Assembly (NCBI GenBank): GCA_023144005.1
Contig: JAGLGN010000030.1
Coordinates: 1-64,000 of the forward strand
DNA from: a bacterium
GTDB taxonomy: Bacteria > AUK180
Direction of reading: 5' to 3'
DNA length: 64,000 nucleotides
Position numbers and translations under genes: made by a program. Below, one piece after another: positions 1 to 64,000 of the stretch. Below the pieces are notes generated by a model. That model was not told the DNA's origin, searched no databases, and worked only from the letters and a program-made list of their open reading frames with translations. How positions within the stretch are numbered: the stretch's first letter is position 1; the number at the start of each line of letters is the position of its first letter.

Positions 1-33
1 AGAGCTTCAGCCCGAAGGGAATATCATCTTTGA

Positions 34-148
34 TCAATTCCTTCCTCCATCTTCGCTCACGGACCACAGAGGGTACGCTACGCTCATTGTTCGTTGGACT
101 TGCCTCAAATCTAAATATTCCATTGGCATTGTATTTATGAATCAGAGC
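34..148 (-). repeat. Dispersed repeat family B, copy 1 (decayed)
   Basis: Read on the reverse strand, this stretch begins with GCTCTGATTCATAAATA (148-132) and matches a forward copy at 58878-58957. After the shared block both copies have an ATG, and over the next ~54 bases they differ at about 11 positions, many of them third codon positions. The translated common part reads MEYxDLxQxQxTMSxA. In this copy the frame from 123 stops at 34 after 29 residues and loses similarity after about 17. It is either a decayed small gene or a non-coding repeat; the sequence alone cannot decide. Bases 1-33 hold nothing else I recognise. Confidence 0.55.
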
Positions 149-245
149 ACCCTAGCAAATACGGATCAAAACTCCATTAAATAATCTTTATTCAATTGTC
201 AATTTTACATTGACAATTCAAAGATAATATTGCCTTAGATATCTG

Positions 246-278
246 TATAAATCAGAACACCAAGTGTTCTGATTTATA
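246..278. repeat. Perfect 15-bp inverted repeat
   Basis: Arms 246-260 and 264-278 are perfectly complementary with a 3-nt loop. No T-run follows on either strand, so an intrinsic terminator is not well supported. It lies just upstream of the promoter for the 334 gene. The right arm, GTGTTCTGATTTATA, resembles the 3' end of the DMT transporter gene near 43662 and the core of repeat family B. Confidence 0.6.
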
Positions 279-285
279 ACATATT

Positions 286-314
286 TTGACTTATGAACCA
301 TTTTCCTTTACACT
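286..314 (+). promoter_or_regulatory. Sigma-70-type promoter for the 334 gene
   Basis: TTGACT (286-291), a 17-nt spacer and TACACT (309-314). The predicted transcription start is near 321, just before a GGAGG at 320-324, which leaves a very short leader to the ATG at 334. Confidence 0.65.
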
Positions 315-333
315 ATTGTGGAGGCGGTAAGGT

Positions 334-1236
334 ATGAGGAAGGTGATCACGACTCTTTTACTCCTATTGCTCTGCGGTTCAATTAGTATTTCTGCTGACC
401 ATCGTATTTCTGAACTTGAATTGCTTCGTGGAGCTGTCAAGTTGAATTCCGAAGAAAAAGCCTTTCTGGATATGATCAGGGAGAGGGGATATATCAAAGC
501 GGCATGCCGCGAGAAACCCTCGGTATATGAATTGACAGAAGACGGCAAGATCATCGGTTTCCACTACCGCATGATGGAGTTGTTTTCTCAATTTATCGGC
601 GTAGACCTCAAGATCGAGATCGTATCATTTAAGGATCTTTACTCAAATGGAGACGAGATCGGTGAGCGGGTGATCACAGATGCCGACTATTCATATGACC
701 CTGGGATTTTTAATGATGTCGATCTGATAAGCGATACCCTGACCGTTTTACCCTGGCGGCTGAAGATCATGGACATAATCCCCTTATATCCTGTTAAGCA
801 GCTTCTTATTTTACGTGCCGGTGAATCCATTGATATACTGCAAAAACTGGTATCTCACAAGATAGCTGTAAGAGAATACTCTTCATATCACATGAAATTC
901 ATGGAGATAGGCCGGCATTTGGGATTGAGGTTCACATTCAAATTTGTCGATGATACCACATTTCAGATCCGTGAGATCCTGGATGGCCGCGCGGATATAT
1001 CCGCTCAGGACAGCGATCTGTGTATTCTGATAAAAGAGCAACACCCGGACTTGGCGATCGGGCTCCCTATATCCGATATTCAAATGATAGGATGGGGAGT
1101 ATCCCATAACTCTCCTTTGATGTCGTCAATCCTGAAAAAATTCTTTACTGCCGTCAAGGGGATGCACCTGTTCCACAGGGTATGGGAAGAGGAGTTCCGT
1201 TTTAAATACCTTGAATATTGGCAAATGCTCCGATAA
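334..1236 (+). CDS. Family 3 extracellular solute-binding protein
   Basis: A 300-residue secreted protein with an N-terminal signal peptide (residues 1-21, Leu-rich core). The remainder looks like the bacterial family 3 solute-binding fold used by amino-acid ABC transporters and by sensor or lytic enzymes of the MltF type. Supporting segments are RERGYIKAACREKP near residue 50, DGKIIGFHYRMMELFSQFIG near 70, and IREILDGRADISAQD near 210. The start is set by GGAGG nine bases before the ATG. No ABC permease or ATPase lies beside it, so it may act as a stand-alone binding or sensing protein; the ligand cannot be told. It stands alone behind its own promoter. Confidence 0.7.
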   Translation: MRKVITTLLLLLLCGSISISADHRISELELLRGAVKLNSEEKAFLDMIRERGYIKAACREKPSVYELTEDGKIIGFHYRMMELFSQFIGVDLKIEIVSFKDLYSNGDEIGERVITDADYSYDPGIFNDVDLISDTLTVLPWRLKIMDIIPLYPVKQLLILRAGESIDILQKLVSHKIAVREYSSYHMKFMEIGRHLGLRFTFKFVDDTTFQIREILDGRADISAQDSDLCILIKEQHPDLAIGLPISDIQMIGWGVSHNSPLMSSILKKFFTAVKGMHLFHRVWEEEFRFKYLEYWQMLR

Positions 1237-1237
1237 T

Positions 1238-1266
1238 TTGGTGATTTCAGAGTTTTCTATTATAAT
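1238..1266 (+). promoter_or_regulatory. Promoter for the 1272 gene, leaderless layout
   Basis: A perfect TATAAT (1261-1266) is followed by only five bases before the ATG at 1272. The -35 candidate TTGGTG (1238-1243, 17-nt spacer) is weak. No ribosome binding site fits between the -10 box and the start codon. Confidence 0.55.
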
Positions 1267-1271
1267 CATTC

Positions 1272-1994
1272 ATGGATCTAAAAAAGCCGCTTTTGATAAT
1301 CGGGGGATTTTCTCCCGCATTAAAACACTTTGTAGAGGTCATTTCAGGTAAGGTTCCGCGCTTATGTGTCTTTGACCTTCCCGGTAAACCGGTTCCAGGT
1401 TATCTGAAGTATCTTAAATGTGAAATTATTTCGGGAGATACTACCAATTATAAGGACCTCAGGAATGCGATGGGAGAAAGCGGTTTCGTATTGAGACTAA
1501 GTGATCTTGAGCAAAGCGATGCCGAGCGTTATCCTGATTTTCCCTTTGGAAAAGTGATACAGGGGACCTTGAACTCCCTTGAAGCGGCCCGCAAGACAGG
1601 AGTGGATCACTTTATTCAACTTCTATCACAGCCGCTTAAAAGGTCTTTACGCGGCCATTCATATCAATTAACAAGAAAATTGGAAGGTGAGATCGCAAAA
1701 GACTTCTCCGAGACCTATAGGATGAATATCTCGTTTCTGACCACCGGCATCCTCTTTGACGGGCATAGGGGGTATGATATCTCCGGAAATAAGATTAAGG
1801 CCACCGGTATTAGGGGGAAAGACCTTCTGGGCATGGGTGACCTCTCACAAGCTCTGATAAAGCTGATAACTGATAAACACAAGGGATATCATGAATATTA
1901 CCTTGCCGGCTCATCAAATGCTGTGCAGAAATATGAAGTCCGAAAAGCCGTCAAAGAGTTGGGCATGGAGTTTCAGGACAAATACAATCTTTAA
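1272..1994 (+). CDS. Atypical NAD(P)-binding short-chain dehydrogenase-like protein
   Basis: A 240-residue protein resembling the NAD-dependent epimerase/dehydratase superfamily. An N-terminal beta strand (LLIIGG), an acidic residue closing the second strand (CVFDLPGK), a GDTTNYKDL segment and a central EAARKTGVDHFIQL region fit that fold. The glycine-rich loop is poor (GGFSPALKH instead of GxxGxxG). The usual Tyr-x3-Lys pair is absent: the nearest match, SYQLTRK, has the lysine five residues after the tyrosine. It may bind a nucleotide without standard catalysis, so substrate and reaction are unknown. It has no ribosome binding site and starts five bases after a -10 box. Its stop codon lies inside a 16-bp inverted repeat. 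Confidence 0.6.
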   Translation: MDLKKPLLIIGGFSPALKHFVEVISGKVPRLCVFDLPGKPVPGYLKYLKCEIISGDTTNYKDLRNAMGESGFVLRLSDLEQSDAERYPDFPFGKVIQGTLNSLEAARKTGVDHFIQLLSQPLKRSLRGHSYQLTRKLEGEIAKDFSETYRMNISFLTTGILFDGHRGYDISGNKIKATGIRGKDLLGMGDLSQALIKLITDKHKGYHEYYLAGSSNAVQKYEVRKAVKELGMEFQDKYNL

Positions 1995-2018
1995 TGCGCT
2001 AAGCGCATTAAAGATTGT
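1986..2018. terminator. Strong palindrome across the stop codon of the 1272 gene
   Basis: Arms 1986-2001 and 2003-2018 are perfectly complementary, giving a very stable hairpin that includes the TAA at 1992-1994. Only TT follows the stem on the forward strand, so it is either a weak intrinsic terminator or a transcript-end stabiliser. Confidence 0.45.
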
Positions 2019-2026
2019 TCAAAAGT

Positions 2027-2054
2027 TGAAATAGTAAGCAGAGATTGGTATAAT
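2027..2054 (+). promoter_or_regulatory. Promoter for the HD-GYP gene, leaderless layout
   Basis: TTGAAA (2027-2032), a 16-nt spacer and TATAAT (2049-2054), then seven bases to the ATG at 2062. No Shine-Dalgarno sequence is present. Confidence 0.7.
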
Positions 2055-2061
2055 TACAAAG

Positions 2062-3642
2062 ATGCAGAAGGATTTAGAAAAACACTTAAAGCGTATAGCT
2101 GAACTTGAAGCGGATAATTACCGTTTGAATACTTCATTGGCTGGATATCTTCGGAAACAAAAAGAGCTGTGGTCAAGTGTCGAGACCTTCTATAAGATGA
2201 TGACGGAGTCCTCCATTACATCTACGATCCTTGTGGATGAAGCCGAAAATCTGATATTTTTTAATCCTGCTTTTTCAAGGCTTGTGGGCTATTCGGAACG
2301 GGAATTGTCCTCAATGAATCTGAGGCAGCTTACAAATGAGAGTGAATTCCGTAAATTCGAGAAATTGACCCGTGAGCGGAAAAAGGGATTCAGATCAAGA
2401 TATGAAACTATTTTTATCACAAAAGAGAAGAAGAAAAAGAATATTCTGGTAGAAGCATCTCCAATTATTGATCCGGATGGTAAATTTATCGGAACGACAT
2501 CCAGTCTGGTCGACATCTCGAAGCAGAAATTGAATGAGAAGAGATTAAAAGAAAGTGAAAGGAAAATGACGCTTCTTTTTGACCATGCCCCAGTCGGGTA
2601 CTGCCTTTTGGATTTGGAAGGGGTCGTACGCCATATCAACTCTGCTTTTGAGAAATACACAGGATTGAGCAGCGATGAAGTACTGGAGAAGGAGTTCGTC
2701 GAGCTTCCCATATTTTTCCCTGAAGACATTACTGCAATTCGAGCCATAAGCGGAAAGATCTGCAAATCCGAAAGCGTTACCGGTAAGGAATTGACGATCA
2801 AATGTTCCGACTGTGACCGGAAAGATGTAGAAGTGAATTGTTATCCCATTATTCTTGAAGGGGAGAAGATGATACTTTATGCTCTTTGGGATATCACCGA
2901 GAGAAAGATCATTGAAGAGGGAAAGGAAAGGGCGTTCAATGATCTTGAGAAGATCGTTCAAGAGAGAACCTTTGAGATCACAAGAATAAACAGTAAACTT
3001 GAAAGTGAGATCTCCAAGAAGGAGACGGCACGGAAGAATCTCAGCGAAAGTTATGAAAAACTCCAGAGAGTACTGGAAGAAACCGTCAACGCTCTGACCA
3101 CTGCCGTAGAAAAACGAGACCCGTACACATCTGGCCATCAGCGGACAGTATCGGAGATCGCTTATCTTATCGCAAAGGAAATGGACTTTTCCCCTGATGA
3201 TATTGAAGGAATACGTATTGCCGGTCTGCTTCACGATATCGGTAAGATCACTGTTCCCGCAGAGATACTGAGTAAACCCAGTAAATTGACCCAGATGGAA
3301 TTCAATATTATCAAGATGCATTCATATGAAGGATATGATGTTTTGAAGGGAATTGAATTCCCTTGGCCTGTGGCTCAAATGGTCCTGCAGCATCATGAGA
3401 GAATTGACGGCAGCGGGTATCCCAATGGATTGACCGGAATTGACATCCTTATCGAGGCTCAGATAATCGCCGTAAGCGATATCATTGAAGCTATCTCTTC
3501 ACATCGGCCTTACCGCCCAAGTCTCGGCCTCGATTTTGCCATAGAAGAACTTTTCCGTGAACCCGATAAATTCAATCTCGAGATCCTGGAAGCTGTAAAA
3601 ACCCTCTATGACCAGGGAAAACTTCATGCGCTGTTTAAATAG
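2062..3642 (+). CDS. PAS-PAS-HD-GYP cyclic-di-GMP phosphodiesterase
   Basis: A 526-residue cytoplasmic regulator. After an N-terminal coiled coil (1-35) come two PAS sensor domains (about 45-155 and 170-285) and a long coiled-coil linker (285-340). The C-terminal HD-GYP domain has HDIGK near residue 390 and HHERIDGSGYP near 443. These are the metal-binding and GYP signatures of enzymes that hydrolyse cyclic di-GMP. No transmembrane segment or receiver domain is seen, so the input is probably a cytosolic signal or cofactor read by the PAS domains. A GGDEF protein at 19897 could supply the opposing synthase activity. The mRNA is predicted to be leaderless. Confidence 0.9.
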   Translation: MQKDLEKHLKRIAELEADNYRLNTSLAGYLRKQKELWSSVETFYKMMTESSITSTILVDEAENLIFFNPAFSRLVGYSERELSSMNLRQLTNESEFRKFEKLTRERKKGFRSRYETIFITKEKKKKNILVEASPIIDPDGKFIGTTSSLVDISKQKLNEKRLKESERKMTLLFDHAPVGYCLLDLEGVVRHINSAFEKYTGLSSDEVLEKEFVELPIFFPEDITAIRAISGKICKSESVTGKELTIKCSDCDRKDVEVNCYPIILEGEKMILYALWDITERKIIEEGKERAFNDLEKIVQERTFEITRINSKLESEISKKETARKNLSESYEKLQRVLEETVNALTTAVEKRDPYTSGHQRTVSEIAYLIAKEMDFSPDDIEGIRIAGLLHDIGKITVPAEILSKPSKLTQMEFNIIKMHSYEGYDVLKGIEFPWPVAQMVLQHHERIDGSGYPNGLTGIDILIEAQIIAVSDIIEAISSHRPYRPSLGLDFAIEELFREPDKFNLEILEAVKTLYDQGKLHALFK

Positions 3643-3877
3643 GAAGAATGTTCAGAAGTTATGCTTCGCAGTGCACAGGCGAAGCAGAGGTTGGAGGCTG
3701 GAGGTTAGAGGTTAGGGCAGAGGGGACACGCTGCAGAAGGCACAAGTGGGGAAAACACAAGAAACAAATACCAGATGGATTCTTCGGTCGCTACCGCTCT
3801 TTCAGAATGACAGATATGTGTCTATTTTTGTCTCATAATTGTTCATTGTCAATTGTACATTGTTCATTGTCCTTAAG
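3643..3877. other. Spacer with a hairpin copy of the GCTTCGCAGTGCACA repeat
   Basis: The spacer after the HD-GYP gene holds a hairpin, GCTTCGC (3663-3669) and GCGAAGC (3679-3685), whose loop carries the palindrome GTGCAC. The 15-base block 3663-3677 recurs at 26137-26151 and 50584-50598. Downstream are degenerate short direct repeats (GGTTAGAGG-like near 3690-3715, TTCATTGT-like near 3840-3872). An open frame at 3648-4103 crosses these repeats and the next element, and is not a credible gene. Confidence 0.6.
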
Positions 3878-3980
3878 TGTACGACATGTCCCATATCTGG
3901 TTTGGGGTGCGGCGCGAAACGATTGTAACAGAAGAATTAATGTGTTAAACGAAATAATGGTTTTTCCGGTTACGGATGTG
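3878..3980 (-). repeat. Dispersed structured repeat family A, copy 1 (truncated)
   Basis: Reverse-strand copy of the ~180-nt family A element. It keeps the 5' block CACATCCGTAACCGG (3980-3966) and the left half of hairpin 1, GGGACATGTCGTAC (3892-3879), at the same ~87-nt distance as in the other copies. It breaks off inside hairpin 1, so the right arm and hairpin 2 are missing. Confidence 0.75.
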
Positions 3981-4034
3981 TTTATTGTTTTATTCTCCTC
4001 ACTTTACACCTCACACATCACACTTCACGGTAAT

Positions 4035-4063
4035 TTGACTTGTGTGCCCAAATCAAATATAAT
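4035..4063 (+). promoter_or_regulatory. Near-consensus promoter for the 4069 gene, leaderless layout
   Basis: TTGACT (4035-4040), a 17-nt spacer and TATAAT (4058-4063). The first ATG is five bases further on. This is among the best sigma-70 matches in the window. Confidence 0.75.
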
Positions 4064-4068
4064 TGCAC

Positions 4069-4926
4069 ATGGATATGCTTTCATTTCTAATAGTCACCTA
4101 TAACTCTATTTCCACTATCGACAGGTGTATTAATTCTATCTATGATCATTTGGGCCATCTTTCCCTCGAGGTCATTGTCGTGGATAACGGTTCTTCAGAC
4201 GGTACCGCCGAATATGTGAAGAAGCATTTCCAAAAGGTGATAATACCTGAGAATACAGAAAATACGGGTTTCGCGAGGGGAGTTAACAAGGCATTCAGAA
4301 ACAGCAGCGGAGAGATATTGATAATATTGAACCCCGATACTTATCTGAATGATCCCTCTATTGAAAAAGCGGTTTCCTATCTCGCTAACAATCCGGATGT
4401 AGGCGTGCTGGGCCCCAAGATCAGCGATGATAAAGGGGATTTCCAATATTCCTGCAGAAGGGGCAAGGCGGACCCCATAATGGTTTTATGGAAGGATCTT
4501 GGATTGGAAAGAATACTGGGCAGGGGTTTTGATGAGTATAAATTGCATAGGATCTCTCCCGATCAGATCCTTGAAGTGGAATCGGTCTCCGGTTCCTGCA
4601 TGATACTCAAAAGTTCCCTCTTTCGTTCGCTCAATGGACTGGATACCAGATATTTCATGTACAGTGAGGATATCGATCTATGTCTGAAAGTGCAAAAAAT
4701 GGGAAAGAAGGTCATATACTTTCCCGAAATAAATGTACTGCATCTTGGGGGTGTTTCATCCAGGCAAACGCCGTTGCGTTCACTTCTGTATATGCATTTT
4801 TCCAAATTGATATTCATTAACAGGCATTATTTTCGATTTCCGCCATACGGCTTGTTACTGCAATTGCTTGTAGCGGCCCGTTTATTGATAAAGGCCTATG
4901 CCGCGTTGATAAGGCGGAACCCATGA
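4069..4926 (+). CDS. Family 2 glycosyltransferase (rhamnosyltransferase-like)
   Basis: A GT-A-fold glycosyltransferase of about 285 residues. The N-terminus LSFLIVTYNS, then VIVVDNGSSDGT near residue 35 and LILNPDTYL near 85, mark the nucleotide-sugar site (DxD-like NPD). ARGVNKA and FFMYSEDIDLCLK-type segments around 200 fit the WbbL/rhamnosyltransferase subgroup. It probably transfers a sugar from an NDP donor onto a lipid-linked or surface glycan. Candidate starts are TTG 4063, ATG 4069 and ATG 4075. ATG 4069 is preferred because it falls at the expected transcription start of the promoter just upstream. Its stop overlaps the next gene's start (ATGA). Confidence 0.85.
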   Translation: MDMLSFLIVTYNSISTIDRCINSIYDHLGHLSLEVIVVDNGSSDGTAEYVKKHFQKVIIPENTENTGFARGVNKAFRNSSGEILIILNPDTYLNDPSIEKAVSYLANNPDVGVLGPKISDDKGDFQYSCRRGKADPIMVLWKDLGLERILGRGFDEYKLHRISPDQILEVESVSGSCMILKSSLFRSLNGLDTRYFMYSEDIDLCLKVQKMGKKVIYFPEINVLHLGGVSSRQTPLRSLLYMHFSKLIFINRHYFRFPPYGLLLQLLVAARLLIKAYAALIRRNP

Positions 4927-5639
4927 GTTTTGGAGAGATACTGGGCCGTTTTTACTGCTCGATGGACAGGTATGAGCGGCATTACGCCGCGTCGAAGTTC
5001 CTGCGCGGCAAAGGGATCAAAAGGGTATTGGATGTCGGCGGAAGAGGAGCCATAATAAAGCGCTTTTTATCCGCGGATATTACCACTATCAATATTGACG
5101 GCAGCGGTGATGTCGAGTATGACGGTAAAAGGATGCCGTTTGAGGCTCTCTCATTTCCGGCAGTGATATCTCTTGATACTCTTGAGCATGTGTCAGAGGA
5201 GATGAGACAGGAATTCATTAAAGAATGTCTGCGCGTATCCTCGGAATGTGTCCTGATCAGCGTGCCATTGGGCTCCAAAGCGCACATACTTAAAGAGAAG
5301 GAGCTTTCACAGCGATATACCGAGGTATATGGACGCGAGCATCCCTATCTTGCCGACCATGTAGAAAAGGGTTTACCGACCCTTGGGCAGCTCGAGGAGT
5401 ATATATCATTATCAGGCCTTGAATGCAGGATGTTTTTCTCGGGTAATTTCCTCAAAGAAAGTGAGCGAATGATGAAAAAACTTGATCTCAAAGAAAAGGG
5501 CGGTATGATGAGCGGCCCCCTGCGGATATTTCTGAAAATCAGCTCATTAGCGGCCTTTCATCAGTTCAAATTGGAAACACAAGCGGATGATTTCACTAAT
5601 AGGGCTTATCTGTTCTTTGATAAAACAGATTCGCGGTAA
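4923..5639 (+). CDS. Class I SAM-dependent methyltransferase
   Basis: A 238-residue methyltransferase. The SAM-binding glycine loop is VLDVGGRG (about residues 38-45), followed by an acidic residue at the end of strand 2 (INIDGSG) and ISLDTLEHV near 85. The last is the motif IV/post-I arrangement common in methyltransferases of surface-glycan clusters. It is translationally coupled to the preceding glycosyltransferase through ATGA, so the pair probably modifies a glycan or lipid intermediate; the acceptor is unknown. Its 3' end overlaps the convergent glycosyltransferase gene by 34 bp (5606-5639). Confidence 0.8.
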   Translation: MSFGEILGRFYCSMDRYERHYAASKFLRGKGIKRVLDVGGRGAIIKRFLSADITTINIDGSGDVEYDGKRMPFEALSFPAVISLDTLEHVSEEMRQEFIKECLRVSSECVLISVPLGSKAHILKEKELSQRYTEVYGREHPYLADHVEKGLPTLGQLEEYISLSGLECRMFFSGNFLKESERMMKKLDLKEKGGMMSGPLRIFLKISSLAAFHQFKLETQADDFTNRAYLFFDKTDSR

Positions 5640-6637
5640 TCTCTTGTCTTTTCTCTATATTCTTCTGCTCCCTCTTCATTAAGCATAGAAAGCATCAGTT
5701 CAGAGCATTTCTTTTCATCATAGGGTGAGAAGCGGTATTCCTGGAAGGGGAGTACCTCTTTTAAAGAAGATGTATCTGAGCAAATAGTAAGAGCGCCGAA
5801 ATAAACGGCCTCCAGGACAGGAAGCCCGAAACCTTCATATAGCGAAGGTAGCACGAATAGCGAACAATTGCCGTAAAGCCATGCCAATTGAGCGTCACTG
5901 ACATATCCGGTGAAGAGTATTGAATCTTCCAATCCCAATTCCCTGATCAATATTTTCAATGCGTAATGTTCATTGATATTCTTTCCTGTGAGCGCGAGAT
6001 GGAACCTTCGCCGGACCTTCGGGTCCAATAATGAATATGAGCGAAGCAGAAACGGGAGATTCTTTCCCTTTTCCATTGAACCGACGGTCAGGATAAATTT
6101 CTTCCCCTCCAATTCCTTTACAGATGCCGGGATCTTTGGGAATTGTCCTATTTCCAATTTGTGGATGCTGATCTTTTTCTTTGTATGTTGGGAAAGGTCA
6201 TTCCTGGTGGAAATAGATGGAACGATGAACTCATCCGCGTTCATTAATGCCGTAAAATAGAAAAAGTGATAGGCGGCAGATTTCAGGCGTGGGTATTTGC
6301 GCGGAACCTTATAGAGCATTAGATCGTTCATCAGAGCGATATAATGGCCGCATTTGAAAACGGGCAGTATATGTGTGGGGCTGAACAGAAACAGCCTGTT
6401 CAATACTATCATCAGAAGCGGTATGACAAAGAGCTGATAGAGCACTCTGATGAAAGTGAGATGTGAGTAAGGCATTGTTAGGACATTGAAATTCTTGAGC
6501 TCAAGAGGAAAATTGCGATTAATGAGGATCAGATAGCTCTTATCTTCACGGATATTCTCCAGATGCTGAATCACTCCACGGGCAACACCCGTTGGCCTAT
6601 CTCCAAGTATCATGGCATCAAATATTTTTCTTTTCAT
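5606..6637 (-). CDS. GT4-type glycosyltransferase, last gene of the polysaccharide operon
   Basis: About 343 residues. The C-terminal half has the GT-B retaining glycosyltransferase pattern: ILTVGSMEKGKNLPFLL, then VSDAQLAWLYGNCSLFVLPS, then YEGFGLPVLEA with the EX7E-type donor-site glutamates. The preferred start is the internal methionine at 6637 (MKRKIFDAMILGD), because the longer frame would extend well into the upstream polymerase gene. It would use an NDP-sugar and add a residue to the repeat unit on a lipid carrier at the inner face of the cytoplasmic membrane. It is the promoter-distal gene of the nine-gene operon that starts at 16220. Confidence 0.85.
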   Translation of the reverse strand: MKRKIFDAMILGDRPTGVARGVIQHLENIREDKSYLILINRNFPLELKNFNVLTMPYSHLTFIRVLYQLFVIPLLMIVLNRLFLFSPTHILPVFKCGHYIALMNDLMLYKVPRKYPRLKSAAYHFFYFTALMNADEFIVPSISTRNDLSQHTKKKISIHKLEIGQFPKIPASVKELEGKKFILTVGSMEKGKNLPFLLRSYSLLDPKVRRRFHLALTGKNINEHYALKILIRELGLEDSILFTGYVSDAQLAWLYGNCSLFVLPSLYEGFGLPVLEAVYFGALTICSDTSSLKEVLPFQEYRFSPYDEKKCSELMLSMLNEEGAEEYREKTRDYRESVLSKNR

Positions 6638-8024
6638 AGAGCCCTTTTGATACAAACGCCGCAAATATAAAGAAGTAGGCATTTACTTTGAAAACTATCG
6701 AAACATCATAAGAGATGGAATGGATCAGGAAAATGACCGCGGAAACCAGGAAGATGATACCCAGCCGGTCTCCTTTCTGCTGAAGATAGAGCTTAACTCC
6801 CCGGAAGATCATGATGCCTATCATAAAATAATAGGAGAGAAACCCCAATATGCCTGCGTTAACAAGCATTTTGACATAATTATTGTCCTGCCATACCGTT
6901 GGATAGCCAAGTCCTGTGAGCAGATGGGGCTGAATAATTTTCATCCATCTTCCCCATTTTATTATTCGAGTCTGCACCGTTCCCGGAAATTGCTTTCTGG
7001 GATTCACAATGGTTGTGGAGACCCGGATCTTCTCTAAGATGAAATCATTACTTAAGACGATCGACACAAAAGCGATACAGACCACGGCGATAATGGCGAT
7101 CCTTCCACCGGCTGAAAGCCGTCGTGAAAGGAGGGTGATGAGGAATAATCCTCCGATAAGCGCGGCATATGAACCGAAAGAGTATGTAAATAAAAAAATG
7201 AAGAAGAGGAATGCTCCGGTGAAGTAAAGAGCGATGTTTCTCGGCTTCTCAAGGATATAATAATAAACTATGCAGATGCTTAATGCGAGAAAGGTTCCAA
7301 AACTCTGTGGATTATCGAAGGTTGAGGGAATGCGGAAAAGCGATGCTTGATGATATGTTGTGTGATATAGGGAATATATTGAATCGGGAACCAGATTGTA
7401 CTTAGATAGCCAGCCGAATGCCGCCGTCGCCATCGCCGATAATAATAATATCTTCATGACCCGTTTTACCTCTCTTTTATCCGTGCTGAATGTTTCATGG
7501 ACGAAGTAATACAGAAATAATGGGAAAAAAGTTCTGAAAAAGACAAAGAAATTACTCATGGATACGGGTGAAACGGTGAGGGGATTTAATCGGGCATACC
7601 TGATATGCAGTATTGAATTAATGCGGTAAAGTTCATTGGAATCCATGCGGATCGCGGCGACCAGGATCGATAATATAGAAATGGCGACAAAGGAGAAAAT
7701 GGTGGCGGTAAGGATAGTATTGATAAGTTTCAGGTCATTGGCAATTATTTTCTTAACGATAAGAACACCGAATAAGACCAGGAATACACCGTCAGCGACA
7801 AAGATGTCCTTCAATCCGCCGACATTCAACGGGATATTGAATGAAAGGGGAAGAACGACGAGAAAGAGATAGAAAGCATACTTCAGGTCAATAAATGATA
7901 AGGTGATCAGCAAGATCACCGCAGAGAGAAGGAATGCGAGTTTTGGTTCTATCAGATAAAATACCGCAAATAAGAATAAGGATAGGGAAAATCCCCAGAT
8001 CAAACCGTTCCTAGCCACAGGCAA
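6618..8024 (-). CDS. O-antigen polymerase/ligase-like membrane protein
   Basis: A 468-residue, very hydrophobic protein with about ten to twelve predicted membrane spans and a large periplasmic loop in the C-terminal half (around residues 320-375, including QTRIIKWGRW and TGLGYPTVW). This layout matches the Wzy/WaaL O-antigen ligase family. In this operon the likely role is polymerising flipped repeat units at the periplasmic face. The start is TTG at 8024, overlapping the upstream glycosyltransferase by 14 nt. Ligase and polymerase cannot be told apart from sequence alone. Confidence 0.75.
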   Translation of the reverse strand: MPVARNGLIWGFSLSLFLFAVFYLIEPKLAFLLSAVILLITLSFIDLKYAFYLFLVVLPLSFNIPLNVGGLKDIFVADGVFLVLFGVLIVKKIIANDLKLINTILTATIFSFVAISILSILVAAIRMDSNELYRINSILHIRYARLNPLTVSPVSMSNFFVFFRTFFPLFLYYFVHETFSTDKREVKRVMKILLLSAMATAAFGWLSKYNLVPDSIYSLYHTTYHQASLFRIPSTFDNPQSFGTFLALSICIVYYYILEKPRNIALYFTGAFLFFIFLFTYSFGSYAALIGGLFLITLLSRRLSAGGRIAIIAVVCIAFVSIVLSNDFILEKIRVSTTIVNPRKQFPGTVQTRIIKWGRWMKIIQPHLLTGLGYPTVWQDNNYVKMLVNAGILGFLSYYFMIGIMIFRGVKLYLQQKGDRLGIIFLVSAVIFLIHSISYDVSIVFKVNAYFFIFAAFVSKGLYEKKNI

Positions 8025-8832
8025 ATCCTATATAATAAGAAAGCAGGCCGATCGCATACAGCGGCCTGAAAAAGGGAGGAGCCAATATGCTCTTTATTCT
8101 CATATAATGAGCACCCGGGAGAAATATTTGCAATGGGAACATTATCATTCTGAATAGGATATATACAGGCATCATGGTCTTGAAAAAAATATTCACTGTT
8201 CCGCTTGCTTTGCTTCGGTGAAGTTCTCCGATACCTTTTCCATACCAGAAAAACTGATTTAAGAACACCCAAAAGGATTCTTTGGCGGGATGATATACAA
8301 CAAGCCCTTTCAGCATAATAGTTCTTCTGCCCGTTCTCCTGACGCGTTTTCTGAAATCTGTGTCCTCTCCCGCAGTGATATCTTCATTAAAGAGTCCGAC
8401 CTCACTGTACAATTGCGCCTTTGAGGCCCAGCAGCAGGTTGCGATCCTATCAGAATCCTCGTCTCGATCCTTTCGCGGGATGATCTGTTCTCGCGGGATA
8501 TCTCTGGCAAGCCATCGCTGAAGCCGATTTGACCGCAGGGGAATAATGTGGCCACCGCCGACAAGGTCATTGGGGTATTTCTGGATCCCGTCAAGCAATT
8601 CCTTAATTACATCGTGATTGGGAAGGCGGATGTCATCGTCAAGGAAAACGATGAACTCTCCTTTTGCCTTTCTCAATCCGGTATTTCTTGCTTTTCCCAC
8701 CGGAGAAACGCCTTTAACAAGAACTATTTCAATATTGCTTTCAGATTGAGCGCGTATATCCTTCATTAACAGGGCTACATTGCCATCGCGGTTCCCGTCG
8801 CGGGAAATAATGATCACGGAGATCTTGATCAT
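8011..8832 (-). CDS. Family 2 glycosyltransferase
   Basis: A glycosyltransferase of about 273 residues with a GT-A N-terminus (IKISVIIISRDGN). FIVFLDDDIRLP near residue 85 supplies the DxD metal/nucleotide motif, and AGEDTDFRKRVRRTGRR near 165 gives the ED acceptor-side motif. C-terminal hydrophobic stretches (about 215-270) suggest membrane association. The start is fixed at 8832 by the ATGA overlap with the upstream gene's stop and by GAGGG before it. It would add one sugar in repeat-unit assembly; donor and acceptor are unknown. Confidence 0.85.
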   Translation of the reverse strand: MIKISVIIISRDGNRDGNVALLMKDIRAQSESNIEIVLVKGVSPVGKARNTGLRKAKGEFIVFLDDDIRLPNHDVIKELLDGIQKYPNDLVGGGHIIPLRSNRLQRWLARDIPREQIIPRKDRDEDSDRIATCCWASKAQLYSEVGLFNEDITAGEDTDFRKRVRRTGRRTIMLKGLVVYHPAKESFWVFLNQFFWYGKGIGELHRSKASGTVNIFFKTMMPVYILFRMIMFPLQIFLPGAHYMRIKSILAPPFFRPLYAIGLLSYYIGFACG

Positions 8833-9821
8833 AGAAGATCCCTCAATGCGTTTCCCCACTCAGCTTTTACTGTCTCCGGAGAGAAATTCATTTGGAGAAA
8901 ATCCGCGGGGGAGTATTCTTCCCTACGGACCTCTTTCAAAGCACTTGAAAAGCGTTGCGCTTTCCATTTATTTACCATTATACCGGGGAAATCTCTTAGT
9001 TCTGGGAATAATCCTACCGGTGTTCCGATAACCGGCAGTCCGGAAGCAAATGCTTCCAATACGGTGTAGGAATTGCCCTCAAATCTTGAGGGGAAGAGCA
9101 GGACATCCGCCTGCGAATATATTTCGCCCATCTCGTAATGCGGCAGGTCATGAAGCAATTGTATATTTTTCGGTAAGTTCTTTACCGTATTTTTGCCGAA
9201 TAACACCGCCGTGAATTGAATATCAGGGTTCAGCATGGCGGTTTTTATGAAGATACCAAATCCCTTTTCCCGTGTGGCTCTCCCGACAAAAATAACCTTT
9301 TTCTCTGCGCTTTCGGGTTTGGCCACTGTCTTTACATTCGGGGCATTGTGAACTACATTGATATTGTCCATCCCTTCCTTTTTCAGTATAGCACCAATGA
9401 AGTGAGAAGGGGCGATATTAATGGCATTCCGTCCGCTCAGCTTTTCGTATCTGATCTTTCTCAAAGTGATCGCCCACCAGCTCTTTTGCAGAGGGTGATA
9501 GCAGTGATCGCGAAAGCCGAACCAATTGCCCTGAAATACATTGATACGGGGGATCGGAAGGTTCTTCGGCGCCGCCCATCCTCCGAGTCCGAGCGTAAGG
9601 ATAGCGTCACAGTCCATATTCTCTTTTCTTCCGTAAAAAATATTCCATGCTTCCTTTGCCCTTAGATACTCCGCAGAGCTACCGCTTTCCTTTGAGGGAA
9701 ATGTATATTCAACTTCAGAAAAGAACTTAGGCAGCTGAGAAATGAAGAATTCCGCTCCTCCCGCTATCCGGTCTAATCGGACCTGGGAAATGACATGAAT
9801 CTTCAGGGGGAGTTTATCCAA
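8829..9821 (-). CDS. GT4-type glycosyltransferase
   Basis: A GT-B glycosyltransferase of 330 residues. The signature is in the C-terminal domain: KKVIFVGRATREKGFGIFI near residue 175, YSQADVLLFPSRFEGNSYT near 235, and VLEAFASGLPVIGTPVG, the donor-binding E-x7-E region. The N-terminal domain has RIAGGAEFFISQL, typical of the acceptor side. The start is TTG at 9821 and overlaps the end of the upstream unknown gene. It belongs to the polysaccharide operon and probably extends the lipid-linked repeat unit. Confidence 0.85.
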   Translation of the reverse strand: MDKLPLKIHVISQVRLDRIAGGAEFFISQLPKFFSEVEYTFPSKESGSSAEYLRAKEAWNIFYGRKENMDCDAILTLGLGGWAAPKNLPIPRINVFQGNWFGFRDHCYHPLQKSWWAITLRKIRYEKLSGRNAINIAPSHFIGAILKKEGMDNINVVHNAPNVKTVAKPESAEKKVIFVGRATREKGFGIFIKTAMLNPDIQFTAVLFGKNTVKNLPKNIQLLHDLPHYEMGEIYSQADVLLFPSRFEGNSYTVLEAFASGLPVIGTPVGLFPELRDFPGIMVNKWKAQRFSSALKEVRREEYSPADFLQMNFSPETVKAEWGNALRDLL

Positions 9822-10569
9822 AATCCATCTCCTCTTTTAAAATGATGCTTTCACCTTTCTGAAGCCGCTTATTATGGCAGATCTGAAATGACATTCCGGG
9901 ATAAAGCCTCTCCCGGGCGTAGGTAAAGAGACCTCGGAGCGGGGGAGTCTTCAGAAGCCAGCTGTCCTTTTTTATCCGGTTACCTTTGATCGTTTTTGAA
10001 AAAACCTCATCCATGGAGAATGAAAGGCCTCTCGTATGCAATATCCAATTTCCGTCCCTTTGAAATCGCAGATAATCCGCTCTTTCAAAGCCATCCGCAA
10101 GCAAAGAGGTCTTAACTTTGATGCTGTTCGCATCAAAGGTCAGTGTGCTGGGATTTGGAATAACATTATAAAGGTTGAATCGCTTTTTCGGCTTCATTAA
10201 CTTACTATTTAATTGGAGCTTGAAACGCCCGGGAATACATGTCCTTATTGCAAGATCTCCAAGATAGGCCTCTTCGCTTATAACGGTCAGGGTAAGGGAG
10301 CGGTATACCTTGCCGGACTCGAATTCATCGGTGTACAGGAAGCTGAATCTCCCGTTTTCCAGGGCGATGATGCCGCGGGTTTCAAATGTCCCGCCATCAT
10401 TGCTGATCGAAATATCTGAACCTTCACTGTTCAGGCCGCCCATTTTTTCAAGAGAGAAGAAGGAATACCAATTACCCATCTCAAAACCCCATCCTGAAAA
10501 GAAGTACTCCTTTCCCTTTAAAGTCAGTATGCGTGAAATAAGGTTGCGTTCGCTATCAATTTCCTTCAT
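9814..10569 (-). CDS. Protein of unknown function in the polysaccharide operon
   Basis: About 251 residues, not recognised. It has no signal peptide or membrane span and is rich in aromatic and beta-prone residues, for example YFFSGWGFEMGNWYSFF near residue 22 and YLRFQRDGNWILHTRG near 165. This recalls beta-sandwich or carbohydrate-recognising folds, but I see no catalytic motif. The start at 10569 (ATG) is preferred over the adjacent TTG. The position between two glycosyltransferase genes, with overlaps on both sides, argues for a role in making or trimming the same polysaccharide. A structure prediction would be the most informative test. Confidence 0.6.
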   Translation of the reverse strand: MKEIDSERNLISRILTLKGKEYFFSGWGFEMGNWYSFFSLEKMGGLNSEGSDISISNDGGTFETRGIIALENGRFSFLYTDEFESGKVYRSLTLTVISEEAYLGDLAIRTCIPGRFKLQLNSKLMKPKKRFNLYNVIPNPSTLTFDANSIKVKTSLLADGFERADYLRFQRDGNWILHTRGLSFSMDEVFSKTIKGNRIKKDSWLLKTPPLRGLFTYARERLYPGMSFQICHNKRLQKGESIILKEEMDFG

Positions 10570-11638
10570 CAAGCCATTTCAATTGTGTTTCGTAGAATTC
10601 TTTAATAAGATCGGGCCAGTAAAAAACTTCCCTGTTCTTCATTACATTGCTTATGTGTTCGCCGTAGCTCTTTCTTATATTGTCAAAGAGGCCCGGAGTG
10701 TATTCTTCGGGATTGATATCGTAACCCACACCGTACTCCCGTGTTTCCCGTGAAATAATGCTTCTTCCAAATGAAACATTTATGGTAGGTATTCCCATAG
10801 CGAGGTATGTATAGAACTTTGATGGTATGGAATAATTGTAAATGGTTTTTACAAAGGTAAGCCCCGCAGAGTATTCCTTGAGCTTATTTTTGAATTTCTC
10901 TTCGGTGATCGGGGGCAGGAAGCGGATGAAGTTGAACTTCTCTTCAGTCGATACCCGCTGTACCTCCCTCAATTGTTCGGATGGAAAACAGTAGAAATCG
11001 AAGACCGCCTTCTCCTTTTCGATGTCTTCCCGGTATATTGAAAAGAACTTCTTGAAATTAATTACGGAATGCATCAGATTGAAAGCCCCGAAATAGAGAA
11101 ATTTGGAAGTATATTCTCTTTCATGGGAGAAGAGCACTGCATCGTATCCGTTGGGGAGGAAATAAAAGAGCCGTTCTACACCCATATCCCTATAGACCTC
11201 GCGTATCCCTGGCGAATTGATCACAGCCGCCTTTGCTCCCGCTAAAAGAGCCCTTTCATAATATTCCAGCATCTTTTCTTTAATGAGATTTCCGGATTTA
11301 GCTTTGTGAGTATAGAGAAGCGGGTCTCTTATATCATATATCAAAGGGATCCCTTTGTCATGCGCGGCTTTGACCGCTGAAATTCCGATCGCCGGAGGGA
11401 CGGAAAAGATGATAAGGTCAGGGGATGATGAAAAGATCTTTCTTTTCAGGAGCCCTAAATTCTTAAAATTGACCACCTCAAGGTGATGCTGTGAGTTCGA
11501 AACGGCATCCTGCTGAGCGGTTATGAGCGTAACTTCATGTCCCTTAGAAACAAAGAATTTAGTGAAATTGCCTACACGGTACGGTGCCGCCCCCAATGCC
11601 GGCGGCGCCCAGAATGAAACGATGCTTATCTTTGCCAT
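10556..11638 (-). CDS. GT4-like glycosyltransferase
   Basis: A 360-residue GT-B-type protein. The N-terminus ISIVSFWAPPALGAAPYRVG and SKGHEVTLITAQQD is typical of GT4 acceptor domains, and LIYDIRDPL near residue 120 and FYFLPNGYD near 180 are also family features. The C-terminal donor domain is more divergent: YSIPSKFYTYLAMGIPTINV replaces the usual EGFGLPxLEA. Such proteins transfer sugars from NDP donors during surface-polysaccharide assembly. It overlaps both neighbours in the operon. Confidence 0.75.
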   Translation of the reverse strand: MAKISIVSFWAPPALGAAPYRVGNFTKFFVSKGHEVTLITAQQDAVSNSQHHLEVVNFKNLGLLKRKIFSSSPDLIIFSVPPAIGISAVKAAHDKGIPLIYDIRDPLLYTHKAKSGNLIKEKMLEYYERALLAGAKAAVINSPGIREVYRDMGVERLFYFLPNGYDAVLFSHEREYTSKFLYFGAFNLMHSVINFKKFFSIYREDIEKEKAVFDFYCFPSEQLREVQRVSTEEKFNFIRFLPPITEEKFKNKLKEYSAGLTFVKTIYNYSIPSKFYTYLAMGIPTINVSFGRSIISRETREYGVGYDINPEEYTPGLFDNIRKSYGEHISNVMKNREVFYWPDLIKEFYETQLKWLDEGN

Positions 11639-12861
11639 TTGGATATCCCCCTCTTATCATCTTTTAAAAAAATCTTCTCGCTGTCTTCCGTATAAAAATC
11701 ATTGTCGATCTTAATTGTTTCCTTTCTCCCGGATAATTCCGTAAGGTCTCCTTCATAGAAAAAGGACAGAAGGAAAAAGAGATACGCTTCCCATCGAATT
11801 ACGGGTATACGGTTCCTCCATTCCTGCTCAAATCCGTAGGCATTGGGAAAACTTCCGTTATTTAATTGATAACGGTCAATGAAATCCGCGATGGTCTCAA
11901 TATTCAATGCTGCCGGTTCTGAAAGCAGGCTTGAATAGAGGTGAAGAAATATCATGTCGATCGCTGATCTCGCTATGAAACGGGGGTCTTTCAAACAAAC
12001 AAAATCCCGTTTATTGTAATAATTCGTAAATTTCTTCGGGGTACTTCTTATGGAGAAGGCTTTTCTGAGTATCCTTGAGCTTTGAGTTTCAATACAGCGA
12101 TAGCCCGCATAATAAAGCCCGGTTTCACTTTCTTGAAGTGACTGAATAAAAGGCAGAAGTTTTTTAATAGATGAATAAAGTGTATCTTTTCTCAATAATT
12201 CATATGTCCACAAAAGCGCGACACCGGTTTTTGCATTGTAGAATGAGAGCTGATCCGAGAGGTGGAGGCCGTGGAAGAAACCACCGTTATTATGCTGCAT
12301 TTGCATAACGAATTCCTCTATGTCATCAAGAACAAAGTCACAGATGGCGGCTTTACTGCCGGAAAGTTCGATAACTTTGTAGAGTAAAAATAAGAGCATG
12401 GCATTCTGATTCACGACACGATTGGAGAGTATTCCATTTCTTCTCATATGCCTGCTCATGAATCTAATACTGCTGAGCACTGCCTTTATGTATTTCTCGT
12501 CCTTAAAGCTCTCATACGCCTTCAGGAGAGCAATATCCGCCGCTATGTGAATGATCGGCGGGCTTTGTGTTGAACTGACATCCCCAAAGGCATTGTTATA
12601 ACTTCCATCCTTATTTTGCGAACTCAAAATAAAATCAAGCCATTTGAAGAGTTCTTCAGGCGGTTTGGCTGCGGGATTCTTCTTCAGGATGTGTATCAAT
12701 CCGAGTATCATTGGGAAGGTATTCATTATATTCGGAAGTGATTTGAATTCCGCGTCCCAATATGTAGAGGTTACGGAGTGAAGCGATCCCGAAGGATCAT
12801 CAAATGTCTTGACATGGTTAAAGAGAGCGGACATGCTGTCACGGATCTTCTGCCTATACAT
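11626..12861 (-). CDS. Alpha/alpha-toroid-like protein of the polysaccharide operon
   Basis: About 411 residues, without signal peptide or membrane spans. Repeated helical pairs with motifs such as SSQNKDGSYNN (near residue 80), MQHNNGGFFHG (near 200) and YQLNNGSFPNAYG (near 350) resemble the Gln-x-x-x-Gly-[SG]-[FY] signatures of alpha-alpha toroids (prenyltransferase, terpene cyclase and glycan lyase/hydrolase folds). That it acts on a glycan is inferred only from operon context. The start at 12861 follows AAAGGA and overlaps the flippase gene by 8 nt; the longer frame to 12906 would overlap it by over 50. Confidence 0.6.
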   Translation of the reverse strand: MYRQKIRDSMSALFNHVKTFDDPSGSLHSVTSTYWDAEFKSLPNIMNTFPMILGLIHILKKNPAAKPPEELFKWLDFILSSQNKDGSYNNAFGDVSSTQSPPIIHIAADIALLKAYESFKDEKYIKAVLSSIRFMSRHMRRNGILSNRVVNQNAMLLFLLYKVIELSGSKAAICDFVLDDIEEFVMQMQHNNGGFFHGLHLSDQLSFYNAKTGVALLWTYELLRKDTLYSSIKKLLPFIQSLQESETGLYYAGYRCIETQSSRILRKAFSIRSTPKKFTNYYNKRDFVCLKDPRFIARSAIDMIFLHLYSSLLSEPAALNIETIADFIDRYQLNNGSFPNAYGFEQEWRNRIPVIRWEAYLFFLLSFFYEGDLTELSGRKETIKIDNDFYTEDSEKIFLKDDKRGISKWQR

Positions 12862-14107
12862 CAGTTTTCCTTTTACCTGCTTTCTGTAAGGCAATAAGAA
12901 CGGCAAAGGCGCCGTAAGATATTATATTTCCGGTGGCAACAGCTCTTAATGTGCCGTAGCGGTAACCCAGATAGAAGTATACAAGCAGAGAGAATATCCC
13001 CGCGGGCAGATAGCAAAAGAGAAATAACTTCTTGAGGTTATTTCTGATAGTTAGTATTGCACTTACCGGACGAACGAAGTTCAAAAGAGTTACGCCGATT
13101 ATTATTAAGGCGGAGATCTCGTAAACAAGGGGAATGTCAACCTTGGGGAAGAGAAAAGCTATCATCTCTTTTCCAAAAAGAATGAAGAAGATAAGCTGAA
13201 GCAGAGAGAGAATATTTAGAGAAAGTGTTCCCCAGAAGAAAAAGCGCTTCTCTTCAGGTGAGTCCTTTGCCAAATTCGAATATCCGATCTTCAATACCTT
13301 TTCACCCATCTGAGGGATAACGAAGAAGTAATTGGATAGTGTAAGTGCCACCGTGTACGAGGCGATCGCTTCAATCGAAACAAAGAGAGAGAGGATAAAT
13401 GTATCAATGCGGTACATCATGAAGGTGATCGCTCCGCTGAGATGATTCCAGAGGGTGAAATCCGCAAAATTATTTCTGAAGAAGGCAGGCCAATTGATCT
13501 TGAACGAGAGCTTGATATCGTTTTTTTTCACAAATATCATATAGAGGGCTGATGTGGAAAGGATATTGAAACCTATCAATGAAAGAGTATAAAAAAGAAG
13601 ATTTGAATAGAGGGGGAGAAGGAAAAGATAGAAGAAGAATTGAAGAAGGGAGAATGTCAGATTCAGGAAGAAATTTAAATTCTGCTTGAATGAAACATAC
13701 AATCCTTCGCGGGGAACATTGCCAAGCAATTTGATCGAAAACGCAGCCACCCAAAGGGGAAAGATAAGTGCCTTGACCCCATGGATAGGTAGGTAGATAA
13801 GAGCGGGGATCATGCTGAGTATAATGAAAAGCAAAGTTCTGAATATTCCGAATAACAAATAACTTCCGACTTCTATCCCCAAATGTTCTTTTAACTTGGG
13901 GAAGTCCCGTATCAGTATTGCTTCCGGCGAGACGGCCAACAAGTTAAAAAAGACCAGAAGCCCGCCGAAGATACCGAGCATTCCCACATCCGCGACACCG
14001 AGATTCCGGATGACAACGGTGAAAATAATTACCTGAAGGATGCCGGAGAACAGACGGTCCAGCATAGAAAAACTGAACAGGGATATGAGATTCTTCTTAA
14101 GCCCCAT
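12854..14107 (-). CDS. Wzx-type polysaccharide flippase
   Basis: A 417-residue membrane protein with about twelve predicted spans and short loops, of the MOP (multidrug/oligosaccharidyl-lipid/polysaccharide) exporter superfamily. The N-terminus has the usual FSMLDRLFSGILQVIIFTVV followed by RNLGVADVGMLGIFG. Family members move undecaprenyl-linked repeat units across the cytoplasmic membrane, which fits its place directly after the chain-length/kinase gene and before the glycosyltransferases. The ATG overlaps the upstream stop by 11 nt. Confidence 0.85.
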   Translation of the reverse strand: MGLKKNLISLFSFSMLDRLFSGILQVIIFTVVIRNLGVADVGMLGIFGGLLVFFNLLAVSPEAILIRDFPKLKEHLGIEVGSYLLFGIFRTLLFIILSMIPALIYLPIHGVKALIFPLWVAAFSIKLLGNVPREGLYVSFKQNLNFFLNLTFSLLQFFFYLFLLPLYSNLLFYTLSLIGFNILSTSALYMIFVKKNDIKLSFKINWPAFFRNNFADFTLWNHLSGAITFMMYRIDTFILSLFVSIEAIASYTVALTLSNYFFVIPQMGEKVLKIGYSNLAKDSPEEKRFFFWGTLSLNILSLLQLIFFILFGKEMIAFLFPKVDIPLVYEISALIIIGVTLLNFVRPVSAILTIRNNLKKLFLFCYLPAGIFSLLVYFYLGYRYGTLRAVATGNIISYGAFAVLIALQKAGKRKTDV

Positions 14108-16220
14108 AATCCGAATAATAGTAATAGCCCATTTTCCCTTTATTGGATCTGAAATTGATTATGATCCCGCCGGGTTTGGACCCCATTTCCGAGAATTTAT
14201 TGATAGCCTCAATGGCATTGTAATGAGTGCTTTTCTTATTGTGGAACACCAGAAGAATATTATCAGCGACCTTGGAAAGCGCCAGGGAGTCAGGAGCGGC
14301 TTTCAAAGGGGGAGTGTCTATGATAATGACATCATAATCCTTTTTTAATTTCTGTAACTCTCTGTTCAGCACGCCTGAAGACAGTAATCTGACAGGTGCT
14401 ATCTCATTGCTGGTTCCTGCCGTGAGTATGAAGACATTCTCATGGGCTGTCTTCCGAACAAAGGTCTTCAATGGAGAAGAGGAATCCTTGTAGAAGTCGA
14501 ATATACCTGAAGTATTTTCAATATTGAGGATCTTATGTAATGAGGGCTTTCTCAGATCACAATCCACAAGGAGTATTTTCTTATCGGGCGCCATGGCGAG
14601 TGCCAGCATGACGGAAACAGTGGATTTGCCTACGCTCGGATCCGGCGAGGTCAGGAGGCATATCGAATTGTCACCGCTTTTGATATTCTCCACGCTTATC
14701 TTAAGAAGGTGAAGGTACTCCAATACATGAGAGTGGGGGTTTGCCGGCTCTTTTCCCAAGAATATCGAGTCCAGCTCATCTGATTTGTGAAAATACGGTA
14801 TCTCGGCAATTGTGCCTATCTTAAGTTCATGCTTTATTTCGATCGGGTCCACCCTTTTAAATAAATAAGTCTTCAGAAAAATGAAAAAGAGCCCGAAAAA
14901 CAGGCCGAAAAGCGCTCCAAGGATCACCATCTGTTTTCTTTTAGGCTGTACCGCTCCTGAGGGGATGACGGGATAATCAACGATCTGTACCTTCGATATA
15001 ACTCCCTCGGTCTGTATCTTAGCTTCTTCAAGCTTTTCCTTGAGCATATTGTACATCTTCTCATTGAGCTCGGATTCCCTGATAAGCCGTGTGAGGTCCA
15101 ATTGCTTTTCCGGCAGTATGGTCAACTCTTTCTCGTATCTTTCCAGAATATCCTTATATGCCAATTCTTTCTCTTTAAGGATGGTGATCTCTTTCCGCAA
15201 ATTCAATATTTTGATGACATCTTCCTGGTAGATCGCAAGTGTCTTATCGCCGAGACTGGAACCCAGGAAAGAGCCGATCTCATTTTTTAATTGACCGTTC
15301 AAATTGTCAACTCTCTGCTGAAGTTCTTTCATCTTGGGGTTATCATCTTTATATCCAGATGATCTCAGAACTATGAGCTCAGATTCCAAAGAAGATATCT
15401 TACTGATCAGGAAATTGATCTTCTTATTGGAAGTGGGGATGGCTTTGCCCAATATGGCCTTTAATTCATTAATCCTGTTTGTCAGGAATTCCAGATGTTT
15501 TTCATTCTCCGCCAGTGTTATGCGGTTTTTGTAATAATCACTTTGAAAATCACTGTATTTATCCAGGATCTTCTTAGCTTCATTCCCAAGATAAGGAGAT
15601 TTCATGGTGGCTTTGACCTCTTTGAGCTTATCTTCAGAGGCTTGCAGCAATTCTTCATAATGGATGGTTTCAAAGCTTAAAAAATCCTTGATCATACTGG
15701 ATTCTTCCTTCTGTATCTTCAAGTCATACTCCCTGTATGTGTTTAATAGAAGGGTGAGAAGAGACTTGCCGAGCTCGGGATCATTGATATCCATGGAGAG
15801 AATGATGATATCAGAATCCTCGATGGGTTTTATAGACAATCTTGAGAGTATGAAATTGGAAACAAAGGTATCCTGGTCGCTTTTATTGAGGATTTCTTCC
15901 GGCGCCCGGGACAAGATATTTTCACTCATCTTCTCGTCCATTCTTTGAGAAACCATATTCATCAGGGTATATGACCTTATAAGATAGATCTGATTATTGA
16001 TGAGATTTGGAGACCAGTACCACGGGTTGAAACCGCCTGCAAGTTCGCTGCCGCCGGACATATTCAGCATAACGGAGCCCTCAAGGCGATATACTTTTTC
16101 AGCGGTCAATGCCATGAATAGGGAAATAGATGTAAAGACGACGAAGGCGATCAGAAGATAAATCAGGTTTTCTCTAATTATATTCAGAAAATCCGTGAAA
16201 TGAACACTCCTTTTTTCCAT
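14097..16220 (-). CDS. Wzc-like chain-length determinant and BY-type tyrosine kinase
   Basis: A 707-residue inner-membrane protein. A Wzz-type N-terminus with a membrane span (about 18-38) is followed by long periplasmic coiled coils (about 170-420) and a second span near 450. The C-terminal cytoplasmic kinase has Walker A SPDPSVGKST, Walker A' LLVDCDLRKP and Walker B VIIIDTPP. The protein ends in a Tyr cluster (YYYYSDYGA), the autophosphorylation tail of bacterial tyrosine kinases. Such proteins control polysaccharide chain length and export by cycles of phosphorylation and oligomerisation. It is the first gene of the nine-gene operon and starts five bases after a -10 box. No Wza-type export gene or cognate phosphatase is visible here. 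Confidence 0.92.
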   Translation of the reverse strand: MEKRSVHFTDFLNIIRENLIYLLIAFVVFTSISLFMALTAEKVYRLEGSVMLNMSGGSELAGGFNPWYWSPNLINNQIYLIRSYTLMNMVSQRMDEKMSENILSRAPEEILNKSDQDTFVSNFILSRLSIKPIEDSDIIILSMDINDPELGKSLLTLLLNTYREYDLKIQKEESSMIKDFLSFETIHYEELLQASEDKLKEVKATMKSPYLGNEAKKILDKYSDFQSDYYKNRITLAENEKHLEFLTNRINELKAILGKAIPTSNKKINFLISKISSLESELIVLRSSGYKDDNPKMKELQQRVDNLNGQLKNEIGSFLGSSLGDKTLAIYQEDVIKILNLRKEITILKEKELAYKDILERYEKELTILPEKQLDLTRLIRESELNEKMYNMLKEKLEEAKIQTEGVISKVQIVDYPVIPSGAVQPKRKQMVILGALFGLFFGLFFIFLKTYLFKRVDPIEIKHELKIGTIAEIPYFHKSDELDSIFLGKEPANPHSHVLEYLHLLKISVENIKSGDNSICLLTSPDPSVGKSTVSVMLALAMAPDKKILLVDCDLRKPSLHKILNIENTSGIFDFYKDSSSPLKTFVRKTAHENVFILTAGTSNEIAPVRLLSSGVLNRELQKLKKDYDVIIIDTPPLKAAPDSLALSKVADNILLVFHNKKSTHYNAIEAINKFSEMGSKPGGIIINFRSNKGKMGYYYYSDYGA

Positions 16221-16225
16221 GAGTT

Positions 16226-16254
16226 ATTTTATCAGAATATATGGTGAAAATCAA
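16226..16254 (-). promoter_or_regulatory. Promoter of the polysaccharide operon, leaderless layout
   Basis: On the reverse strand: TTGATT (16254-16249), a 17-nt spacer and TAAAAT (16231-16226), then five bases to the ATG at 16220. It is divergent from the promoter at 16302-16330 within the 118-bp gap. Confidence 0.65.
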
Positions 16255-16301
16255 ATTATTTTTGGGCAAAACGGCGATTCCTGCTATCTTTGGCCTCAAG
16301 T

Positions 16302-16330
16302 TTGTATTTTAACCGTTTTTTTTATAGAAT
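16302..16330 (+). promoter_or_regulatory. Promoter for the permease gene
   Basis: TTGTAT (16302-16307), a 17-nt spacer and TAGAAT (16325-16330). The ATG at 16339 comes eight bases later with no Shine-Dalgarno sequence, which again suggests a leaderless mRNA. Confidence 0.5.
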
Positions 16331-16338
16331 ACTTCATA

Positions 16339-17178
16339 ATGAAGTCTTTTAATTCTATAATGCTTATTCTTTCGCCTTTCATGCCGCTTTTTTTTGCAGC
16401 GATGGGAGGGATATTATCTGAAAGAGTGGGGATAATAAATATTGCCTTGGAGGGTTTTTTGATCATTTCCGCGTTCGTGGCAGGAGTTGTGTATTTCTAT
16501 ACCTCAAGCATCATCCTTGCAATACTTGCGGGATGCGCGTCCTCGGGGCTTGCCGGACTTCTGCATTATTTCTTGACGGTCAAGTTAAGACTGAATCACA
16601 TAGTCAGCGGATTGGGGATCAATATATTCGCGTCGGGTATCACGGTTTATATCACTTCAATGCTTTTTGATCAGAGCAGATCCTTCCAGGTAGGAGTAAA
16701 AGGTAGTGTTCTCCCCGTGTTCCTGATCATTGCGGCATTTGTACTGATCACGATATCGCTCTTTTTTAACAAGACGCCGATCGGCCTGAGATACAAAGCT
16801 GTGGGAGAGAATCCTTTTGATGCGAAAGTCCTTGGGATCCGTGTCAATAACTATAGAGCGATAGGATTATTCGCCTCTGGTTTTATTACCGGTATCGGCG
16901 GAGCGTTCCTGGTCCTTCAATCGGGTAGTTTCGTAAAGGATATTGCCGCGGGAAGGGGATATATTGCCTTGGCGGCGGTGATATTCGGAAATTGGAAACC
17001 CCTGCCGGCGGCTTTGGGCGCTCTGATATTCGCCGGATTCGATTGGCTCGGGACATCATTGCAGGGCCGCTTTCTTCCCGATCAAATACTTAGAATGCTT
17101 CCCTATATAATCACAATTATCGCATTGGCGGGCATATTCAAGAAGGCATCTCCTCCTGCCGCATTGGGGCGAATATGA
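16339..17178 (+). CDS. BMP/sugar-type ABC transporter permease (COG1079 family)
   Basis: About 279 residues with eight or so membrane spans. It is recognised as the second permease of nucleoside/simple-sugar importers related to YufQ. Diagnostic segments are MGGILSERVGIINIALEG near the N-terminus, PIGLRYKAVGENPFDAKVLG near residue 155 and AAGRGYIALAAVIFGNWKP near 205. Such importers also need an ATPase, a second permease and a BMP lipoprotein, and none is adjacent. The internal ATG at 16339 is preferred over the longer frame from 16219, because the extra residues do not resemble the family and overlie the promoter. Its stop overlaps rsmI (ATGA). Confidence 0.85.
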   Translation: MKSFNSIMLILSPFMPLFFAAMGGILSERVGIINIALEGFLIISAFVAGVVYFYTSSIILAILAGCASSGLAGLLHYFLTVKLRLNHIVSGLGINIFASGITVYITSMLFDQSRSFQVGVKGSVLPVFLIIAAFVLITISLFFNKTPIGLRYKAVGENPFDAKVLGIRVNNYRAIGLFASGFITGIGGAFLVLQSGSFVKDIAAGRGYIALAAVIFGNWKPLPAALGALIFAGFDWLGTSLQGRFLPDQILRMLPYIITIIALAGIFKKASPPAALGRI

Positions 17179-17846
17179 GTGGAACTCTAACAATAGTAGG
17201 TGCTCCCATAGGCAATCTTGCATCGGTTGATTCTCTTTTCGCAAAGGCGCTTAAGCAAGCTGACCTGATTCTTTGTGAGGATACGCGTGTCACAGGTAAA
17301 CTGCTGAACCTGAAGGGGATAACTCCGGTTAAGATGATGTCATACCGTGAGGAAAATGAGGAGCGTATGGCAAAGAAGGCATTGGAATTCCTGGCGCAGG
17401 GCCTTCATATTGTTCTTTTGTCCGATGCCGGAATGCCTCTGGTCTCTGATCCGGGATACCGGCTTGTGCATATGGCGACTGAAAGCGGGTATGATACCTC
17501 TGTGGTTCACGGGCCCAGCGCTTTTATGGAAGCCCTTCTGAGATCGGGTTTTGGGACGGATAGATTTGTATTTTTGGGATTTCTTCCTAAAAAAGGCAAG
17601 AAACTCACCGAGGCCGTAGAATTGATGAGTGGATATGATATGACATTTGTATTCTATGAATCGCCATATCGCATAAGAAAGACAATGAAGCTCTTGCAGG
17701 ACCGTCTTCCGGAATCCAGGTATGCGATTTGCAGGGAGTTGACCAAGATGCATGAGGAATTTTTAAGAGGCCAACTCTCCCAATTGAATATTCTCGATAT
17801 CAAGGAGAAGGGAGAATTTACGGTCGTATTAAGGAGAGAAAGATGA
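17175..17846 (+). CDS. rsmI: 16S rRNA 2'-O-ribose methyltransferase RsmI
   Basis: A 223-residue member of the tetrapyrrole-methylase-fold rRNA methyltransferases, which methylate C1402 of 16S rRNA. Family hallmarks are GAPIGNL at the N-terminus, LCEDTRVTGKLL near residue 33, LLSDAGMPLVSDPGYRLV near 80 and VHGPSAFMEALLRSGF near 110, and YESPYRI near 157. It lacks the C-terminal extension of longer homologues. It is coupled by 4-nt overlaps to the permease upstream and the lipoprotein gene downstream. Confidence 0.92.
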   Translation: MSGTLTIVGAPIGNLASVDSLFAKALKQADLILCEDTRVTGKLLNLKGITPVKMMSYREENEERMAKKALEFLAQGLHIVLLSDAGMPLVSDPGYRLVHMATESGYDTSVVHGPSAFMEALLRSGFGTDRFVFLGFLPKKGKKLTEAVELMSGYDMTFVFYESPYRIRKTMKLLQDRLPESRYAICRELTKMHEEFLRGQLSQLNILDIKEKGEFTVVLRRER

Positions 17847-18463
17847 ATAAACGCATGATCACAATACTTATGGCGATAATGGCTCTGAGTATATTTTCGG
17901 GTTGCGGCTATATAAAGAGCGAGATAAAGGCCGGCAAGATAAAGAAAGGACTTGAAGGTGAGTCATTCAAGAAGTATTACATCCTTTCTCTTTTCGCCAG
18001 TCACTCAGAAGCAAAGGCATATCTCCTCATGGAAAGTGAAGATCAGAGAAACGGTTACCTCAAAGAATTCTGGATGATGTATGACCCCGACATATCAAGC
18101 ACAAGAAATTCATTCTATGCGGAATTGCTAAAAAGGTATTCATATGCTAAACTCAAATTCCCCTATATGAGGCGTTCCGGGGAGAAGACCGATATGGGCA
18201 GAATGTATATCAAATACGGGGCTCCGGTAGAGATCCAAAGAAATCCTCAGGATATTGAAAGGGAAGATTTTCAGGAGGTCATAGTGTGGGAGTATGAAGA
18301 ACCTAAGATGTTCAATATAGGCTTCAAAGACGAGAACGGTACCGGCAGCTTTAACCTTATTCCCAATTATGAGGTAATTCCTACGGTAACCGGCAAGGAA
18401 TTTAGACATAGGACCTTGAAAGAGGTCCGCGAATGGAGGGTAAGCCATGAAGAGAATAATTAG
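17843..18463 (+). CDS. GWxTD-family lipoprotein (variant motif)
   Basis: 206 residues. The N-terminus is a lipoprotein signal with Cys at residue 21 (SIFSGC). The middle matches the GWxTD family: FWMMYDPDISSTRN near residue 73, then GEKTDMGRMYIKYGAPVEI near 113. The family's Gly-Trp is Gly-Glu here. GWxTD proteins are secreted proteins of unknown biochemistry found mostly in Bacteroidetes-related and candidate phyla. The next gene encodes a secreted beta-rich protein and overlaps by 17 nt, so the two may correspond to the two halves of longer GWxTD proteins; this is inference. Confidence 0.75.
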   Translation: MNKRMITILMAIMALSIFSGCGYIKSEIKAGKIKKGLEGESFKKYYILSLFASHSEAKAYLLMESEDQRNGYLKEFWMMYDPDISSTRNSFYAELLKRYSYAKLKFPYMRRSGEKTDMGRMYIKYGAPVEIQRNPQDIEREDFQEVIVWEYEEPKMFNIGFKDENGTGSFNLIPNYEVIPTVTGKEFRHRTLKEVREWRVSHEENN

Positions 18464-19904
18464 TTTTATCATCATTTTAATTTCAATGCTGACCTTTGCT
18501 CAGCATGACCCGGTCGTTTACCGCGGCTCCGGCGCCAGCGGAACATATATACGCATTTGTCAGAGGGTTGATTTCAGTGATTTTACTCTGAGTAAGGATC
18601 TGCGGTTCAGGATATCTTACAAGGTGAGTTCCAAGGATGGTGAATTGATATTTAAACGCCGTGATTATCAGGAAATTAACGGAAAAGAGATCCTTGAACA
18701 GAAGATCATCTTCTTTTCTTCATCAGTTTGGGGGGATATACAGCCCGGAGAGTATGAGGTCGAGGTTTCCATCGTTGAATTGGAGAATAAGATAAGAGTA
18801 AAGACCGGAACTTCAATTATTGTAAAAGAAAACGGATTCCATGATGATGTGTTCGCCTGGTCGGGAAAGGATCTCAATCTCTCTTCCAAGGAAGCCTATT
18901 CCGGTGAAACATTCACATTTTCAACAGATATTGAGAACAATTCCGTAATGAAATGGAGATTTTTCATCTCCGGACAGAACGGAGAGCGTTATTATGAGAT
19001 GACTTCATCCACCTCTACTAAAAAGGGGGTTTCACGCCTTGCTTCGACAGGTATCGATTCGCTGTATTTGGGAGAGGGGGAATTCACCGCAACCTTTGAA
19101 GCGGATTTCTCGGATAGAGATAATCCCATTGTCAATTCAAGGGAATTTTCAATCGAGCACCCGCCATTTACGATCGACCTGTCCGCCTATACGCCTCTTA
19201 AATATACCCTTAATTCTACCGGTGACTATGTAGGCGCGCTGTCCAATTTCAGCGGTTATTCCGCAACCGTAGTATTTCCTGTCCTCTTACCAAATAAAAG
19301 CGTTGCCGGAATGATCGAGTCGCGGTATGTGATCACTGATAATATCTCCGCTCTTAGAGGCTCTCTTTCATACAAGGTGTTTTTCAATTATAAAAAAGAA
19401 GCGATCAAGCTTGACATTCTGGCTACACTTAATTCGAGTGATGTGGATCTTTCCCTGATAAACATGGATATTGCAAATAATCCCGCGAACCTCATGGAAA
19501 TAAACAAGGACAATTTCATCGTTTCCACGATCGGCATAGGCCCGTATGTAAGAAAAATACATGAACTGAAGCGTGTGGACCCTTTTCAGATCTTTCCGTA
19601 TTTTGCCATCAACATTAAATACGAGGGAGGTGACCTTATATCCTTCAAGGGCTTTATCCCTGGCATGTACACATATTTGAGAATGATCCTGCGTTATGAT
19701 TATCAAGGAAATAATAAGAGCTTATACATGAGCAATTCAGGTATAACCAAACCCATATTGCCTCTATTCGGTGGTTTCTATGAAAGGACATCGGGTGATA
19801 AATATTTGGTGGGCCTTGCGAATCTTCAGATGGAAAAGAGCACATCTTCCCGGATCGATACTTTTAAATTGCTGAATTATCTGAAGGGAAGTAAAGTTGA
19901 GTGA
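18447..19904 (+). CDS. Secreted beta-rich protein of unknown function
   Basis: 485 residues with a clear Sec signal peptide (residues 1-19, ending TFA-QH). The mature part is dominated by predicted beta strands with repeated Thr/Ser-rich, alternating patterns and no enzyme motif that I recognise. Segments like SGATVVF-type strands and FTIDLSAYTPLKY suggest immunoglobulin-like or beta-sandwich domains. It overlaps the GWxTD lipoprotein gene by 17 nt and the GGDEF gene by 8 nt, so expression is probably coordinated. It is likely periplasmic or an outer-membrane partner of the lipoprotein. Confidence 0.6.
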   Translation: MKRIISFIIILISMLTFAQHDPVVYRGSGASGTYIRICQRVDFSDFTLSKDLRFRISYKVSSKDGELIFKRRDYQEINGKEILEQKIIFFSSSVWGDIQPGEYEVEVSIVELENKIRVKTGTSIIVKENGFHDDVFAWSGKDLNLSSKEAYSGETFTFSTDIENNSVMKWRFFISGQNGERYYEMTSSTSTKKGVSRLASTGIDSLYLGEGEFTATFEADFSDRDNPIVNSREFSIEHPPFTIDLSAYTPLKYTLNSTGDYVGALSNFSGYSATVVFPVLLPNKSVAGMIESRYVITDNISALRGSLSYKVFFNYKKEAIKLDILATLNSSDVDLSLINMDIANNPANLMEINKDNFIVSTIGIGPYVRKIHELKRVDPFQIFPYFAINIKYEGGDLISFKGFIPGMYTYLRMILRYDYQGNNKSLYMSNSGITKPILPLFGGFYERTSGDKYLVGLANLQMEKSTSSRIDTFKLLNYLKGSKVE

Positions 19905-21279
19905 AATAAAAACCGGTATACTGAAATATCTGGTCGCCATTCTCGGGATTTCCGGTGTCCTTCTGTCACCGCTGCATCCACTGCCCGGCCTGGCGGTCGC
20001 TTTGATCTGTTCGGCGGCCCTTAATTACATCGAACCCGTATTTTCCAATCTCATGATCCTTCTGTCAATTTCATTCGGGATCTATTTAACGATGAAAGGC
20101 ATGATCACGGGATATACGCTTCTTTCGATAATAGTCGCGATCGCGGCGGTCTTCTACTTTCGAGGTAAACTTTTGGAGAGTGAGAACATATTCCGCTCAC
20201 GCAAACAAAGCAGCAGTGAGGATATTTCCTATAACTCGGACATCCTGGAAAAAAACCGTTCGCAGATCAATTACTTCGATATCAAGATCGAGGATTACAA
20301 GTATCTGACACGCGGTTTATTGGATATCACCAATCTTCTGGATCAGGACAAGGACCTTGCCGCTCTGCTTCAGTATTCTTCAAAATATTTCAAAGGCACC
20401 GGGTACGTACTTAGATATGAAGACAGAAATTGGGCATTGAAGGAAAAGCATGGCCGTGGAAATGTGAATGTTGAAAATTTTAATTTCCAATCCGGTATCC
20501 TCAAAGATGTGATCATGAAAAAGAAGACTCTCTATGTGGAGAATATCGACTCGGACTTTCATTATACCTTCATCAACGGAATAAAGACCGTAAAATCCAC
20601 CATAGTTTTTCCCATACTTGTGAATTATCAGGTAGAGGGACTTTTAAAATGGGATTTTGCAGTTCCCACAGAATTTGAATACCATAAGATCAAGATCATT
20701 CAGACACTTGTTCATTTCACTTCATTGAACCTTTCACTTCTTAACACGCTTGAAGAGCTGGAAAAGGTGAGTATCATCGATGAGCTCACTCAGATCTACA
20801 ATAAAAAGGAATTCGATTCGCGGCTGAAGGATTTTGTAAAGACGGGCAGAAATTTAGGAAAACCCCTTTCACTGCTGATGATCGATATTGATCATTTCAA
20901 GCAGGTAAACGATACATATGGTCATCTGGACGGGGATCTGGTACTATCACAGCTTTCTGCTTTATTGAAGAAGTATGTAAGGATATCCGACATCATATTC
21001 AGGTATGGCGGGGAAGAATTTGCCGTGATACTCCCTGATACCTCTGAAAGTGATGCCGCTATCCTTGCCAGGCGCCTATGTAAAAGTACCGAAGAGAATA
21101 CATTCTATTTGAAAAAGAAAAGGATCCGCCTGACGGTCACGGTCGGGGTCTCAGAGCTGACTAATGAGATATATACTCCGAAGATGATGATCGAAACGGC
21201 GGACAGTGCTTTGTATTGGGGCAAGGAGAATGGAAGGAATCGTGTTATATGTTACTCAGAGATAAAAGAAAAGCGATAA
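19897..21279 (+). CDS. Membrane GAF-GGDEF diguanylate cyclase
   Basis: 460 residues. Three or four membrane spans (about 8-90) precede a GAF-like domain (about 135-285) and a GGDEF domain (about 290-455). The catalytic motif is RYGGEEF near residue 370, with an intact allosteric I-site RISD five residues before it. SLLMIDIDHFKQVND carries the metal-binding Asp. All key residues for making cyclic di-GMP are therefore present. The start is TTG at 19897, inside the end of the preceding gene. With the HD-GYP protein at 2062, it indicates an active cyclic-di-GMP circuit. Confidence 0.9.
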   Translation: MSEIKTGILKYLVAILGISGVLLSPLHPLPGLAVALICSAALNYIEPVFSNLMILLSISFGIYLTMKGMITGYTLLSIIVAIAAVFYFRGKLLESENIFRSRKQSSSEDISYNSDILEKNRSQINYFDIKIEDYKYLTRGLLDITNLLDQDKDLAALLQYSSKYFKGTGYVLRYEDRNWALKEKHGRGNVNVENFNFQSGILKDVIMKKKTLYVENIDSDFHYTFINGIKTVKSTIVFPILVNYQVEGLLKWDFAVPTEFEYHKIKIIQTLVHFTSLNLSLLNTLEELEKVSIIDELTQIYNKKEFDSRLKDFVKTGRNLGKPLSLLMIDIDHFKQVNDTYGHLDGDLVLSQLSALLKKYVRISDIIFRYGGEEFAVILPDTSESDAAILARRLCKSTEENTFYLKKKRIRLTVTVGVSELTNEIYTPKMMIETADSALYWGKENGRNRVICYSEIKEKR

Positions 21280-22100
21280 TATTAGGCTCCGGCGGCGCCA
21301 AAGGCCTCGCACATCTCGGAGTGTGGAAAGTGCTCAAGGAGATGGGAATGGACTCCGTTGATTTTATCGCCGGCACATCCATGGGTGCTGTGATCGGGGC
21401 GATGATGGCTAATAACCTCAATGTCCTGGAGCTCATTCGAGTAATGAGAAATATGTCGCAGACGGATTGGCTCAAGATCTTTTCTCCCCACATTCCGGTC
21501 TCGGGCTTTGTTTCGGGTCGGAACGTCAGAAAATTTCTGGAAAAATTCCTAACGGTAAACCAGATTGAAGAATTACAGGTGCCGTTCGGCTGCGCTGCCT
21601 ACAATTATGATCTTTGCGATCCCGAATTCCTGACTTCAGGAGGGTTATTAGACGCTCTCAGGGCCAGTATGTCCATACCCATAATTTTTGATCCCTATAA
21701 GATAGGGGATACATACTATCTTGACGGCGGCCTCGGGAATCCGCTTCCCATTAAGGATGTAGAAGCGCTTGGTATCGATAAATATCTCGTCGTGAATGTT
21801 CTGCAGAAGCCGGTCAAAAGGGATATTGACAAGGCATTGCTGAAGCGCCTGAATATTTTAAAAAGAAAGCACAAAGAAGACGAACCCAAATTATTCGATA
21901 TCGCCCTTAGAAATATCTCTATCATTGAATGGGAACTGGCGAGAAGTCAGTTGGAGCTGCATAAGCCCAAATATCTAGTCACGATCGACACCTCCGAGTT
22001 CAATATTCTACAATACCATTCAGCGAAGGAGATCATCCTTCAGGGTGAGAATGCCGCTCTGAGAGAGCGTGATATGTTGGAAGATTTCTTGAAAGGATGA
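21249..22100 (+). CDS. Patatin-like phospholipase
   Basis: About 283 residues of the bacterial patatin/RssA-NTE family. The oxyanion loop is LGSGGAKG near residue 11, the nucleophile elbow is AGTSMG near 38, and the catalytic Asp is in LDGGLGNPLP near 158. This complete Ser-Asp dyad predicts a lipid acyl hydrolase acting at the inner membrane surface. No signal peptide or membrane span is seen. The ATG at 21249 is preferred over an upstream TTG, since it directly precedes the conserved core; it lies within the end of the GGDEF gene. Confidence 0.88.
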   Translation: MLLRDKRKAIILGSGGAKGLAHLGVWKVLKEMGMDSVDFIAGTSMGAVIGAMMANNLNVLELIRVMRNMSQTDWLKIFSPHIPVSGFVSGRNVRKFLEKFLTVNQIEELQVPFGCAAYNYDLCDPEFLTSGGLLDALRASMSIPIIFDPYKIGDTYYLDGGLGNPLPIKDVEALGIDKYLVVNVLQKPVKRDIDKALLKRLNILKRKHKEDEPKLFDIALRNISIIEWELARSQLELHKPKYLVTIDTSEFNILQYHSAKEIILQGENAALRERDMLEDFLKG

Positions 22101-22172
22101 CAAGCAAATAGTGAATACTGAATAGTGGAGAAATGAAGAATGAAGAATGAAGAATGGGGAAAGGAACGGAAA

Positions 22173-22352
22173 CACATCCGTAACCGGAAAATCACAATTT
22201 CGCTTCTTTCACTAAAACCATCCGTTAAAATAATAGAACGCCGGAGTGTAGGTAGATATGGGACATGCCGTACTCCGCAGGAGTTCGACTGTCCCGGTGT
22301 AAAAGTTCCAAGCAAAGAGTTGACAGGAAGCAGAGCGTATAAACTCTTTGCC
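22173..22352 (+). repeat. Dispersed structured repeat family A, copy 2 (full length)
   Basis: A 180-nt copy. It starts with CACATCCGTAACCGG. Hairpin 1 is at 22260-22295 (outer stem GGGACA/TGTCCC, inner stem ACTCC-GCA-GGAGT) and hairpin 2 at 22312-22351 (GCAAAGAGTT/AACTCTTTGC). The inner stem of hairpin 1 carries a T-A pair where copies 3 and 4 have G-C, so pairing is kept while sequence changes. The 3' end overlaps the likely start of the nucleotidase-like gene. Confidence 0.85.
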
Positions 22353-23693
22353 CTCTTAATTATTGCCGTTGTTCTATGTGTCTCCGCATCAATATTCGCC
22401 GGGGATACTACAGTTGCGCTTATTGAGCTGAATATACTTCACACGAATGATATTCACGGCCATATTAAGCCCTATTCCAATGGTATTGGCGGAATGGTGA
22501 ACCTTGAAGCCCATGTGAAGAAATTGAGGGCAGAGGGCCGCTGCGATCTTCTAATAGATTCCGGGGATCTCATTCATAAAGGTAACTCCATAGACCTTAA
22601 CTCCAATGGCGAGGCGACCTTCAAGTTATTTGATCTTCTGGATTATGATATCTTCACTCCGGGAAATAATGAGCTGAAGGAGCCGTTTCAGAGGTATTTG
22701 GCATTCAGGGATTCCCTTGATGCGCCCTTTATCGGGTGTAATATCAAAAATAACGGCGCGAGTATCTTTGATGACGCATATAAGGCCTTTGACCTTAAAG
22801 GTATAAAGATCGCCGTCGTGGGGCTTTCCTACTGCGGAAAGAACTCCTATGTCAAGGGTAGGTATGACGGATGGGACAATGTTGAATTCCTGCCATGGGA
22901 GGAGGCATTGGCAAATACCTTCTCTTCGATGGAAAAGGCCGATATAATTATCTTGGTGTCTCATAACGGTATGGACTTTGACAGGAATGTGCTGACAAAA
23001 TTTCCGCAGATCGATATAGTGATCTCGGGACATGATCACCGCGTCACAAAAATGCCTGATCAGGCCGCGGATTCAATTCTTGTCGAGACCGGCTGCTATC
23101 TAAATGATCTGGGCGTTCTGACATTGATGGTTTCCGCAGAGGATAAAAAGATCTCCGATGTGAAATATGAATTGATCCCGCTTGTTCCCCTCGGCAAAGG
23201 CAAGGGTAAATTGGCAAGAAGGATCAGGAAATACGATAGGAAATACAATAAAAAAGGCAAAGAAGTACTGGGATATCTGAAAGAATCCCTGGATTCATTT
23301 GAAAGATCAGCGGAATTTACCGCCAGGGCTTTCTGCCGCAGTGCAAAAACGGATTTTGCGCTCATCAACGATGGCAGCGAGAGGGAATTCCTGCCCGCCG
23401 GCCCCGTCACCGCGGAATGGCTGAGGATGAAGTCGCCGTATCAGAATGACCTTGTGGTCGCCGAAGTCGATGTAGAGAGGATAAGAGCCCTTGTGGAGCG
23501 ATTTAAGGGGCAGAATGTCCTCTTCTTCTGGTCAAATGCGGATCTCCCCGAAAAGGGTACTGTCAAGGTCGCGATGGATTCCTATCTTGCCGAAGCAATG
23601 AAACTGGAAAGCACTACCGTGGGTATGACCGAATTTGAATCCCAGGCGGATTATCTCAGTGTACTGTTCCATAAATACGGTAACAATGACTGA
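22320..23693 (+). CDS. Secreted 5'-nucleotidase-family protein with altered active site
   Basis: About 457 residues from TTG 22320, which puts a signal peptide (YKLFALLIIAVVLC core, ending IFA-GD) at the N-terminus. The metallophosphatase domain shows LHTNDIHG, DSGDLIH, VSHNG and SGHDH, but the GNH[DE] motif reads PGNNE: the catalytic-site His is Asn. The C-terminal substrate domain is also atypical (NDGSERE where NxGGxR is usual). It may therefore be inactive or altered. A longer frame runs from ATG 22140, but its first ~60 residues are encoded by repeat A and would bury the signal peptide. A canonical relative is at 52287. Confidence 0.75.
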   Translation: MTGSRAYKLFALLIIAVVLCVSASIFAGDTTVALIELNILHTNDIHGHIKPYSNGIGGMVNLEAHVKKLRAEGRCDLLIDSGDLIHKGNSIDLNSNGEATFKLFDLLDYDIFTPGNNELKEPFQRYLAFRDSLDAPFIGCNIKNNGASIFDDAYKAFDLKGIKIAVVGLSYCGKNSYVKGRYDGWDNVEFLPWEEALANTFSSMEKADIIILVSHNGMDFDRNVLTKFPQIDIVISGHDHRVTKMPDQAADSILVETGCYLNDLGVLTLMVSAEDKKISDVKYELIPLVPLGKGKGKLARRIRKYDRKYNKKGKEVLGYLKESLDSFERSAEFTARAFCRSAKTDFALINDGSEREFLPAGPVTAEWLRMKSPYQNDLVVAEVDVERIRALVERFKGQNVLFFWSNADLPEKGTVKVAMDSYLAEAMKLESTTVGMTEFESQADYLSVLFHKYGNND

Positions 23694-23780
23694 TGTTATT
23701 TTGCTCAACACATTTTCTATAGCAATCAGAAGACTGAAAAAGAGGCGTGGAGAATGTTATCGTGTGATTCTATACATTGC
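23694..23780. other. Short spacer before repeat A copy 3
   Basis: Intergenic sequence after the nucleotidase-like gene. No promoter or terminator that I can support. An open frame at 23635-23880 runs through it into the repeat and is not credible. Confidence 0.4.
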
Positions 23781-23958
23781 GAAGAGTGTACAATTGCTTC
23801 ACAATTTTCAACTCTTCACTTGGAACTTTTACATCGGGACAGACGAACGCCGGCGGCGTACGACATGTCCCATATCTTGATTGGGATGCGGCGTGATATG
23901 ATTGGAACAGGAGAATTAAAGTGTTAAACGAAATACTTATTTTCCGGTTACGGGTGTG
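23781..23958 (-). repeat. Dispersed structured repeat family A, copy 3 (full length)
   Basis: A 178-nt reverse-strand copy. Hairpin 1 is at 23836-23871 with inner stem ACGCC-GCC-GGCGT (read on the reverse strand). Hairpin 2 has GAAGAGT (23781-23787) pairing with ACTCTTC (23811-23817); relative to copies 2 and 4 one A-T pair has become G-C. The 5' block CACCCGTAACCGG-like sequence ends at 23958, 87 nt from hairpin 1, as in the other copies. Confidence 0.8.
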
Positions 23959-24069
23959 TGCCTTTTTCCACTTCGTACATCTCGCATCTTACATCCAGCA
24001 TCGTACCTCGTTCACTCGTGAACGACAGTCATCGGATTTATGGAACAGTACACTAGGCGCACTAGGTAA
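23959..24069. other. Spacer with short palindromes before the 24070 gene
   Basis: Degenerate short repeats (TTCGTACATCTCGCATC-like) resemble those at 52194-52230. A perfect small hairpin, CGTTCAC-TC-GTGAACG, is at 24009-24024. No convincing promoter was found. Confidence 0.45.
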
Positions 24070-25056
24070 GTGAAGCGTTTTTTAGAACCTATTTTACTGA
24101 TAATCGTTCTCCTTTTCCTTGTGAATCTACTTCTGAATTTCACCCTGAAAAAGATCGCTGTACCGGGCCGTGACGGCTACGGTTTCATATCTCCCGATGC
24201 CGAATTGGGGTTTTACCATAATCCATCCTTGAGCTTCCGTACACAGGACAAAGGGCGTGTCTGGAGCGATGAAAGGGGATTCAGGCCATGCGGTACGGGC
24301 AATGCTTCCGCTGATACTGTTTATGTCCTTGGCGATTCCATGATCGACCTTCTGGTGGATAATTGTAAGCTGCCCGCCGCCTTCATGGGGGGTGATTCTA
24401 AGGACAAAAGATATATCAGCAGCGGCTGTATGTCATTCTCAACGATGCAGGAATACATTTTATTAAAGAGGATACATCAGAAGTATCATGGCAAGGAATT
24501 CCATATATATGTTTACACGGGAAATGACCTCTTTCAGAATACGCAGGGCATTTCAACCCTTCCGGTGATAAGAGAGACCGATGATGGATTTGAATTGATA
24601 TCACCGGAGAAAACAAGAGGCATTCCCATTACGAAAAGATTTATACTATTTTCTATCATCGAATCCTATTTTTTCGGCAAGAATGAGGATGATCCGTCAT
24701 ACTGGCATGATCTGATGTATGGCTATACTCTCGATTCGATGGAAGAAAATCTCGATGAGATGCTGAATAAGACCGCATTCGTATTGAATCTGATAAATGA
24801 ATATTCTACGGCAAATGATATCAGCGTAAGATATTACATTATCCCAACATCAATGGAAATAACTTCCCCAAATGATGAGGGGGCAGTAAAAATGGCTCGA
24901 TTACGCCATGCATTTATTGATATATTGGCATCTCATAGCGCTTCTTTTACGGATCTCACTCCGGTGATCAACAAGGTATATGAGCCGGGATTCTATGATC
25001 CTGTGAATTTCCATCTGACCTCCGATGCGTGGAAAAAGATTTTGGGGACACATTGA
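24070..25056 (+). CDS. Membrane-anchored SGNH/GDSL hydrolase-like protein
   Basis: 328 residues with one N-terminal membrane span (about 5-28) and an extracytoplasmic domain. The SGNH blocks are visible: VLGDSMID near residue 90 (block I Ser), YTGNDL near 150 (block III Gly-x-Asn-Asp) and YDPVNFHLTSDAW near 312 (block V with the catalytic His). This fits esterase/acyltransferase families that act on cell-surface glycans or lipids. The start is GTG at 24070; the spacer before it lacks a clear ribosome binding site. The gene has no operon partner. Confidence 0.75.
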   Translation: MKRFLEPILLIIVLLFLVNLLLNFTLKKIAVPGRDGYGFISPDAELGFYHNPSLSFRTQDKGRVWSDERGFRPCGTGNASADTVYVLGDSMIDLLVDNCKLPAAFMGGDSKDKRYISSGCMSFSTMQEYILLKRIHQKYHGKEFHIYVYTGNDLFQNTQGISTLPVIRETDDGFELISPEKTRGIPITKRFILFSIIESYFFGKNEDDPSYWHDLMYGYTLDSMEENLDEMLNKTAFVLNLINEYSTANDISVRYYIIPTSMEITSPNDEGAVKMARLRHAFIDILASHSASFTDLTPVINKVYEPGFYDPVNFHLTSDAWKKILGTH

Positions 25057-25059
25057 TAT

Positions 25060-25088
25060 TTGATTTTTCATTGATTAAGGATTAAAAT
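25060..25088 (+). promoter_or_regulatory. Promoter for the CsgG-like lipoprotein gene
   Basis: TTGATT (25060-25065), a 17-nt spacer and TAAAAT (25083-25088). The transcription start is predicted near 25095, followed by GGAGGAG ahead of the ATG at 25116. Confidence 0.55.
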
Positions 25089-25115
25089 ATACATAGCATT
25101 CTTCTTGGAGGAGAA

Positions 25116-26129
25116 ATGAACAATTCCAAAATCGCAATTTTAATAGGCCTATTACTTGTCTCCTGCGTGATCCAGGCACGGATGACCGTCGCTGTACAGG
25201 ACTTTACAGCTGAGAATTGTGAGGCCTATATCGGCGCGGTGAGCTCTCGTGAGTTCAGAAATGTACTTGTTGGGAATAAAGAGCTGACGGTTCTGGATAG
25301 AAGTTCAATGGAAATAATTCTCAAGGAGCAGGATTTTCAAATCTCCGGATGTACTTCAGCTGAATGCGCCATAGAGATGGGAAAATTGCTTGCCGCCAAT
25401 TTTATCATTACAGGTACGGTATCAAAAATGGGCAATGCCTATTATATCAGCATCAATTGTATCGGCGTGGAAACAGGGGAGATCAAATACTCAAAGAGTA
25501 ATTATATCGAAGGGGGAGTAGAGCTGGTCATGCCTCTATCTCACAATCTTGCCGTCGAGTTTTCAAATCAGTATTTCGGTACCAATTTCCCGATGAGGGC
25601 ATTATCCAGACAGATCGCTCCTCCCACCACCAGTAATAACAATCTTCAGCTCAATCTTCAACCGCAGCTGCCCCTGATGAAAAAGGAAGGGATATATTAT
25701 CTCAGAGGGAAGAAGATGAACTGGAAGGACCTGAGAAAAGTATTGCGCGGAAACCCCGCAAGCGCCCCTTATTACTCGAAACTTGACAAATTGAACAAAG
25801 CTATGATACCTGTGGGGATAATAACGATCGCAAGTGAAGTTGTTTGCGGAGTTTCCGTTATCATATGGGCGCTGTCATCCCCTGATGATCTGGGCGATTC
25901 CTGGCTCTCTGAAGATGCTCGTTCTGCCTGGGGCAATGTTGCGCTTATCACAGCGATACCATTCACTGTGGGACTGATAGTCCTCTTGGCGACGGCCGGG
26001 CCTTCGAAGAAACTGATAGAAGATGCTGTGAGGGCTTTTAATTCAGATCAGGCATCTAATTTGAAATTGAAGGGATTCTTCACCTTGAATGAGAATGGCC
26101 CCCGAGGCGGACTCAGTCTAGTATTTTGA
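25116..26129 (+). CDS. CsgG/LpoB-like lipoprotein with C-terminal membrane segments
   Basis: 337 residues. The signal ends in a lipobox LVSC (Cys 17). Residues 22-150 resemble the CsgG/TolB-N type domain: TVAVQDFTAENCE, LTVLDRSSMEIILKEQDF, GCTSAECAIEMGKLLAANF, ITGTVSKMGNAYYIS. Family members sit at the outer membrane as secretion-pore or activator proteins. Unusually, two hydrophobic segments (about 228-255 and 275-300) follow a Pro/Gln-rich linker, so the C-terminus may also enter a membrane. It has its own promoter and a strong GGAGGAG ribosome binding site. Confidence 0.7.
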   Translation: MNNSKIAILIGLLLVSCVIQARMTVAVQDFTAENCEAYIGAVSSREFRNVLVGNKELTVLDRSSMEIILKEQDFQISGCTSAECAIEMGKLLAANFIITGTVSKMGNAYYISINCIGVETGEIKYSKSNYIEGGVELVMPLSHNLAVEFSNQYFGTNFPMRALSRQIAPPTTSNNNLQLNLQPQLPLMKKEGIYYLRGKKMNWKDLRKVLRGNPASAPYYSKLDKLNKAMIPVGIITIASEVVCGVSVIIWALSSPDDLGDSWLSEDARSAWGNVALITAIPFTVGLIVLLATAGPSKKLIEDAVRAFNSDQASNLKLKGFFTLNENGPRGGLSLVF

Positions 26130-26245
26130 GAGACAAGCTTCGCAGTGCACAAGCAATGCTGAGCTTGCTCAGCAAGTGTGAAGTCTGAAGTGTGAAGTGT
26201 AAAGTTGGAAAATAGATAGCCGGGTGAGGCTGATAAGGTGATAGG
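26130..26245. repeat. GCTTCGCAGTGCACA repeat copy plus hairpin
   Basis: The block at 26137-26151 is identical to those at 3663-3677 and 50584-50598. It is followed by a perfect 8-bp hairpin, TGCTGAGC-TT-GCTCAGCA (26157-26174), and by degenerate GTGAAGT-type direct repeats (26175-26205) and GGTGATAGG repeats just before the next gene. Confidence 0.65.
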
Positions 26246-26518
26246 GTGATAGGGAAAATAGGAAAACCAACGAATGCGATCTGGCGCACTTTGATTATCT
26301 TACTTGCATTTTCTGCTATTGTATTTTCCTGTCAGTCCGGAAGTAATTGGGGTTCAGAATATCTATGTGAGGACTGTGAAAAAAGCGCATTCACTTGTGA
26401 CATCGGAACATGTGCGGTTTGCGGCAGAGGTACAAGCAGCGGTGCATTTGAATTGTGTAATCATTGCGCTGATAAATTAGGTAAGTGCCAGGCATGTCAA
26501 AAAGACCTGTTTGAGTGA
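26246..26518 (+). CDS. Small Cys-rich lipoprotein
   Basis: 90 residues from GTG 26246. A hydrophobic signal is followed by a lipobox-like VFSC (Cys about residue 29). The mature ~60 residues contain ten further cysteines, mostly in Cys-x2-Cys pairs (CEDC, CAVC, CNHC, CQAC), like zinc ribbons or compact metal-binding domains. Similar small Cys-rich lipoproteins exist in other bacteria but I cannot assign a function. It is flanked on both sides by repeat-rich spacers, and the start lies in a GGTGATAGG direct repeat, so the exact start is uncertain. Confidence 0.6.
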   Translation: MIGKIGKPTNAIWRTLIILLAFSAIVFSCQSGSNWGSEYLCEDCEKSAFTCDIGTCAVCGRGTSSGAFELCNHCADKLGKCQACQKDLFE

Positions 26519-26586
26519 ACTAACAGCAGTGCACAAGGCACAAGTAACAAGAGCACAAGCGTCCCAGATAAAATGCAACTAATGTT
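26519..26586. other. Spacer with CAGTGCACAAG-type repeats
   Basis: A partial copy of the GCAGTGCACA block (26526-26535) and CACAAG repeats. No coding evidence. Confidence 0.4.
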
Positions 26587-26767
26587 CACATCCGTAACCG
26601 GAAAATCGTTATTTCGTATAACCCATTATTTATCCTGTTACAATCATGTCACGCCGTACCCCAAACAAGATATGGGACATGTCGTACGCCGCAGGCGTTC
26701 GTCTGTCCCGATGTAAAAGTTCCAAGCAAAGAGTTAACAGGAAGCGTAGCGTGTAAACTCTTTGCCC
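26587..26767 (+). repeat. Dispersed structured repeat family A, copy 4 (full length)
   Basis: A 181-nt copy. The 5' block is CACATCCGTAACCGG. Hairpin 1 (26674-26709) has outer stem GGGACA/TGTCCC and inner stem ACGCC-GCA-GGCGT, with two T-T mismatches and one bulge. Hairpin 2 (26727-26766) has the 10-bp stem GCAAAGAGTT/AACTCTTTGC. It lies upstream of the nusA promoter. The remaining bases to 26959 are degenerate short repeats with no gene. Confidence 0.85.
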
Positions 26768-26959
26768 CGTTAGAATCACACGCACCTTTATTACCTATTT
26801 CATTTTGTTCTTTCTCTTCTCCAATTATTCACTGTTCATTGTTCACTTCTCTACAGGCCTCTACCCTCTGTTTAGCGGCATTCTTCATTGTATTATCCCA
26901 CTTTACACTTCACACCTCACACTTGCTTTCGCACTTGCGAACCTGCGAACTTTTCCTAT

Positions 26960-26988
26960 TGACTCCGTTTGATAAATATGTTACAATT
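26960..26988 (+). promoter_or_regulatory. Promoter of the nusA-infB run
   Basis: TTGACT (26960-26965), a 17-nt spacer and TACAAT (26983-26988). The transcription start is predicted near 26995, giving a leader of about 67 nt before nusA with GGAGG at 27050-27054. Confidence 0.65.
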
Positions 26989-27061
26989 CACCTTCAATTA
27001 ATCATTTATTATAAAATAATCTATTTGTATAACCGTTTGATTGAGTAGATGGAGGTTTGAG

Positions 27062-28390
27062 ATGAACGATATCATGAAAGAACTTAAACAGATCTCTGAG
27101 ATGAAGGATATTTCCTTTGAGGCAGCCAGAGAGATTTTAGAAGAGTCCATTAAACTTGGATTTATGGAGAAAAGTCAGAGGACTAAAGACAATGAGCTTT
27201 ATCCGATATATATGCAGCGGATCACGATCCGGATAAGTGAAAAGAGAAACGATATTTCAATATCTTTTCACAAGGCCGTTGTGGAAGAAGTAAAGAATAA
27301 ATGGCTGGAGATAGCGATCGATGACGAGGATCTCGCCGAGAAGAAGAGAAAATTAGGCGAAATGGTCAAGGTAACGGTAAGATTGAAGCAGGTACCGAGA
27401 TCCATCGCCGCTAATATCAGAAAGATCTTCAAGAACAAGATCCTGACCAAGGAAAAAGAAGGTGTCTATAAAGATTTTGAAGATAACAGGATCGGTAAGA
27501 TCGTAATGGGAACCATCATCGGCAAAGAGAGAGAAAGCAGAGAGGTTATCGGCTTCAGGGTCGATCTTGACCGCATTTACGGATTTTTACCGAATGAAGA
27601 AGCGGTATTCTCCGATAAATACGGCATCGGCAAGAAGTATAAATTCCTCCTTGTGGAGGTGCGTGAAGATGACGGCCAGAAGAGGATCATCCTTTCCAGA
27701 AGAAGTCATGACTTTATCAAGGAATTGCTCAGGCAGCAGATCCCTGAAGTGAAAGAGGGTTATGTTATTATCAAGAAGATCGTAAGAGAGCCCGGTATAA
27801 GAACTAAGATATCCGTTTCTTCGGAAAATTCAAAACTTGATCCGGTAGGCGCCTGTGTCGGCCCCAGGGCTCAGAGGATCAGCGAGATCAGAAAGATCAT
27901 CGGAGAGAAATTGGATGTAATACAATACTCCGATAGTTTGGATGAGTATATCAAGAACTCATTGAAGCCCGCTACCATTAAAAAGATCATCATCAATAAA
28001 AGAAAGAAGAGGGTTCTGGTCATTGTACCGGACGATACGGAGCAGCTTGGCCACGCGCTCGGAAGAAATGAATCAAACAGGACCTTGACCGGTGAATTGA
28101 TCGGGATGTACGTTGAAATTAAAAAAGAAGACGATTATAAAAAACAACTCGAAAAGGAGAGAAACGCGCTCTTAGTTTCCCGCAGCGTGCTTCTGGGTAT
28201 CAAAGGAATAGATGAGGGCACCGCCCTAGGCCTTACCCAGCTATATGGGACACTTGAAGATATTTCTCTTTTGGATCCCGAGGAGATCATGGACGAATTC
28301 CCCGAGATCAAGAAACGCAAGGCTTCCAAGATCATAGAGCTCGCAAAGGCAAATATCGGCCGGCTTTATGAAGGAACCAAGGAAAAATAG
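27062..28390 (+). CDS. nusA: Transcription termination/antitermination factor NusA
   Basis: About 442 residues. The N-terminal RNA-polymerase-binding domain (1-140) is followed by an S1 domain (about 143-215, IGKIVMGTIIGKE) and two KH domains (about 215-360, VGACVGPRAQRISEIRKIIG and VLVIVPDDTEQLGHALGRN). A C-terminal helix-hairpin-helix-like region (about 385-435) replaces the acidic repeats of E. coli NusA. It binds RNA polymerase and nascent RNA to control pausing and termination. The ATG at 27062 is chosen because GGAGG precedes it by seven bases. The usual upstream gene rimP is missing here. Confidence 0.95.
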   Translation: MNDIMKELKQISEMKDISFEAAREILEESIKLGFMEKSQRTKDNELYPIYMQRITIRISEKRNDISISFHKAVVEEVKNKWLEIAIDDEDLAEKKRKLGEMVKVTVRLKQVPRSIAANIRKIFKNKILTKEKEGVYKDFEDNRIGKIVMGTIIGKERESREVIGFRVDLDRIYGFLPNEEAVFSDKYGIGKKYKFLLVEVREDDGQKRIILSRRSHDFIKELLRQQIPEVKEGYVIIKKIVREPGIRTKISVSSENSKLDPVGACVGPRAQRISEIRKIIGEKLDVIQYSDSLDEYIKNSLKPATIKKIIINKRKKRVLVIVPDDTEQLGHALGRNESNRTLTGELIGMYVEIKKEDDYKKQLEKERNALLVSRSVLLGIKGIDEGTALGLTQLYGTLEDISLLDPEEIMDEFPEIKKRKASKIIELAKANIGRLYEGTKEK

Positions 28391-28399
28391 AGGTGAGGT

Positions 28400-31102
28400 A
28401 TGCGAAGACGAGACCTAGCAAAGGAATTCAATGTAGACTATAAGGTCATTCGGGAAATAATCGAAGCGAATTTCCCGGGTGAGGATTGGAAACTTTCCGC
28501 ACGGAATGTAGAAGAAAATTTAGCCAATCTATATAGAGACAAGATCAAACAAGCCATAGAGAAACAAAAACCGGTAACCAAACCGAAAGCTATCATTGGA
28601 AAAGATGAGAAGTTAAAAGAGAAGATCTTAAAGAAAAAGAAACCGGCAAAGGCCAAGAAGGAAAAGGAAAAGGAAAAGGAAGAAGGGAAAAAGACCAAAA
28701 AAGCGGCATCGAAAACTACTTCCAAGACAAAGACCAAGAAAACAAAAGCAAGTGAAGCCAAAAAAGCACCCGCGAAGAAAGCCCCGAAAAAGCCGACTAA
28801 AGAGGATAAAGATGCGGCGTTAATGAAAAAAGAAGAACAGAAAGCCGCGAAGGCGCTTGTCATTGCAGAGAAAGCAAAGAAAGAAGAGGAAAAAGCCGCA
28901 AAGACCAAAAAAGAGAAAGAAGAAAGCGAGAAAGAGGAAAGAAAGAGAAAGATCCTTCAAAGGCAGCAGCGTGAAAAGGATAAAAAGGAAAGGGATAAAA
29001 AAGAAAGACTGAAAAAGCAGGAAATGCGGAAGAAAAAAGATCTTGAGGATAAAAGGACCGCTGAAAAGAAGGTTAACGCTACTACCGACGCCGAGCTGAT
29101 CGAAGCGAAAGGTGATAAGAGGCGGCCTTCACAGAAAAAGAAATATACGAAGAAAAAGGATGATGCGGCAGCGGCGGTCACAGCCAGCAAAAGAAGAGCC
29201 AAGCGACTTATCTCAAAGGATTTCGATATTGACATTGAAACTGAACTCTATGAGCTTGAGCACAAGAATAAGAAGTCCGATTCACCCGATACTACGGTGG
29301 TATCCGCTCCCAAAGCCCCAGCCAAGAAGCCCAAACCCAAATTGAGAAAGAAGAAAGGTGATATCAAAATAGATAGACGCATACGCATACATGAGCGCAG
29401 TACAACTCTTGAAATCGCCAATTTCCTGGACATGGACGCCCTGGAGCTCATTAAGAAGATGAAAGAATTCGAGCTATGGCTTTCACCCACACAGCAATTG
29501 AGTTTCGAGGAGATCGACCTTATATCGCAGGTTCTGGAGATCGAAAATATCAACATCATAAGATTAGCGGATGAGGAGCTCACCAAGGTTGAAGAAGATA
29601 TAGAAGATGGTTTCAAAAGAGCTCCTGTAATAACAGTGATGGGACATATCGATCACGGCAAGACAACATTATTGGATGCTCTGCGCAATACCAATGTTGC
29701 CGCTAAGGAAAGCGGCGGTATAACTCAGCATATAGGCGCATCTTATGTAGAAAACGAGCATGGTGAATTCTGTATGATCGACACCCCCGGGCATAGTGCA
29801 TTTACAGCGATGAGGGCACGCGGAGCAAAGGTCTGCGACATCGTGATCCTGGTGGTTGCCGCTGATGATGGTGTTAAGCCTCAAACAGTGGAAGCGATTA
29901 ATCATGCAAGGACCGCCGGTCTTCCTATAATAGTTGTAGTGAACAAGATCGATAAGAATAATGCGAAAACTGAGGTGGTAAAGACACAATTATCGTCCGA
30001 ATATAATCTTCTGGATATCAATTATGGCGGTAAAACTCAATTCGTGGAGGTATCCGCTCTTAAAAAGACAAATATAGAGGCAGTTATTGATGCGATACAG
30101 CTTCAATCGATCGAATTGAATTTGAACGCGGATCCCGGCAAACCCGCTACAGGCTTTGTTCTTGAAGCGCAGGTAAAAAAGGGAATGGGTTCTGTGGCGA
30201 CCGTAATTATTACCAATGGAACTCTCAATCCAAAAGATAATTTCGTATGCGGCACAACTTACGGCAGAGTAAAAACTTTATTCGGCAGTGGGGGAAAAGC
30301 TCTTGGGAACCTTGGACCATCACGTCCCGGTCAGGTTTCGGGATTCGCGGAACTCCCCGAGCCCGGTGATGTTGTGATCGTTGTGGACGATGAAAAGGAA
30401 GCCAAAGACCTGGCACAATCCAAGAAGAGATTGATGGACGAAACAAAATTGGCATCCAATAAGAAGGTCGATATCGATTACCTTTTTGCTCAGGTCAGTG
30501 GTGACCTTAAGGAATTGAAGGTAATTGTGAAGACAGATGTCGTTGGTTCCGAAGGTGTCCTGAACGATCTTATGCAGCACTTCCAGCATAAGGATGTCAA
30601 GATAAACCTCATTCATTCAGCCGTAGGAGATATTACGGATAATGATGTATTTCTTGCCGCATCTTCTGACGCGATGATATTCGGTTTCAAGGTGAAGATA
30701 CCCAATGCTCTAAAAAAGACAATAGATAAGGAAAAGGTGCGTATCAATATGTTCTCAACTATTTTCGAGATCGAGGATTTCCTTAAAGAACTCATCGAAG
30801 GTAATATCGTGAAGGAAACAGAGGAGAAGATCAAGGGGCATGCTGAAATAAGAGCTATCTTTACGATCGGTAAAGTGAACAAGATCGCCGGATGTTACAT
30901 GAAAGACGGTGTCGCTACAAGAAATTCATTTGTACGTGTGCTTAGAAAGGACGGGCTCCTTCATGAAGGCAATATCGAATCCCTGAAGCGTGAGAAAAAT
31001 GATGCAAAGGAGGTCAAGCAGGGACTTGAATTCGGTTTGAAGATAAAAGACTTCAATGATATAGAAGTCGGTGATGTTCTGGAGTTTTACATCTACGAGT
31101 AA
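28400..31102 (+). CDS. infB: Translation initiation factor IF-2
   Basis: 900 residues. A short IF2 N-terminal domain (1-55) is followed by a very Lys/Ala/Glu-rich linker (about 60-310), a second N-domain (about 330-390) and the GTPase core from about 410. The core carries [10 protein letters not shown] (G1), DTPGHSAF (G3) and VVNKIDK (G4). Domains II-IV complete the usual IF-2 architecture, which positions initiator tRNA on the ribosome. G1 has Ile where Val is more common, a conservative change. It follows nusA by 9 nt with GAGGTGAGGT before the ATG. Confidence 0.96.
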
Positions 31103-31104
31103 TA

Positions 31105-31383
31105 ATGGTAGGTATTTTTCAGGTCGGGATGAAGATCCCGGGCCCAGTTTTCTCACTTAAGGAAAGAAGGAAGTATGCAAACTCCTTGAAAGATAATTTA
31201 AAGAACCGCTTCAATATTTCCCTAAGAGAAGTTCCGGACGACAAGATCTTGAATTCTATCGAGTTCACCATCGCTTATGTAGCTTTAGATTCCGGAGAAA
31301 TCGAAAAATTTCAATCATCGCTTTACAGCATCCTGGGCGAAAGCACTCTTGAGACATTATATGTAAACAGGGAAGTGATATGA
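31105..31383 (+). CDS. DUF503 (YlxP-like) protein
   Basis: 92 residues of the DUF503 family, small proteins encoded between infB and rbfA in many bacteria and linked to ribosome or translation function by that conserved position. The pattern GIFQVGMKIPGPVFSLKERR with NRFNISLREVPD is typical. It starts 2 nt after infB and overlaps rbfA by 4 nt. The biochemical role is not established. Confidence 0.85.
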   Translation: MVGIFQVGMKIPGPVFSLKERRKYANSLKDNLKNRFNISLREVPDDKILNSIEFTIAYVALDSGEIEKFQSSLYSILGESTLETLYVNREVI

Positions 31384-31757
31384 CGAGAAAAGATAGAACG
31401 GTTTACAGAAATAAATTGGGTTCACTGATAAAGAGGCGATTATACGACATCCTTTTAAACGATGCCGATGACAGAAGATTTGCCACGATAAGCGTTAAGA
31501 GACTGCAGCTTAACAGCGATATGTCCCTTGCGACCGTTTTTGTTGAAACATATGATAATACCCTTGATAAGGCAGCCTTGATCGCGGCTTTGAATAAGGC
31601 CTGCGGATTTTTTCACATATTATTGAAGAAGAGTCTTCACTTGAAGCGTATCCCCAATCTGGAGTTCAAGTACGATCATTCCACGGATTATTATTTTCAG
31701 ATAGGTGAAGTTATTGAGGATTTAAAGGAAAATGACAGTTCAGAAATTGAAGAATGA
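31380..31757 (+). CDS. rbfA: Ribosome-binding factor A
   Basis: 125 residues with the single KH-like fold of RbfA, a 30S maturation factor that acts on the 5' end of 16S rRNA. The segments ATISVKRLQLNSDMSLATVF and HLKRIPNLEFKYDHSTDY match the family. The position between ylxP and the DHH phosphoesterase gene is the common bacterial order. Its 3' end overlaps the next gene by 26 nt. Confidence 0.9.
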   Translation: MTRKDRTVYRNKLGSLIKRRLYDILLNDADDRRFATISVKRLQLNSDMSLATVFVETYDNTLDKAALIAALNKACGFFHILLKKSLHLKRIPNLEFKYDHSTDYYFQIGEVIEDLKENDSSEIEE

Positions 31758-32673
31758 AATAGAAAAGAGCCGCAGTGTTCTGGTTACGGCTCACCGGAAT
31801 CCGGATGCTGATGCCGTATCTTCGCTGGCATTCGTGCTAGCCCTTTTACAAAAGAAAGGAAAGGTGCTGTACTATCACTTGGCCGGAGAAATAAATTTGA
31901 AGTGGAAAAATATCGTTTCAGGATTGCCGGGCAAACCCTATGAAGGGGAAGATGTGGATATTTCCATTTGTCTGGACTCTACTTCGCCTGAGCGTTTCGG
32001 AGAAGGGATAATCAAGGGCGTGATCATCAATATTGATCATCATGTTTCCAACCGGCAGTATGGCGATATCAACCATGTGATGCCGGATATGTCATCGACA
32101 GCGGAAATAGTGTATTACCTTTTCAAGGATGAGATCGGCCTTTTTGATGATTTCATGAAGGAAATGATCCTTTTAGGCATTCTTGGCGATACTGGATTTC
32201 TCAAGTTTGATAATGCGACCGAAAGTACCTTTCAAGTGGTCTCCGCTTTAATGTCAAGTGTGCCGTTGTTCAACATATATCAGAAGTATTATCAAGTCCT
32301 TACAATGGAGCACTTTGATTATTTCAGTTTTCTTATTTCCAAAATGCAGAAAGGACAGGACGGGATCTACTATATTTCTTTGGACTTTGAGGAACTTGAA
32401 TCTTCCTCTTTGAATTACGACGAGATATCGGAGCTCTTCGCATGGTTCAGGCCTTTGAAAGACGCCGAAGTACTGCTTTTCTTCCGGGAGTTCCAAAAAG
32501 GCACCTTCAGGATAAATTTTCGTGGAAACAATAATATCGATCTGAACAAAATCGCGAGATTATATGGAGGCGGCGGGCACAGGAACGCTGCTGCGGCGAG
32601 CATAGAAGGAGATCTTGACGATATTCTTCCGGATGTATTTCAGTCGATCTCGGATGGAATGAAAGATGAATAA
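31732..32673 (+). CDS. DHH/DHHA1 phosphoesterase (NrnA-like)
   Basis: 313 residues. The DHH domain has HRNPDADAVSS near residue 20, CLDS near 82, NIDHHVSN near 105 and LGDTGFL near 150. The C-terminal DHHA1 domain ends with GGGGHRNAAAASI near 285. All metal-binding residues appear intact. NrnA-type enzymes degrade nano-RNA and pAp, and some hydrolyse cyclic dinucleotide products such as pGpG or c-di-AMP; the exact substrate cannot be read from sequence. The conserved rbfA-nrnA-truB order supports the call. Confidence 0.88.
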   Translation: MTVQKLKNEIEKSRSVLVTAHRNPDADAVSSLAFVLALLQKKGKVLYYHLAGEINLKWKNIVSGLPGKPYEGEDVDISICLDSTSPERFGEGIIKGVIINIDHHVSNRQYGDINHVMPDMSSTAEIVYYLFKDEIGLFDDFMKEMILLGILGDTGFLKFDNATESTFQVVSALMSSVPLFNIYQKYYQVLTMEHFDYFSFLISKMQKGQDGIYYISLDFEELESSSLNYDEISELFAWFRPLKDAEVLLFFREFQKGTFRINFRGNNNIDLNKIARLYGGGGHRNAAAASIEGDLDDILPDVFQSISDGMKDE

Positions 32674-33514
32674 AGACATACACGGTTTTCTTTCGGTCGA
32701 CAAACCCAAGGGGATGACCTCGTTTGATGTCTGCAATGTGATCAAAAAGAAATTCAAGATCCCCAAGGTGGGCCATAGCGGTACATTAGACCCTCAGGCT
32801 ACAGGCTTACTTATTATCGCTTTGAATAAGGCTACAAGGGCCATTCGCTTTCTGCCTTCCACACAGAAAATATATTCAGTTGCCATTGAATGGGGACTTG
32901 AAACAGATTCGTGGGATCTTGAAGGAAAGGTGGTAAGAAGAGAGAACAAAGTTCCCGACCCTGCCGAAGTCGCGAAGGCAATTCCCGATCTGATCGGGGA
33001 TCCGATCCTTCCCGTGCCTTATTTTTCAGCCAAGAAACTTAACGGCCAGAGGATGTATAAATTGGCCAGAGAAGGGGATTACAGAAAGATCGAAAAAGCA
33101 ATGAGAGTGGACAAGATAGAGATAACAGGAGATGATTCGCTCAAGATAACATGTGCTTCAGGGACATATGTGCGGAGTATCGTTTATCAAATAGGCGAGA
33201 TGGTGGGCTGTCCAGCGACCACAGCTGAATTGACTCGGCTTCAAAATAACGGTTTTGACCTGAAAGACGCGCTTACCTTGGATCATCTATTGCAATGTGA
33301 AACGATTTATGATAAAATGGTTGACTTAAATGATGCTTTAAAAGAAATAAAGCCCGTTTACATCGACAGGAAGACCTACGATGCCTTGAGCTTGGGAAAT
33401 ATGCCTCCGAGGGCAGTTTTCAACGGCAGCGGCCTCTTCCGGCTTGTGTATAACGGTAAATTGGCGGCAGTGACCGAGGTCGGTGCTAAGATCAAGATAA
33501 CAAACTTTACCTAA
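32666..33514 (+). CDS. truB: tRNA pseudouridine(55) synthase TruB
   Basis: 282 residues. The catalytic motif GHSGTLDPQATGLL (near residue 36) carries the essential Asp. GFLSVDKPKGMTSFDV at the N-terminus and VPYFSAKKLNGQRMYKLAREG near 115 are also signatures, as is CASGTYVRSI near 165. The enzyme makes the universal pseudouridine 55 in the T-loop of tRNA. The start overlaps the DHH gene by 8 nt. Confidence 0.95.
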   Translation: MNKDIHGFLSVDKPKGMTSFDVCNVIKKKFKIPKVGHSGTLDPQATGLLIIALNKATRAIRFLPSTQKIYSVAIEWGLETDSWDLEGKVVRRENKVPDPAEVAKAIPDLIGDPILPVPYFSAKKLNGQRMYKLAREGDYRKIEKAMRVDKIEITGDDSLKITCASGTYVRSIVYQIGEMVGCPATTAELTRLQNNGFDLKDALTLDHLLQCETIYDKMVDLNDALKEIKPVYIDRKTYDALSLGNMPPRAVFNGSGLFRLVYNGKLAAVTEVGAKIKITNFT

Positions 33515-33569
33515 GGCTTGATCTCACACTTCAATGTGATGGTTCGGTTTTAGGCGGATGGAGGATATT

Positions 33570-33836
33570 ATGATAGGAAAAGAAGCTACAAAAAAAATTA
33601 TTGAGCATTACGGTGCTACGGATAAGGACTCCGGTTCTGTACAGGTACAGATCGCGATCCTTACTGAAAGGATAGTCAATCTATCCGGGCATCTGAAAGA
33701 GAACAAAAGGGATTTTAGTTCAAGAAGAGGACTTCTCAAGCTGATCGCAAGGCGAAAAAGCTTATTGAGATATCTTCAGAGAAAAGATTATGAGGGTTTT
33801 ACCAAGCTGGTAAAAGACCTGAAACTGAAATTCTAA
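33570..33836 (+). CDS. rpsO: 30S ribosomal protein S15
   Basis: 88 residues, the normal length for S15. DSGSVQVQIAILTERI, LSGHLKENKRDFSSRRGL and LIARRKSLLRYLQ are family signatures. It binds the central domain of 16S rRNA. The ATG at 33570 is preferred over 33558, because GGAGG at 33562-33566 lies properly before it and the longer version would code through this ribosome binding site. A small inverted repeat (TCACA/TGTGA near 33522-33540) precedes it, but I cannot show that it is an S15 autoregulatory site. Confidence 0.95.
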   Translation: MIGKEATKKIIEHYGATDKDSGSVQVQIAILTERIVNLSGHLKENKRDFSSRRGLLKLIARRKSLLRYLQRKDYEGFTKLVKDLKLKF

Positions 33837-33851
33837 TCCGAGGAGGATGAT

Positions 33852-35954
33852 TTGAAAAAATACAATTTGAATTTAGGAAGCGAACAAGAACTAATTATAA
33901 AAACGGACTATTTCGCAAAACAAGCAAACGGATCAGTACTGGTCCAAATGGGAGGAACCGTGGTCCTGGCGACGGCGGTAATGTCAGACAAGGATAAGAA
34001 GGGTCTGTCATTTTTTCCGTTAAGTGTTGAATATAGAGAAAAAACATATGCCGCGGGCAAGATCCCCGGTGGATTCTTTAAGAGAGAAGGTCGGCCTCAC
34101 GAAGGTGAGATACTGGCTTGCAGAGAGATCGACAGGCCGATAAGGCCGTTGTTTCCGGACTGGCTGAAGAGAGAAGTGCAGATAAGTGTATTTGTACTTT
34201 CCTATGATGGCATCAATGCTGCGGATACACTGGGAATGATCGGAGCGTCATTAGCTCTGAGTATCTCGGATATCCCCTTTGACGGTCCCGTATCCGGTGT
34301 AAAACTGGTTCTGAAAGACGGCAATTGGGTAGTGAATCCCACATTCACTCTGGAAGATGTCAGCACGATTATTAATATGGTCGGAAAGGACGAAAATGTC
34401 GTGATGCTCGAGGGAAAACTCGAAGAGATATCAGATGACAAATTCCTTGAGGGTTTTGATGAGGCATCAAAAGCCATTAAGAAACTCAATGAGTTCCAGC
34501 AGCAGATCAAAGATGAGATCGGAAAAGAGAAGATGGCAGCTCCTGAAGCCGCCCCTGATCCGCTTTCAGATGAACTTCGCTCCAAGATAGAGAATACGGT
34601 CAATGAAAAATTCATGGGCGTTTATGACGCTCCCGGTAAATTTGAGAAGATGGACTACTTGAAAGCCATTAAGACCGGATTGATCGAAGGAATGGATGAA
34701 GAGGAAGAAGTCGACCTGATCAAGGCGACAAAGAATTTCGCGGAAGAACTCTTTAAAAAGAAGATGCGTAAAAGAATACTCACTGACAAGATCCGTCTGG
34801 ACAACAGGTCTCCGGAAGACATCAGAAAAATTACTCTGGAAGTCGGAGTGCTGCCGAGAGTTCATGGAAGCGCGCTTTTTACCAGAGGTGAGACTCAGGC
34901 ATTGGTCACAGCGACTTTAGGCACCTCTTATGACGAGCAGATCGTTGACAATATTGCCGGTGATGTGAGAAAGAGCTTTATGCTGCATTATAATTTCCCT
35001 CCATTCTCTGTCGGTGAAGTAGGATTTTACCGTTCTGTATCAAGAAGAGAGATCGGCCACGGACATCTTGCCGAGATATCTTTCAATTCCATACTTCCGA
35101 AGAATGAGGAATTCCCGTACACTCTCAGGATCGTTTCCGAGATCCTTGAGTCAAACGGTTCGTCATCCATGGCATCTGTTTGCGGTGGAACGATGGCAAT
35201 GCTGGATGCGGGCGTGCCCCTGAAGAAGCCGGTTGCCGGTGTGGCACTTGGCCTTGTTTCATGCGGAGACGATTATCAGATACTTACCGATATTCTGGGT
35301 GAAGAAGATCATTGGGGAGATATGGACCTCAAGGTTACCGGAACACGAGACGGTATTACCGCTATTCAAATGGACCTTAAGATCGAAGGAGTGTCGAAAA
35401 AAATATTCTTCGAGGCCCTGGGACGCGCGAAAAAAGGAAGGATCCATATTCTTGACTTGATATCACAAACGATCTCAGGCCCAAGAACGGATGTTTCAGA
35501 ATTCGCTCCCAAGATAGTTACCATCAAAATAAATCCTGATAAGATCGGCGGTATCATAGGATCCGGCGGCAAGACGATCAAAGCGATCCAGGAAGAGACG
35601 GACTCCACTATTACCATAGCGGAAGACGGCCTGGTTAAGATATTCGGTTACGATAAAGAGAAATTGAATAGCGCAAAAGCTTATGTTAAACTCATCGCCT
35701 TCGGCCCGCGCAATGGAGAGATCTATACCGGTCCGGTAATGAGAATTGAAAAATACGGTGTATTTGTTGAGTTAGCCCCCGGGGTAAAGGGACTTCTTCA
35801 TGTCTCTCAATTCGAAGAGAAGGGATATCCCGAAAAACTTTTCAAGATGGGTCAGCAGATCACTGCAAAGATCAAATATGTAAATTCCCGCGAAGGAAAG
35901 ATCGACCTTACGCAGAAGGATATGAATGGAGAAAAGAGACCGGATCAAGGTTAG
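33852..35954 (+). CDS. pnp: Polyribonucleotide nucleotidyltransferase
   Basis: 700 residues: two RNase PH domains (about 1-220 and 315-540) around a helical linker, then KH (about 555-610, IGGIIGSGGKTIKAIQEETD) and S1 (about 620-690). GKIPGGFFKREGRPHEGEI near residue 72 and GGTMAMLDAGVPLKKPVAG near 445 are diagnostic. It degrades RNA 3'-5' with phosphate and can add tails. The start is TTG, 8 nt after an AGGAGG, and rpsO-pnp adjacency is conserved. Its 3' end overlaps dut by 29 nt. Confidence 0.96.
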   Translation: MKKYNLNLGSEQELIIKTDYFAKQANGSVLVQMGGTVVLATAVMSDKDKKGLSFFPLSVEYREKTYAAGKIPGGFFKREGRPHEGEILACREIDRPIRPLFPDWLKREVQISVFVLSYDGINAADTLGMIGASLALSISDIPFDGPVSGVKLVLKDGNWVVNPTFTLEDVSTIINMVGKDENVVMLEGKLEEISDDKFLEGFDEASKAIKKLNEFQQQIKDEIGKEKMAAPEAAPDPLSDELRSKIENTVNEKFMGVYDAPGKFEKMDYLKAIKTGLIEGMDEEEEVDLIKATKNFAEELFKKKMRKRILTDKIRLDNRSPEDIRKITLEVGVLPRVHGSALFTRGETQALVTATLGTSYDEQIVDNIAGDVRKSFMLHYNFPPFSVGEVGFYRSVSRREIGHGHLAEISFNSILPKNEEFPYTLRIVSEILESNGSSSMASVCGGTMAMLDAGVPLKKPVAGVALGLVSCGDDYQILTDILGEEDHWGDMDLKVTGTRDGITAIQMDLKIEGVSKKIFFEALGRAKKGRIHILDLISQTISGPRTDVSEFAPKIVTIKINPDKIGGIIGSGGKTIKAIQEETDSTITIAEDGLVKIFGYDKEKLNSAKAYVKLIAFGPRNGEIYTGPVMRIEKYGVFVELAPGVKGLLHVSQFEEKGYPEKLFKMGQQITAKIKYVNSREGKIDLTQKDMNGEKRPDQG

Positions 35955-36387
35955 GATCCAGCTTTTAGAACACGGTAAGGAACTTCCCTTACCGCAATAT
36001 GAGACCCCCGGTTCATCGGGGGTCGATCTGGCTGCTGCGATATATGATGACATTATCATTGAGCCGGGCAAGCGTGAGATCATCCCAACAGGAATGAAGA
36101 TGCAGATTCCATTAGGATGGGAGATGCAGGTACGCCCGCGCTCCGGCCTCGCCTTCAAAAGCGGCCTTACAGTATTAAATACACCGGGTACGGTGGATTC
36201 CGATTACAGGGGCGAGGTCAAGGTGATACTTTATAATTCATCCGAGCTGCCCTTTACGGTTATCAGAGGAATGCGCATAGCCCAAGGAGTATTTTCACAG
36301 GTAATTCAGGTAGAGATGGAGATATCTGAAGAGGAATTGGAGCAAACGCAAAGGGGGAGCGGTGGATTTGGACATACAGGCCATTGA
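35926..36387 (+). CDS. dut: Deoxyuridine 5'-triphosphate nucleotidohydrolase
   Basis: 153 residues of the trimeric dUTPase family with all five motifs: GVDLAA (motif 1), VRPRSGLA (2), VLNTPGTVDSDYRGE (3), RGMRIAQGVF (4) and GSGGFGHTG (5). It hydrolyses dUTP to dUMP and pyrophosphate, keeping uracil out of DNA. The start lies within the end of pnp, a 29-nt overlap in another frame, and its end overlaps tsaB by 26 nt. Confidence 0.95.
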   Translation: MEKRDRIKVRIQLLEHGKELPLPQYETPGSSGVDLAAAIYDDIIIEPGKREIIPTGMKMQIPLGWEMQVRPRSGLAFKSGLTVLNTPGTVDSDYRGEVKVILYNSSELPFTVIRGMRIAQGVFSQVIQVEMEISEEELEQTQRGSGGFGHTGH

Positions 36388-36982
36388 CAACATCCTTTTT
36401 CTTGACACATCTTTGCCGTATTTTTCGGCATCCTTCAGAAGAAACGGAAAAATACATTCCATAAGAGAGTCCTTGGACTCATCACATTCGATAGGTTTGG
36501 AGGGCAGGCTGAACCGCTTCCTTGCCGATGCGGATACTTCTCTCGATGATATTGAGAACCTTGTTTATAATATGGGCCCCGGGTCCTTTACAGGGCTCAG
36601 GATCGGCGCGGCATTTCTTTCCGGATTAAGTGCGTCGACAAATGCCGTACTTTACGGCGTAGATCTGTATTCGGTCGTCATGTCCAACCTTCTGGGCGAG
36701 GATGATGCGGTGTATATCAGAAATTCAAAGAAGAGGGAATTCTACATGCTTACACGGGAAATGGCGGACTTTCAGCTGATCTCCCTTCAGAAACTGACAG
36801 ATGACCCCGCATTCAGGGATAGAACAATAATGTATGAAGGGACATTTTCATATCCCGAACTGCCACTTACGCCCGTTGCGATCCACCCTAAAATGTTTTT
36901 CACGGATGGAGTTATTATAAAAAAGGTTGAAAAAGGAAGGATAATCTTTTATTATATTAATGACCCCGACATAAGGAAGTAA
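36362..36982 (+). CDS. tsaB: tRNA threonylcarbamoyladenosine biosynthesis protein TsaB
   Basis: 206 residues of the ASKHA-fold TsaB family. ILFLDTSLPYFSAS at the N-terminus and NLVYNMGPGSFTGLRIG near residue 65 are the hallmark segments. TsaB is the non-catalytic partner that dimerises with TsaD during t6A synthesis for tRNAs reading ANN codons. The C-terminal half is short and divergent, as is common. The start is GTG at 36362 within the end of dut. Confidence 0.88.
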   Translation: MDLDIQAIDNILFLDTSLPYFSASFRRNGKIHSIRESLDSSHSIGLEGRLNRFLADADTSLDDIENLVYNMGPGSFTGLRIGAAFLSGLSASTNAVLYGVDLYSVVMSNLLGEDDAVYIRNSKKREFYMLTREMADFQLISLQKLTDDPAFRDRTIMYEGTFSYPELPLTPVAIHPKMFFTDGVIIKKVEKGRIIFYYINDPDIRK

Positions 36983-36983
36983 T

Positions 36984-37742
36984 ATGAAAAGATCCTTTAT
37001 TCTCTTATTGATCGTATTATTCTCAGTAAATCTTTTATCACAGGAATGCACTATCCGGAAGAACCCGTATTTTTCCGGTAGCCTATCCTGGTATTATCCC
37101 GGACTAGGGCAGGCATATAATGGAAAACTCCTGAAAGGCGCCCTGTTTCTGACACTTGAGCTGGGCTCCCTTTACACTGCGATCAATTTGGTCAGCGACC
37201 TGACATTCAGATTGGAGGAAGGTGTAATAGTAAATCCTCATAGTGATATCACGCGCGGCAACAGAAATATTGCCATCGGCCTCGCCGTAGGCGCGACATT
37301 GCTCCATATATACAATATCTACGATGCTATTAGTGATTCAATGAAATTCAATCTGAGGAACGCCTCTTCATTAAAGAGTGAGAGCCCGGACCCGTTCTTT
37401 CTGGCTGTTTCTTCCTATTTGATGCCGGGTACGGGGCAGATGTTCAACGGCAGCTTCAGAAAAGGTTCTGAACTTCTCTTTTATCAGCTTCTATTCAAGG
37501 TTTGGAAGGTATATATCGACTACGATCTTCGGAATCGATACTCTCCTGAAGATAGCGCTTTGAATTGGCTTGATTTGAATCAAAATGATCGAGTTACCAT
37601 AATCGCATATTACGCAATGAACTCTTTCTTCAGGATCTATTCAGCGTACGATGCGTATATCGGCGGTCACAAAAAAGTGGAGATCCTGATGATGGAGGAC
37701 TCGAGGAAGAATCTTCTTCTGGGGCTCGGAGTTAAATTTTGA
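36984..37742 (+). CDS. Secreted/membrane protein with a duplicated Gly-Gln motif (DUF5683-like)
   Basis: 252 residues with a signal peptide (1-20). Two related segments occur, WYYPGLGQAYNGKLLKGALF near residue 34 and YLMPGTGQMFNGSFRKGSEL near 148. Each is followed by hydrophobic stretches, giving three or four membrane spans. This P-G-x-G-Q-x-[YF]-N-G-x3-[KR]-G pattern is found in DUF5683-like envelope proteins. The internal duplication suggests a two-fold membrane domain; function is unknown. It starts one base after tsaB and overlaps the DUF4390-like gene by 4 nt. Confidence 0.6.
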   Translation: MKRSFILLLIVLFSVNLLSQECTIRKNPYFSGSLSWYYPGLGQAYNGKLLKGALFLTLELGSLYTAINLVSDLTFRLEEGVIVNPHSDITRGNRNIAIGLAVGATLLHIYNIYDAISDSMKFNLRNASSLKSESPDPFFLAVSSYLMPGTGQMFNGSFRKGSELLFYQLLFKVWKVYIDYDLRNRYSPEDSALNWLDLNQNDRVTIIAYYAMNSFFRIYSAYDAYIGGHKKVEILMMEDSRKNLLLGLGVKF

Positions 37743-38233
37743 AAAGTCTCCTTGCGGCCTTCCTTCTGCTTCTGGCGGTTTCGATCTTTTCTGCGGAGGC
37801 CTCTGTAATGATCTCTCCGTATGATGACCACATCGAAATATCCGTTACATTACAAGATTTTATTTCTCAGGATATCGAGGCCTCATTGCAGGCAGGAGAA
37901 GGGGTTATCATCACATATGAGTTCTTCAAGAAGGGTTTTCTTTCTAAAAAAGTGTACAGCACTCAAAAAGTAGAGTTCAAATACGATATTCTCAATAATA
38001 AATTCTCACTCAAGACCGGAGGTGAGGTGCTTTACTTCAAGAATTTCGATGACCTGGTGGATGAAGTGGCTACTTTCCAGGCATCCTTTGACCGCGAGAT
38101 ATTTGAAAAGGAACGTATATTCTGCCGTGTTCATGTAAAGGGAATGTCCGTGGTAGGGGTATTCGCTATTATTTATAAGGTATTCTTTGACCTGAATTAC
38201 TCTATGGAATTTCTTCTGGAGAAAAAGCTTTGA
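37739..38233 (+). CDS. DUF4390-like secreted protein
   Basis: 164 residues with a signal peptide (about 1-20) and a beta-rich mature part. The pattern VTLQDFISQDIEASLQAGEGV followed by ITYEFF resembles DUF4390, a family often encoded next to NtrY-type sensor kinases. That adjacency is preserved here: the kinase gene follows with a 4-nt TTGA overlap. It may serve as a periplasmic partner of the kinase; this is inference. The start is TTG at 37739, coupled to the preceding stop. Confidence 0.65.
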   Translation: MKSLLAAFLLLLAVSIFSAEASVMISPYDDHIEISVTLQDFISQDIEASLQAGEGVIITYEFFKKGFLSKKVYSTQKVEFKYDILNNKFSLKTGGEVLYFKNFDDLVDEVATFQASFDREIFEKERIFCRVHVKGMSVVGVFAIIYKVFFDLNYSMEFLLEKKL

Positions 38234-40143
38234 AAGGAACACGAAGAAATCTGATATATCTCATTTTCATAATTGTCATGTTCGCGGTCTTCATCGTATT
38301 TTCTCTCAGAACCTTATCTGAGCTGCAGGGAGAGAGCCGGATCACTACCGTTTACATAGTATTTCAGCTTCTAGCCCTCTTCGTTTTCATCTTCTCATTT
38401 CTATTTGTTGCTCTGAAGGGCGCATTGTACTTTTTTAATGAAAAAAGCAAAAAATCATTTAAAGACAGAAGCATACGCTCTAAATTCTTTGTAATAATCT
38501 TAATGGTCGTTATATTCATCTCCGTTCCTCAAATAATCTTTAATGTTCTATTCACAAATAATCTTCTGAATCAATGGGGAGGGAAATTGTTTCGAGATAC
38601 TATCGATGCGGGTGTTGAGTATTCCAGGTATGTGATATCACAGAAAGTCCGCACGGCTCACATCTGGATCGATAAATTGCCCGAAGAGGATCTCAAAGAG
38701 CTGGAGATCAGAAAGAACGCGGGAGAAGAGGAATTAAAAGCGGGTGAAAGCCTTTACCTTGAGGACCGCATACTCTTCAATAAGGGCGGTATTGTCTGGG
38801 AGATCACTCTTTCTGAGGAGGAGAAGAATTTCTTATACAATGTAAATGAAACGCATAACCGATTTTTCAAGGATTCACTTTTTCGCAAAAAGGCCTCTCA
38901 GATCTTTGCGATAATCTCCATCTTCATCATCTCTGTGTTTATTTTTGTGCTTTCCTTCTGGATCGCGGGATTTCTGGGGAAGGACCTTATTCTGCCCATT
39001 GAAAATCTCATGTTGGGCACGGAAGAGCTCAAAAGGGGAAATTACCGTTTCAAGATACAGAAAACTTCTGAAGACGAGCTTGGGGTCTTGATAGATAATT
39101 TCAATAAGATGTCATCAATAATTCAAACCGCGAGGGACGAGCAGAGCAAGTTAAATGAAAATCTGCAGACGGAGCGGGATTTCCAGAATGCCATCCTTAC
39201 TTCTGTCACAACCGGTATCGGCATTATTTCCGCTAAAGGGGACATGATCTTCAAGAATCCTTCTTTGGAAGCAATTCTGCAGGAATTGGAATCGCCGGAA
39301 GAACTTGAGAAGTCCATTTCCAAGATGCTTTCCGACAAGGATGAAACCCTGCTCAAGAAACGGATAAGGATAGGAGATATTTTTCTTTCGATCAATATCT
39401 TGAATTTTCGATCTGGCAAGTCGGAGAAACTGCTTATAGTCGATGATTTCACCGAGATACTCAATCTTCGCCGCGCCGAGATATGGCAGGCAATGGCGAG
39501 GAAATTAATGCATGAACTGAAGAACCCGCTCACTCCAATATCGCTGGCCATTGACCGTTTGCGCCGAAAGCGCTCACAGGATCCGGATGGTTTTGAGAAG
39601 ATCTTTGACGAGAATACCGCTATTATCAAGGAAGAAATAGACAGATTATCGAAACTGCTGAAACACTTCAATGATTTCGCGAAACTTCCCGCGCCTCATC
39701 TCAAGAAAATGTCGCTTGACAAATTATTGGGAGATCTTATTAAACTCTATTCGGATAAGGAAGACAAAAATGTCTCTATTCACCTCCGTACAGAGGCTGA
39801 TGATGCGATGATAGAAGGTGATCAGATCCTTCTTAAGCAGCTTTTTGTGAATCTGCTCAATAATTCCCTTGATTCCTTTAAGGGGGGAAAGGGGGCGATC
39901 AATATTATCATCAAGGGCGATGAGAGAACTGTGTATGTTGAATTTTCTGATAATGGCATAGGAATAGCTAAAAAAGACCTTGATAAGATCTGGGATATAT
40001 ATTTTTCAGGAAAAAAATCGGGCACCGGCCTTGGCTTAACAATGGTGCAAAGGATCATTGAAGATCATAGCGGCAGGATCAGTGTAAGATCATCGCTGAA
40101 GACCGGCACCGTATTCGATATCGAATTCAGGAGAAGGCAGTGA
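38230..40143 (+). CDS. NtrY-like membrane sensor histidine kinase
   Basis: 637 residues. Three N-terminal spans (about 8-28, 37-62, 82-108) and one more near 220-248 bracket a periplasmic region. A HAMP domain (about 250-300) and a PAS-like segment (about 315-405) follow. The HisKA box MHELKNPLTPISLAIDRLR (His about 425) and HATPase motifs (NLLNNSLDS, FSDNGIGI, GTGLGLTMV) are complete. The HELKNPLTPI form is typical of NtrY. No response regulator is adjacent; comF follows instead of ntrX, so its partner must lie elsewhere. The start is TTG coupled to the upstream stop. Confidence 0.88.
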   Translation: MKGTRRNLIYLIFIIVMFAVFIVFSLRTLSELQGESRITTVYIVFQLLALFVFIFSFLFVALKGALYFFNEKSKKSFKDRSIRSKFFVIILMVVIFISVPQIIFNVLFTNNLLNQWGGKLFRDTIDAGVEYSRYVISQKVRTAHIWIDKLPEEDLKELEIRKNAGEEELKAGESLYLEDRILFNKGGIVWEITLSEEEKNFLYNVNETHNRFFKDSLFRKKASQIFAIISIFIISVFIFVLSFWIAGFLGKDLILPIENLMLGTEELKRGNYRFKIQKTSEDELGVLIDNFNKMSSIIQTARDEQSKLNENLQTERDFQNAILTSVTTGIGIISAKGDMIFKNPSLEAILQELESPEELEKSISKMLSDKDETLLKKRIRIGDIFLSINILNFRSGKSEKLLIVDDFTEILNLRRAEIWQAMARKLMHELKNPLTPISLAIDRLRRKRSQDPDGFEKIFDENTAIIKEEIDRLSKLLKHFNDFAKLPAPHLKKMSLDKLLGDLIKLYSDKEDKNVSIHLRTEADDAMIEGDQILLKQLFVNLLNNSLDSFKGGKGAINIIIKGDERTVYVEFSDNGIGIAKKDLDKIWDIYFSGKKSGTGLGLTMVQRIIEDHSGRISVRSSLKTGTVFDIEFRRRQ

Positions 40144-40793
40144 AATGCGCCCTTTGCGGCAAGAAAATGAAGATAAGATCTCCGTTTTGCCCTTCATGCA
40201 GCTCAAGATTGCTGCGTTCTCCGATATCCGCCTGTGAAAAATGTCATTGCGCGCTTTCTGGAAGAAGGAGGCTGTGTGAACAATGCAGGGGGCGGAAGAA
40301 TTACTTCGACGGATTTTACAATCTCGGTTATTACGCCAAGGGAATGGGAGAAATAATCAGGAAGGTAAAATTCAGAGAGGAGCGAAAACTTGCTTTGGGA
40401 TTGGGACGAATGATGGGGAAAATTCTAAAAAGAGAAAATAGAGAATACACTTATATAATTCCCATACCAATGTCACCGAAACGCTTTCATGAAAGGGGAT
40501 TCAATCAGGCATATGAGATCGCGAAAGGAGTAGCGAAAACCATGGGAGTGAAGCTCCGGGCAGATCTTCTGGAGAAGCGTGACACGATCGCCTTTGAGAA
40601 ATTGAATAGAGTTCAGCGCCGAAGGGAAGTAAAGAAAGCCTTCAAGAGCACAAAGAAGATAGACAAGGCCAAGGGAGCTTCTATCCTGCTTGTGGATGAT
40701 GTATTTACGACGGGAACTACGGTAAATGCTGTGGCGCATCTTCTAAAAACGGGTGGCGCCTTAATAGTTGACGCTGGAGTGATCGCAAGATGA
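40140..40793 (+). CDS. comF: ComF-family phosphoribosyltransferase-like protein
   Basis: 217 residues. An N-terminal double zinc ribbon (CALCGKKM, CPSC, CEKCHCALSG, CEQC) precedes a type I phosphoribosyltransferase domain with ILLVDDVFTTGTTVNA near residue 178, the PRPP-binding loop. IIPIPMSPKRFHERGFNQA near 102 is the family signature. ComF supports natural transformation, helping handle incoming single-stranded DNA. This fits with the ComEA- and ComEC-like genes at the end of the window. The start is GTG, overlapping the kinase stop. Confidence 0.9.
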   Translation: MKCALCGKKMKIRSPFCPSCSSRLLRSPISACEKCHCALSGRRRLCEQCRGRKNYFDGFYNLGYYAKGMGEIIRKVKFREERKLALGLGRMMGKILKRENREYTYIIPIPMSPKRFHERGFNQAYEIAKGVAKTMGVKLRADLLEKRDTIAFEKLNRVQRRREVKKAFKSTKKIDKAKGASILLVDDVFTTGTTVNAVAHLLKTGGALIVDAGVIAR

Positions 40794-41917
40794 AAAAACG
40801 TATCTATGTGATATATGCTTCCTCTGAATGGCGTTCGGAAGGACTTCTAAATGTTCATCATTACTCAAGATGCCTCTCAAAAAGAGGCGCGGATGTGATA
40901 TTTGTCGAAAGTATAGGATTACGAAAACCGTCGATATCCAGAAGCGGACATGACAAGAAGAGGGTATTTTCACGCCTTCTGCGGCTTCTCTTTCATCCAT
41001 TACGGAGAGAAGGCAATATACGCATCTTGACACCGCTTTATTATCCCGGCCCTCTTCAGGGTATTTTCTTTTCGCTTCTTAGATCAAGACTTGCGGCAAT
41101 GACAAGGGGATACGAAAGGATCGACTGGGTATTTCTTCCTTCCTTCGCTCCCGTCATACGCAAGGCCGGCGCGATCATTTATCATGCTGTGGATAATTAT
41201 TCAGCGAATCCCGGGGTCATACCGGAAGATGTAATGAATGTAGAGAGGCATATGTGTGCCAAGGCGGATCTTATTTTCTGTACATGCTCAAAGATCAAAG
41301 ACCTTTTAATAAAACGATACGGAGCCACGGATATAACTGTACTTGCGAACGATGTTGTGGATAGTGCAAGCCGGGATAAATGTGATTTGAACGATGAGTT
41401 CCTTCATCCCTCACTTGTTTATGCCGGCAATATCGCGAAATATAAGATCGATATTGACCTCATCATTGAGCTTTCCCGAAAAAATCCGGGGACGCATTTC
41501 TATTTTGCCGGCCCACGCGGTAAAGGGGAAGAGGACGCTCAGATGAATGGGCTGGAGCCAGCAGAGAATATTCATTTTCTTCCGTCCGTACCTCATGGGC
41601 AGTTGACGGGCTTTCTGCGCAAATTCAATGCCGGCTTCCTTCCTTATCTATTGAACGAGAGCACATCATATTCTTTTCCGATGAAATACATGGAGTATAT
41701 CAAGGCCGGCCTTCCGGTCTGGTCGACCGCTATGCCTTGTCTTTTAAAAATGCCGTTCATCTCTTATATCGGCTCTGAGCCGATCAAGATCAAAGAACCG
41801 GATAATGAGCTCAAGCGCGAGATGGAAGAATATTGCAGCGACAGAAGCTGGACATCCCGTATAGATGATCTTGTGAGTATCATAGATTCCCACCTCGATA
41901 AGAGGTATGCGGAATGA
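40790..41917 (+). CDS. Glycosyltransferase, GT4-like
   Basis: 375 residues with a GT-B layout. The N-terminus has SSEWRSEGLLNVHHYSRCL and the domain linker IIYHAVDNYSANPGV. The donor domain has SLVYAGNIAKYKIDIDLI near 205 and FPMKYMEYIKAGLPVWST near 300, close to TuaH/WbpL-associated transferases. The KYMEY...GLPV segment replaces the common EGFGLPxLE. It probably transfers a sugar in surface-glycan synthesis, although it lies outside the polysaccharide operon. It overlaps comF (ATGA) and the DjlA-like gene. Confidence 0.78.
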   Translation: MKKRIYVIYASSEWRSEGLLNVHHYSRCLSKRGADVIFVESIGLRKPSISRSGHDKKRVFSRLLRLLFHPLRREGNIRILTPLYYPGPLQGIFFSLLRSRLAAMTRGYERIDWVFLPSFAPVIRKAGAIIYHAVDNYSANPGVIPEDVMNVERHMCAKADLIFCTCSKIKDLLIKRYGATDITVLANDVVDSASRDKCDLNDEFLHPSLVYAGNIAKYKIDIDLIIELSRKNPGTHFYFAGPRGKGEEDAQMNGLEPAENIHFLPSVPHGQLTGFLRKFNAGFLPYLLNESTSYSFPMKYMEYIKAGLPVWSTAMPCLLKMPFISYIGSEPIKIKEPDNELKREMEEYCSDRSWTSRIDDLVSIIDSHLDKRYAE

Positions 41918-42699
41918 TCCTTCACTGCGGTTCTATTCTCTGGGGCGCAATAATCGGTTTTGCTTTGACCGGAGGTAATATTATCGGCGGTATTGTGGGA
42001 GGCATCATCGGCGGGAGTCTTGACGGATATGCGAGCCGCCGAAAACAAAGTAATTACTCCGGTTCATCTTTTGATTCGGGGAAGAGAATAATCGCGATAA
42101 ATTCGCTGACGGACCTGATGATGATAATTGCCGGTGCAGACAATGTGTATCATGAAGCCGAAATGGCCTCATTTATCTCATTTATGGTAAATTCCGGATT
42201 TACTCCGCAGGAAATGGTGATGATACGGCAGCGGATAGAGGAATTCAAGAGATTTCCAAAGGAGATCGACCAGGTATGCCGTTTAGTTAATTCTACCTTC
42301 AATTACACAATGCGCCTGGTAATCCTGGAGATGCTGTTCGGTGTTGCTCTTGCTGACGGAAGTATTTCTGATGTAGAATTGAAAAAGATACGGCAGGCAG
42401 CGAGCCTCATGGGCATCAGGCGGGATGATTACTTCAGGGCGAAGGGACAATTCATCCGCGGTTCGTATCAGGGCGGCTCACAGAGCACTTATAAGAAGCG
42501 AACCGATTTCGACCCATATGCGGAATTCGGCCTTGCTCCCGGTGCTTCAATAGCAGAGATCAAATCAACTTACAGGAAACTGGTGAAAAAGTACCATCCT
42601 GATAAGGTCTCTCATCTTGGGGAAGAATTCCGAAAAAGGGCCGAGGAAAGGATGAAAAGAATAAATCAGGCATATATCCTTCTCGGGGGCCGCAATTGA
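41914..42699 (+). CDS. DjlA-like TerB/J-domain co-chaperone
   Basis: 261 residues. The N-terminal glycine-zipper segment (ITGF-like, about 8-36, GGNIIGGIVGGIIGG) should insert in the membrane. A TerB-like helical domain (about 60-165) and a C-terminal J domain (about 195-258) follow, with the HPD motif in KKYHPDKVS. J domains stimulate the ATPase of DnaK, so this is probably a membrane-tethered Hsp70 partner. The 3' end and the following gene's start lie in a ~76-bp duplicated block (42652-42727 and 42757-42832). Confidence 0.88.
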   Translation: MILHCGSILWGAIIGFALTGGNIIGGIVGGIIGGSLDGYASRRKQSNYSGSSFDSGKRIIAINSLTDLMMIIAGADNVYHEAEMASFISFMVNSGFTPQEMVMIRQRIEEFKRFPKEIDQVCRLVNSTFNYTMRLVILEMLFGVALADGSISDVELKKIRQAASLMGIRRDDYFRAKGQFIRGSYQGGSQSTYKKRTDFDPYAEFGLAPGASIAEIKSTYRKLVKKYHPDKVSHLGEEFRKRAEERMKRINQAYILLGGRN

Positions 42700-42832
42700 T
42701 CAAAGGCAATCAAAAGGCCTATATTTTGAGTGTTCAGCTCCATAAATCCGATGATAATGGAAAGAATAAATAAGGCCGATATACTTCTCGGAGGTCACAA
42801 TTGATCAAAGGCAATCAAAAGGCCTATGTTCT
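42652..42832. repeat. Tandem duplication of a gene junction
   Basis: The block 42652-42727 (last codons of the DjlA-like gene plus first codons of the transporter) recurs at 42757-42832, 105 bp downstream. The second copy still reads MERINKADILLGGHN then stop, matching the DjlA-like C-terminus MKRINQAYILLGGRN. The first copy carries a broken 25-codon start of the transporter (TTG 42696 to TAA 42773). Copies differ at roughly a dozen positions, so the event is not recent. Confidence 0.85.
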
Positions 42833-43673
42833 GGCGTTTATTGCTGTAATATTCTGGTCAACCGCAGCCACGGCATTCAAATTGACCTTGATCCACATGA
42901 CACCCGAAGGAATCCTTTTTATCGCATCCTCGGCATCTGCGCTCGTCATGTTCATCATCGTGCTGCTCAAGGGGCATTTCCTCAGTTTATTCGACAGGAA
43001 ATACCTGATGAGGTCACTTCTGGCGGGAGCCATAAACCCCTTTTTTTACTATTTGATCCTTTTTAAGGCCTATGACATGCTTCCTGCTCAGACCGCATTG
43101 GTGTTGAACTATACCTGGCCGATGGTCATAGCTCTGCTTTCCATACCTTTTCTGAAACAGAAATTACCCTTCAGGACCCTGATCGCGCTGACGGCTGGAC
43201 TGATCGGAGTGGGTACGGTAGTAGGAGGTATCTCATTTACCGGCGGTTTCAAACCGGTCCTTCTTCTGCCGATATTATCAAGCGTATTCTGGGGAGTGTA
43301 TTGGATGTTGAACATCCGCGATAAAAGGCCCGATTCAGTGAAATTGTTCATGGGATTTTTCATGGGAAGCATTCTTTCCCTCTTGTATCTTCTTTTTTCA
43401 GGCGGAATGAAAGGGTTTACATTGCCAGGTATATTGGGAAGTTGTTATATAGGCATCTTCGAAATGGGATTGGCTTTTTTTATATGGCTGAAGGCCTTGA
43501 AAACAGCGGACCGCACTTCCAGGGTGTCTTCGGTCGTTTACCTGGCGCCATTGATATCTCTGCTGATCATTAATACGGTGTTGGGCGAAAGGATAAAAAG
43601 TTACACATTGATAGGATTATTGCTTATTGTCGGTGGAATTTTATTGGATAGCAAGGTGTGTTCTGATTCATAA
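42801..43673 (+). CDS. DMT-superfamily (EamA) transporter
   Basis: 290 residues with ten predicted membrane spans in two EamA halves. The N-terminal AVIFWSTAATAFKLTL and the first-repeat segment ALVLNYTWPMVIALLSIPFL are characteristic. Members export amino acids or other small metabolites; the substrate is unknown. The start is TTG at 42801 after GGAGG (42790-42794). A duplicated but truncated copy of this start lies at 42696. The last codons overlap GTGTTCTGATTCATAAA, similar to a sequence at 264-280. Confidence 0.88.
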   Translation: MIKGNQKAYVLAFIAVIFWSTAATAFKLTLIHMTPEGILFIASSASALVMFIIVLLKGHFLSLFDRKYLMRSLLAGAINPFFYYLILFKAYDMLPAQTALVLNYTWPMVIALLSIPFLKQKLPFRTLIALTAGLIGVGTVVGGISFTGGFKPVLLLPILSSVFWGVYWMLNIRDKRPDSVKLFMGFFMGSILSLLYLLFSGGMKGFTLPGILGSCYIGIFEMGLAFFIWLKALKTADRTSRVSSVVYLAPLISLLIINTVLGERIKSYTLIGLLLIVGGILLDSKVCSDS

Positions 43674-43691
43674 ACACGATAGGAGGACGGA

Positions 43692-44072
43692 ATGAAGATG
43701 TTAATGCTGAGATTTGAGAAGTACGCATATTGGAAGGATGCTGATGACGGCCGTTTCGAAAAGGGGATAATAATATTTACTCATGCCGAGGAAAAGGATG
43801 AGGAAAATCTCGCTAAGGCCGTAACGAAGTATGTGAAGAATGTAAAATGGTTCGCCAGGAAATGGGAGAGCAATAGCGTCATCCTTCATTCTTTCTCACA
43901 TCTATCATCCTCGAAAGCGAGCTTTGAAACAGCCTGTGAGATAATCGACAAGGGAGCTCAGCGTTTGTCCGATGTCGGTATGGAAGTTATGAAAACACCG
44001 TATGGAAAAGTACTTAATTTCCAGATCGAATTGGATGATACGCCAATGGCTAGGGTTTTCAAGGAGTTCTGA
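43692..44072 (+). CDS. Free-standing threonyl-tRNA synthetase editing-domain protein
   Basis: 126 residues resembling the archaeal-type ThrRS N-terminal editing domain (DTD-like fold). The N-terminus MKMLMLRFEKYAYW, the central SVILHSFSHLSSSKASFETA and the C-terminal MKTPYGKVLNFQIELDDTPMAR match that family. In archaea this domain removes serine from mischarged tRNA-Thr; stand-alone bacterial copies are usually of unknown role. A trans-editing or D-aminoacyl-tRNA deacylase activity is plausible but unproven. A strong AGGAGG precedes the ATG. Confidence 0.8.
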   Translation: MKMLMLRFEKYAYWKDADDGRFEKGIIIFTHAEEKDEENLAKAVTKYVKNVKWFARKWESNSVILHSFSHLSSSKASFETACEIIDKGAQRLSDVGMEVMKTPYGKVLNFQIELDDTPMARVFKEF

Positions 44073-44087
44073 AAATAAAGAAAATAG

Positions 44088-44116
44088 TTGAAAAAACCAG
44101 CGATATTTGTTATAAA
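44088..44116 (+). promoter_or_regulatory. Promoter for the 44122 gene, leaderless layout
   Basis: TTGAAA (44088-44093), a 17-nt spacer and TATAAA (44111-44116), then five bases to the ATG at 44122. No ribosome binding site. Confidence 0.7.
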
Positions 44117-44121
44117 AGTAT

Positions 44122-44484
44122 ATGAGTTACAATACTACCGAAAACAATAAGAAAATTAGCGAGCTCGACCATCGTATCGAGAATATTGAAAAGACCGTGG
44201 ATAAGATCTATGGCCTCTTGAAAGGCGCTGATATAAATAAATTGAACAAGCTGATCTCTATGGTGCTTTATGACTATGAACAGAAAATGCGTTCGGAGGA
44301 GAAGGCCGACCGTATTATTAAATCATTCTTTAAGGGGCGTTTTCAAACCTGTCAGATATGCGGCAAATTCAAGTTTATCGAGGAATTAACCGATGGGCAC
44401 GCAGTTTGCGAGGCCTGTCATCATAAATATCTGGATAAGGATATTCCACTGGAAAAAGCGAAGCAATTAGAAAAAAATAAATAA
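44122..44484 (+). CDS. Small coiled-coil/zinc-ribbon protein, unknown function
   Basis: 120 residues. The N-terminal half is predicted coiled coil (about 8-45, SELDHRIENIEKTVDKIYGL). The C-terminal half has two Cys-x2-Cys knuckles, CQIC near residue 76 and CEAC near 97, forming a probable zinc ribbon. No family recognised. The ribbon resembles those used for nucleic-acid or protein contact, but nothing in the sequence fixes the role. It sits between the editing-domain gene and an aminotransferase gene (18-nt gap) and has its own leaderless-type promoter. Confidence 0.7.
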   Translation: MSYNTTENNKKISELDHRIENIEKTVDKIYGLLKGADINKLNKLISMVLYDYEQKMRSEEKADRIIKSFFKGRFQTCQICGKFKFIEELTDGHAVCEACHHKYLDKDIPLEKAKQLEKNK

Positions 44485-44502
44485 TTACTTTAAGGAGGTC
44501 TT

Positions 44503-45726
44503 ATGATCGACTGGGTGAAAAACTATTCAATAAATGCGAGACGGCTGAAAAAATCCGCTATCAGAGAGATCTTGAAGCTTACCAACCGGCCTGAGATAAT
44601 CTCATTTGCCGGCGGGCTTCCTGCTCCTGAAACCTTTCCGATCGATGAGGTGATCGATATTGTAGATACCGTTATGAAGAGAGAAGGGCACAAAGCCCTT
44701 CAATACGGCCCTACAGATGGATACCCCGCCTTCGTTGATCAATTGCTCAAATGGGAAAAGAGGATGAACGGCCTTGATCTCACAGCTGCCAACATTCTTC
44801 CTACCACTTCATCACAACAGGCCCTGGATCTTATAGGTAAGATCCTTATCGACCCCTCTGACCCCGTTCTTGTGGAGCGACCCACCTATCTGGGAGGACT
44901 TTCCGCTTTCAATCAATACGGCGCTCGTTTTGTCGGTGTACCGATGGATGAGGACGGCACCGGGCTGAATGTTTCAGATCTGGAAGGGAAGCTTCAGGAA
45001 CTCAGAGAGGACGGCGAGCATTATAAATTTGTGTATGTGGTGCCAGATTTCCAGAATCCTTCGGGTATCACCATTTCTCAGGAAAAGAGAAAACGCATAT
45101 TAGAACTTTCCGATGAATATTCATTCATTCTTCTTGAGGACTCTCCATACAGAGAACTGAGATTTGAAGGTACCGCTCCCGATATGATGTATAAAATGGA
45201 CACTTCTGGCAATGTCGTAACATTGCATACGATGAGTAAGACCTTTGCTCCGGGATTCCGCATCGGATGGGTCGTCGGGCCGGAAGAGTTCATTGATAAA
45301 TTGAATACCGCCAAGCAGGCTTCAGACCTGTGTACTCCGTCATTTACGCAATCGATCATGGCTGAATTCATGGCAAGGGGACTTCTTGAGAAGAATATTG
45401 AAAGAGCGAAGGTATTATATAAAAAGAAAAAGCATTTGATGATAGATGCCCTGGAACAATTTATGCCTCAACATGAGCATATCAATTGGACAAATCCTGA
45501 AGGCGGACTCTTCCTCTGGATAACCCTGCCTGAGTATTTCGATACCGACAAGATGTTCTTTGAAGCGATAGATAAAAAAGTTGCGTATATCAAAGGCAGC
45601 GCGTTCGACTGTTATCATAAGATGAAGAACACGATCCGCATGAATTTCTCATATCCTTCAGAGGGACAGATAGAAGATGGCATAAAGAGGCTTGCTGCTT
45701 TAATTAAGTCAAAGCTCAAGGACTGA
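44503..45726 (+). CDS. Class I PLP-dependent aminotransferase (LysN/2-aminoadipate type)
   Basis: 407 residues of fold-type I aminotransferases. IISFAGGLPAPETFP at the N-terminus, LQYGPTDGYPAFVDQL near residue 65 and VPDFQNPSGITIS near 190 are typical of the 2-aminoadipate/aromatic subgroup. The PLP lysine is in HTMSKTFAPGFRIGW near 245. It transfers amino groups between an amino acid and 2-oxoglutarate; the exact amino acid is not determined. An excellent AAGGAGG precedes the ATG. Confidence 0.9.
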   Translation: MIDWVKNYSINARRLKKSAIREILKLTNRPEIISFAGGLPAPETFPIDEVIDIVDTVMKREGHKALQYGPTDGYPAFVDQLLKWEKRMNGLDLTAANILPTTSSQQALDLIGKILIDPSDPVLVERPTYLGGLSAFNQYGARFVGVPMDEDGTGLNVSDLEGKLQELREDGEHYKFVYVVPDFQNPSGITISQEKRKRILELSDEYSFILLEDSPYRELRFEGTAPDMMYKMDTSGNVVTLHTMSKTFAPGFRIGWVVGPEEFIDKLNTAKQASDLCTPSFTQSIMAEFMARGLLEKNIERAKVLYKKKKHLMIDALEQFMPQHEHINWTNPEGGLFLWITLPEYFDTDKMFFEAIDKKVAYIKGSAFDCYHKMKNTIRMNFSYPSEGQIEDGIKRLAALIKSKLKD

Positions 45727-45728
45727 TC

Positions 45729-47174
45729 ATGAAGGATCTGGCCCGTTTCGCTCTTGATGAAATCGAGGTTGGAGGCGCATCTTACGGAGATATCCGTATC
45801 GTGCAGAGGACGGATCAGAACATGAGCGCGAAGAATGGGATCCTTGAATCGAATTCCTATTCTGAGAGTCTCGGTTTTGGTGTCCGTGTAATAGTCGATG
45901 GCGCCTGGGGTTTCGCCTCTTCTGGAGAACTCAACAAGGAAAAGATATCACAATTGGTAAAGAAGGCGGTCGGCATTGCCAGAGACAGCGCTCGATACAA
46001 CTCTGAGAAGATCAAATTATCTGCTGTCGAGAAGGTAGAAAGTGAGTATATCTCCCCATATTTGATAGACCCTTTCGAGATATCAGAAGAGGAGAAGATA
46101 GAAAAACTGCTATCCTACTCAAAATTGCAGATGACGGACAAGCGGATCATCATAGCCAACTCATCCTTTTCCTTCAGAAGAGAGATCAAGACCTTTGCTT
46201 CAACGGAAGGAAGCATGATAAAGCAGACATTCATACAAACCGGAGGCGCTATCGGCTGCTTTGCCTTTGAGAACGGTGAATTAGCCGCACGGTCTTATCC
46301 CGCTTCCTTTGGCGGCGACTTTAGAAATGCCGGTTGGGAATTCATTCAGGAAATGGATTTTGAGAAGCATGCGCCTCGGATCTCGGAAGAAGCGGTCCTA
46401 TTGCTGTCGGCTCCCCAACTTCCTCACGGAAGGAAAACCTTGATAATAGGTGAATCACAGCTTGCCCTGCAGATACATGAATCCGTGGGCCATCCTACCG
46501 AGCTGGACAGGGTACTTGGGTATGAACGCTCCCTTGCCGGCGCAAGTTTTGTTACTTTGGATAAATTGTATCACTTAAAATACGGCTCTCCTATTGTAAA
46601 TCTCACAGCGGACGCTACGGTGCATTCTGCCTTGGGGGGATTTCAATATGATGATGAAGGCGTACCCGCCCAATCCTCTTATTTGGTGAAAGACGGCCTT
46701 TTCGTGGGTTATCAGACCTCTCGTGAAACAGCTCCTGTCATAGGGCAGGTATCTAATGGCTGTATGAGGGCGGACGGATTTTCAAATATACCGCTCGTGA
46801 GAATGACCAGTATTAATTTATTACCGGGGACGCATTCACTGGATCAGATGATCTCCGAGGTCGATGACGGCTACCTTTTTGATGTTAACCGCTCCTGGTC
46901 TATCGATGATAAGCGTTTGAACTTCCAATTCGGATGTGAACTGGCAAGGGAAATAAAGAACGGTAAACTCGGAAAGATATTCAGAAATCCCACCTATACG
47001 GGGATCTCACCGAAATTCTGGGGCAGTTGCGATGCCATTGCCTCTAAAGAGCATTACAGGTTCTGGGGGATACCGAATTGCGGTAAAGGCGAGCCCGTTC
47101 AGACAGCCCGTGTATCTCACGGAGCATCCTTTGCCAGATTCCGCGATGTGGAAGTAGGAGTCGGGAAATGGTAA
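45729..47174 (+). CDS. tldD: Metalloprotease TldD
   Basis: 481 residues. The zinc-site motif reads HESVGHPTELD near residue 254, matching the HExxxH...E pattern of TldD. VTLDKLYHLKYGSPIVNLTAD and YDDEGVPAQSSYLVKDGLFV are family signatures. TldD with TldE forms a heterodimeric protease that degrades unfolded peptides and processes some modified peptides such as microcins. tldE follows with a 7-nt overlap. It follows the aminotransferase stop by two bases. Confidence 0.94.
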   Translation: MKDLARFALDEIEVGGASYGDIRIVQRTDQNMSAKNGILESNSYSESLGFGVRVIVDGAWGFASSGELNKEKISQLVKKAVGIARDSARYNSEKIKLSAVEKVESEYISPYLIDPFEISEEEKIEKLLSYSKLQMTDKRIIIANSSFSFRREIKTFASTEGSMIKQTFIQTGGAIGCFAFENGELAARSYPASFGGDFRNAGWEFIQEMDFEKHAPRISEEAVLLLSAPQLPHGRKTLIIGESQLALQIHESVGHPTELDRVLGYERSLAGASFVTLDKLYHLKYGSPIVNLTADATVHSALGGFQYDDEGVPAQSSYLVKDGLFVGYQTSRETAPVIGQVSNGCMRADGFSNIPLVRMTSINLLPGTHSLDQMISEVDDGYLFDVNRSWSIDDKRLNFQFGCELAREIKNGKLGKIFRNPTYTGISPKFWGSCDAIASKEHYRFWGIPNCGKGEPVQTARVSHGASFARFRDVEVGVGKW

Positions 47175-48499
47175 GGGACAGATTAGAACACTTTGCAGAC
47201 CTACTCATCGGATATTCCGACGCCGATTATTGCCGTGTAAATGTGAGCATAAGCGAGAACAGCCTTACGAGGTTCGCCAATTCGCAAATACATCAGAATC
47301 TGGAGCAGGAACAATTCGGTATTGTTCTGGAACTTGTGTACGGCAAAAAGCATGGTATCTCATCAATGAATATTTCAGATGAAGAGGCCTTGAAAAGGAT
47401 GCATGACAGATTGAAGACATTTGTCCTTTCCTATCCGGACGATGATACATTCGTACACTATCCCGAAGGTGGAAATTTTTCAAATTCAAGTAAATGGGAT
47501 GATGCGACAGGGGAGTCCGGTTCAAGTGAAAGAGCGGCCCTCGTGGGTACGGCTATCAATGAGGCAAAAAAGATAGATGCGCTTGTTTTCGGCTCATTAA
47601 ATGTTAAAAAGTCATTTAATATTGTGGCGAATAAATATGGTAATAAAGGGTATAATCAGAACACATATGTAGACCTTCAAGTGATTCCGGCGCATGGGGA
47701 TAATACCACTTATCTGCATCAATTCTCCCATGAATTGGGAGGTATTAATATCCTGGATTCCCTTGCTGAACCCTTAAGCAGATTGTCCCTTTACAAGGAT
47801 CATGGTGAATTTCCATCCGGCGAGCAGACCGTTATTCTGGAGCCCAATGCCGCAGGTGACATGATGAGATTTCTCAATTATATGGTCTTCTCGGGAAAGG
47901 CATATAATGAGAAGCAGAGTTATATCTCGGATAAATTGGGAACTCAGGTCACGGGAAGCAATATCTTTTTCTACGATGATCACGCGCACCCTCTCACGAT
48001 GGGTGCCCCTTTTGACCCTGAATTGACGGAAAGGAAAAAGCTGTCGCTTCTGGAAGGAGGGAAGGCGATTGAAGTGGCTCATGACACGAAAAGTGCCTCT
48101 ATAGCGGGCACGGCCTCTACAGGACACGCATTATTCGGGCATTCAATGCCCATTTGTCTGAACCCGGTGCTTCAGGGCGGTGATGTTTCAAGGGATGAGA
48201 TGATCAAAGGCACGGAGAACGGCCTCTTGATAACACGGTTCAATTATACGAATATCGTTAACAGGAAGAAGACGATGTTCACAGGTATGACAAGGAACGG
48301 CGTGTATAGGGTCAAGGACGGGAAGATCGTGGGGACCGCTAATAATATGAGGTTTACCGTTAATATTATGGAGACATTGAAAAAGGTCGCTGCACTTGAG
48401 AATAAGCAGCATTTCATCGGCGGCGGCTGGTTCGGAGGAATAGTGGTTCCGAGCATGAAGATCGAGGGCTTCAATTTCACGGGGACTACGGCTTTTTGA
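47168..48499 (+). CDS. tldE: TldE/PmbA-type protease subunit
   Basis: 443 residues. It is homologous to TldD but lacks the HExxxH zinc motif, as expected for the TldE partner. VILEPNAAGDMMRFLNYMVF near residue 222 occupies the equivalent position, and LGTQVTGSNIFFYDDHAHPL and GLLITRFNYTNIVNRKKTMF are family segments. TldE holds the substrate groove of the TldD/E heterodimer. The overlap with tldD supports co-translation. Confidence 0.92.
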   Translation: MVRDRLEHFADLLIGYSDADYCRVNVSISENSLTRFANSQIHQNLEQEQFGIVLELVYGKKHGISSMNISDEEALKRMHDRLKTFVLSYPDDDTFVHYPEGGNFSNSSKWDDATGESGSSERAALVGTAINEAKKIDALVFGSLNVKKSFNIVANKYGNKGYNQNTYVDLQVIPAHGDNTTYLHQFSHELGGINILDSLAEPLSRLSLYKDHGEFPSGEQTVILEPNAAGDMMRFLNYMVFSGKAYNEKQSYISDKLGTQVTGSNIFFYDDHAHPLTMGAPFDPELTERKKLSLLEGGKAIEVAHDTKSASIAGTASTGHALFGHSMPICLNPVLQGGDVSRDEMIKGTENGLLITRFNYTNIVNRKKTMFTGMTRNGVYRVKDGKIVGTANNMRFTVNIMETLKKVAALENKQHFIGGGWFGGIVVPSMKIEGFNFTGTTAF

Positions 48500-49392
48500 T
48501 GATGGAACTGTTTTATCCCGAATCCATTAATGAACTGCTGACGAATGCTGTTTTCTTCAAGATAATCCAATCCCTGCTCGTCCTTATTGTCCTATGGTTT
48601 CTCTCAAAGATCGTCAATAGTATGATCAATAGGAGCGTTAAGCAGAAAAGAAAGAGCTATACGATGAAAAAGCTCAATGCCTATATCACAACTACTGTCA
48701 CGATCATACTTATACTTATGATATGGTTTTCGATGGTGAAATCCCTTGCGATCATGATCTCTATCATTTCTGCGGGAATCGCGCTTGCGTTGCAGGAAGT
48801 GATACTCGCGATCGCGGGGTGGTTCTTTATAATATTTAAAAAACCCTATGAGGTCGGAGACCGTATAGAGATCAACGGGAACAAGGGTGACATCATCGAT
48901 ATAGATGTGTACAATACCACTATTTTGGAGATAGAGAACTGGGTGAAATCCGATCAGGCGACCGGCCGTATCGCGAAGATACCAAACTCGGAAGTCTTCA
49001 GATACCCCATATTCAATTACAATAAAGGTTGGAAATTCATCTGGGATGAGGTTTCCGTAAACATAACCTTTGAAAGCGATTATAAAGCTGCTGAAAAGAT
49101 CCTTTTGTCCATCATTGAGGAATACTCCGCGTCCATACAGGATGATGTGGAGAAATCCGTCCGAAAATTGAATAGAAAATACCTTGTTCACTTCTCGATA
49201 TTCACGCCAAAGGTCTATGTTACGATTCAGGATTCAGGTATTGAATTGACCTTGAGATTTCTTGTCGTTGTTAAGGCTCGAAGGGATCTGGAGGAGATGG
49301 TGTTCAGGCAATTCCTCGATAAGATAAAGGGTAAAAAGAATGTGACCCTGGCTTACAATACCTTCCGAGTAACTGGAGAGAGAGATCACTAA
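48499..49392 (+). CDS. MscS-family mechanosensitive channel
   Basis: About 297 residues. Two to three N-terminal spans end in the pore-lining helix (SAGIALALQEVILAIAGWFF, near residue 90). The MscS beta domain follows with KPYEVGDRIEINGNKGDI near 115. The cytoplasmic alpha-beta vestibule completes the protein. Such channels open on membrane tension to release solutes on osmotic downshock. ATG 48499 overlaps the tldE stop (TGATG) and is preferred over a TTG three bases upstream. Confidence 0.9.
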   Translation: MMELFYPESINELLTNAVFFKIIQSLLVLIVLWFLSKIVNSMINRSVKQKRKSYTMKKLNAYITTTVTIILILMIWFSMVKSLAIMISIISAGIALALQEVILAIAGWFFIIFKKPYEVGDRIEINGNKGDIIDIDVYNTTILEIENWVKSDQATGRIAKIPNSEVFRYPIFNYNKGWKFIWDEVSVNITFESDYKAAEKILLSIIEEYSASIQDDVEKSVRKLNRKYLVHFSIFTPKVYVTIQDSGIELTLRFLVVVKARRDLEEMVFRQFLDKIKGKKNVTLAYNTFRVTGERDH

Positions 49393-49441
49393 TGTTTTCG
49401 TTTCTCCGGTCTCATCTGACCTGAGAAACAAATTCAAGCGT

Positions 49442-50602
49442 TTGCTCCTGACTCAGGCCTTTCTGGAAGGTTTCATACACGGCATATTCTTTTTAAAAGA
49501 GACGATAGCTAAAAAGAGCTTCGGTGCAGGCGCGGGCTATATTACTGCCATCGCTATCCTGGTTCACGCCGTCATGGTTTTTTCCATATTCTTCGGATAC
49601 AAGACGCGCGGCAGATCAAAAGCCGGCTACTATTTCGTGGCAATGCTGCTTGGACGGGCAGTACTCTTCACCTCCTTCCTTATTACGGACATTCGCATCT
49701 TCATTGTTTATATTTTCCTTTTTTTCAGCTTCAACTCCATTGTATCTCCCGGTGTCAACGCGATCATGCAATCCTTATTCGATGATTCTAATAGGGGAAA
49801 GTTCTTCTCAAAAATGAGAATGGCAGCTTCATTTACTGCTATGCTTGTGTCGTATGGTACGGGAAGGCTGCTTGATATTTCACATTCCTGGTTCCTTCCG
49901 CTTTTCATTGCCGCCGGACTTCTGGGCAGTATTTCCTTCGGGATATTGATCTACATAGATAAAAAGATAAAATACCGCCCCTTCAAGGTGAAGGAACGAA
50001 AATTCGGGCTTGTGGTGAGTATTTTCAAGAAGAATCGCGAATTTCTGAAATTCGAGTCCTTATTCATGGTATATGGATTCGGCTTCATGGCAATGCTTCC
50101 CCTGGTGCCGGAATATCTTATCGGGGTTATGGGCTTTTCCTACTCTCAGATGGGTTTTGTGAAAGGCCCCTTGACGCAGATATTTATCGTCCTCTTCATC
50201 CCATTGGCTGGTGCGATCTACGATAGGACAGACCCTTGGTATATCTTCCGCTACTCGCTGATATTCCTGCTCTTTTATCCGCTTTCATTTCTTTTGGTCG
50301 ATCTGGGCATTGGCGGGGAAATGTTGATATATGCGGGTTTTCTGTCACTTTCTCTCGGCCTTGCGGGGATAACTCTGGTCTGGAGTCTGGGATCGATATT
50401 CTTTGCCAAGGATGAGGATTCAACGATGTATCAATCAATTCATGTAGCGTTAACAGGGATCAGGGGGCTTTTCGGGCCGATCCTTTCCTTTCTGCTGCTG
50501 AGACTTTTCGGTTTCCGCGTCGCCTTCGGTTTCTCCTTTCTCATGTTCCTGCTCGCCTTCATCGGAGCAAGCGTGCACCACAAGCTTCGCAGTGCACAGT
50601 GA
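49442..50602 (+). CDS. MFS transporter, start uncertain
   Basis: 386 residues with ten to twelve predicted membrane spans and the central cytoplasmic loop of major-facilitator proteins; the inter-helix segment GYKTRGRSKAG resembles the loop 2-3 motif. The substrate is unknown. The given start is TTG 49442, but similarity could begin a little earlier; the open frame reaches back to 49373 without an ATG. The last codons (KLRSAQ) are encoded by a copy of the GCTTCGCAGTGCACA repeat, so the original C-terminus may have been replaced by repeat sequence. Confidence 0.8.
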   Translation: MLLTQAFLEGFIHGIFFLKETIAKKSFGAGAGYITAIAILVHAVMVFSIFFGYKTRGRSKAGYYFVAMLLGRAVLFTSFLITDIRIFIVYIFLFFSFNSIVSPGVNAIMQSLFDDSNRGKFFSKMRMAASFTAMLVSYGTGRLLDISHSWFLPLFIAAGLLGSISFGILIYIDKKIKYRPFKVKERKFGLVVSIFKKNREFLKFESLFMVYGFGFMAMLPLVPEYLIGVMGFSYSQMGFVKGPLTQIFIVLFIPLAGAIYDRTDPWYIFRYSLIFLLFYPLSFLLVDLGIGGEMLIYAGFLSLSLGLAGITLVWSLGSIFFAKDEDSTMYQSIHVALTGIRGLFGPILSFLLLRLFGFRVAFGFSFLMFLLAFIGASVHHKLRSAQ

Positions 50603-50796
50603 CCCAGGGACAAGTGGAACAGGGGACAAGTGAATAAATACAATGAACAATTACAAGATAGAATACAGAAAAATCATATCTCATACGATTTATCTCCACC
50701 TACAAACCTATCACCCTATCATTCTATAACCTTGCATCTATTTCTCAACCTTGAACCTTTGAACCTTTGACCGCTTCGGTCCTGCGATGCAGATAT
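50582..50796. repeat. GCTTCGCAGTGCACA repeat copy and degenerate spacer
   Basis: The block 50584-50598 overlaps the end of the MFS gene. After it come GACAAGTGGAACAGGG-type repeats (50604-50632), shared in part with 52116-52127, and TTTGAACC direct repeats near 50745-50770. No coding sequence is credible up to 50839. Confidence 0.55.
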
Positions 50797-50826
50797 TTGC
50801 GTTTTATATAAATGCTGTGATATAAT
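50797..50826 (+). promoter_or_regulatory. Possible promoter upstream of the TPR gene
   Basis: TTGCGT (50797-50802), an 18-nt spacer and a perfect TATAAT (50821-50826). A short frame (ATG 50840 to TAG 50908, 22 codons, basic) lies between it and the TPR gene and could be a leader peptide or nothing. Confidence 0.35.
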
Positions 50827-50912
50827 GGATCGTGTGAAGATGAGAGGGCAAAAAAATATGAGAAGTAGAAAATTACAGATGCTAAGGAGAAGGTGGAGTT
50901 TACGGTAGATCT

Positions 50913-51953
50913 ATGGATGCTGATGTAAATAGAACTTTCTCTGATCTCATTGTTTCTGCTTACCTGATGCGGGGAGAAGTCCACAGTCTCATAGGCAACA
51001 CCGACCAGTCACTCATTGACTTTGACTCAGGATTGAAAAAGGCAAAGAAATATAAAAAACTATGCAGTCAGGGTGTGATATATCTCGGTATGGCCCGTGT
51101 ATATGTCTCGATCGGAAGTTTGCTAAATGGGAATGAGGCAGCTCGGAAGGCAGCAATAATATTTAGAAAGCTCGGCGATGATGTGCAATTGGCAAGATGT
51201 TATATCAATTTGGGCCAAGCGGAGAATGTCAGAGGGCACTGGGAAAAAGCCCTTGAATACTATGAAAAAGCTGAAAAGATACAGATACGGGAAAATGACC
51301 GTTTCGGTCTGGCGGCGACTCTTAATAATATAGGCAGAGTATATGGGCGTTTAGAGGAGTTTGAGCCCGCAATGGACCATCAGCAGCGATCGCTGAAGAT
51401 CTTCAGGGAACTGAATCTATACCGTGAGCAGGCCGTATGTCTTAATAATATCGGTCTGCTGAACAATGTGCATGGAAATATGTCAACCGCCATTAAATGC
51501 TACAAAGAGGCATACCGCCTGAGGCTCAGAGTGGGGGACATGGCTGGGCAGGCCACAACCCTAATCAACATTGGAGTGACTTATAAGGATTTGGGCGAAA
51601 ACAAGAAAGCTCTGGAATACTTCAACAGGGCAAAAGAGAACAGCATACTGCGCAGAGACCTTCCATCCGAAGCCAATGCCCTAAACAATATAGGCGCTGT
51701 ACAGAAGGTGATAAAGAAATATCCGGAAGCCCTCTCCCGCTTCAAAGAGGCTCTCAGTATCTGTGAGCGTACCAATGAGGCCTATGGTATTGTGTTCTGT
51801 AATCTGAATGTGGGTAGCATTTACTCACTGACAAAAAGAAAAGTTAAGGCTGAGCGATATTTTAACGCAGCCTTGGAGATGTGCCGAAAATTTAATAATC
51901 CCAATCTGGAGAAAAACATCGTCTCCATCATCGAGAAATACAGAAAAGAATAA
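50913..51953 (+). CDS. Tetratricopeptide-repeat protein
   Basis: 346 residues made almost wholly of TPR units with the [LI]NNIG-x-[VL]-x8-[AG]-x2-[YFH] pattern (LNNIGRVYGRLEEFEPA, LNNIGLLNNVHGNMSTA, LINIGVTYKDLGENKKALEY, LNNIGAVQKVIKKYPEA), about eight in all. This type (TPR_12/LGN-like) mediates protein binding. No signal peptide, kinase or DNA-binding domain is attached, although many relatives carry one; the first repeat begins right at the start, so it could be the remnant of a longer protein. Ribosome binding is weak. Partners are unknown. Confidence 0.78.
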   Translation: MDADVNRTFSDLIVSAYLMRGEVHSLIGNTDQSLIDFDSGLKKAKKYKKLCSQGVIYLGMARVYVSIGSLLNGNEAARKAAIIFRKLGDDVQLARCYINLGQAENVRGHWEKALEYYEKAEKIQIRENDRFGLAATLNNIGRVYGRLEEFEPAMDHQQRSLKIFRELNLYREQAVCLNNIGLLNNVHGNMSTAIKCYKEAYRLRLRVGDMAGQATTLINIGVTYKDLGENKKALEYFNRAKENSILRRDLPSEANALNNIGAVQKVIKKYPEALSRFKEALSICERTNEAYGIVFCNLNVGSIYSLTKRKVKAERYFNAALEMCRKFNNPNLEKNIVSIIEKYRKE

Positions 51954-52239
51954 GGCGTCTGGTCTTTATTTTACCTGAAATCTTCTTAAGAGAACAGGTT
52001 TACACGCTATAATCTCAATTGTTCCAGACAATTATCCATTATTCTATAACTTCTCAACCTGTGAACCCTCCCCACGTGACACGTTATACGGCACACGCAC
52101 AGGCCACTGGGCCCAGTGGAACAGGGGGGAGTATGAGGAGATCCCGTTTCTATTTCTCCACATTTTATATTTGAACTTTTGCGCAATCTTCTCCACTTCG
52201 TACTTCGTACCCCGTACCTCGCACTTACATCGCCCATAC
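51954..52239. other. Spacer with palindromes and degenerate repeats
   Basis: It contains a perfect 16-bp palindrome, CCACTGGGCCCAGTGG (52104-52119), a smaller inverted repeat ACGTG-A-CACGT (52074-52084), and TTCGTAC-type direct repeats (52194-52225) like those near 23970. No gene is supported here. Confidence 0.5.
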
Positions 52240-52268
52240 TTGAAAAAAAGGTCAGATTAATTTATAAT
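52240..52268 (+). promoter_or_regulatory. Promoter for the 5'-nucleotidase gene
   Basis: TTGAAA (52240-52245), a 17-nt spacer and TATAAT (52263-52268). The transcription start is predicted near 52275, immediately before AGGAG (52277 region) and the ATG at 52287. Confidence 0.7.
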
Positions 52269-52286
52269 AATGAACAGGAGAAATAT

Positions 52287-54041
52287 ATGTTCAAGAGGTT
52301 ATTTTACACCTTAGTTATTATTCTATCCGTTGTTTCATTTGCCTTCGCGTCAAATACTCAGATAACCATTCTTCATACCAATGATATTCACGGAAATATC
52401 GGGGAGTCCACCGCATTCTGGATGAACCCGGAATTCCCCCCGCCGCTTGGCGGCGCGGCATCACTCGCATCCTTGATCAAAGAGGTGCGCACAAATATAG
52501 CCAAAGAAGAAGACAACCATCTGATAGTTATCGATGCCGGTGATTTCTGGCAGGGAACTCCGGTAGGGGAGAAATCGCAAGGCCGCGCTGTATTGGATTA
52601 TTTCGAATTGGCCGAATATGACATGATCGTTCTTGGCAATCATGATTTTGACAAGGGGGTCGCTGCCATCAAGGAAATGGTCGCATATTCAAAAATACCC
52701 TTCGTTACCGCAAATCTAAGAGATCCGGCAACCGGCGAATACCCCGAATGGGAAAATCTCCAGCCCTATATGATAATGGAGAAAGGCGGCATAAAGGTAG
52801 GTATCATCGGCATCATTACAGATGATATGCCGACATTGCTTCCTGCGGCATCGCTCGAAGGTATTGAATTCCTGCTTTCCGGCACCACTATTATGAAGTT
52901 CAGGGACCTCTTAAAAAATGAGATGGGTTGTGATCTCATTGTCGTTGCAGCCCATACCGGTATTTCATATAATGTTGACAATAAGTACAAGGAGAATATT
53001 GAGCTTCAGAAACTCGCGATTGCTGAAGGCCTTCAATACGGAACGACGCAATATGTCGAATATGTTTACGAGAAGAAGGGATTCGGACTGCAGGATCATG
53101 ATCTTACGGCTTTGATACCGGGGATAGATGTGCTTGTAGGCGGACATTCCCATCAGGGGCTTTATCCGCCGTATGAAGATCCCAGGAATCATACACTCGT
53201 GATCCAGGCTTATTCCAAGAGTTCCGCTCTCGGCCGGCTGGATCTTGTGGTGGATGACGAGCATAAACAGATTATCGGATATAAATCGACGAATTATACA
53301 CCATTTACAGATAACACCGCCCCTGACAAGGTGGTCAAGAAGAAGGTGGATGAATACATCTGGGAAGCCGAGAAAGACCTGAGAAATATTGTCGCTGTTT
53401 CCGCAACTCCCATCACAAGAGGTAACGATGAGACACTTCTGGGCTCGCTCATTGCCGATGCGATGAAGGAAGAGTACCGTGTGGACTTCGTTCTCTTCAA
53501 CAGAGGCGGCATGAGAGCCGACCTTCCCGCGGGGCAGATCTCAGGAAAGGATGTTTATCAGACACTTCCGTTCGGCAATACCGCGGTCGTGATCGATATC
53601 TCCGGCCGTGACATTATCAGGATACTTCAGATCGGTTTCTCCGGACGCAGGAGGGATACTCAGATCTCCGGCGCGCGTGTCATCTATAATCCCGACCTTG
53701 AAACAAAGAATAAACTATGTTGGATCGCCATGGATGATGGAACACCTATCGATCTCGATAAGACATATAAGATGGCTACATCAAATTATCTCTCCGCCGG
53801 AGCGGTGGGGTATCAATTGCTCACAAAACTCCCGCAGAATGACAGCTTCACTCCCTTGAGAGATGTTCTTTCGATCTATTTGAAGAAGCTAACCCCGCTT
53901 GCAAGGAAGCTGGACGGCAGGATAAAAAGGGACAGAAGTGCTGAGATGGACCCCGATTTCCAGATACAGCTGGATCATCTTAACGATGACCTTACAGCGG
54001 AAGAAACCCCAGAAAAGAAGAAGGAGATATTCACTCAATAA
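52287..54041 (+). CDS. Secreted 5'-nucleotidase/UshA-family enzyme
   Basis: About 584 residues. The signal peptide (1-20, ending FAFA-SN) precedes a metallophosphatase domain with all motifs intact: LHTNDIHGN, DAGDFWQGTP, VLGNHDFD, AAHTG and GGHSHQG. The C-terminal 5'-nucleotidase domain has LFNRGGMRADLPAGQI near 415 and LPFGNT, the substrate pocket elements. It should hydrolyse nucleotides or nucleotide sugars in the periplasm. ATG 52287 is chosen because AGGAG precedes it and it starts the signal peptide; the longer frame to 52179 crosses the promoter. Confidence 0.9.
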   Translation: MFKRLFYTLVIILSVVSFAFASNTQITILHTNDIHGNIGESTAFWMNPEFPPPLGGAASLASLIKEVRTNIAKEEDNHLIVIDAGDFWQGTPVGEKSQGRAVLDYFELAEYDMIVLGNHDFDKGVAAIKEMVAYSKIPFVTANLRDPATGEYPEWENLQPYMIMEKGGIKVGIIGIITDDMPTLLPAASLEGIEFLLSGTTIMKFRDLLKNEMGCDLIVVAAHTGISYNVDNKYKENIELQKLAIAEGLQYGTTQYVEYVYEKKGFGLQDHDLTALIPGIDVLVGGHSHQGLYPPYEDPRNHTLVIQAYSKSSALGRLDLVVDDEHKQIIGYKSTNYTPFTDNTAPDKVVKKKVDEYIWEAEKDLRNIVAVSATPITRGNDETLLGSLIADAMKEEYRVDFVLFNRGGMRADLPAGQISGKDVYQTLPFGNTAVVIDISGRDIIRILQIGFSGRRRDTQISGARVIYNPDLETKNKLCWIAMDDGTPIDLDKTYKMATSNYLSAGAVGYQLLTKLPQNDSFTPLRDVLSIYLKKLTPLARKLDGRIKRDRSAEMDPDFQIQLDHLNDDLTAEETPEKKKEIFTQ

Positions 54042-54043
54042 TT

Positions 54044-55648
54044 ATGGAAATGAAATTAGTTTACTATGACTTAAACAGCGAACTTCAGGAATTTCGTATA
54101 GAGAAGAACTACATTACTATAGGCCGCAAAGAAGATAATGATATCGTTTTGAAAGATATATTCGTTTCCAGGTATCATTGTAATCTCATTGAGGATCAGG
54201 ACACCTTTTATATACTTGACAAGGGGAGTAAGTACGGAACCCTTCTCAATGGGGAGCAGATCGAAAAGGCCCCCTTGAAGCCCGGCGATCAAATAAAAAT
54301 AGGAAATATTATCGTCCATTTTCTGGCGGCTGAGGAAAGCCTGAAGAAATGGGCGGAAAGCGGCAATGACCGTTTGGGATTCAATCTTGACGATGATCTT
54401 GAATTTATCCTGTCTTCACTTTCAGAGGGCGAGGATGACCTGAATTCCGAAATGCTCAAAGAGCTGCTGAATAAGATCAAGGTCAAACAGATCGAATACG
54501 GCAAGAAATTAAGAAATTACCAGATCATGTACCGTGTCGGGACGATGATAAATTCTATCTTTGATTTCGATATATTGATCAAGATGATCCTTGATCTCGC
54601 CTTGGAAGTTACCGAAGGAGACAGGGGGTATATCATAATAAGGGATACCGAAACGAAAGAGGATAAGATCCTCTTCCATAAGAATATCGATAATCCCTCA
54701 GCTTTCCTTTCCAAAACCATGATCGCGAAGCTGGTGAAGGACAAGATACCATTCATCATCAATGAATCGGACCTTACTTCTTCAGGTTACGGCGAAAGTG
54801 CCCGGGCTTCCAATATCAGCTCGGCGATGCTCAGCCCGCTTCTGAACAAGAATATGGACTTCGTCGGTGCTATATATATCGACCGCAACAAACGATTCAC
54901 TTCCTTTTCGGACAGCGACCTTGATCTGATGAAGATCTTTTCATCCTATGTGTCCATATCAATTGAGAACTCGCAGCTTTTCGCGAAGGTGCGAAAGGAA
55001 GAGCATATTAAAAATAATCTGAAAAGATACCTTTCTTCATCTATAGTTGATACCGTTTCCCTTGAGGCGGACCTTAAACTCGGCGGGCATGAGGAAGATA
55101 TCTCGATAATGTTTATCGATATAAGGAATTTTACGCCGCTTTCCGAGAAATTATCACCGGATGAGGTTGTTTCTCTCCTGAATGGTTTCTTCAATTTCAC
55201 CGCTGAGTATATTTTTAAGTACAAAGGCACACTGGATAAATTCATAGGGGATTGCGTGATGACCATTTACGGAGCACCGATCAAGGATGAAGATCATGCC
55301 GACAATGCGGTGAAGACCGCGCTGGAGATCAGGGATTACTTCCTTAAGGATTTCAGAAAGCAGATAAAAAAGGATTTCAAGCTTGATATCGATATTGGGA
55401 TCGGCATTAATTCCGGGCCTGCCATCGTGGGTAATATAGGAACAGATGACAGAATGGATTATACCGCAATCTCCGATACGGTAAATACCGCTGAGAGGAT
55501 CGAGAGTAAGTCCCGGGACGGAGCGGTATATATCTCTCGTGCCACCCGTTCACGATTAAAGGGCAAGTACAAGATCATTTCAAAGGGTGAAATGACCCTT
55601 AAAGGGAAAGCAGAACCACAGGAGGTCTTCGAGGTGATCAAAAAGTGA
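54044..55648 (+). CDS. FHA-GAF-class III adenylate cyclase
   Basis: 534 residues. An N-terminal FHA domain (about 5-95: ITIGRKEDNDIVL, VSRYHCNL, KGSKYGTLLNG) reads phosphothreonine. A GAF domain (about 160-310) and a class III cyclase domain (about 345-530) follow. The cyclase keeps both metal aspartates (MFIDIRNFTPL, FIGDCVMTIYG), the adenine-selecting Lys (TLDKF) and Asp (AISDTVNTAERIE), and the transition-state Asn and Arg. It should make cAMP in response to protein phosphorylation and a GAF ligand. It is cytosolic and follows the nucleotidase gene by 2 nt. Confidence 0.9.
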   Translation: MEMKLVYYDLNSELQEFRIEKNYITIGRKEDNDIVLKDIFVSRYHCNLIEDQDTFYILDKGSKYGTLLNGEQIEKAPLKPGDQIKIGNIIVHFLAAEESLKKWAESGNDRLGFNLDDDLEFILSSLSEGEDDLNSEMLKELLNKIKVKQIEYGKKLRNYQIMYRVGTMINSIFDFDILIKMILDLALEVTEGDRGYIIIRDTETKEDKILFHKNIDNPSAFLSKTMIAKLVKDKIPFIINESDLTSSGYGESARASNISSAMLSPLLNKNMDFVGAIYIDRNKRFTSFSDSDLDLMKIFSSYVSISIENSQLFAKVRKEEHIKNNLKRYLSSSIVDTVSLEADLKLGGHEEDISIMFIDIRNFTPLSEKLSPDEVVSLLNGFFNFTAEYIFKYKGTLDKFIGDCVMTIYGAPIKDEDHADNAVKTALEIRDYFLKDFRKQIKKDFKLDIDIGIGINSGPAIVGNIGTDDRMDYTAISDTVNTAERIESKSRDGAVYISRATRSRLKGKYKIISKGEMTLKGKAEPQEVFEVIKK

Positions 55649-56565
55649 GCAAAAAAATACTAGTTCTCGGCAGCGAGGGCTTTGTCGGATTATATTTGAA
55701 AGAACATTTTAAGAGTAATGAGAATGTGTTTTTCAGTGATTATATTCAAAAGGGCGAGGACAAGTACATTCAATGTGATATTACCGACCCCGCTGAGACC
55801 CTGGCGCTGGTAAAACAGGTCTTGCCTGATTCGGTTCTCTATTTAACGAGCCAGAGCTCCGTGAAGCGCTCATTTGACTTCCCTCAGGAGACCTTCAAGG
55901 TCAATGTCGAAGGGCTTTTGAACATCTTAACCGCATTCCGGGATGTAGATATACAGCCGTATTTCATTTATATCTCCACGATCGAGGTTTACAAGAAGGG
56001 TAACTCCAAGATCAATGAACGGCATACCTATGAATGTGAAAATCCTTACTCTATCTCCAAGGCGGCAGGGGAGGATATCATTACTCTTTATAAAAAGCTC
56101 GGTTTGATCAAGGGGATCATTGTTCAGCCCGTTTCACATATCGGCCCGGGACAATCCCCGCAATTTTCAATCTCCAGCTTTGCCAAGCAGATAGCTGAAT
56201 TGGATAAAAAGGGCGGCACCGAGCTGCTTGTCGGCAATCTCGATGTATTTAGAGATGTATTGGATGTCCGTGATGTGGTTGAATTCTATCTACAGCTTCT
56301 GGAGACCCTTCCCACAGATTTCGAGAAGGTCATTGTTTCTTCCGGAAACGGTTACAATTTTAAGGATATCGTTGACAGATTGATCGAGATATCGGGAAAT
56401 GATTCAATTAAAGTAAAGGTCGATAAAAAGCGCTTGAGGCCGATAGATAATCCCTATATTGTAGCCAGCCCCTCTTATGCCTTGTCAAAATTTCATTGGC
56501 GGAATAAGATCCCGATGGATAAAACCCTTAAAGACATCCTTGATTACTGGAGATCCAAGATTTAA
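55645..56565 (+). CDS. NAD-dependent nucleotide-sugar epimerase/dehydratase or reductase
   Basis: 306 residues of the extended short-chain dehydrogenase family. The Rossmann loop is LVLGSEGFVG, and the Ser-Tyr-Lys set appears in YISTIEVY and NPYSISKAAGED. HIGPGQSPQF and RDVLDVRDVV fit GDP-mannose 4,6-dehydratase/Rmd-like enzymes. It probably makes a deoxy or epimerised sugar nucleotide. The start is GTG overlapping the cyclase stop, and the stop overlaps the next ATG (TAATG), so it is coupled to the wecB-type gene. Confidence 0.83.
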   Translation: MSKKILVLGSEGFVGLYLKEHFKSNENVFFSDYIQKGEDKYIQCDITDPAETLALVKQVLPDSVLYLTSQSSVKRSFDFPQETFKVNVEGLLNILTAFRDVDIQPYFIYISTIEVYKKGNSKINERHTYECENPYSISKAAGEDIITLYKKLGLIKGIIVQPVSHIGPGQSPQFSISSFAKQIAELDKKGGTELLVGNLDVFRDVLDVRDVVEFYLQLLETLPTDFEKVIVSSGNGYNFKDIVDRLIEISGNDSIKVKVDKKRLRPIDNPYIVASPSYALSKFHWRNKIPMDKTLKDILDYWRSKI

Positions 56566-57623
56566 TGCGCTGTGGCGTATTCCTGGGCACCCGGCCTGAT
56601 ACATTAAAACAGATTCCCGTGATATGGGAACTCCAAAAGAACAGCATTCCCCATGATATTATCGCCACCGGACAGCATACCACGCTTCTGACTTCTGTAT
56701 TGGAAGAATTCAATTTGAAGCCGGATCATAATTTTGAGATAAAGCGAAGCGGATTGAATGACCTTTCAGGCATACTTCTGCAGAAGCTTCACCATCTTTT
56801 CAATGAATACAAGTATGATCTTGTAATTGTTCAAGGAGACACCACTACCTCGTTGATATCCGCACTTGCGGGCTTTTATTCCGGAGCGAAAATAGCGCAT
56901 ATTGAGGCGGGGCTTAGAAGTTTTGACTGTAGAGATCCCTTTCCTGAGGAGATGAACCGAAAGCTGATAGGCCAATTGGCCGATCTTCATTTTCCTCCCG
57001 GAGCTGCGGCAAGAGATAATCTGATAAAAGAGGGGGTATCACCGACGGATATTCATCTTACAGGTAATACCATTATAGACCTGCTGCGGATCACAGCCGA
57101 AGAATATCCAAGCAAAGAGAACAATGTTCTTATCACTCTCCACCGCCGCGAGAATTGGGGGCATAAAATGGAGTGTGCCTGCAGGGTGATCGGGCGGTTT
57201 GCCGAAAAATACCCGGATAAACAATTCATTTTTCCCGTACACCCTAATCCGAAAGTAAAGGAGACCGTATATAATATTCTGGGCGATTCTCCGGTTCAAT
57301 TGATCGAGCCGCTCTCATACCATGATTTTATTAAACTGCTAAAGGGCGCCTATTTGGTGATCACCGATTCCGGTGGTGTGCAGGAAGAGGCGGCCTTTCT
57401 CGGAAAACCCGTCGCGGTGATCAGAGAGACCACGGAAAGGCCGGAGATCATCGATAGCGGTGCGGGCATCTTATGCGGTACAAATGAGCAGCGGATGTAT
57501 TCGATAATAGATAAAATATTTTCTGATCCAGCGATACATAAGCAAATGAAAAAATACCTGAAAACATATGGGGATGGATATTCATCCAAAGAGATAGTAG
57601 CGAAGATCAAAGGATATGAGTGA
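56565..57623 (+). CDS. wecB: UDP-N-acetylglucosamine 2-epimerase (non-hydrolysing)
   Basis: 352 residues of the GT-B-fold WecB family. GTRPDTLKQIPV at the N-terminus, VQGDTTTSL near residue 86, HIEAGLRSFD near 110, PEEMNRKL near 125, TLHRRENWG near 195 and TDSGGVQEEA near 270 are all conserved. It interconverts UDP-GlcNAc and UDP-ManNAc, supplying a precursor for surface glycans. It could feed the operon at 5606-16220. It overlaps both neighbours. Confidence 0.92.
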   Translation: MRCGVFLGTRPDTLKQIPVIWELQKNSIPHDIIATGQHTTLLTSVLEEFNLKPDHNFEIKRSGLNDLSGILLQKLHHLFNEYKYDLVIVQGDTTTSLISALAGFYSGAKIAHIEAGLRSFDCRDPFPEEMNRKLIGQLADLHFPPGAAARDNLIKEGVSPTDIHLTGNTIIDLLRITAEEYPSKENNVLITLHRRENWGHKMECACRVIGRFAEKYPDKQFIFPVHPNPKVKETVYNILGDSPVQLIEPLSYHDFIKLLKGAYLVITDSGGVQEEAAFLGKPVAVIRETTERPEIIDSGAGILCGTNEQRMYSIIDKIFSDPAIHKQMKKYLKTYGDGYSSKEIVAKIKGYE

Positions 57624-58870
57624 GTAATGTTATAGAGGAAATGAGGGATTACTTCCACAGTTTATCCCTGTTTTCAAGGAATGTCAGGCTCTTTCTCGCG
57701 GGCACTTTCTTTATCGGGATCGGACAATCTGTCTTCATGCTCATGTTCAATCTTTACTTGAAGGAAGCCGGATACGCTGAAGGTTTTATCGGCAGCACGC
57801 TCTCGATATCATCATTAGGCCAGGCCCTCTTTTCGATCCCTCTCGCATTGATCATGGCAAAGATGAAGTTGAGAAAAATACTTCTGATAATCCCATTCCT
57901 CCTTATGATGAGCTTCCTCGCTCTGACATTCGGCACGACTAAGTCCGTTATCATGACCGCTTCATTTTTCAGAGGAATATTTTTTGCTGTGATCATGGTA
58001 GTAGGCCCGCCCTTTTTTATGAGGAACTCCGGTGAAAAGGAGCGTACACACATCTTTTCCATCTCCTTCGCATTGGCACTTGCTTCCGGCATCCTCGGAA
58101 ATGTAATGAGCGGTTTGCTATACGGCTACGCCGCAAAATTCGTATCATTGGAGCTGCATCAGTACCGGGTGACATTGACAGCAGGTTCGGTGATCGCGTT
58201 CCTGGCTGTACTTGCCTTCGTTTTACTTGATACAAGATCAATGGACCCCGAAAAGGACAAAGACAAGAAGATCGTCCTGAAGAATTTCCCCTTCGGCTTT
58301 ATGGCGAAGATCGCATTGCCGCAACTGGTTGTTGGATTAGGAGCCGGGCTGGTCATTCCATTTTTGAATCTGTATTTCAGGGATGTGTGGGAACTCACGC
58401 CAAAGCAGATCGCACCTATATTCGGAGTATCACAGGCATTCATGTTCGTGGGTATATCCCTGGGGCCAGTGCTGAAAAAGCACATGGGAATGGTGAAAGC
58501 CGTTGTACTGACACAATTGCTTTCCATGCCGTTCATGTTCATTCTGGGTTTTTCCCAGGTATTCTGGCTGGTAGTGATCTCATTCTTTCTAAGGGCGACT
58601 CTTATGAACATGTCACAGCCGTTGATAACAAATTTTACGATGGAGAATGTCCCGAAGGAGTTCCAATTTACAGCCACCGCGATACTTTCATCCGCCTGGA
58701 CAGGCGCATGGGTCATCTCTTCCTGGCTCGGCGGCAATATTATTGAGAGATACGGCTTTAATATCGTGTTCCTCTCCGCTATTGTCTTTTATTTCATTTC
58801 CTCGTTCCTATATATCATTTTCTTTCTGAAATCTAAAAGGAGTAAAGAATATGTCGGATGTACGAATTGA
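57620..58870 (+). CDS. MFS transporter
   Basis: 416 residues with about twelve predicted spans. The segment FNLYLKEAGYAEGFIGSTLS after the first span and IALPQLVVGLGAGLVIPFLN in the second half are typical of a group of MFS drug or metabolite exporters. The substrate is not identifiable. The start is GTG at 57620, overlapping the wecB-type stop by 4 nt, so it is the last gene of the 54044-58870 run. Confidence 0.85.
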   Translation: MSNVIEEMRDYFHSLSLFSRNVRLFLAGTFFIGIGQSVFMLMFNLYLKEAGYAEGFIGSTLSISSLGQALFSIPLALIMAKMKLRKILLIIPFLLMMSFLALTFGTTKSVIMTASFFRGIFFAVIMVVGPPFFMRNSGEKERTHIFSISFALALASGILGNVMSGLLYGYAAKFVSLELHQYRVTLTAGSVIAFLAVLAFVLLDTRSMDPEKDKDKKIVLKNFPFGFMAKIALPQLVVGLGAGLVIPFLNLYFRDVWELTPKQIAPIFGVSQAFMFVGISLGPVLKKHMGMVKAVVLTQLLSMPFMFILGFSQVFWLVVISFFLRATLMNMSQPLITNFTMENVPKEFQFTATAILSSAWTGAWVISSWLGGNIIERYGFNIVFLSAIVFYFISSFLYIIFFLKSKRSKEYVGCTN

Positions 58871-58876
58871 TCGTAG

Positions 58877-58957
58877 CGCTCTGATTCATAAATACGGTTA
58901 CAATGGAATACTCAGATCTGAGTCAATTCCAACTAACAATGAGTGCGGCGTTCCTCA
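58877..58957 (+). repeat. Dispersed repeat family B, copy 2
   Basis: Forward copy of the sequence found reversed at 34-148: GCTCTGATTCATAAATA (58878-58894), then an ATG at 58903 and ~54 bases about three-quarters identical to copy 1. Several differences are at third codon positions. Confidence 0.6.
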
Positions 58958-59013
58958 CTTCTCTCATGCTGAACAAAATAGCATCAGACATTGTCATTGA
59001 ATCTTTTGATTAG
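58903..59013 (+). CDS. Possible 36-residue peptide within repeat B
   Basis: ATG 58903 to TAG 59013. The first ~17 residues (MEYSDLSQFQLTMSAAF) correspond to the reading frame of repeat copy 1. The second half has a hydrophobic helix-like pattern. There is no ribosome binding site. It could be a real small peptide gene, a decayed gene, or chance within a non-coding repeat. Confidence 0.3.
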   Translation: MEYSDLSQFQLTMSAAFLTSLMLNKIASDIVIESFD

Positions 59014-59146
59014 AACAATTAATATCGCTAAAAAAGCAAAATTAGAAAATATCCGAGGCGATCGTGTCAAAACCGGACTTCCCAAAAAGCCCTCGGCCGA
59101 GAACATTGATATTGCTGATGACGGAAATATTTACGGATTATTTTAA
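59006..59146 (+). CDS. Possible 46-residue small ORF
   Basis: TTG 59006 to TAA 59146, basic in its first half (INIAKKAKLENIRGDRVK) and acidic at the end (ENIDIADDGNIYGLF). It overlaps the preceding small frame by 8 nt. The composition looks protein-like, and together the two may be a frameshifted older gene. There is no ribosome binding site. Little else can be said. Confidence 0.25.
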   Translation: MIRTINIAKKAKLENIRGDRVKTGLPKKPSAENIDIADDGNIYGLF

Positions 59147-59159
59147 TAGTGGTAATCTG

Positions 59160-59188
59160 TTGAAATATTGGACATTATGTGGTAAAAT
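59160..59188 (+). promoter_or_regulatory. Promoter of the HhH/pseudo-helicase operon
   Basis: TTGAAA (59160-59165), a 17-nt spacer and TAAAAT (59183-59188). The predicted start is near 59195, followed by AGGTGG and the ATG at 59214. It should drive the four genes to the window's end. Confidence 0.7.
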
Positions 59189-59213
59189 AATACAGATTTA
59201 GGTGGATCAATAA

Positions 59214-60287
59214 ATGAGCAGAAAACAGACCCTTATCGTCTTATTTGAAATTTTACTTCTTATTCTAGGTATATTCCTCTATTTCGCCGGTGATTCTCTC
59301 TTCTCAGGCAAGTTCTCTGAAGAAGAAGAGATACTGAGAAAGGAGATTCTCGGACTTTCAGAAAAAATAGATGTGTACGAGGACTCTGACAGCAGAGAAC
59401 TTTTCACCAAGAACTTCCTTGAGATCCGTAAAAGTTACAATCAACTCAGTATCACATTTGTTGAAAAGGACTATACAAATGCTCTTTCCGCATACACGGA
59501 GTTCGTTCAAGAATTAGAATCACTAAAAAGTGAAGTGGACTCCCATTATGCCGACTTGAAGGCAAAAAGAGAGCAGGCGGCTGTGGAGGACGAACTTGCG
59601 CAGCTGAAGAAGGATCAGGAGATGAAAATCGCCCAGGCGGTTTCCAAGGCAAAAAAGGAACAGGCGGTGGCTGTCGCTGCTGCGAAGAAAGAAGCGAAAA
59701 CTACCGAGACAACTCCCTCTGGATCGTATACATATGCTCCTTTGAAGAAGGTATCTTCCGAACCTGCTGCTGCCGAACCGGTTAAGGCCGCTGCCACGCA
59801 AGCCGTAAGTGCGGATAATTCTGGAAAAGTTGACATAAATAACGCATCCATCGCGGAATTAGACAAATTACCGCGCATCGGGCCTGTTAAGGCGAATGCG
59901 ATTTACGATTATCGGATGGCAAACGGCGGTTTTACTTCAATTGAGGACATCGTTAGTGTAAGCGGTATCGGAGAGAAGACATATGCCTTATTGAAACCCC
60001 TGATATACTGCGGCAAATTTGGAACGGCTTCTTCCCCCGCGGTAAGCACCAGTTCTCCCGCGGCATCTCAAACATCCGCCGCGGACAAGGTCAATATAAA
60101 CACCGCGGATCAGACGCAATTAGAGACATTACCCCGAATCGGCCCCGCGACCGCCCGTAATATCATTAATTACCGTGATGAGAACGGGCCCTTTAAAACA
60201 TATGAGGATATCATGAATGTTCCCCGGATAGGCGAGAAGACCTTGGCGAACATTAAACCATTTATAAAATTAGGAGATGGCGAATGA
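59214..60287 (+). CDS. Membrane-anchored protein with two ComEA-type HhH domains
   Basis: 357 residues. One N-terminal span (about 7-26) is followed by a long charged coiled coil (about 35-165), an Ala/Pro/Thr-rich linker and two ComEA-type helix-hairpin-helix domains (about 204-266 and 292-354). Their cores read LPRIGPVKANAIYDYR with VSGIGEKTYALLKPL, and LPRIGPATARNIINYR with VPRIGEKTLANIKPF. ComEA binds incoming DNA at the cell surface; here the DNA-binding domain is doubled and held off the membrane by a coiled coil. The stop overlaps the pseudo-helicase start by 4 nt. A very similar HhH unit recurs in the gene at 62506. Confidence 0.85.
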   Translation: MSRKQTLIVLFEILLLILGIFLYFAGDSLFSGKFSEEEEILRKEILGLSEKIDVYEDSDSRELFTKNFLEIRKSYNQLSITFVEKDYTNALSAYTEFVQELESLKSEVDSHYADLKAKREQAAVEDELAQLKKDQEMKIAQAVSKAKKEQAVAVAAAKKEAKTTETTPSGSYTYAPLKKVSSEPAAAEPVKAAATQAVSADNSGKVDINNASIAELDKLPRIGPVKANAIYDYRMANGGFTSIEDIVSVSGIGEKTYALLKPLIYCGKFGTASSPAVSTSSPAASQTSAADKVNINTADQTQLETLPRIGPATARNIINYRDENGPFKTYEDIMNVPRIGEKTLANIKPFIKLGDGE

Positions 60288-62254
60288 ACATAAGCAACCT
60301 GATCGAGAAACTCCCTGAAAAAGAACAGAAGTATTTCATCTATCTTATCAAAGACCTCAAGGATGAAGAAAAGGAAAGATTTATCAGGGAAGTGTATGAA
60401 CTTTCGGAAGTTGAACAGGATCTTATCCTGAAGATGCTTCTGAGGATGTCACCGGAACAGATCACGGGCATTATTTATAATTCCAATGATGAGGGGCCTT
60501 TGATGATACTTGGAGACGAGATATCGATGAAGCGTACCCTTCTGGCCAATAGAATAGCGTATCATCTGATCACCCGCAATATCAAGGTGGATGAGGTTCT
60601 GGGGTTATGCTTTTCGAATCTAAATGCCGGAAGTATAATCGACATGATCGGTAATTCTCTGCCGGAAAAGATGATCTTCCGTATGGATATCGATACTTTC
60701 AATTCGATCTCATTGCAGATACTGAGAGATTATGTTCTGGGAAGCCTGAATATCGAGAAGATCGGTTATAAAACATCTCCGAAATTCAGGGTATTAGTGG
60801 CAAGAGAGCAATTACTTCTTTTGAAAAGGGCTTTGGAGGAATCGAAGATACCTTCCTCAGAGCTTGGCTTCTCACAGCTTGTCGGCAGCATCATAGGATT
60901 GAAAAGAGAATTGGTCTCGCCCGAAGACGCGGTGAAGCAGGCAAAGGATGACGAGGCGGTAAAGGTGGCGAAGGTATATACGATTTATCAGGACCTTCTG
61001 ATAAAGAACAATACCTGTGATATCAATGATCTTGTTCGGCTTACGATCCAATTGTTCAATACATCTTCAGAGGTTCTCGAATACTACAGAGGCAAATACA
61101 AGATGATCTTTATTGACGACTATCATTATTCGAGTTTTGCCCAATACCAGATGATCAAGGTACTGACCGAGGGCAAGAAGAACCTGACCTTTACATCAGG
61201 GCATAAGATAAACACATATAAATGGTCCGCGAACGCGGTAAATTATTCCAATGAATTTGTAAAAGATTTTAAAGGCAAAACGGTTGAATATGATAGAAGC
61301 GCGATAGATGTTGAGGAGATCCTCAAGCGTGAGATCTTTATTGAGACCGGCGAGAGCGTGGAAGAGATAGAGCCTGCCGAGACAGCTGACTTCAACGAAT
61401 ATATTGAAGGAGAGGCCCTGATCAGGCTTGAAGAGGAAGATGAGGTAAATGAATCTTCACTTGTTATCAACTCCATCATCAGAAAAACTCAGGAAGGCAC
61501 TCCTTTCGGTAAGATCGCTATCGTGGTGAGGACTAACCGCCAGATCGAAGTCCTGAAGAAAGTATTGAAAGGCGCGAATATACCTTTCTTTATTACAGGA
61601 GATAGATTGCTTGCCCGTGATGAGATCAATGATGTTATGTCATTGCTGAAAACAGTTTATTATGTTTCGGAGATGAATAGCAAGAAAAAACTTACTCCTG
61701 ATGAACTGCATGACCTGAACGAATCGCTTAAAGCCATTTTCCTGAACATTATTCCGCTTCAATTGGAATTCAACACATATGTTCAATTAGAGAAAATGGC
61801 ATTAGAGGCGCAAACGGATATATATTCAATACTACTGGATGACGAGAAGGAGACCGACAGATTCAAGACACGGTTCCCGCTTAAGGACAGAGAGATCGTA
61901 GGGTTTTTCAAAGACCTTATTCAGACGGTATCCAAAGAGATCGAAGAGTTCGATGTCGCCATTTTGATAGAGCTTCTCACCAATGAGACCAAATTCCTTG
62001 ATTCTCTGGTCGCGGAGGGGAAAACCATAGGTAGAATAAAGGCCGAAAACATCAAATACCTCTACCTTTATGCTACTGAGTTCATGAAGAACAATAGCAA
62101 AAAAGGCAAGGCCGGACTGAAGGATTTTGTCATGGATATCGTGGCGAAGAAGAAAAAGCAAGACGAAGAATTGAAATTACATGAAGATGATGTTAAGGTT
62201 ATCACTCTTAATGCCATTGAAGATATTTCTTATCAGATCTATTATCTGATCTAG
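60284..62254 (+). CDS. UvrD/PcrA-like pseudo-helicase
   Basis: 656 residues. It aligns by eye along UvrD/PcrA-type SF1 helicases, yet the catalytic motifs are lost. The Q-motif survives (MSPEQITGI, near 55). Motif I is EGPLMILGDEISMKRT (near 69) instead of EGPLLIMAGAGSGKTR. Motif II is FIDDYHYSSFAQY instead of VDEYQDTNxAQY. Motif III is SGHKINTYKWSAN instead of GDxDQSIYxWRGA. Motif IV is well kept (VVRTNRQIEVLKKVLKGANIP, near 413, shown to within one residue of PcrA's spacing). Motif V is VITLNAIEDISYQIYYLI and the protein ends there, so motif VI is absent. The frame is intact, so it is probably a functional non-ATPase rather than a dead gene. It is coupled to the HhH gene upstream. Confidence 0.8.
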   Translation: MNISNLIEKLPEKEQKYFIYLIKDLKDEEKERFIREVYELSEVEQDLILKMLLRMSPEQITGIIYNSNDEGPLMILGDEISMKRTLLANRIAYHLITRNIKVDEVLGLCFSNLNAGSIIDMIGNSLPEKMIFRMDIDTFNSISLQILRDYVLGSLNIEKIGYKTSPKFRVLVAREQLLLLKRALEESKIPSSELGFSQLVGSIIGLKRELVSPEDAVKQAKDDEAVKVAKVYTIYQDLLIKNNTCDINDLVRLTIQLFNTSSEVLEYYRGKYKMIFIDDYHYSSFAQYQMIKVLTEGKKNLTFTSGHKINTYKWSANAVNYSNEFVKDFKGKTVEYDRSAIDVEEILKREIFIETGESVEEIEPAETADFNEYIEGEALIRLEEEDEVNESSLVINSIIRKTQEGTPFGKIAIVVRTNRQIEVLKKVLKGANIPFFITGDRLLARDEINDVMSLLKTVYYVSEMNSKKKLTPDELHDLNESLKAIFLNIIPLQLEFNTYVQLEKMALEAQTDIYSILLDDEKETDRFKTRFPLKDREIVGFFKDLIQTVSKEIEEFDVAILIELLTNETKFLDSLVAEGKTIGRIKAENIKYLYLYATEFMKNNSKKGKAGLKDFVMDIVAKKKKQDEELKLHEDDVKVITLNAIEDISYQIYYLI

Positions 62255-62264
62255 GAGGACGATT

Positions 62265-62492
62265 ATGGGAAAGTATGACAAGTACAAAAAAACGACAGAA
62301 TCCACTAACCTGGATAAATACAAGAAGCAGAGCGGGAAGAGTTTTGACGAGATCGATAAAAAACTGGATGCTCAGCCTGAAACTGCTGCTGCGCAGGAGA
62401 ATAAAGCATCAATGGGTGGAAATGTGCTAATAGTTGTTCTCGGTATAGCCACTGCCATTGTCTGGGTTCTGGCGATCGGAAAACTGATCTGA
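62265..62492 (+). CDS. Small tail-anchored membrane protein
   Basis: 75 residues. The first ~48 are charged and low-complexity (two KYDKYKK/LDKYKKQ-like units), and the last ~25 form a single hydrophobic span ending at the C-terminus (GNVLIVVLGIATAIVWVLAI). The topology is probably tail-anchored with the basic part in the cytoplasm. It is not recognised as a known family. An AGGAGG overlapping the pseudo-helicase stop precedes the ATG, and the next gene follows after 13 nt, so it belongs to the operon. Confidence 0.7.
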   Translation: MGKYDKYKKTTESTNLDKYKKQSGKSFDEIDKKLDAQPETAAAQENKASMGGNVLIVVLGIATAIVWVLAIGKLI

Positions 62493-62505
62493 TAGACCGG
62501 TGATC

Positions 62506-64000
62506 ATGAAAAAATTCATTTTATCTTTATTACTTCTTGTATGCATATTTGCGTTTGCCGGCGAGTTGAAGATAGCTTTCATCAATGTTAACCAGGGCGA
62601 CGCAATGCTTATTTCAACTCCTGAAGGCAAGCATTATATTGTCGATGGGGGACAGCCCGCATATTATGACCCCGTAAAGGATATTTATTACTCGAGATTT
62701 GACGCGGGAAGAGATGTGATCCTGCCGTACCTCAAATCGCAGGGCATCGAGAAATTGGATGGTATCCTCGCGACGCATCCTGATGCCGACCATATAGGCG
62801 GACTGGTACATTTGCTTAAGAATATGCCCGTTGATACCGTTTATTACACCGGCAGGCTCCACACCTCCAATATTTTTCAGGTATTTTTAACCCTCTCGAA
62901 GGAAAAGGGCGCCAAATATATCGAAGTGAGGGACGGTGATATATTGAAATGGTCTCCTGCAATGCTGGTAAATGTTCTTGCCCCGACCGATAAAGAGATG
63001 GATTATGCCAAGAATAATAACAATACCTCTATTGTGCTCTTTATCAAATATGGGGAAACTTCGTTCATTCTCTCGGGAGATGCGGAGAAAGAGCAGGAGG
63101 ACAGAATGTCTTCGGACTACGGGCAGAATCTGAAGGCGGATCTTCTTAAATTCGGACATCATGGTTCAAAATCTTCTTCGATGACGCGCTATCTGAATCT
63201 GATCGCCCCCAAATACGGCATAATATCCTGCGGGAAGAACAATAAATTCGGTTTTCCCCATAAGGATGCCCTTGATAGATATTATCATGCAAATTCTGAT
63301 ATGCTCATAGGGCGTACGGATTATAACGGACATATCGTTGCCGTCAGTGACGGCAGTAAGATCAGTTTTGAAGTCCAGAAGGGAGAGATGTACACCATGG
63401 AAGAGGTTTTTGCACAGGAAAACCTTACTATTCCCGGAAAAGCAGCGAAAACCACTACGGTGCAGAAATCCGGAAATAATGACAGCCCTCTCGTGTCATC
63501 CGGTGACCTGGTGAATATCAATACTGCTTCACAGAGTCAGCTTGAGACATTGCACAGGGTTGGTCCCGCGACCGCCCGCAATATTATAAATTACCGCGAT
63601 GAGAACGGGCCTTTCAAAAGGATAGAGGATATTCAAAATGTTCCGAGGATCGGACCAAAGACATTTGAGAATCTGAAAGCCCATATTACCGTCGGTGACA
63701 GCGCCGCGGCACCCTCCAGCGGAACACAGAAAAAAACCACAACCACTGTTTCTTCAGGGGCTCTGGTGAATATCAATACTGCTTCACAGAGTCAGCTTGA
63801 GACATTGCACAGGGTTGGTCCCGCGACCGCCCGCAATATTATAAATTACCGCAATGAGAACGGGCCTTTCAAAAAGATAGAGGATATTCAAAATGTTCCG
63901 AGGATCGGGCCGAAAACATTTGAGAATCTGAAAGCCAATATCACAGTAGGCGACGGCGCCTCTACCTCTTCTCCTGAAGCGAAGAAGAAAGTTGAAGCAA
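62506..64000 (+). CDS. Secreted ComEC-like metallo-hydrolase fused to tandem HhH domains (partial)
   Basis: At least 498 residues, running off the window. The signal peptide (about 1-19, ending AFAG) is followed by a metallo-beta-lactamase-fold domain (about 20-290) like the C-terminal domain of ComEC: GDAMLISTPEGKHYIVDGG, THPDADHIGG with the metal His/Asp residues, SGDAEKEQE, LKFGHHGSKSSS and FPHKDA. After a linker come two ComEA-type HhH units (from about 335 and 420) that are nearly identical in DNA. The ComEC membrane channel is absent. It probably acts on DNA or nucleotides in the periplasm while holding DNA through the HhH units. Confidence 0.85.
   Translation, partial: MKKFILSLLLLVCIFAFAGELKIAFINVNQGDAMLISTPEGKHYIVDGGQPAYYDPVKDIYYSRFDAGRDVILPYLKSQGIEKLDGILATHPDADHIGGLVHLLKNMPVDTVYYTGRLHTSNIFQVFLTLSKEKGAKYIEVRDGDILKWSPAMLVNVLAPTDKEMDYAKNNNNTSIVLFIKYGETSFILSGDAEKEQEDRMSSDYGQNLKADLLKFGHHGSKSSSMTRYLNLIAPKYGIISCGKNNKFGFPHKDALDRYYHANSDMLIGRTDYNGHIVAVSDGSKISFEVQKGEMYTMEEVFAQENLTIPGKAAKTTTVQKSGNNDSPLVSSGDLVNINTASQSQLETLHRVGPATARNIINYRDENGPFKRIEDIQNVPRIGPKTFENLKAHITVGDSAAAPSSGTQKKTTTTVSSGALVNINTASQSQLETLHRVGPATARNIINYRNENGPFKKIEDIQNVPRIGPKTFENLKANITVGDGASTSSPEAKKKVEA
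63508..63945 (+). repeat. Tandem 255-bp HhH-coding repeat
   Basis: The unit beginning 63508 recurs at 63763 (offset 255 bp, 85 codons). The first 90 bases (63508-63597 and 63763-63852) are identical, and the HhH-coding part continues with only scattered changes. The linker between units is less conserved. The HhH core also resembles the DNA at 60145-60240 in the first gene of the operon. Confidence 0.9.

Follow-up and report, generated by a model that had tools for sequence, protein, structure and literature searches.

Introduction

Bacterial helicases of the PcrA, UvrD and Rep type belong to SF1A (solved structures 1pjr, 3pjr, 2is4 and 1uaa), while PriA is an SF2 helicase and ComFA, the cytoplasmic competence ATPase, is also SF2. 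Retention of a helicase fold for a non-motor role is described for AddB and RecC, SF1 pseudohelicases that form halves of helicase-nuclease complexes, have SF1 topology but lack most or all of the motor motifs, and bind Chi where a helicase would track ssDNA (PMC4824097). In Deinococcus radiodurans, PriA is described as lacking ATPase activity and still binding DNA (PMC4504706). As to DNA uptake, the MBL domain of ComEC is regarded as probably inactive in Streptococcus pneumoniae, where a separate nuclease, EndA, is available (PMC8579336, PMC12455585), and the action of proteins at the inner side of ComEC on the incoming strand is presented as poorly understood (PMC12455585). No PcrA-type pseudohelicase tied to competence is named in the titles or abstract beginnings of the matches listed from open-licence PMC.

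The locus described here lies in a bacterial DNA stretch of 64,000 nucleotides (the window) and encodes a free-standing PcrA-type pseudohelicase (Table 1). It stands out in that the genomes carrying it conserve it better than their intact PcrA, and in that constraint, relative to PcrA, has shifted away from the ATPase domain. Compared to PcrA, UvrD and Rep, motifs I to IV and most of motif V are lost, the C-terminal part is missing together with motif VI, and an N-terminal extension is added. Unlike AddB and RecC, which are subunits of helicase-nuclease complexes, it is closest in sequence to PcrA, and Pfam reports only PF00580 and PF13361 in it, with no fused nuclease or nuclease-like C-terminal domain. 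It differs from the D. radiodurans PriA in belonging to another helicase family and in coexisting with an intact PcrA, and from ComFA in that it matches SF1 UvrD families only, the SF2 helicase domains being absent. The short PcrA of Mycoplasma pneumoniae was dropped as a parallel, as it is reported to be an active helicase (PMC3720892).

Table 1. Features of the pseudohelicase locus (positions in the window; residues in the pseudohelicase).
Feature	Positions	Strand	Remarks
ComEA-like protein	59214..60287	+	N-terminal hydrophobic anchor (by eye), two HHH_3 matches
Pseudo-PcrA/UvrD	60284..62254	+	656 aa; predicted SF1A fold, ATPase motifs lost, chain stops after motif V strand
N-terminal extension, residues 1-54	60284..60445	+	Helical in model; precedes start of PcrA match
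Motif I remnant, residues 77-84 (GDEISMKR)	60512..60535	+	Lys alone kept
Motif II remnant, residues 278-282 (DDYHY)	61115..61129	+	D-x-Y-H-Y invariant in 5 distinct orthologues
Motif III remnant, residues 304-317	61193..61234	+	Tyr312 in 4/5, Trp314 in 4/5 distinct orthologues
Motif V remnant and chain end, residues 637-656	62192..62251	+	Motif VI and PcrA C-terminal part absent
Small protein, 75 aa	62265..62492	+	Lys-rich N-terminal part; C-terminal hydrophobic segment, likely tail anchor (by eye)
ComEC-type MBL with HHH_3 repeats (MBL-HHH)	62500..63999	+	THPDADHIGG and GHHGS intact; signal-peptide-like start (by eye)

An intact reading frame with a predicted UvrD/PcrA fold

An earlier note, made from the letters of the window, had proposed an intact 656-codon frame, coupled to a neighbour and coding for a UvrD/PcrA-like protein without its helicase motifs. 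The frame indeed runs from ATG to TAG with no internal stop, and its ATG shares an ATGA (60284-60287) with the stop codon of the ComEA-like gene. The affiliation was borne out by profile searches, in which both the N- and C-terminal UvrD domains were recovered (PF00580, E 1.5e-31; PF13361, E 1.4e-14) and a profile of the orthologues matched the solved PcrA 1pjr with an E value of 8e-69. As judged from its sequence, the product is a PcrA/UvrD homologue, with a match far above chance, scoring 178 bits with the NCBIfam pcrA model, whose equivalog cut-off is 911. The fold is predicted to be that of UvrD/PcrA and not an unrelated one, with an uncertain arrangement of the domains in the model (pTM 0.54). 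The chain end aligns to residue 573 of UvrD, the end of domain 2A is missing, and the N-terminal extension is 68% identical across four orthologues. PADLOC hits had suggested Gabija, an identity ruled out by gene context: the neighbours are the ComEA-like, small transmembrane and MBL-HHH genes, none of them GajA-like, and a GajA/GajB-like pair is located on another contig of the genome. The match to GajB is also weaker than that to PcrA.

Loss of the ATPase motifs

Motifs were scored by comparing 15 intact PcrA-type sequences with five distinct orthologues (four where the partial copy of G006 lacks the residues), the near-identical G001 rows being excluded from the column counts. In motif I, GDEISMKR replaces AGAGSGKT and only one of seven conserved positions, the Lys (4/4), is retained; the glycines of GxGK[TS] and the Thr following the Lys are gone, as the earlier note had read. 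Its reading of motif II as DDYHY holds as well, with the first Asp retained and the Glu, Gln and second Asp absent in 5/5; the catalytic Glu is replaced by Asp in four orthologues and by Ala in one (DAYHY in G002). Motif III (GDxxQ), described as gone, has lost Asp and Gln in 5/5 and Gly in 4/5, together with the Arg of the intact family, and keeps its Tyr in 4/5. The degraded state of motif V is likewise evident (Lys lost in 5/5, His and Gly in 4/5, Glu in 3/5; Thr retained in 5/5), G006 having the least degraded copy. All six sequences stop short of motif VI with its Arg, in line with the chain end that had been proposed. The same note had considered motif IV well preserved, which is contradicted by the alignment with intact PcrA-type sequences, where NYRS is absent in 5/5 and an invariant Arg, R338, sits three residues upstream of the motif position. 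The Q-motif, listed there as kept, retains its Gln (Gln59, 4/4) and has lost its Asn. In total, 62 columns are scored as fully lost in the intact-family comparison, a count that includes 20 columns past the chain end. An alternative ATP site was also considered: at E 0.001, Pfam reports PF00580 and PF13361 alone, so that no further nucleotide-binding family is detected by this search. Altogether, there is good support for the loss of the conserved sequence motifs by which ATP is bound and hydrolysed.

Distribution and constraint

The pseudohelicase is carried by six of the seven genomes of the phylum that were examined, always with a dead motif II and a short end, and the chain end is identical in two families. 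Orthologues are 65-99.5% identical within the family and 39% identical in the second family. Frameshifted or absent orthologues had been named in the earlier note as evidence against its reading: all six copies are unbroken, one being cut by a contig end, and the gene was not found in G005, a genome that is 80% complete. Relatives were sought with two database searches, each scoring the 8000 candidates that share most words, a scope that leaves room for distant pseudohelicases elsewhere. In the tree, the pseudohelicases cluster together (100/100) and do not join the family PcrA, with open deep branches and long branches present; an origin by recent duplication of the PcrA gene of the genome is therefore unsupported. 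The phylum is sparsely sampled, and the organism is known here from assemblies alone.

Within the genus, dN/dS is 0.021 for the pseudohelicase (36 synonymous and 3 non-synonymous changes) and 0.026 for PcrA, with higher values for the ComEA-like protein (0.116) and MBL-HHH (0.140); the ratio was kept to genus pairs, since saturation of synonymous sites in almost every wider pair makes it unusable there. Between G000 and G002, the pseudohelicase is 72% identical, PcrA 58%, and PheS and PheT, as assigned by Pfam, 62.5% and 56%. That the gene is held intact by strong purifying selection is thus well supported at the sequence level, and the selection for a non-ATPase pseudoenzyme argued for in the earlier note is supported by the in-genus ratio.

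Across four genera (G001 and G006 excluded), invariant columns in the pseudohelicase and in PcrA amount to 44 vs. 54% in domain 1A, 60 vs. 33% in 1B, 51 vs. 41% in 2A and 44 vs. 14% in 2B (41/94 vs. 10/73 columns). The G006 protein used as PcrA for dN/dS is an unclear orthologue, this UvrD-like gene of the second family being only 29% identical to the PcrA of the first, and is excluded from these counts and from the motif comparison. Relative to PcrA, constraint has moved from the ATPase domain 1A to 1B and 2B (interaction of 1A against 1B+2B, permutation p 5e-5); the shift is to be read in this relative sense because, inside the pseudohelicase alone, the difference between 1A and 1B+2B is not significant (Fisher p 0.066). 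Pairwise identity is highest in the linker 346-378 (75%) and lowest in 2B (60%, as against 31% for the 2B of PcrA). Among the retained positions are F110, T138, D246, R416, R445 and E447, kept in every pseudohelicase that covers them, and W314, kept in 4/5; several of this set presumably line the ssDNA groove of PcrA.

A neighbourhood of predicted DNA-uptake genes

In 5/5 genomes of the family, the pseudohelicase is part of a four-gene block, in the order ComEA-like protein, pseudohelicase, small putatively tail-anchored protein and predicted secreted MBL-HHH; the ATGA overlap is present in four of them. The gene of the 75-aa protein, which has no Pfam match, starts 10 bases past the pseudohelicase stop and was found in 7/7 genomes of the phylum. 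The MBL-HHH gene continues beyond the window to position 64587 of the contig (C24), for a full length of 695 aa. In the second family (G006), by contrast, STAS and epimerase genes come after the pseudohelicase, and a different contig carries the ComEA-like, small and MBL genes; G005 has the last two block genes without a detected pseudohelicase. Hence, a linkage with uptake genes is demonstrated for a single family only. Farther downstream, beyond the window, are pheS, pheT, zapA and then a PD-(D/E)XK nuclease gene (L064:8407-9864). The latter had suggested a split AddB, a candidate rejected because pheS, pheT and zapA intervene and the genome has its own AddA-like and AddB-like genes, both under their NCBIfam cut-offs, which adjoin each other on contig C28, away from the pseudohelicase.

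The genome also encodes ComEC and DprA, PF00437 pilus/secretion ATPases and a ComF-like gene that scores under its cut-off. The ComEC, with a broken MBL domain, is encoded outside the 64,000-nucleotide window. The MBL metal motif is gone from 6/6 ComEC found (no match was found in G001), and Lactamase_B is reported by Pfam in 0/3 ComEC proteins; the separate MBL-HHH protein, on the other hand, retains both metal motifs in 7/7 genomes. It is therefore likely that the pseudohelicase operon carries the uptake nuclease. The situation resembles that described for S. pneumoniae in that the MBL metal ligands are missing from ComEC and a further nuclease is at hand (PMC8579336, PMC12455585), with the difference that the likely stand-in here is a ComEC-type MBL to which HHH repeats are fused and which, in one family, is co-encoded with the pseudohelicase.

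Proposed role and alternatives

The loss of the motor motifs, together with a conservation better than that of intact PcrA and a predicted uptake-gene setting, suggests that the protein likely holds incoming DNA and does not unwind it. The reading preferred here, for which the chances are about even, is that of an ATPase-dead SF1A protein under purifying selection, acting as an ATP-independent ssDNA holder at the inner face of a predicted DNA-uptake machinery, DNA binding and the role in uptake being what we infer. In such a machinery, the ComEA-like protein would keep duplex DNA outside the cell, the secreted MBL-HHH would cut the non-imported strand, as the ComEC MBL domain does in other bacteria, and ComEC would pass the single strand inward. 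Held in place, perhaps, by the small putatively tail-anchored protein, the pseudohelicase would take the imported strand in its old tracking groove, prevent it from sliding back and then pass it to DprA/RecA. It may thus be likened, as a passive clamp, to AddB and RecC, where Chi is read at the equivalent site in domains without motor motifs. As a counterpoint, E. coli UvrD lacking 102 residues is reported to have a considerably reduced ssDNA affinity (PMC7864180), and the pseudohelicase chain ends even earlier than this truncation. If true, a motor-less ssDNA holder at the inner side of ComEC could, as a testable proposal, replace or complement an ATP-driven puller. An extension of this reading, rather less likely, is a rewired uptake machine with two switched-off enzymes, a dead-nuclease ComEC, whose job would have gone to the secreted MBL-HHH, and a motor-dead PcrA clamp rectifying the strand without ATP.

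A different, somewhat unlikely explanation is that the pseudohelicase is a regulatory partner of intact PcrA (or AddA) in a mixed dimer via domain 2B, with the uptake genes as mere neighbours. It would fit the activation of UvrD-family helicases by 2B-2B dimers (PMC13238157), the far stronger constraint on 2B than in PcrA, the intact PcrA-like gene of the same genome and the G006 copy, which does not adjoin uptake genes; nevertheless, the low constraint on 2B in PcrA itself is not what one would expect of a dedicated partner surface, the ComEA-like and MBL-HHH genes stay in the block throughout the family, and the candidate partner of the second family diverges strongly from the PcrA of the first. 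Improbable to a greater degree is a scaffolding function unrelated to nucleic acids, in which the SF1 fold would serve as a protein platform for membrane-anchored neighbours. The operon partners bear DNA-binding HHH repeats, and several intact-family positions outside the ATP site are retained in all covering orthologues, which both speak against it, even if the conserved linker and N-terminal extension and the adjoining gene for a small, likely anchored protein would be expected of a scaffold. Binding or hydrolysis of nucleotide via a rebuilt site is very improbable: Lys83 of motif I and Gln59 are retained in 4/4 covering sequences, but motif I has neither its glycines nor the Thr next to the Lys, motif II has lost its Glu, motif III its Gln and Arg and motif IV its Arg, and motif VI is missing altogether. 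Finally, a not-yet-broken pseudogene or an assembly artefact, to which the missing motif VI and C-terminal part might point, is scarcely credible and is refuted by the conservation data, namely the low dN/dS, the identical chain end in two families and an identity exceeding that of PcrA, PheS and PheT.

An Uninterrupted Reading Frame Without the ATPase Motifs

The frame near the end of the window had been described in the earlier note as intact and coupled to its neighbour, and both points are confirmed: the 656-aa ORF is stop-free, and its start overlaps the stop of the preceding gene via ATGA. The product, here called the pseudohelicase, is matched in Pfam by the UvrD N-terminal (110.5 bits) and C-terminal (54.7 bits) domains, its nearest NCBIfam family is PcrA (178 bits, far below the 911-bit equivalog cut-off), and the top solved structure in a search with the orthologue profile is PcrA 1pjr (E 8e-69).

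Coordinates of the features discussed
Feature	Position	Strand	Contig
Region of AT skew 0.38	28001-30000		C24
900-aa ORF	28400-31102		C24
ComF-like gene	40140-40793		C24
Pseudohelicase	60284-62254	+	C24
75-aa protein	62265-62492		C24
MBL-HHH protein	62500 onward, past window end		C24
PD-(D/E)XK nuclease	L064:8407-9864, beyond window		C24
ComEC	L061:1391-4291		C6
OLD-type ATPase/TOPRIM and short UvrD-like genes	L063:925-3718		C16

Motifs were scored against 15 intact PcrA-type sequences, in which 108 columns are at least 90% conserved; 23 of these are kept in every pseudohelicase orthologue covering them and 62 are lost in all, 20 of the 62 lying beyond the chain end. Motif I retains the Lys alone (four sequences, the copy of G006, a genome of a second family, beginning downstream of it) and motif II the first Asp alone, within a new pattern, D-x-Y-H-Y, invariant in five distinct orthologues; the catalytic Glu position is Ala in G002, a genome of another genus in the source family, so an Asp is no hidden substitute there. 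Motif III keeps Tyr in 4/5 and Gly in 1/5, motif V keeps Thr (with His, Gly and Glu as well in G006), the chain has no motif VI, and motif IV, previously taken to be well preserved, has lost NYRS. In a pattern search, motif I and GDxxQ each matched 39 of 40 other database proteins (P0005-P0044) and none of the four pseudohelicase entries (P0001-P0004).

Distribution and Ancestry

Some match to the pseudohelicase was obtained in 88 of the 98 genomes searched, and the protein proper, at 39% identity or more across most of its length, in six, source genome included; the runner-up by E-value (5.5e-41) has 28% identity, and a short match, 148 residues long, reaches 32%. The carriers are six of the seven phylum genomes: the source genome G000, its congener G001 (99.5% identical), G002, G004 and G003 from other genera of the same family (72, 68 and 65%), and G006 (39%, 5' end cut by a contig end); the gene was not found in G005, a genome of the second family that is 80% complete. 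Neither the protein nor its profile, searched against databases with the best 8000 candidates scored in each case, retrieved a further pseudohelicase; the pseudohelicases form a single group in the tree (100/100 support). That G006 has DDYHY and likewise stops just past motif V argues that the protein was already dead and short when the two families parted, became so twice, or was transferred between them.

Gene Neighbourhood and Competence Genes

In all five family genomes a ComEA-like gene comes first, followed by the pseudohelicase, a small (75-aa) protein and the MBL-HHH gene (the last gene cut by a contig end in G001 and G004), with the ATGA overlap kept in four and replaced by a one-base gap in G004. 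The genes upstream of the block vary among genera, and pheS lies downstream in G000, G002 and G003. In G005 the small protein, MBL-HHH and pheS are consecutive, without the pseudohelicase. In G006 the small protein and MBL-HHH share a contig with a ComEA-like HHH gene, and the pseudohelicase lies on another contig, adjoining STAS and epimerase genes, which weakens the link to uptake. Downstream of pheS, pheT and zapA comes a PD-(D/E)XK nuclease whose C-terminal part has a Cas4-like match, an order also seen in G002 and G003.

The source genome encodes ComEC, DprA and PF00437 pilus/secretion ATPases, and a ComF-like gene (89 bits, below the cut-off) lies within the window ~20 kb upstream of the pseudohelicase; its top NCBIfam match is GntX and its second ComF, neither reaching its cut-off. 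The six phylum ComEC proteins found (the L061 copy and loci L075-L079) retain a C-terminal MBL-like domain, from which the metal motif is gone in every case: in an alignment to the standalone MBL domain, 6/6 have other residues in place of THPDADHIGG and GHHGS (e.g., TDYSQDNNSAV), and both motifs are kept in 7/7 standalone MBL-HHH proteins. In Pfam, the three ComEC proteins submitted all matched Competence and DUF4131 and none matched Lactamase_B; the 695-aa MBL-HHH matched Lactamase_B plus four HHH_3 stretches. The MBL-like domain of ComEC is still 49-53% identical among three family members, so the dead domain is itself retained. The Moorella MBL domain is described as a nuclease dependent on motif II aspartates, which also matter for Bacillus subtilis transformation (PMC8579336), and in Streptococcus pneumoniae the ComEC MBL domain probably lacks activity, EndA taking its place (PMC8579336; PMC12455585). 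Because of these precedents and of the motifs lost in ComEC and kept in the standalone proteins, we infer that MBL-HHH may have taken over the nuclease step of uptake in the phylum. Such repeats are joined to a nuclease elsewhere too, in a DNase described as carrying an HhH DNA-binding domain at its C terminus (PMC4777378).

Selection and Possible Role

Between G000 and G001 the pseudohelicase differs by 36 synonymous and 3 non-synonymous changes (Nei-Gojobori dN/dS 0.021, vs 0.026 for PcrA). Its cross-genus identities exceed those of intact PcrA (58, 54 and 53% in G002, G003 and G004), and those of PheS (62.5 and 59.5%) and PheT (56 and 51%) in G002 and G003. The pseudohelicase state and the selection on the gene are solid; what is said of its role below is a proposal reached by reasoning.

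In PcrA-type proteins, ssDNA is held by a groove spanning domains 1A and 2A. AddB and RecC are described as binding Chi at the corresponding site, the domains concerned having few or none of the motor motifs (PMC4824097). During uptake, the 3'-leading strand is reported to enter the cytoplasm pulled by ComFA or perhaps PriA (PMC12455585). On account of the groove and of the AddB/RecC precedent, we propose that the pseudohelicase would clamp the entering strand and prevent its back-sliding; the weakest steps are its DNA binding, since the end of 2A is missing, and its membrane location.

In the main rival reading, the pseudohelicase would pair with intact PcrA in a mixed dimer held by 2B, the domain described as driving dimer activation in the UvrD/PcrA family (PMC13238157), and 2B is indeed under more constraint in the pseudohelicase than in PcrA. 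By domain, the two proteins differ in pattern: in PcrA, invariant columns are most frequent in the ATPase domain 1A (54%) and least in 2B (14%), vs 44% in 1A, 60% in 1B, 51% in 2A and 44% in 2B of the pseudohelicase. The interaction of protein with domain (1A against 1B+2B) has a permutation p of 5e-5 over the 337 columns shared by all eight sequences, the minimum attainable with 20000 shuffles and a guide value, the columns not being independent of the alignment. Counting against such a shift of constraint, the difference between 1A and 1B+2B is not significant within the pseudohelicase on its own (p 0.066), and 2B has the lowest pairwise identity of its segments, 60% (31% in PcrA).

Other UvrD-Like Proteins and Window Features

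In the second family the full-length UvrD-like proteins carry changes as well: in G005 (L106) motif II reads VDDFQ and motif VI ITCSE, and in G006 (L060) motif III reads GNDDES and motif V is degraded. Neither of these incomplete genomes showed a clearly canonical PcrA. On C16, an OLD-type ATPase/TOPRIM gene overlaps one for a short UvrD-like protein, and the two are likely a Gabija pair. Within the window, AT skew in one 2-kb step overlapping the 900-aa ORF is far above that of the remaining steps.
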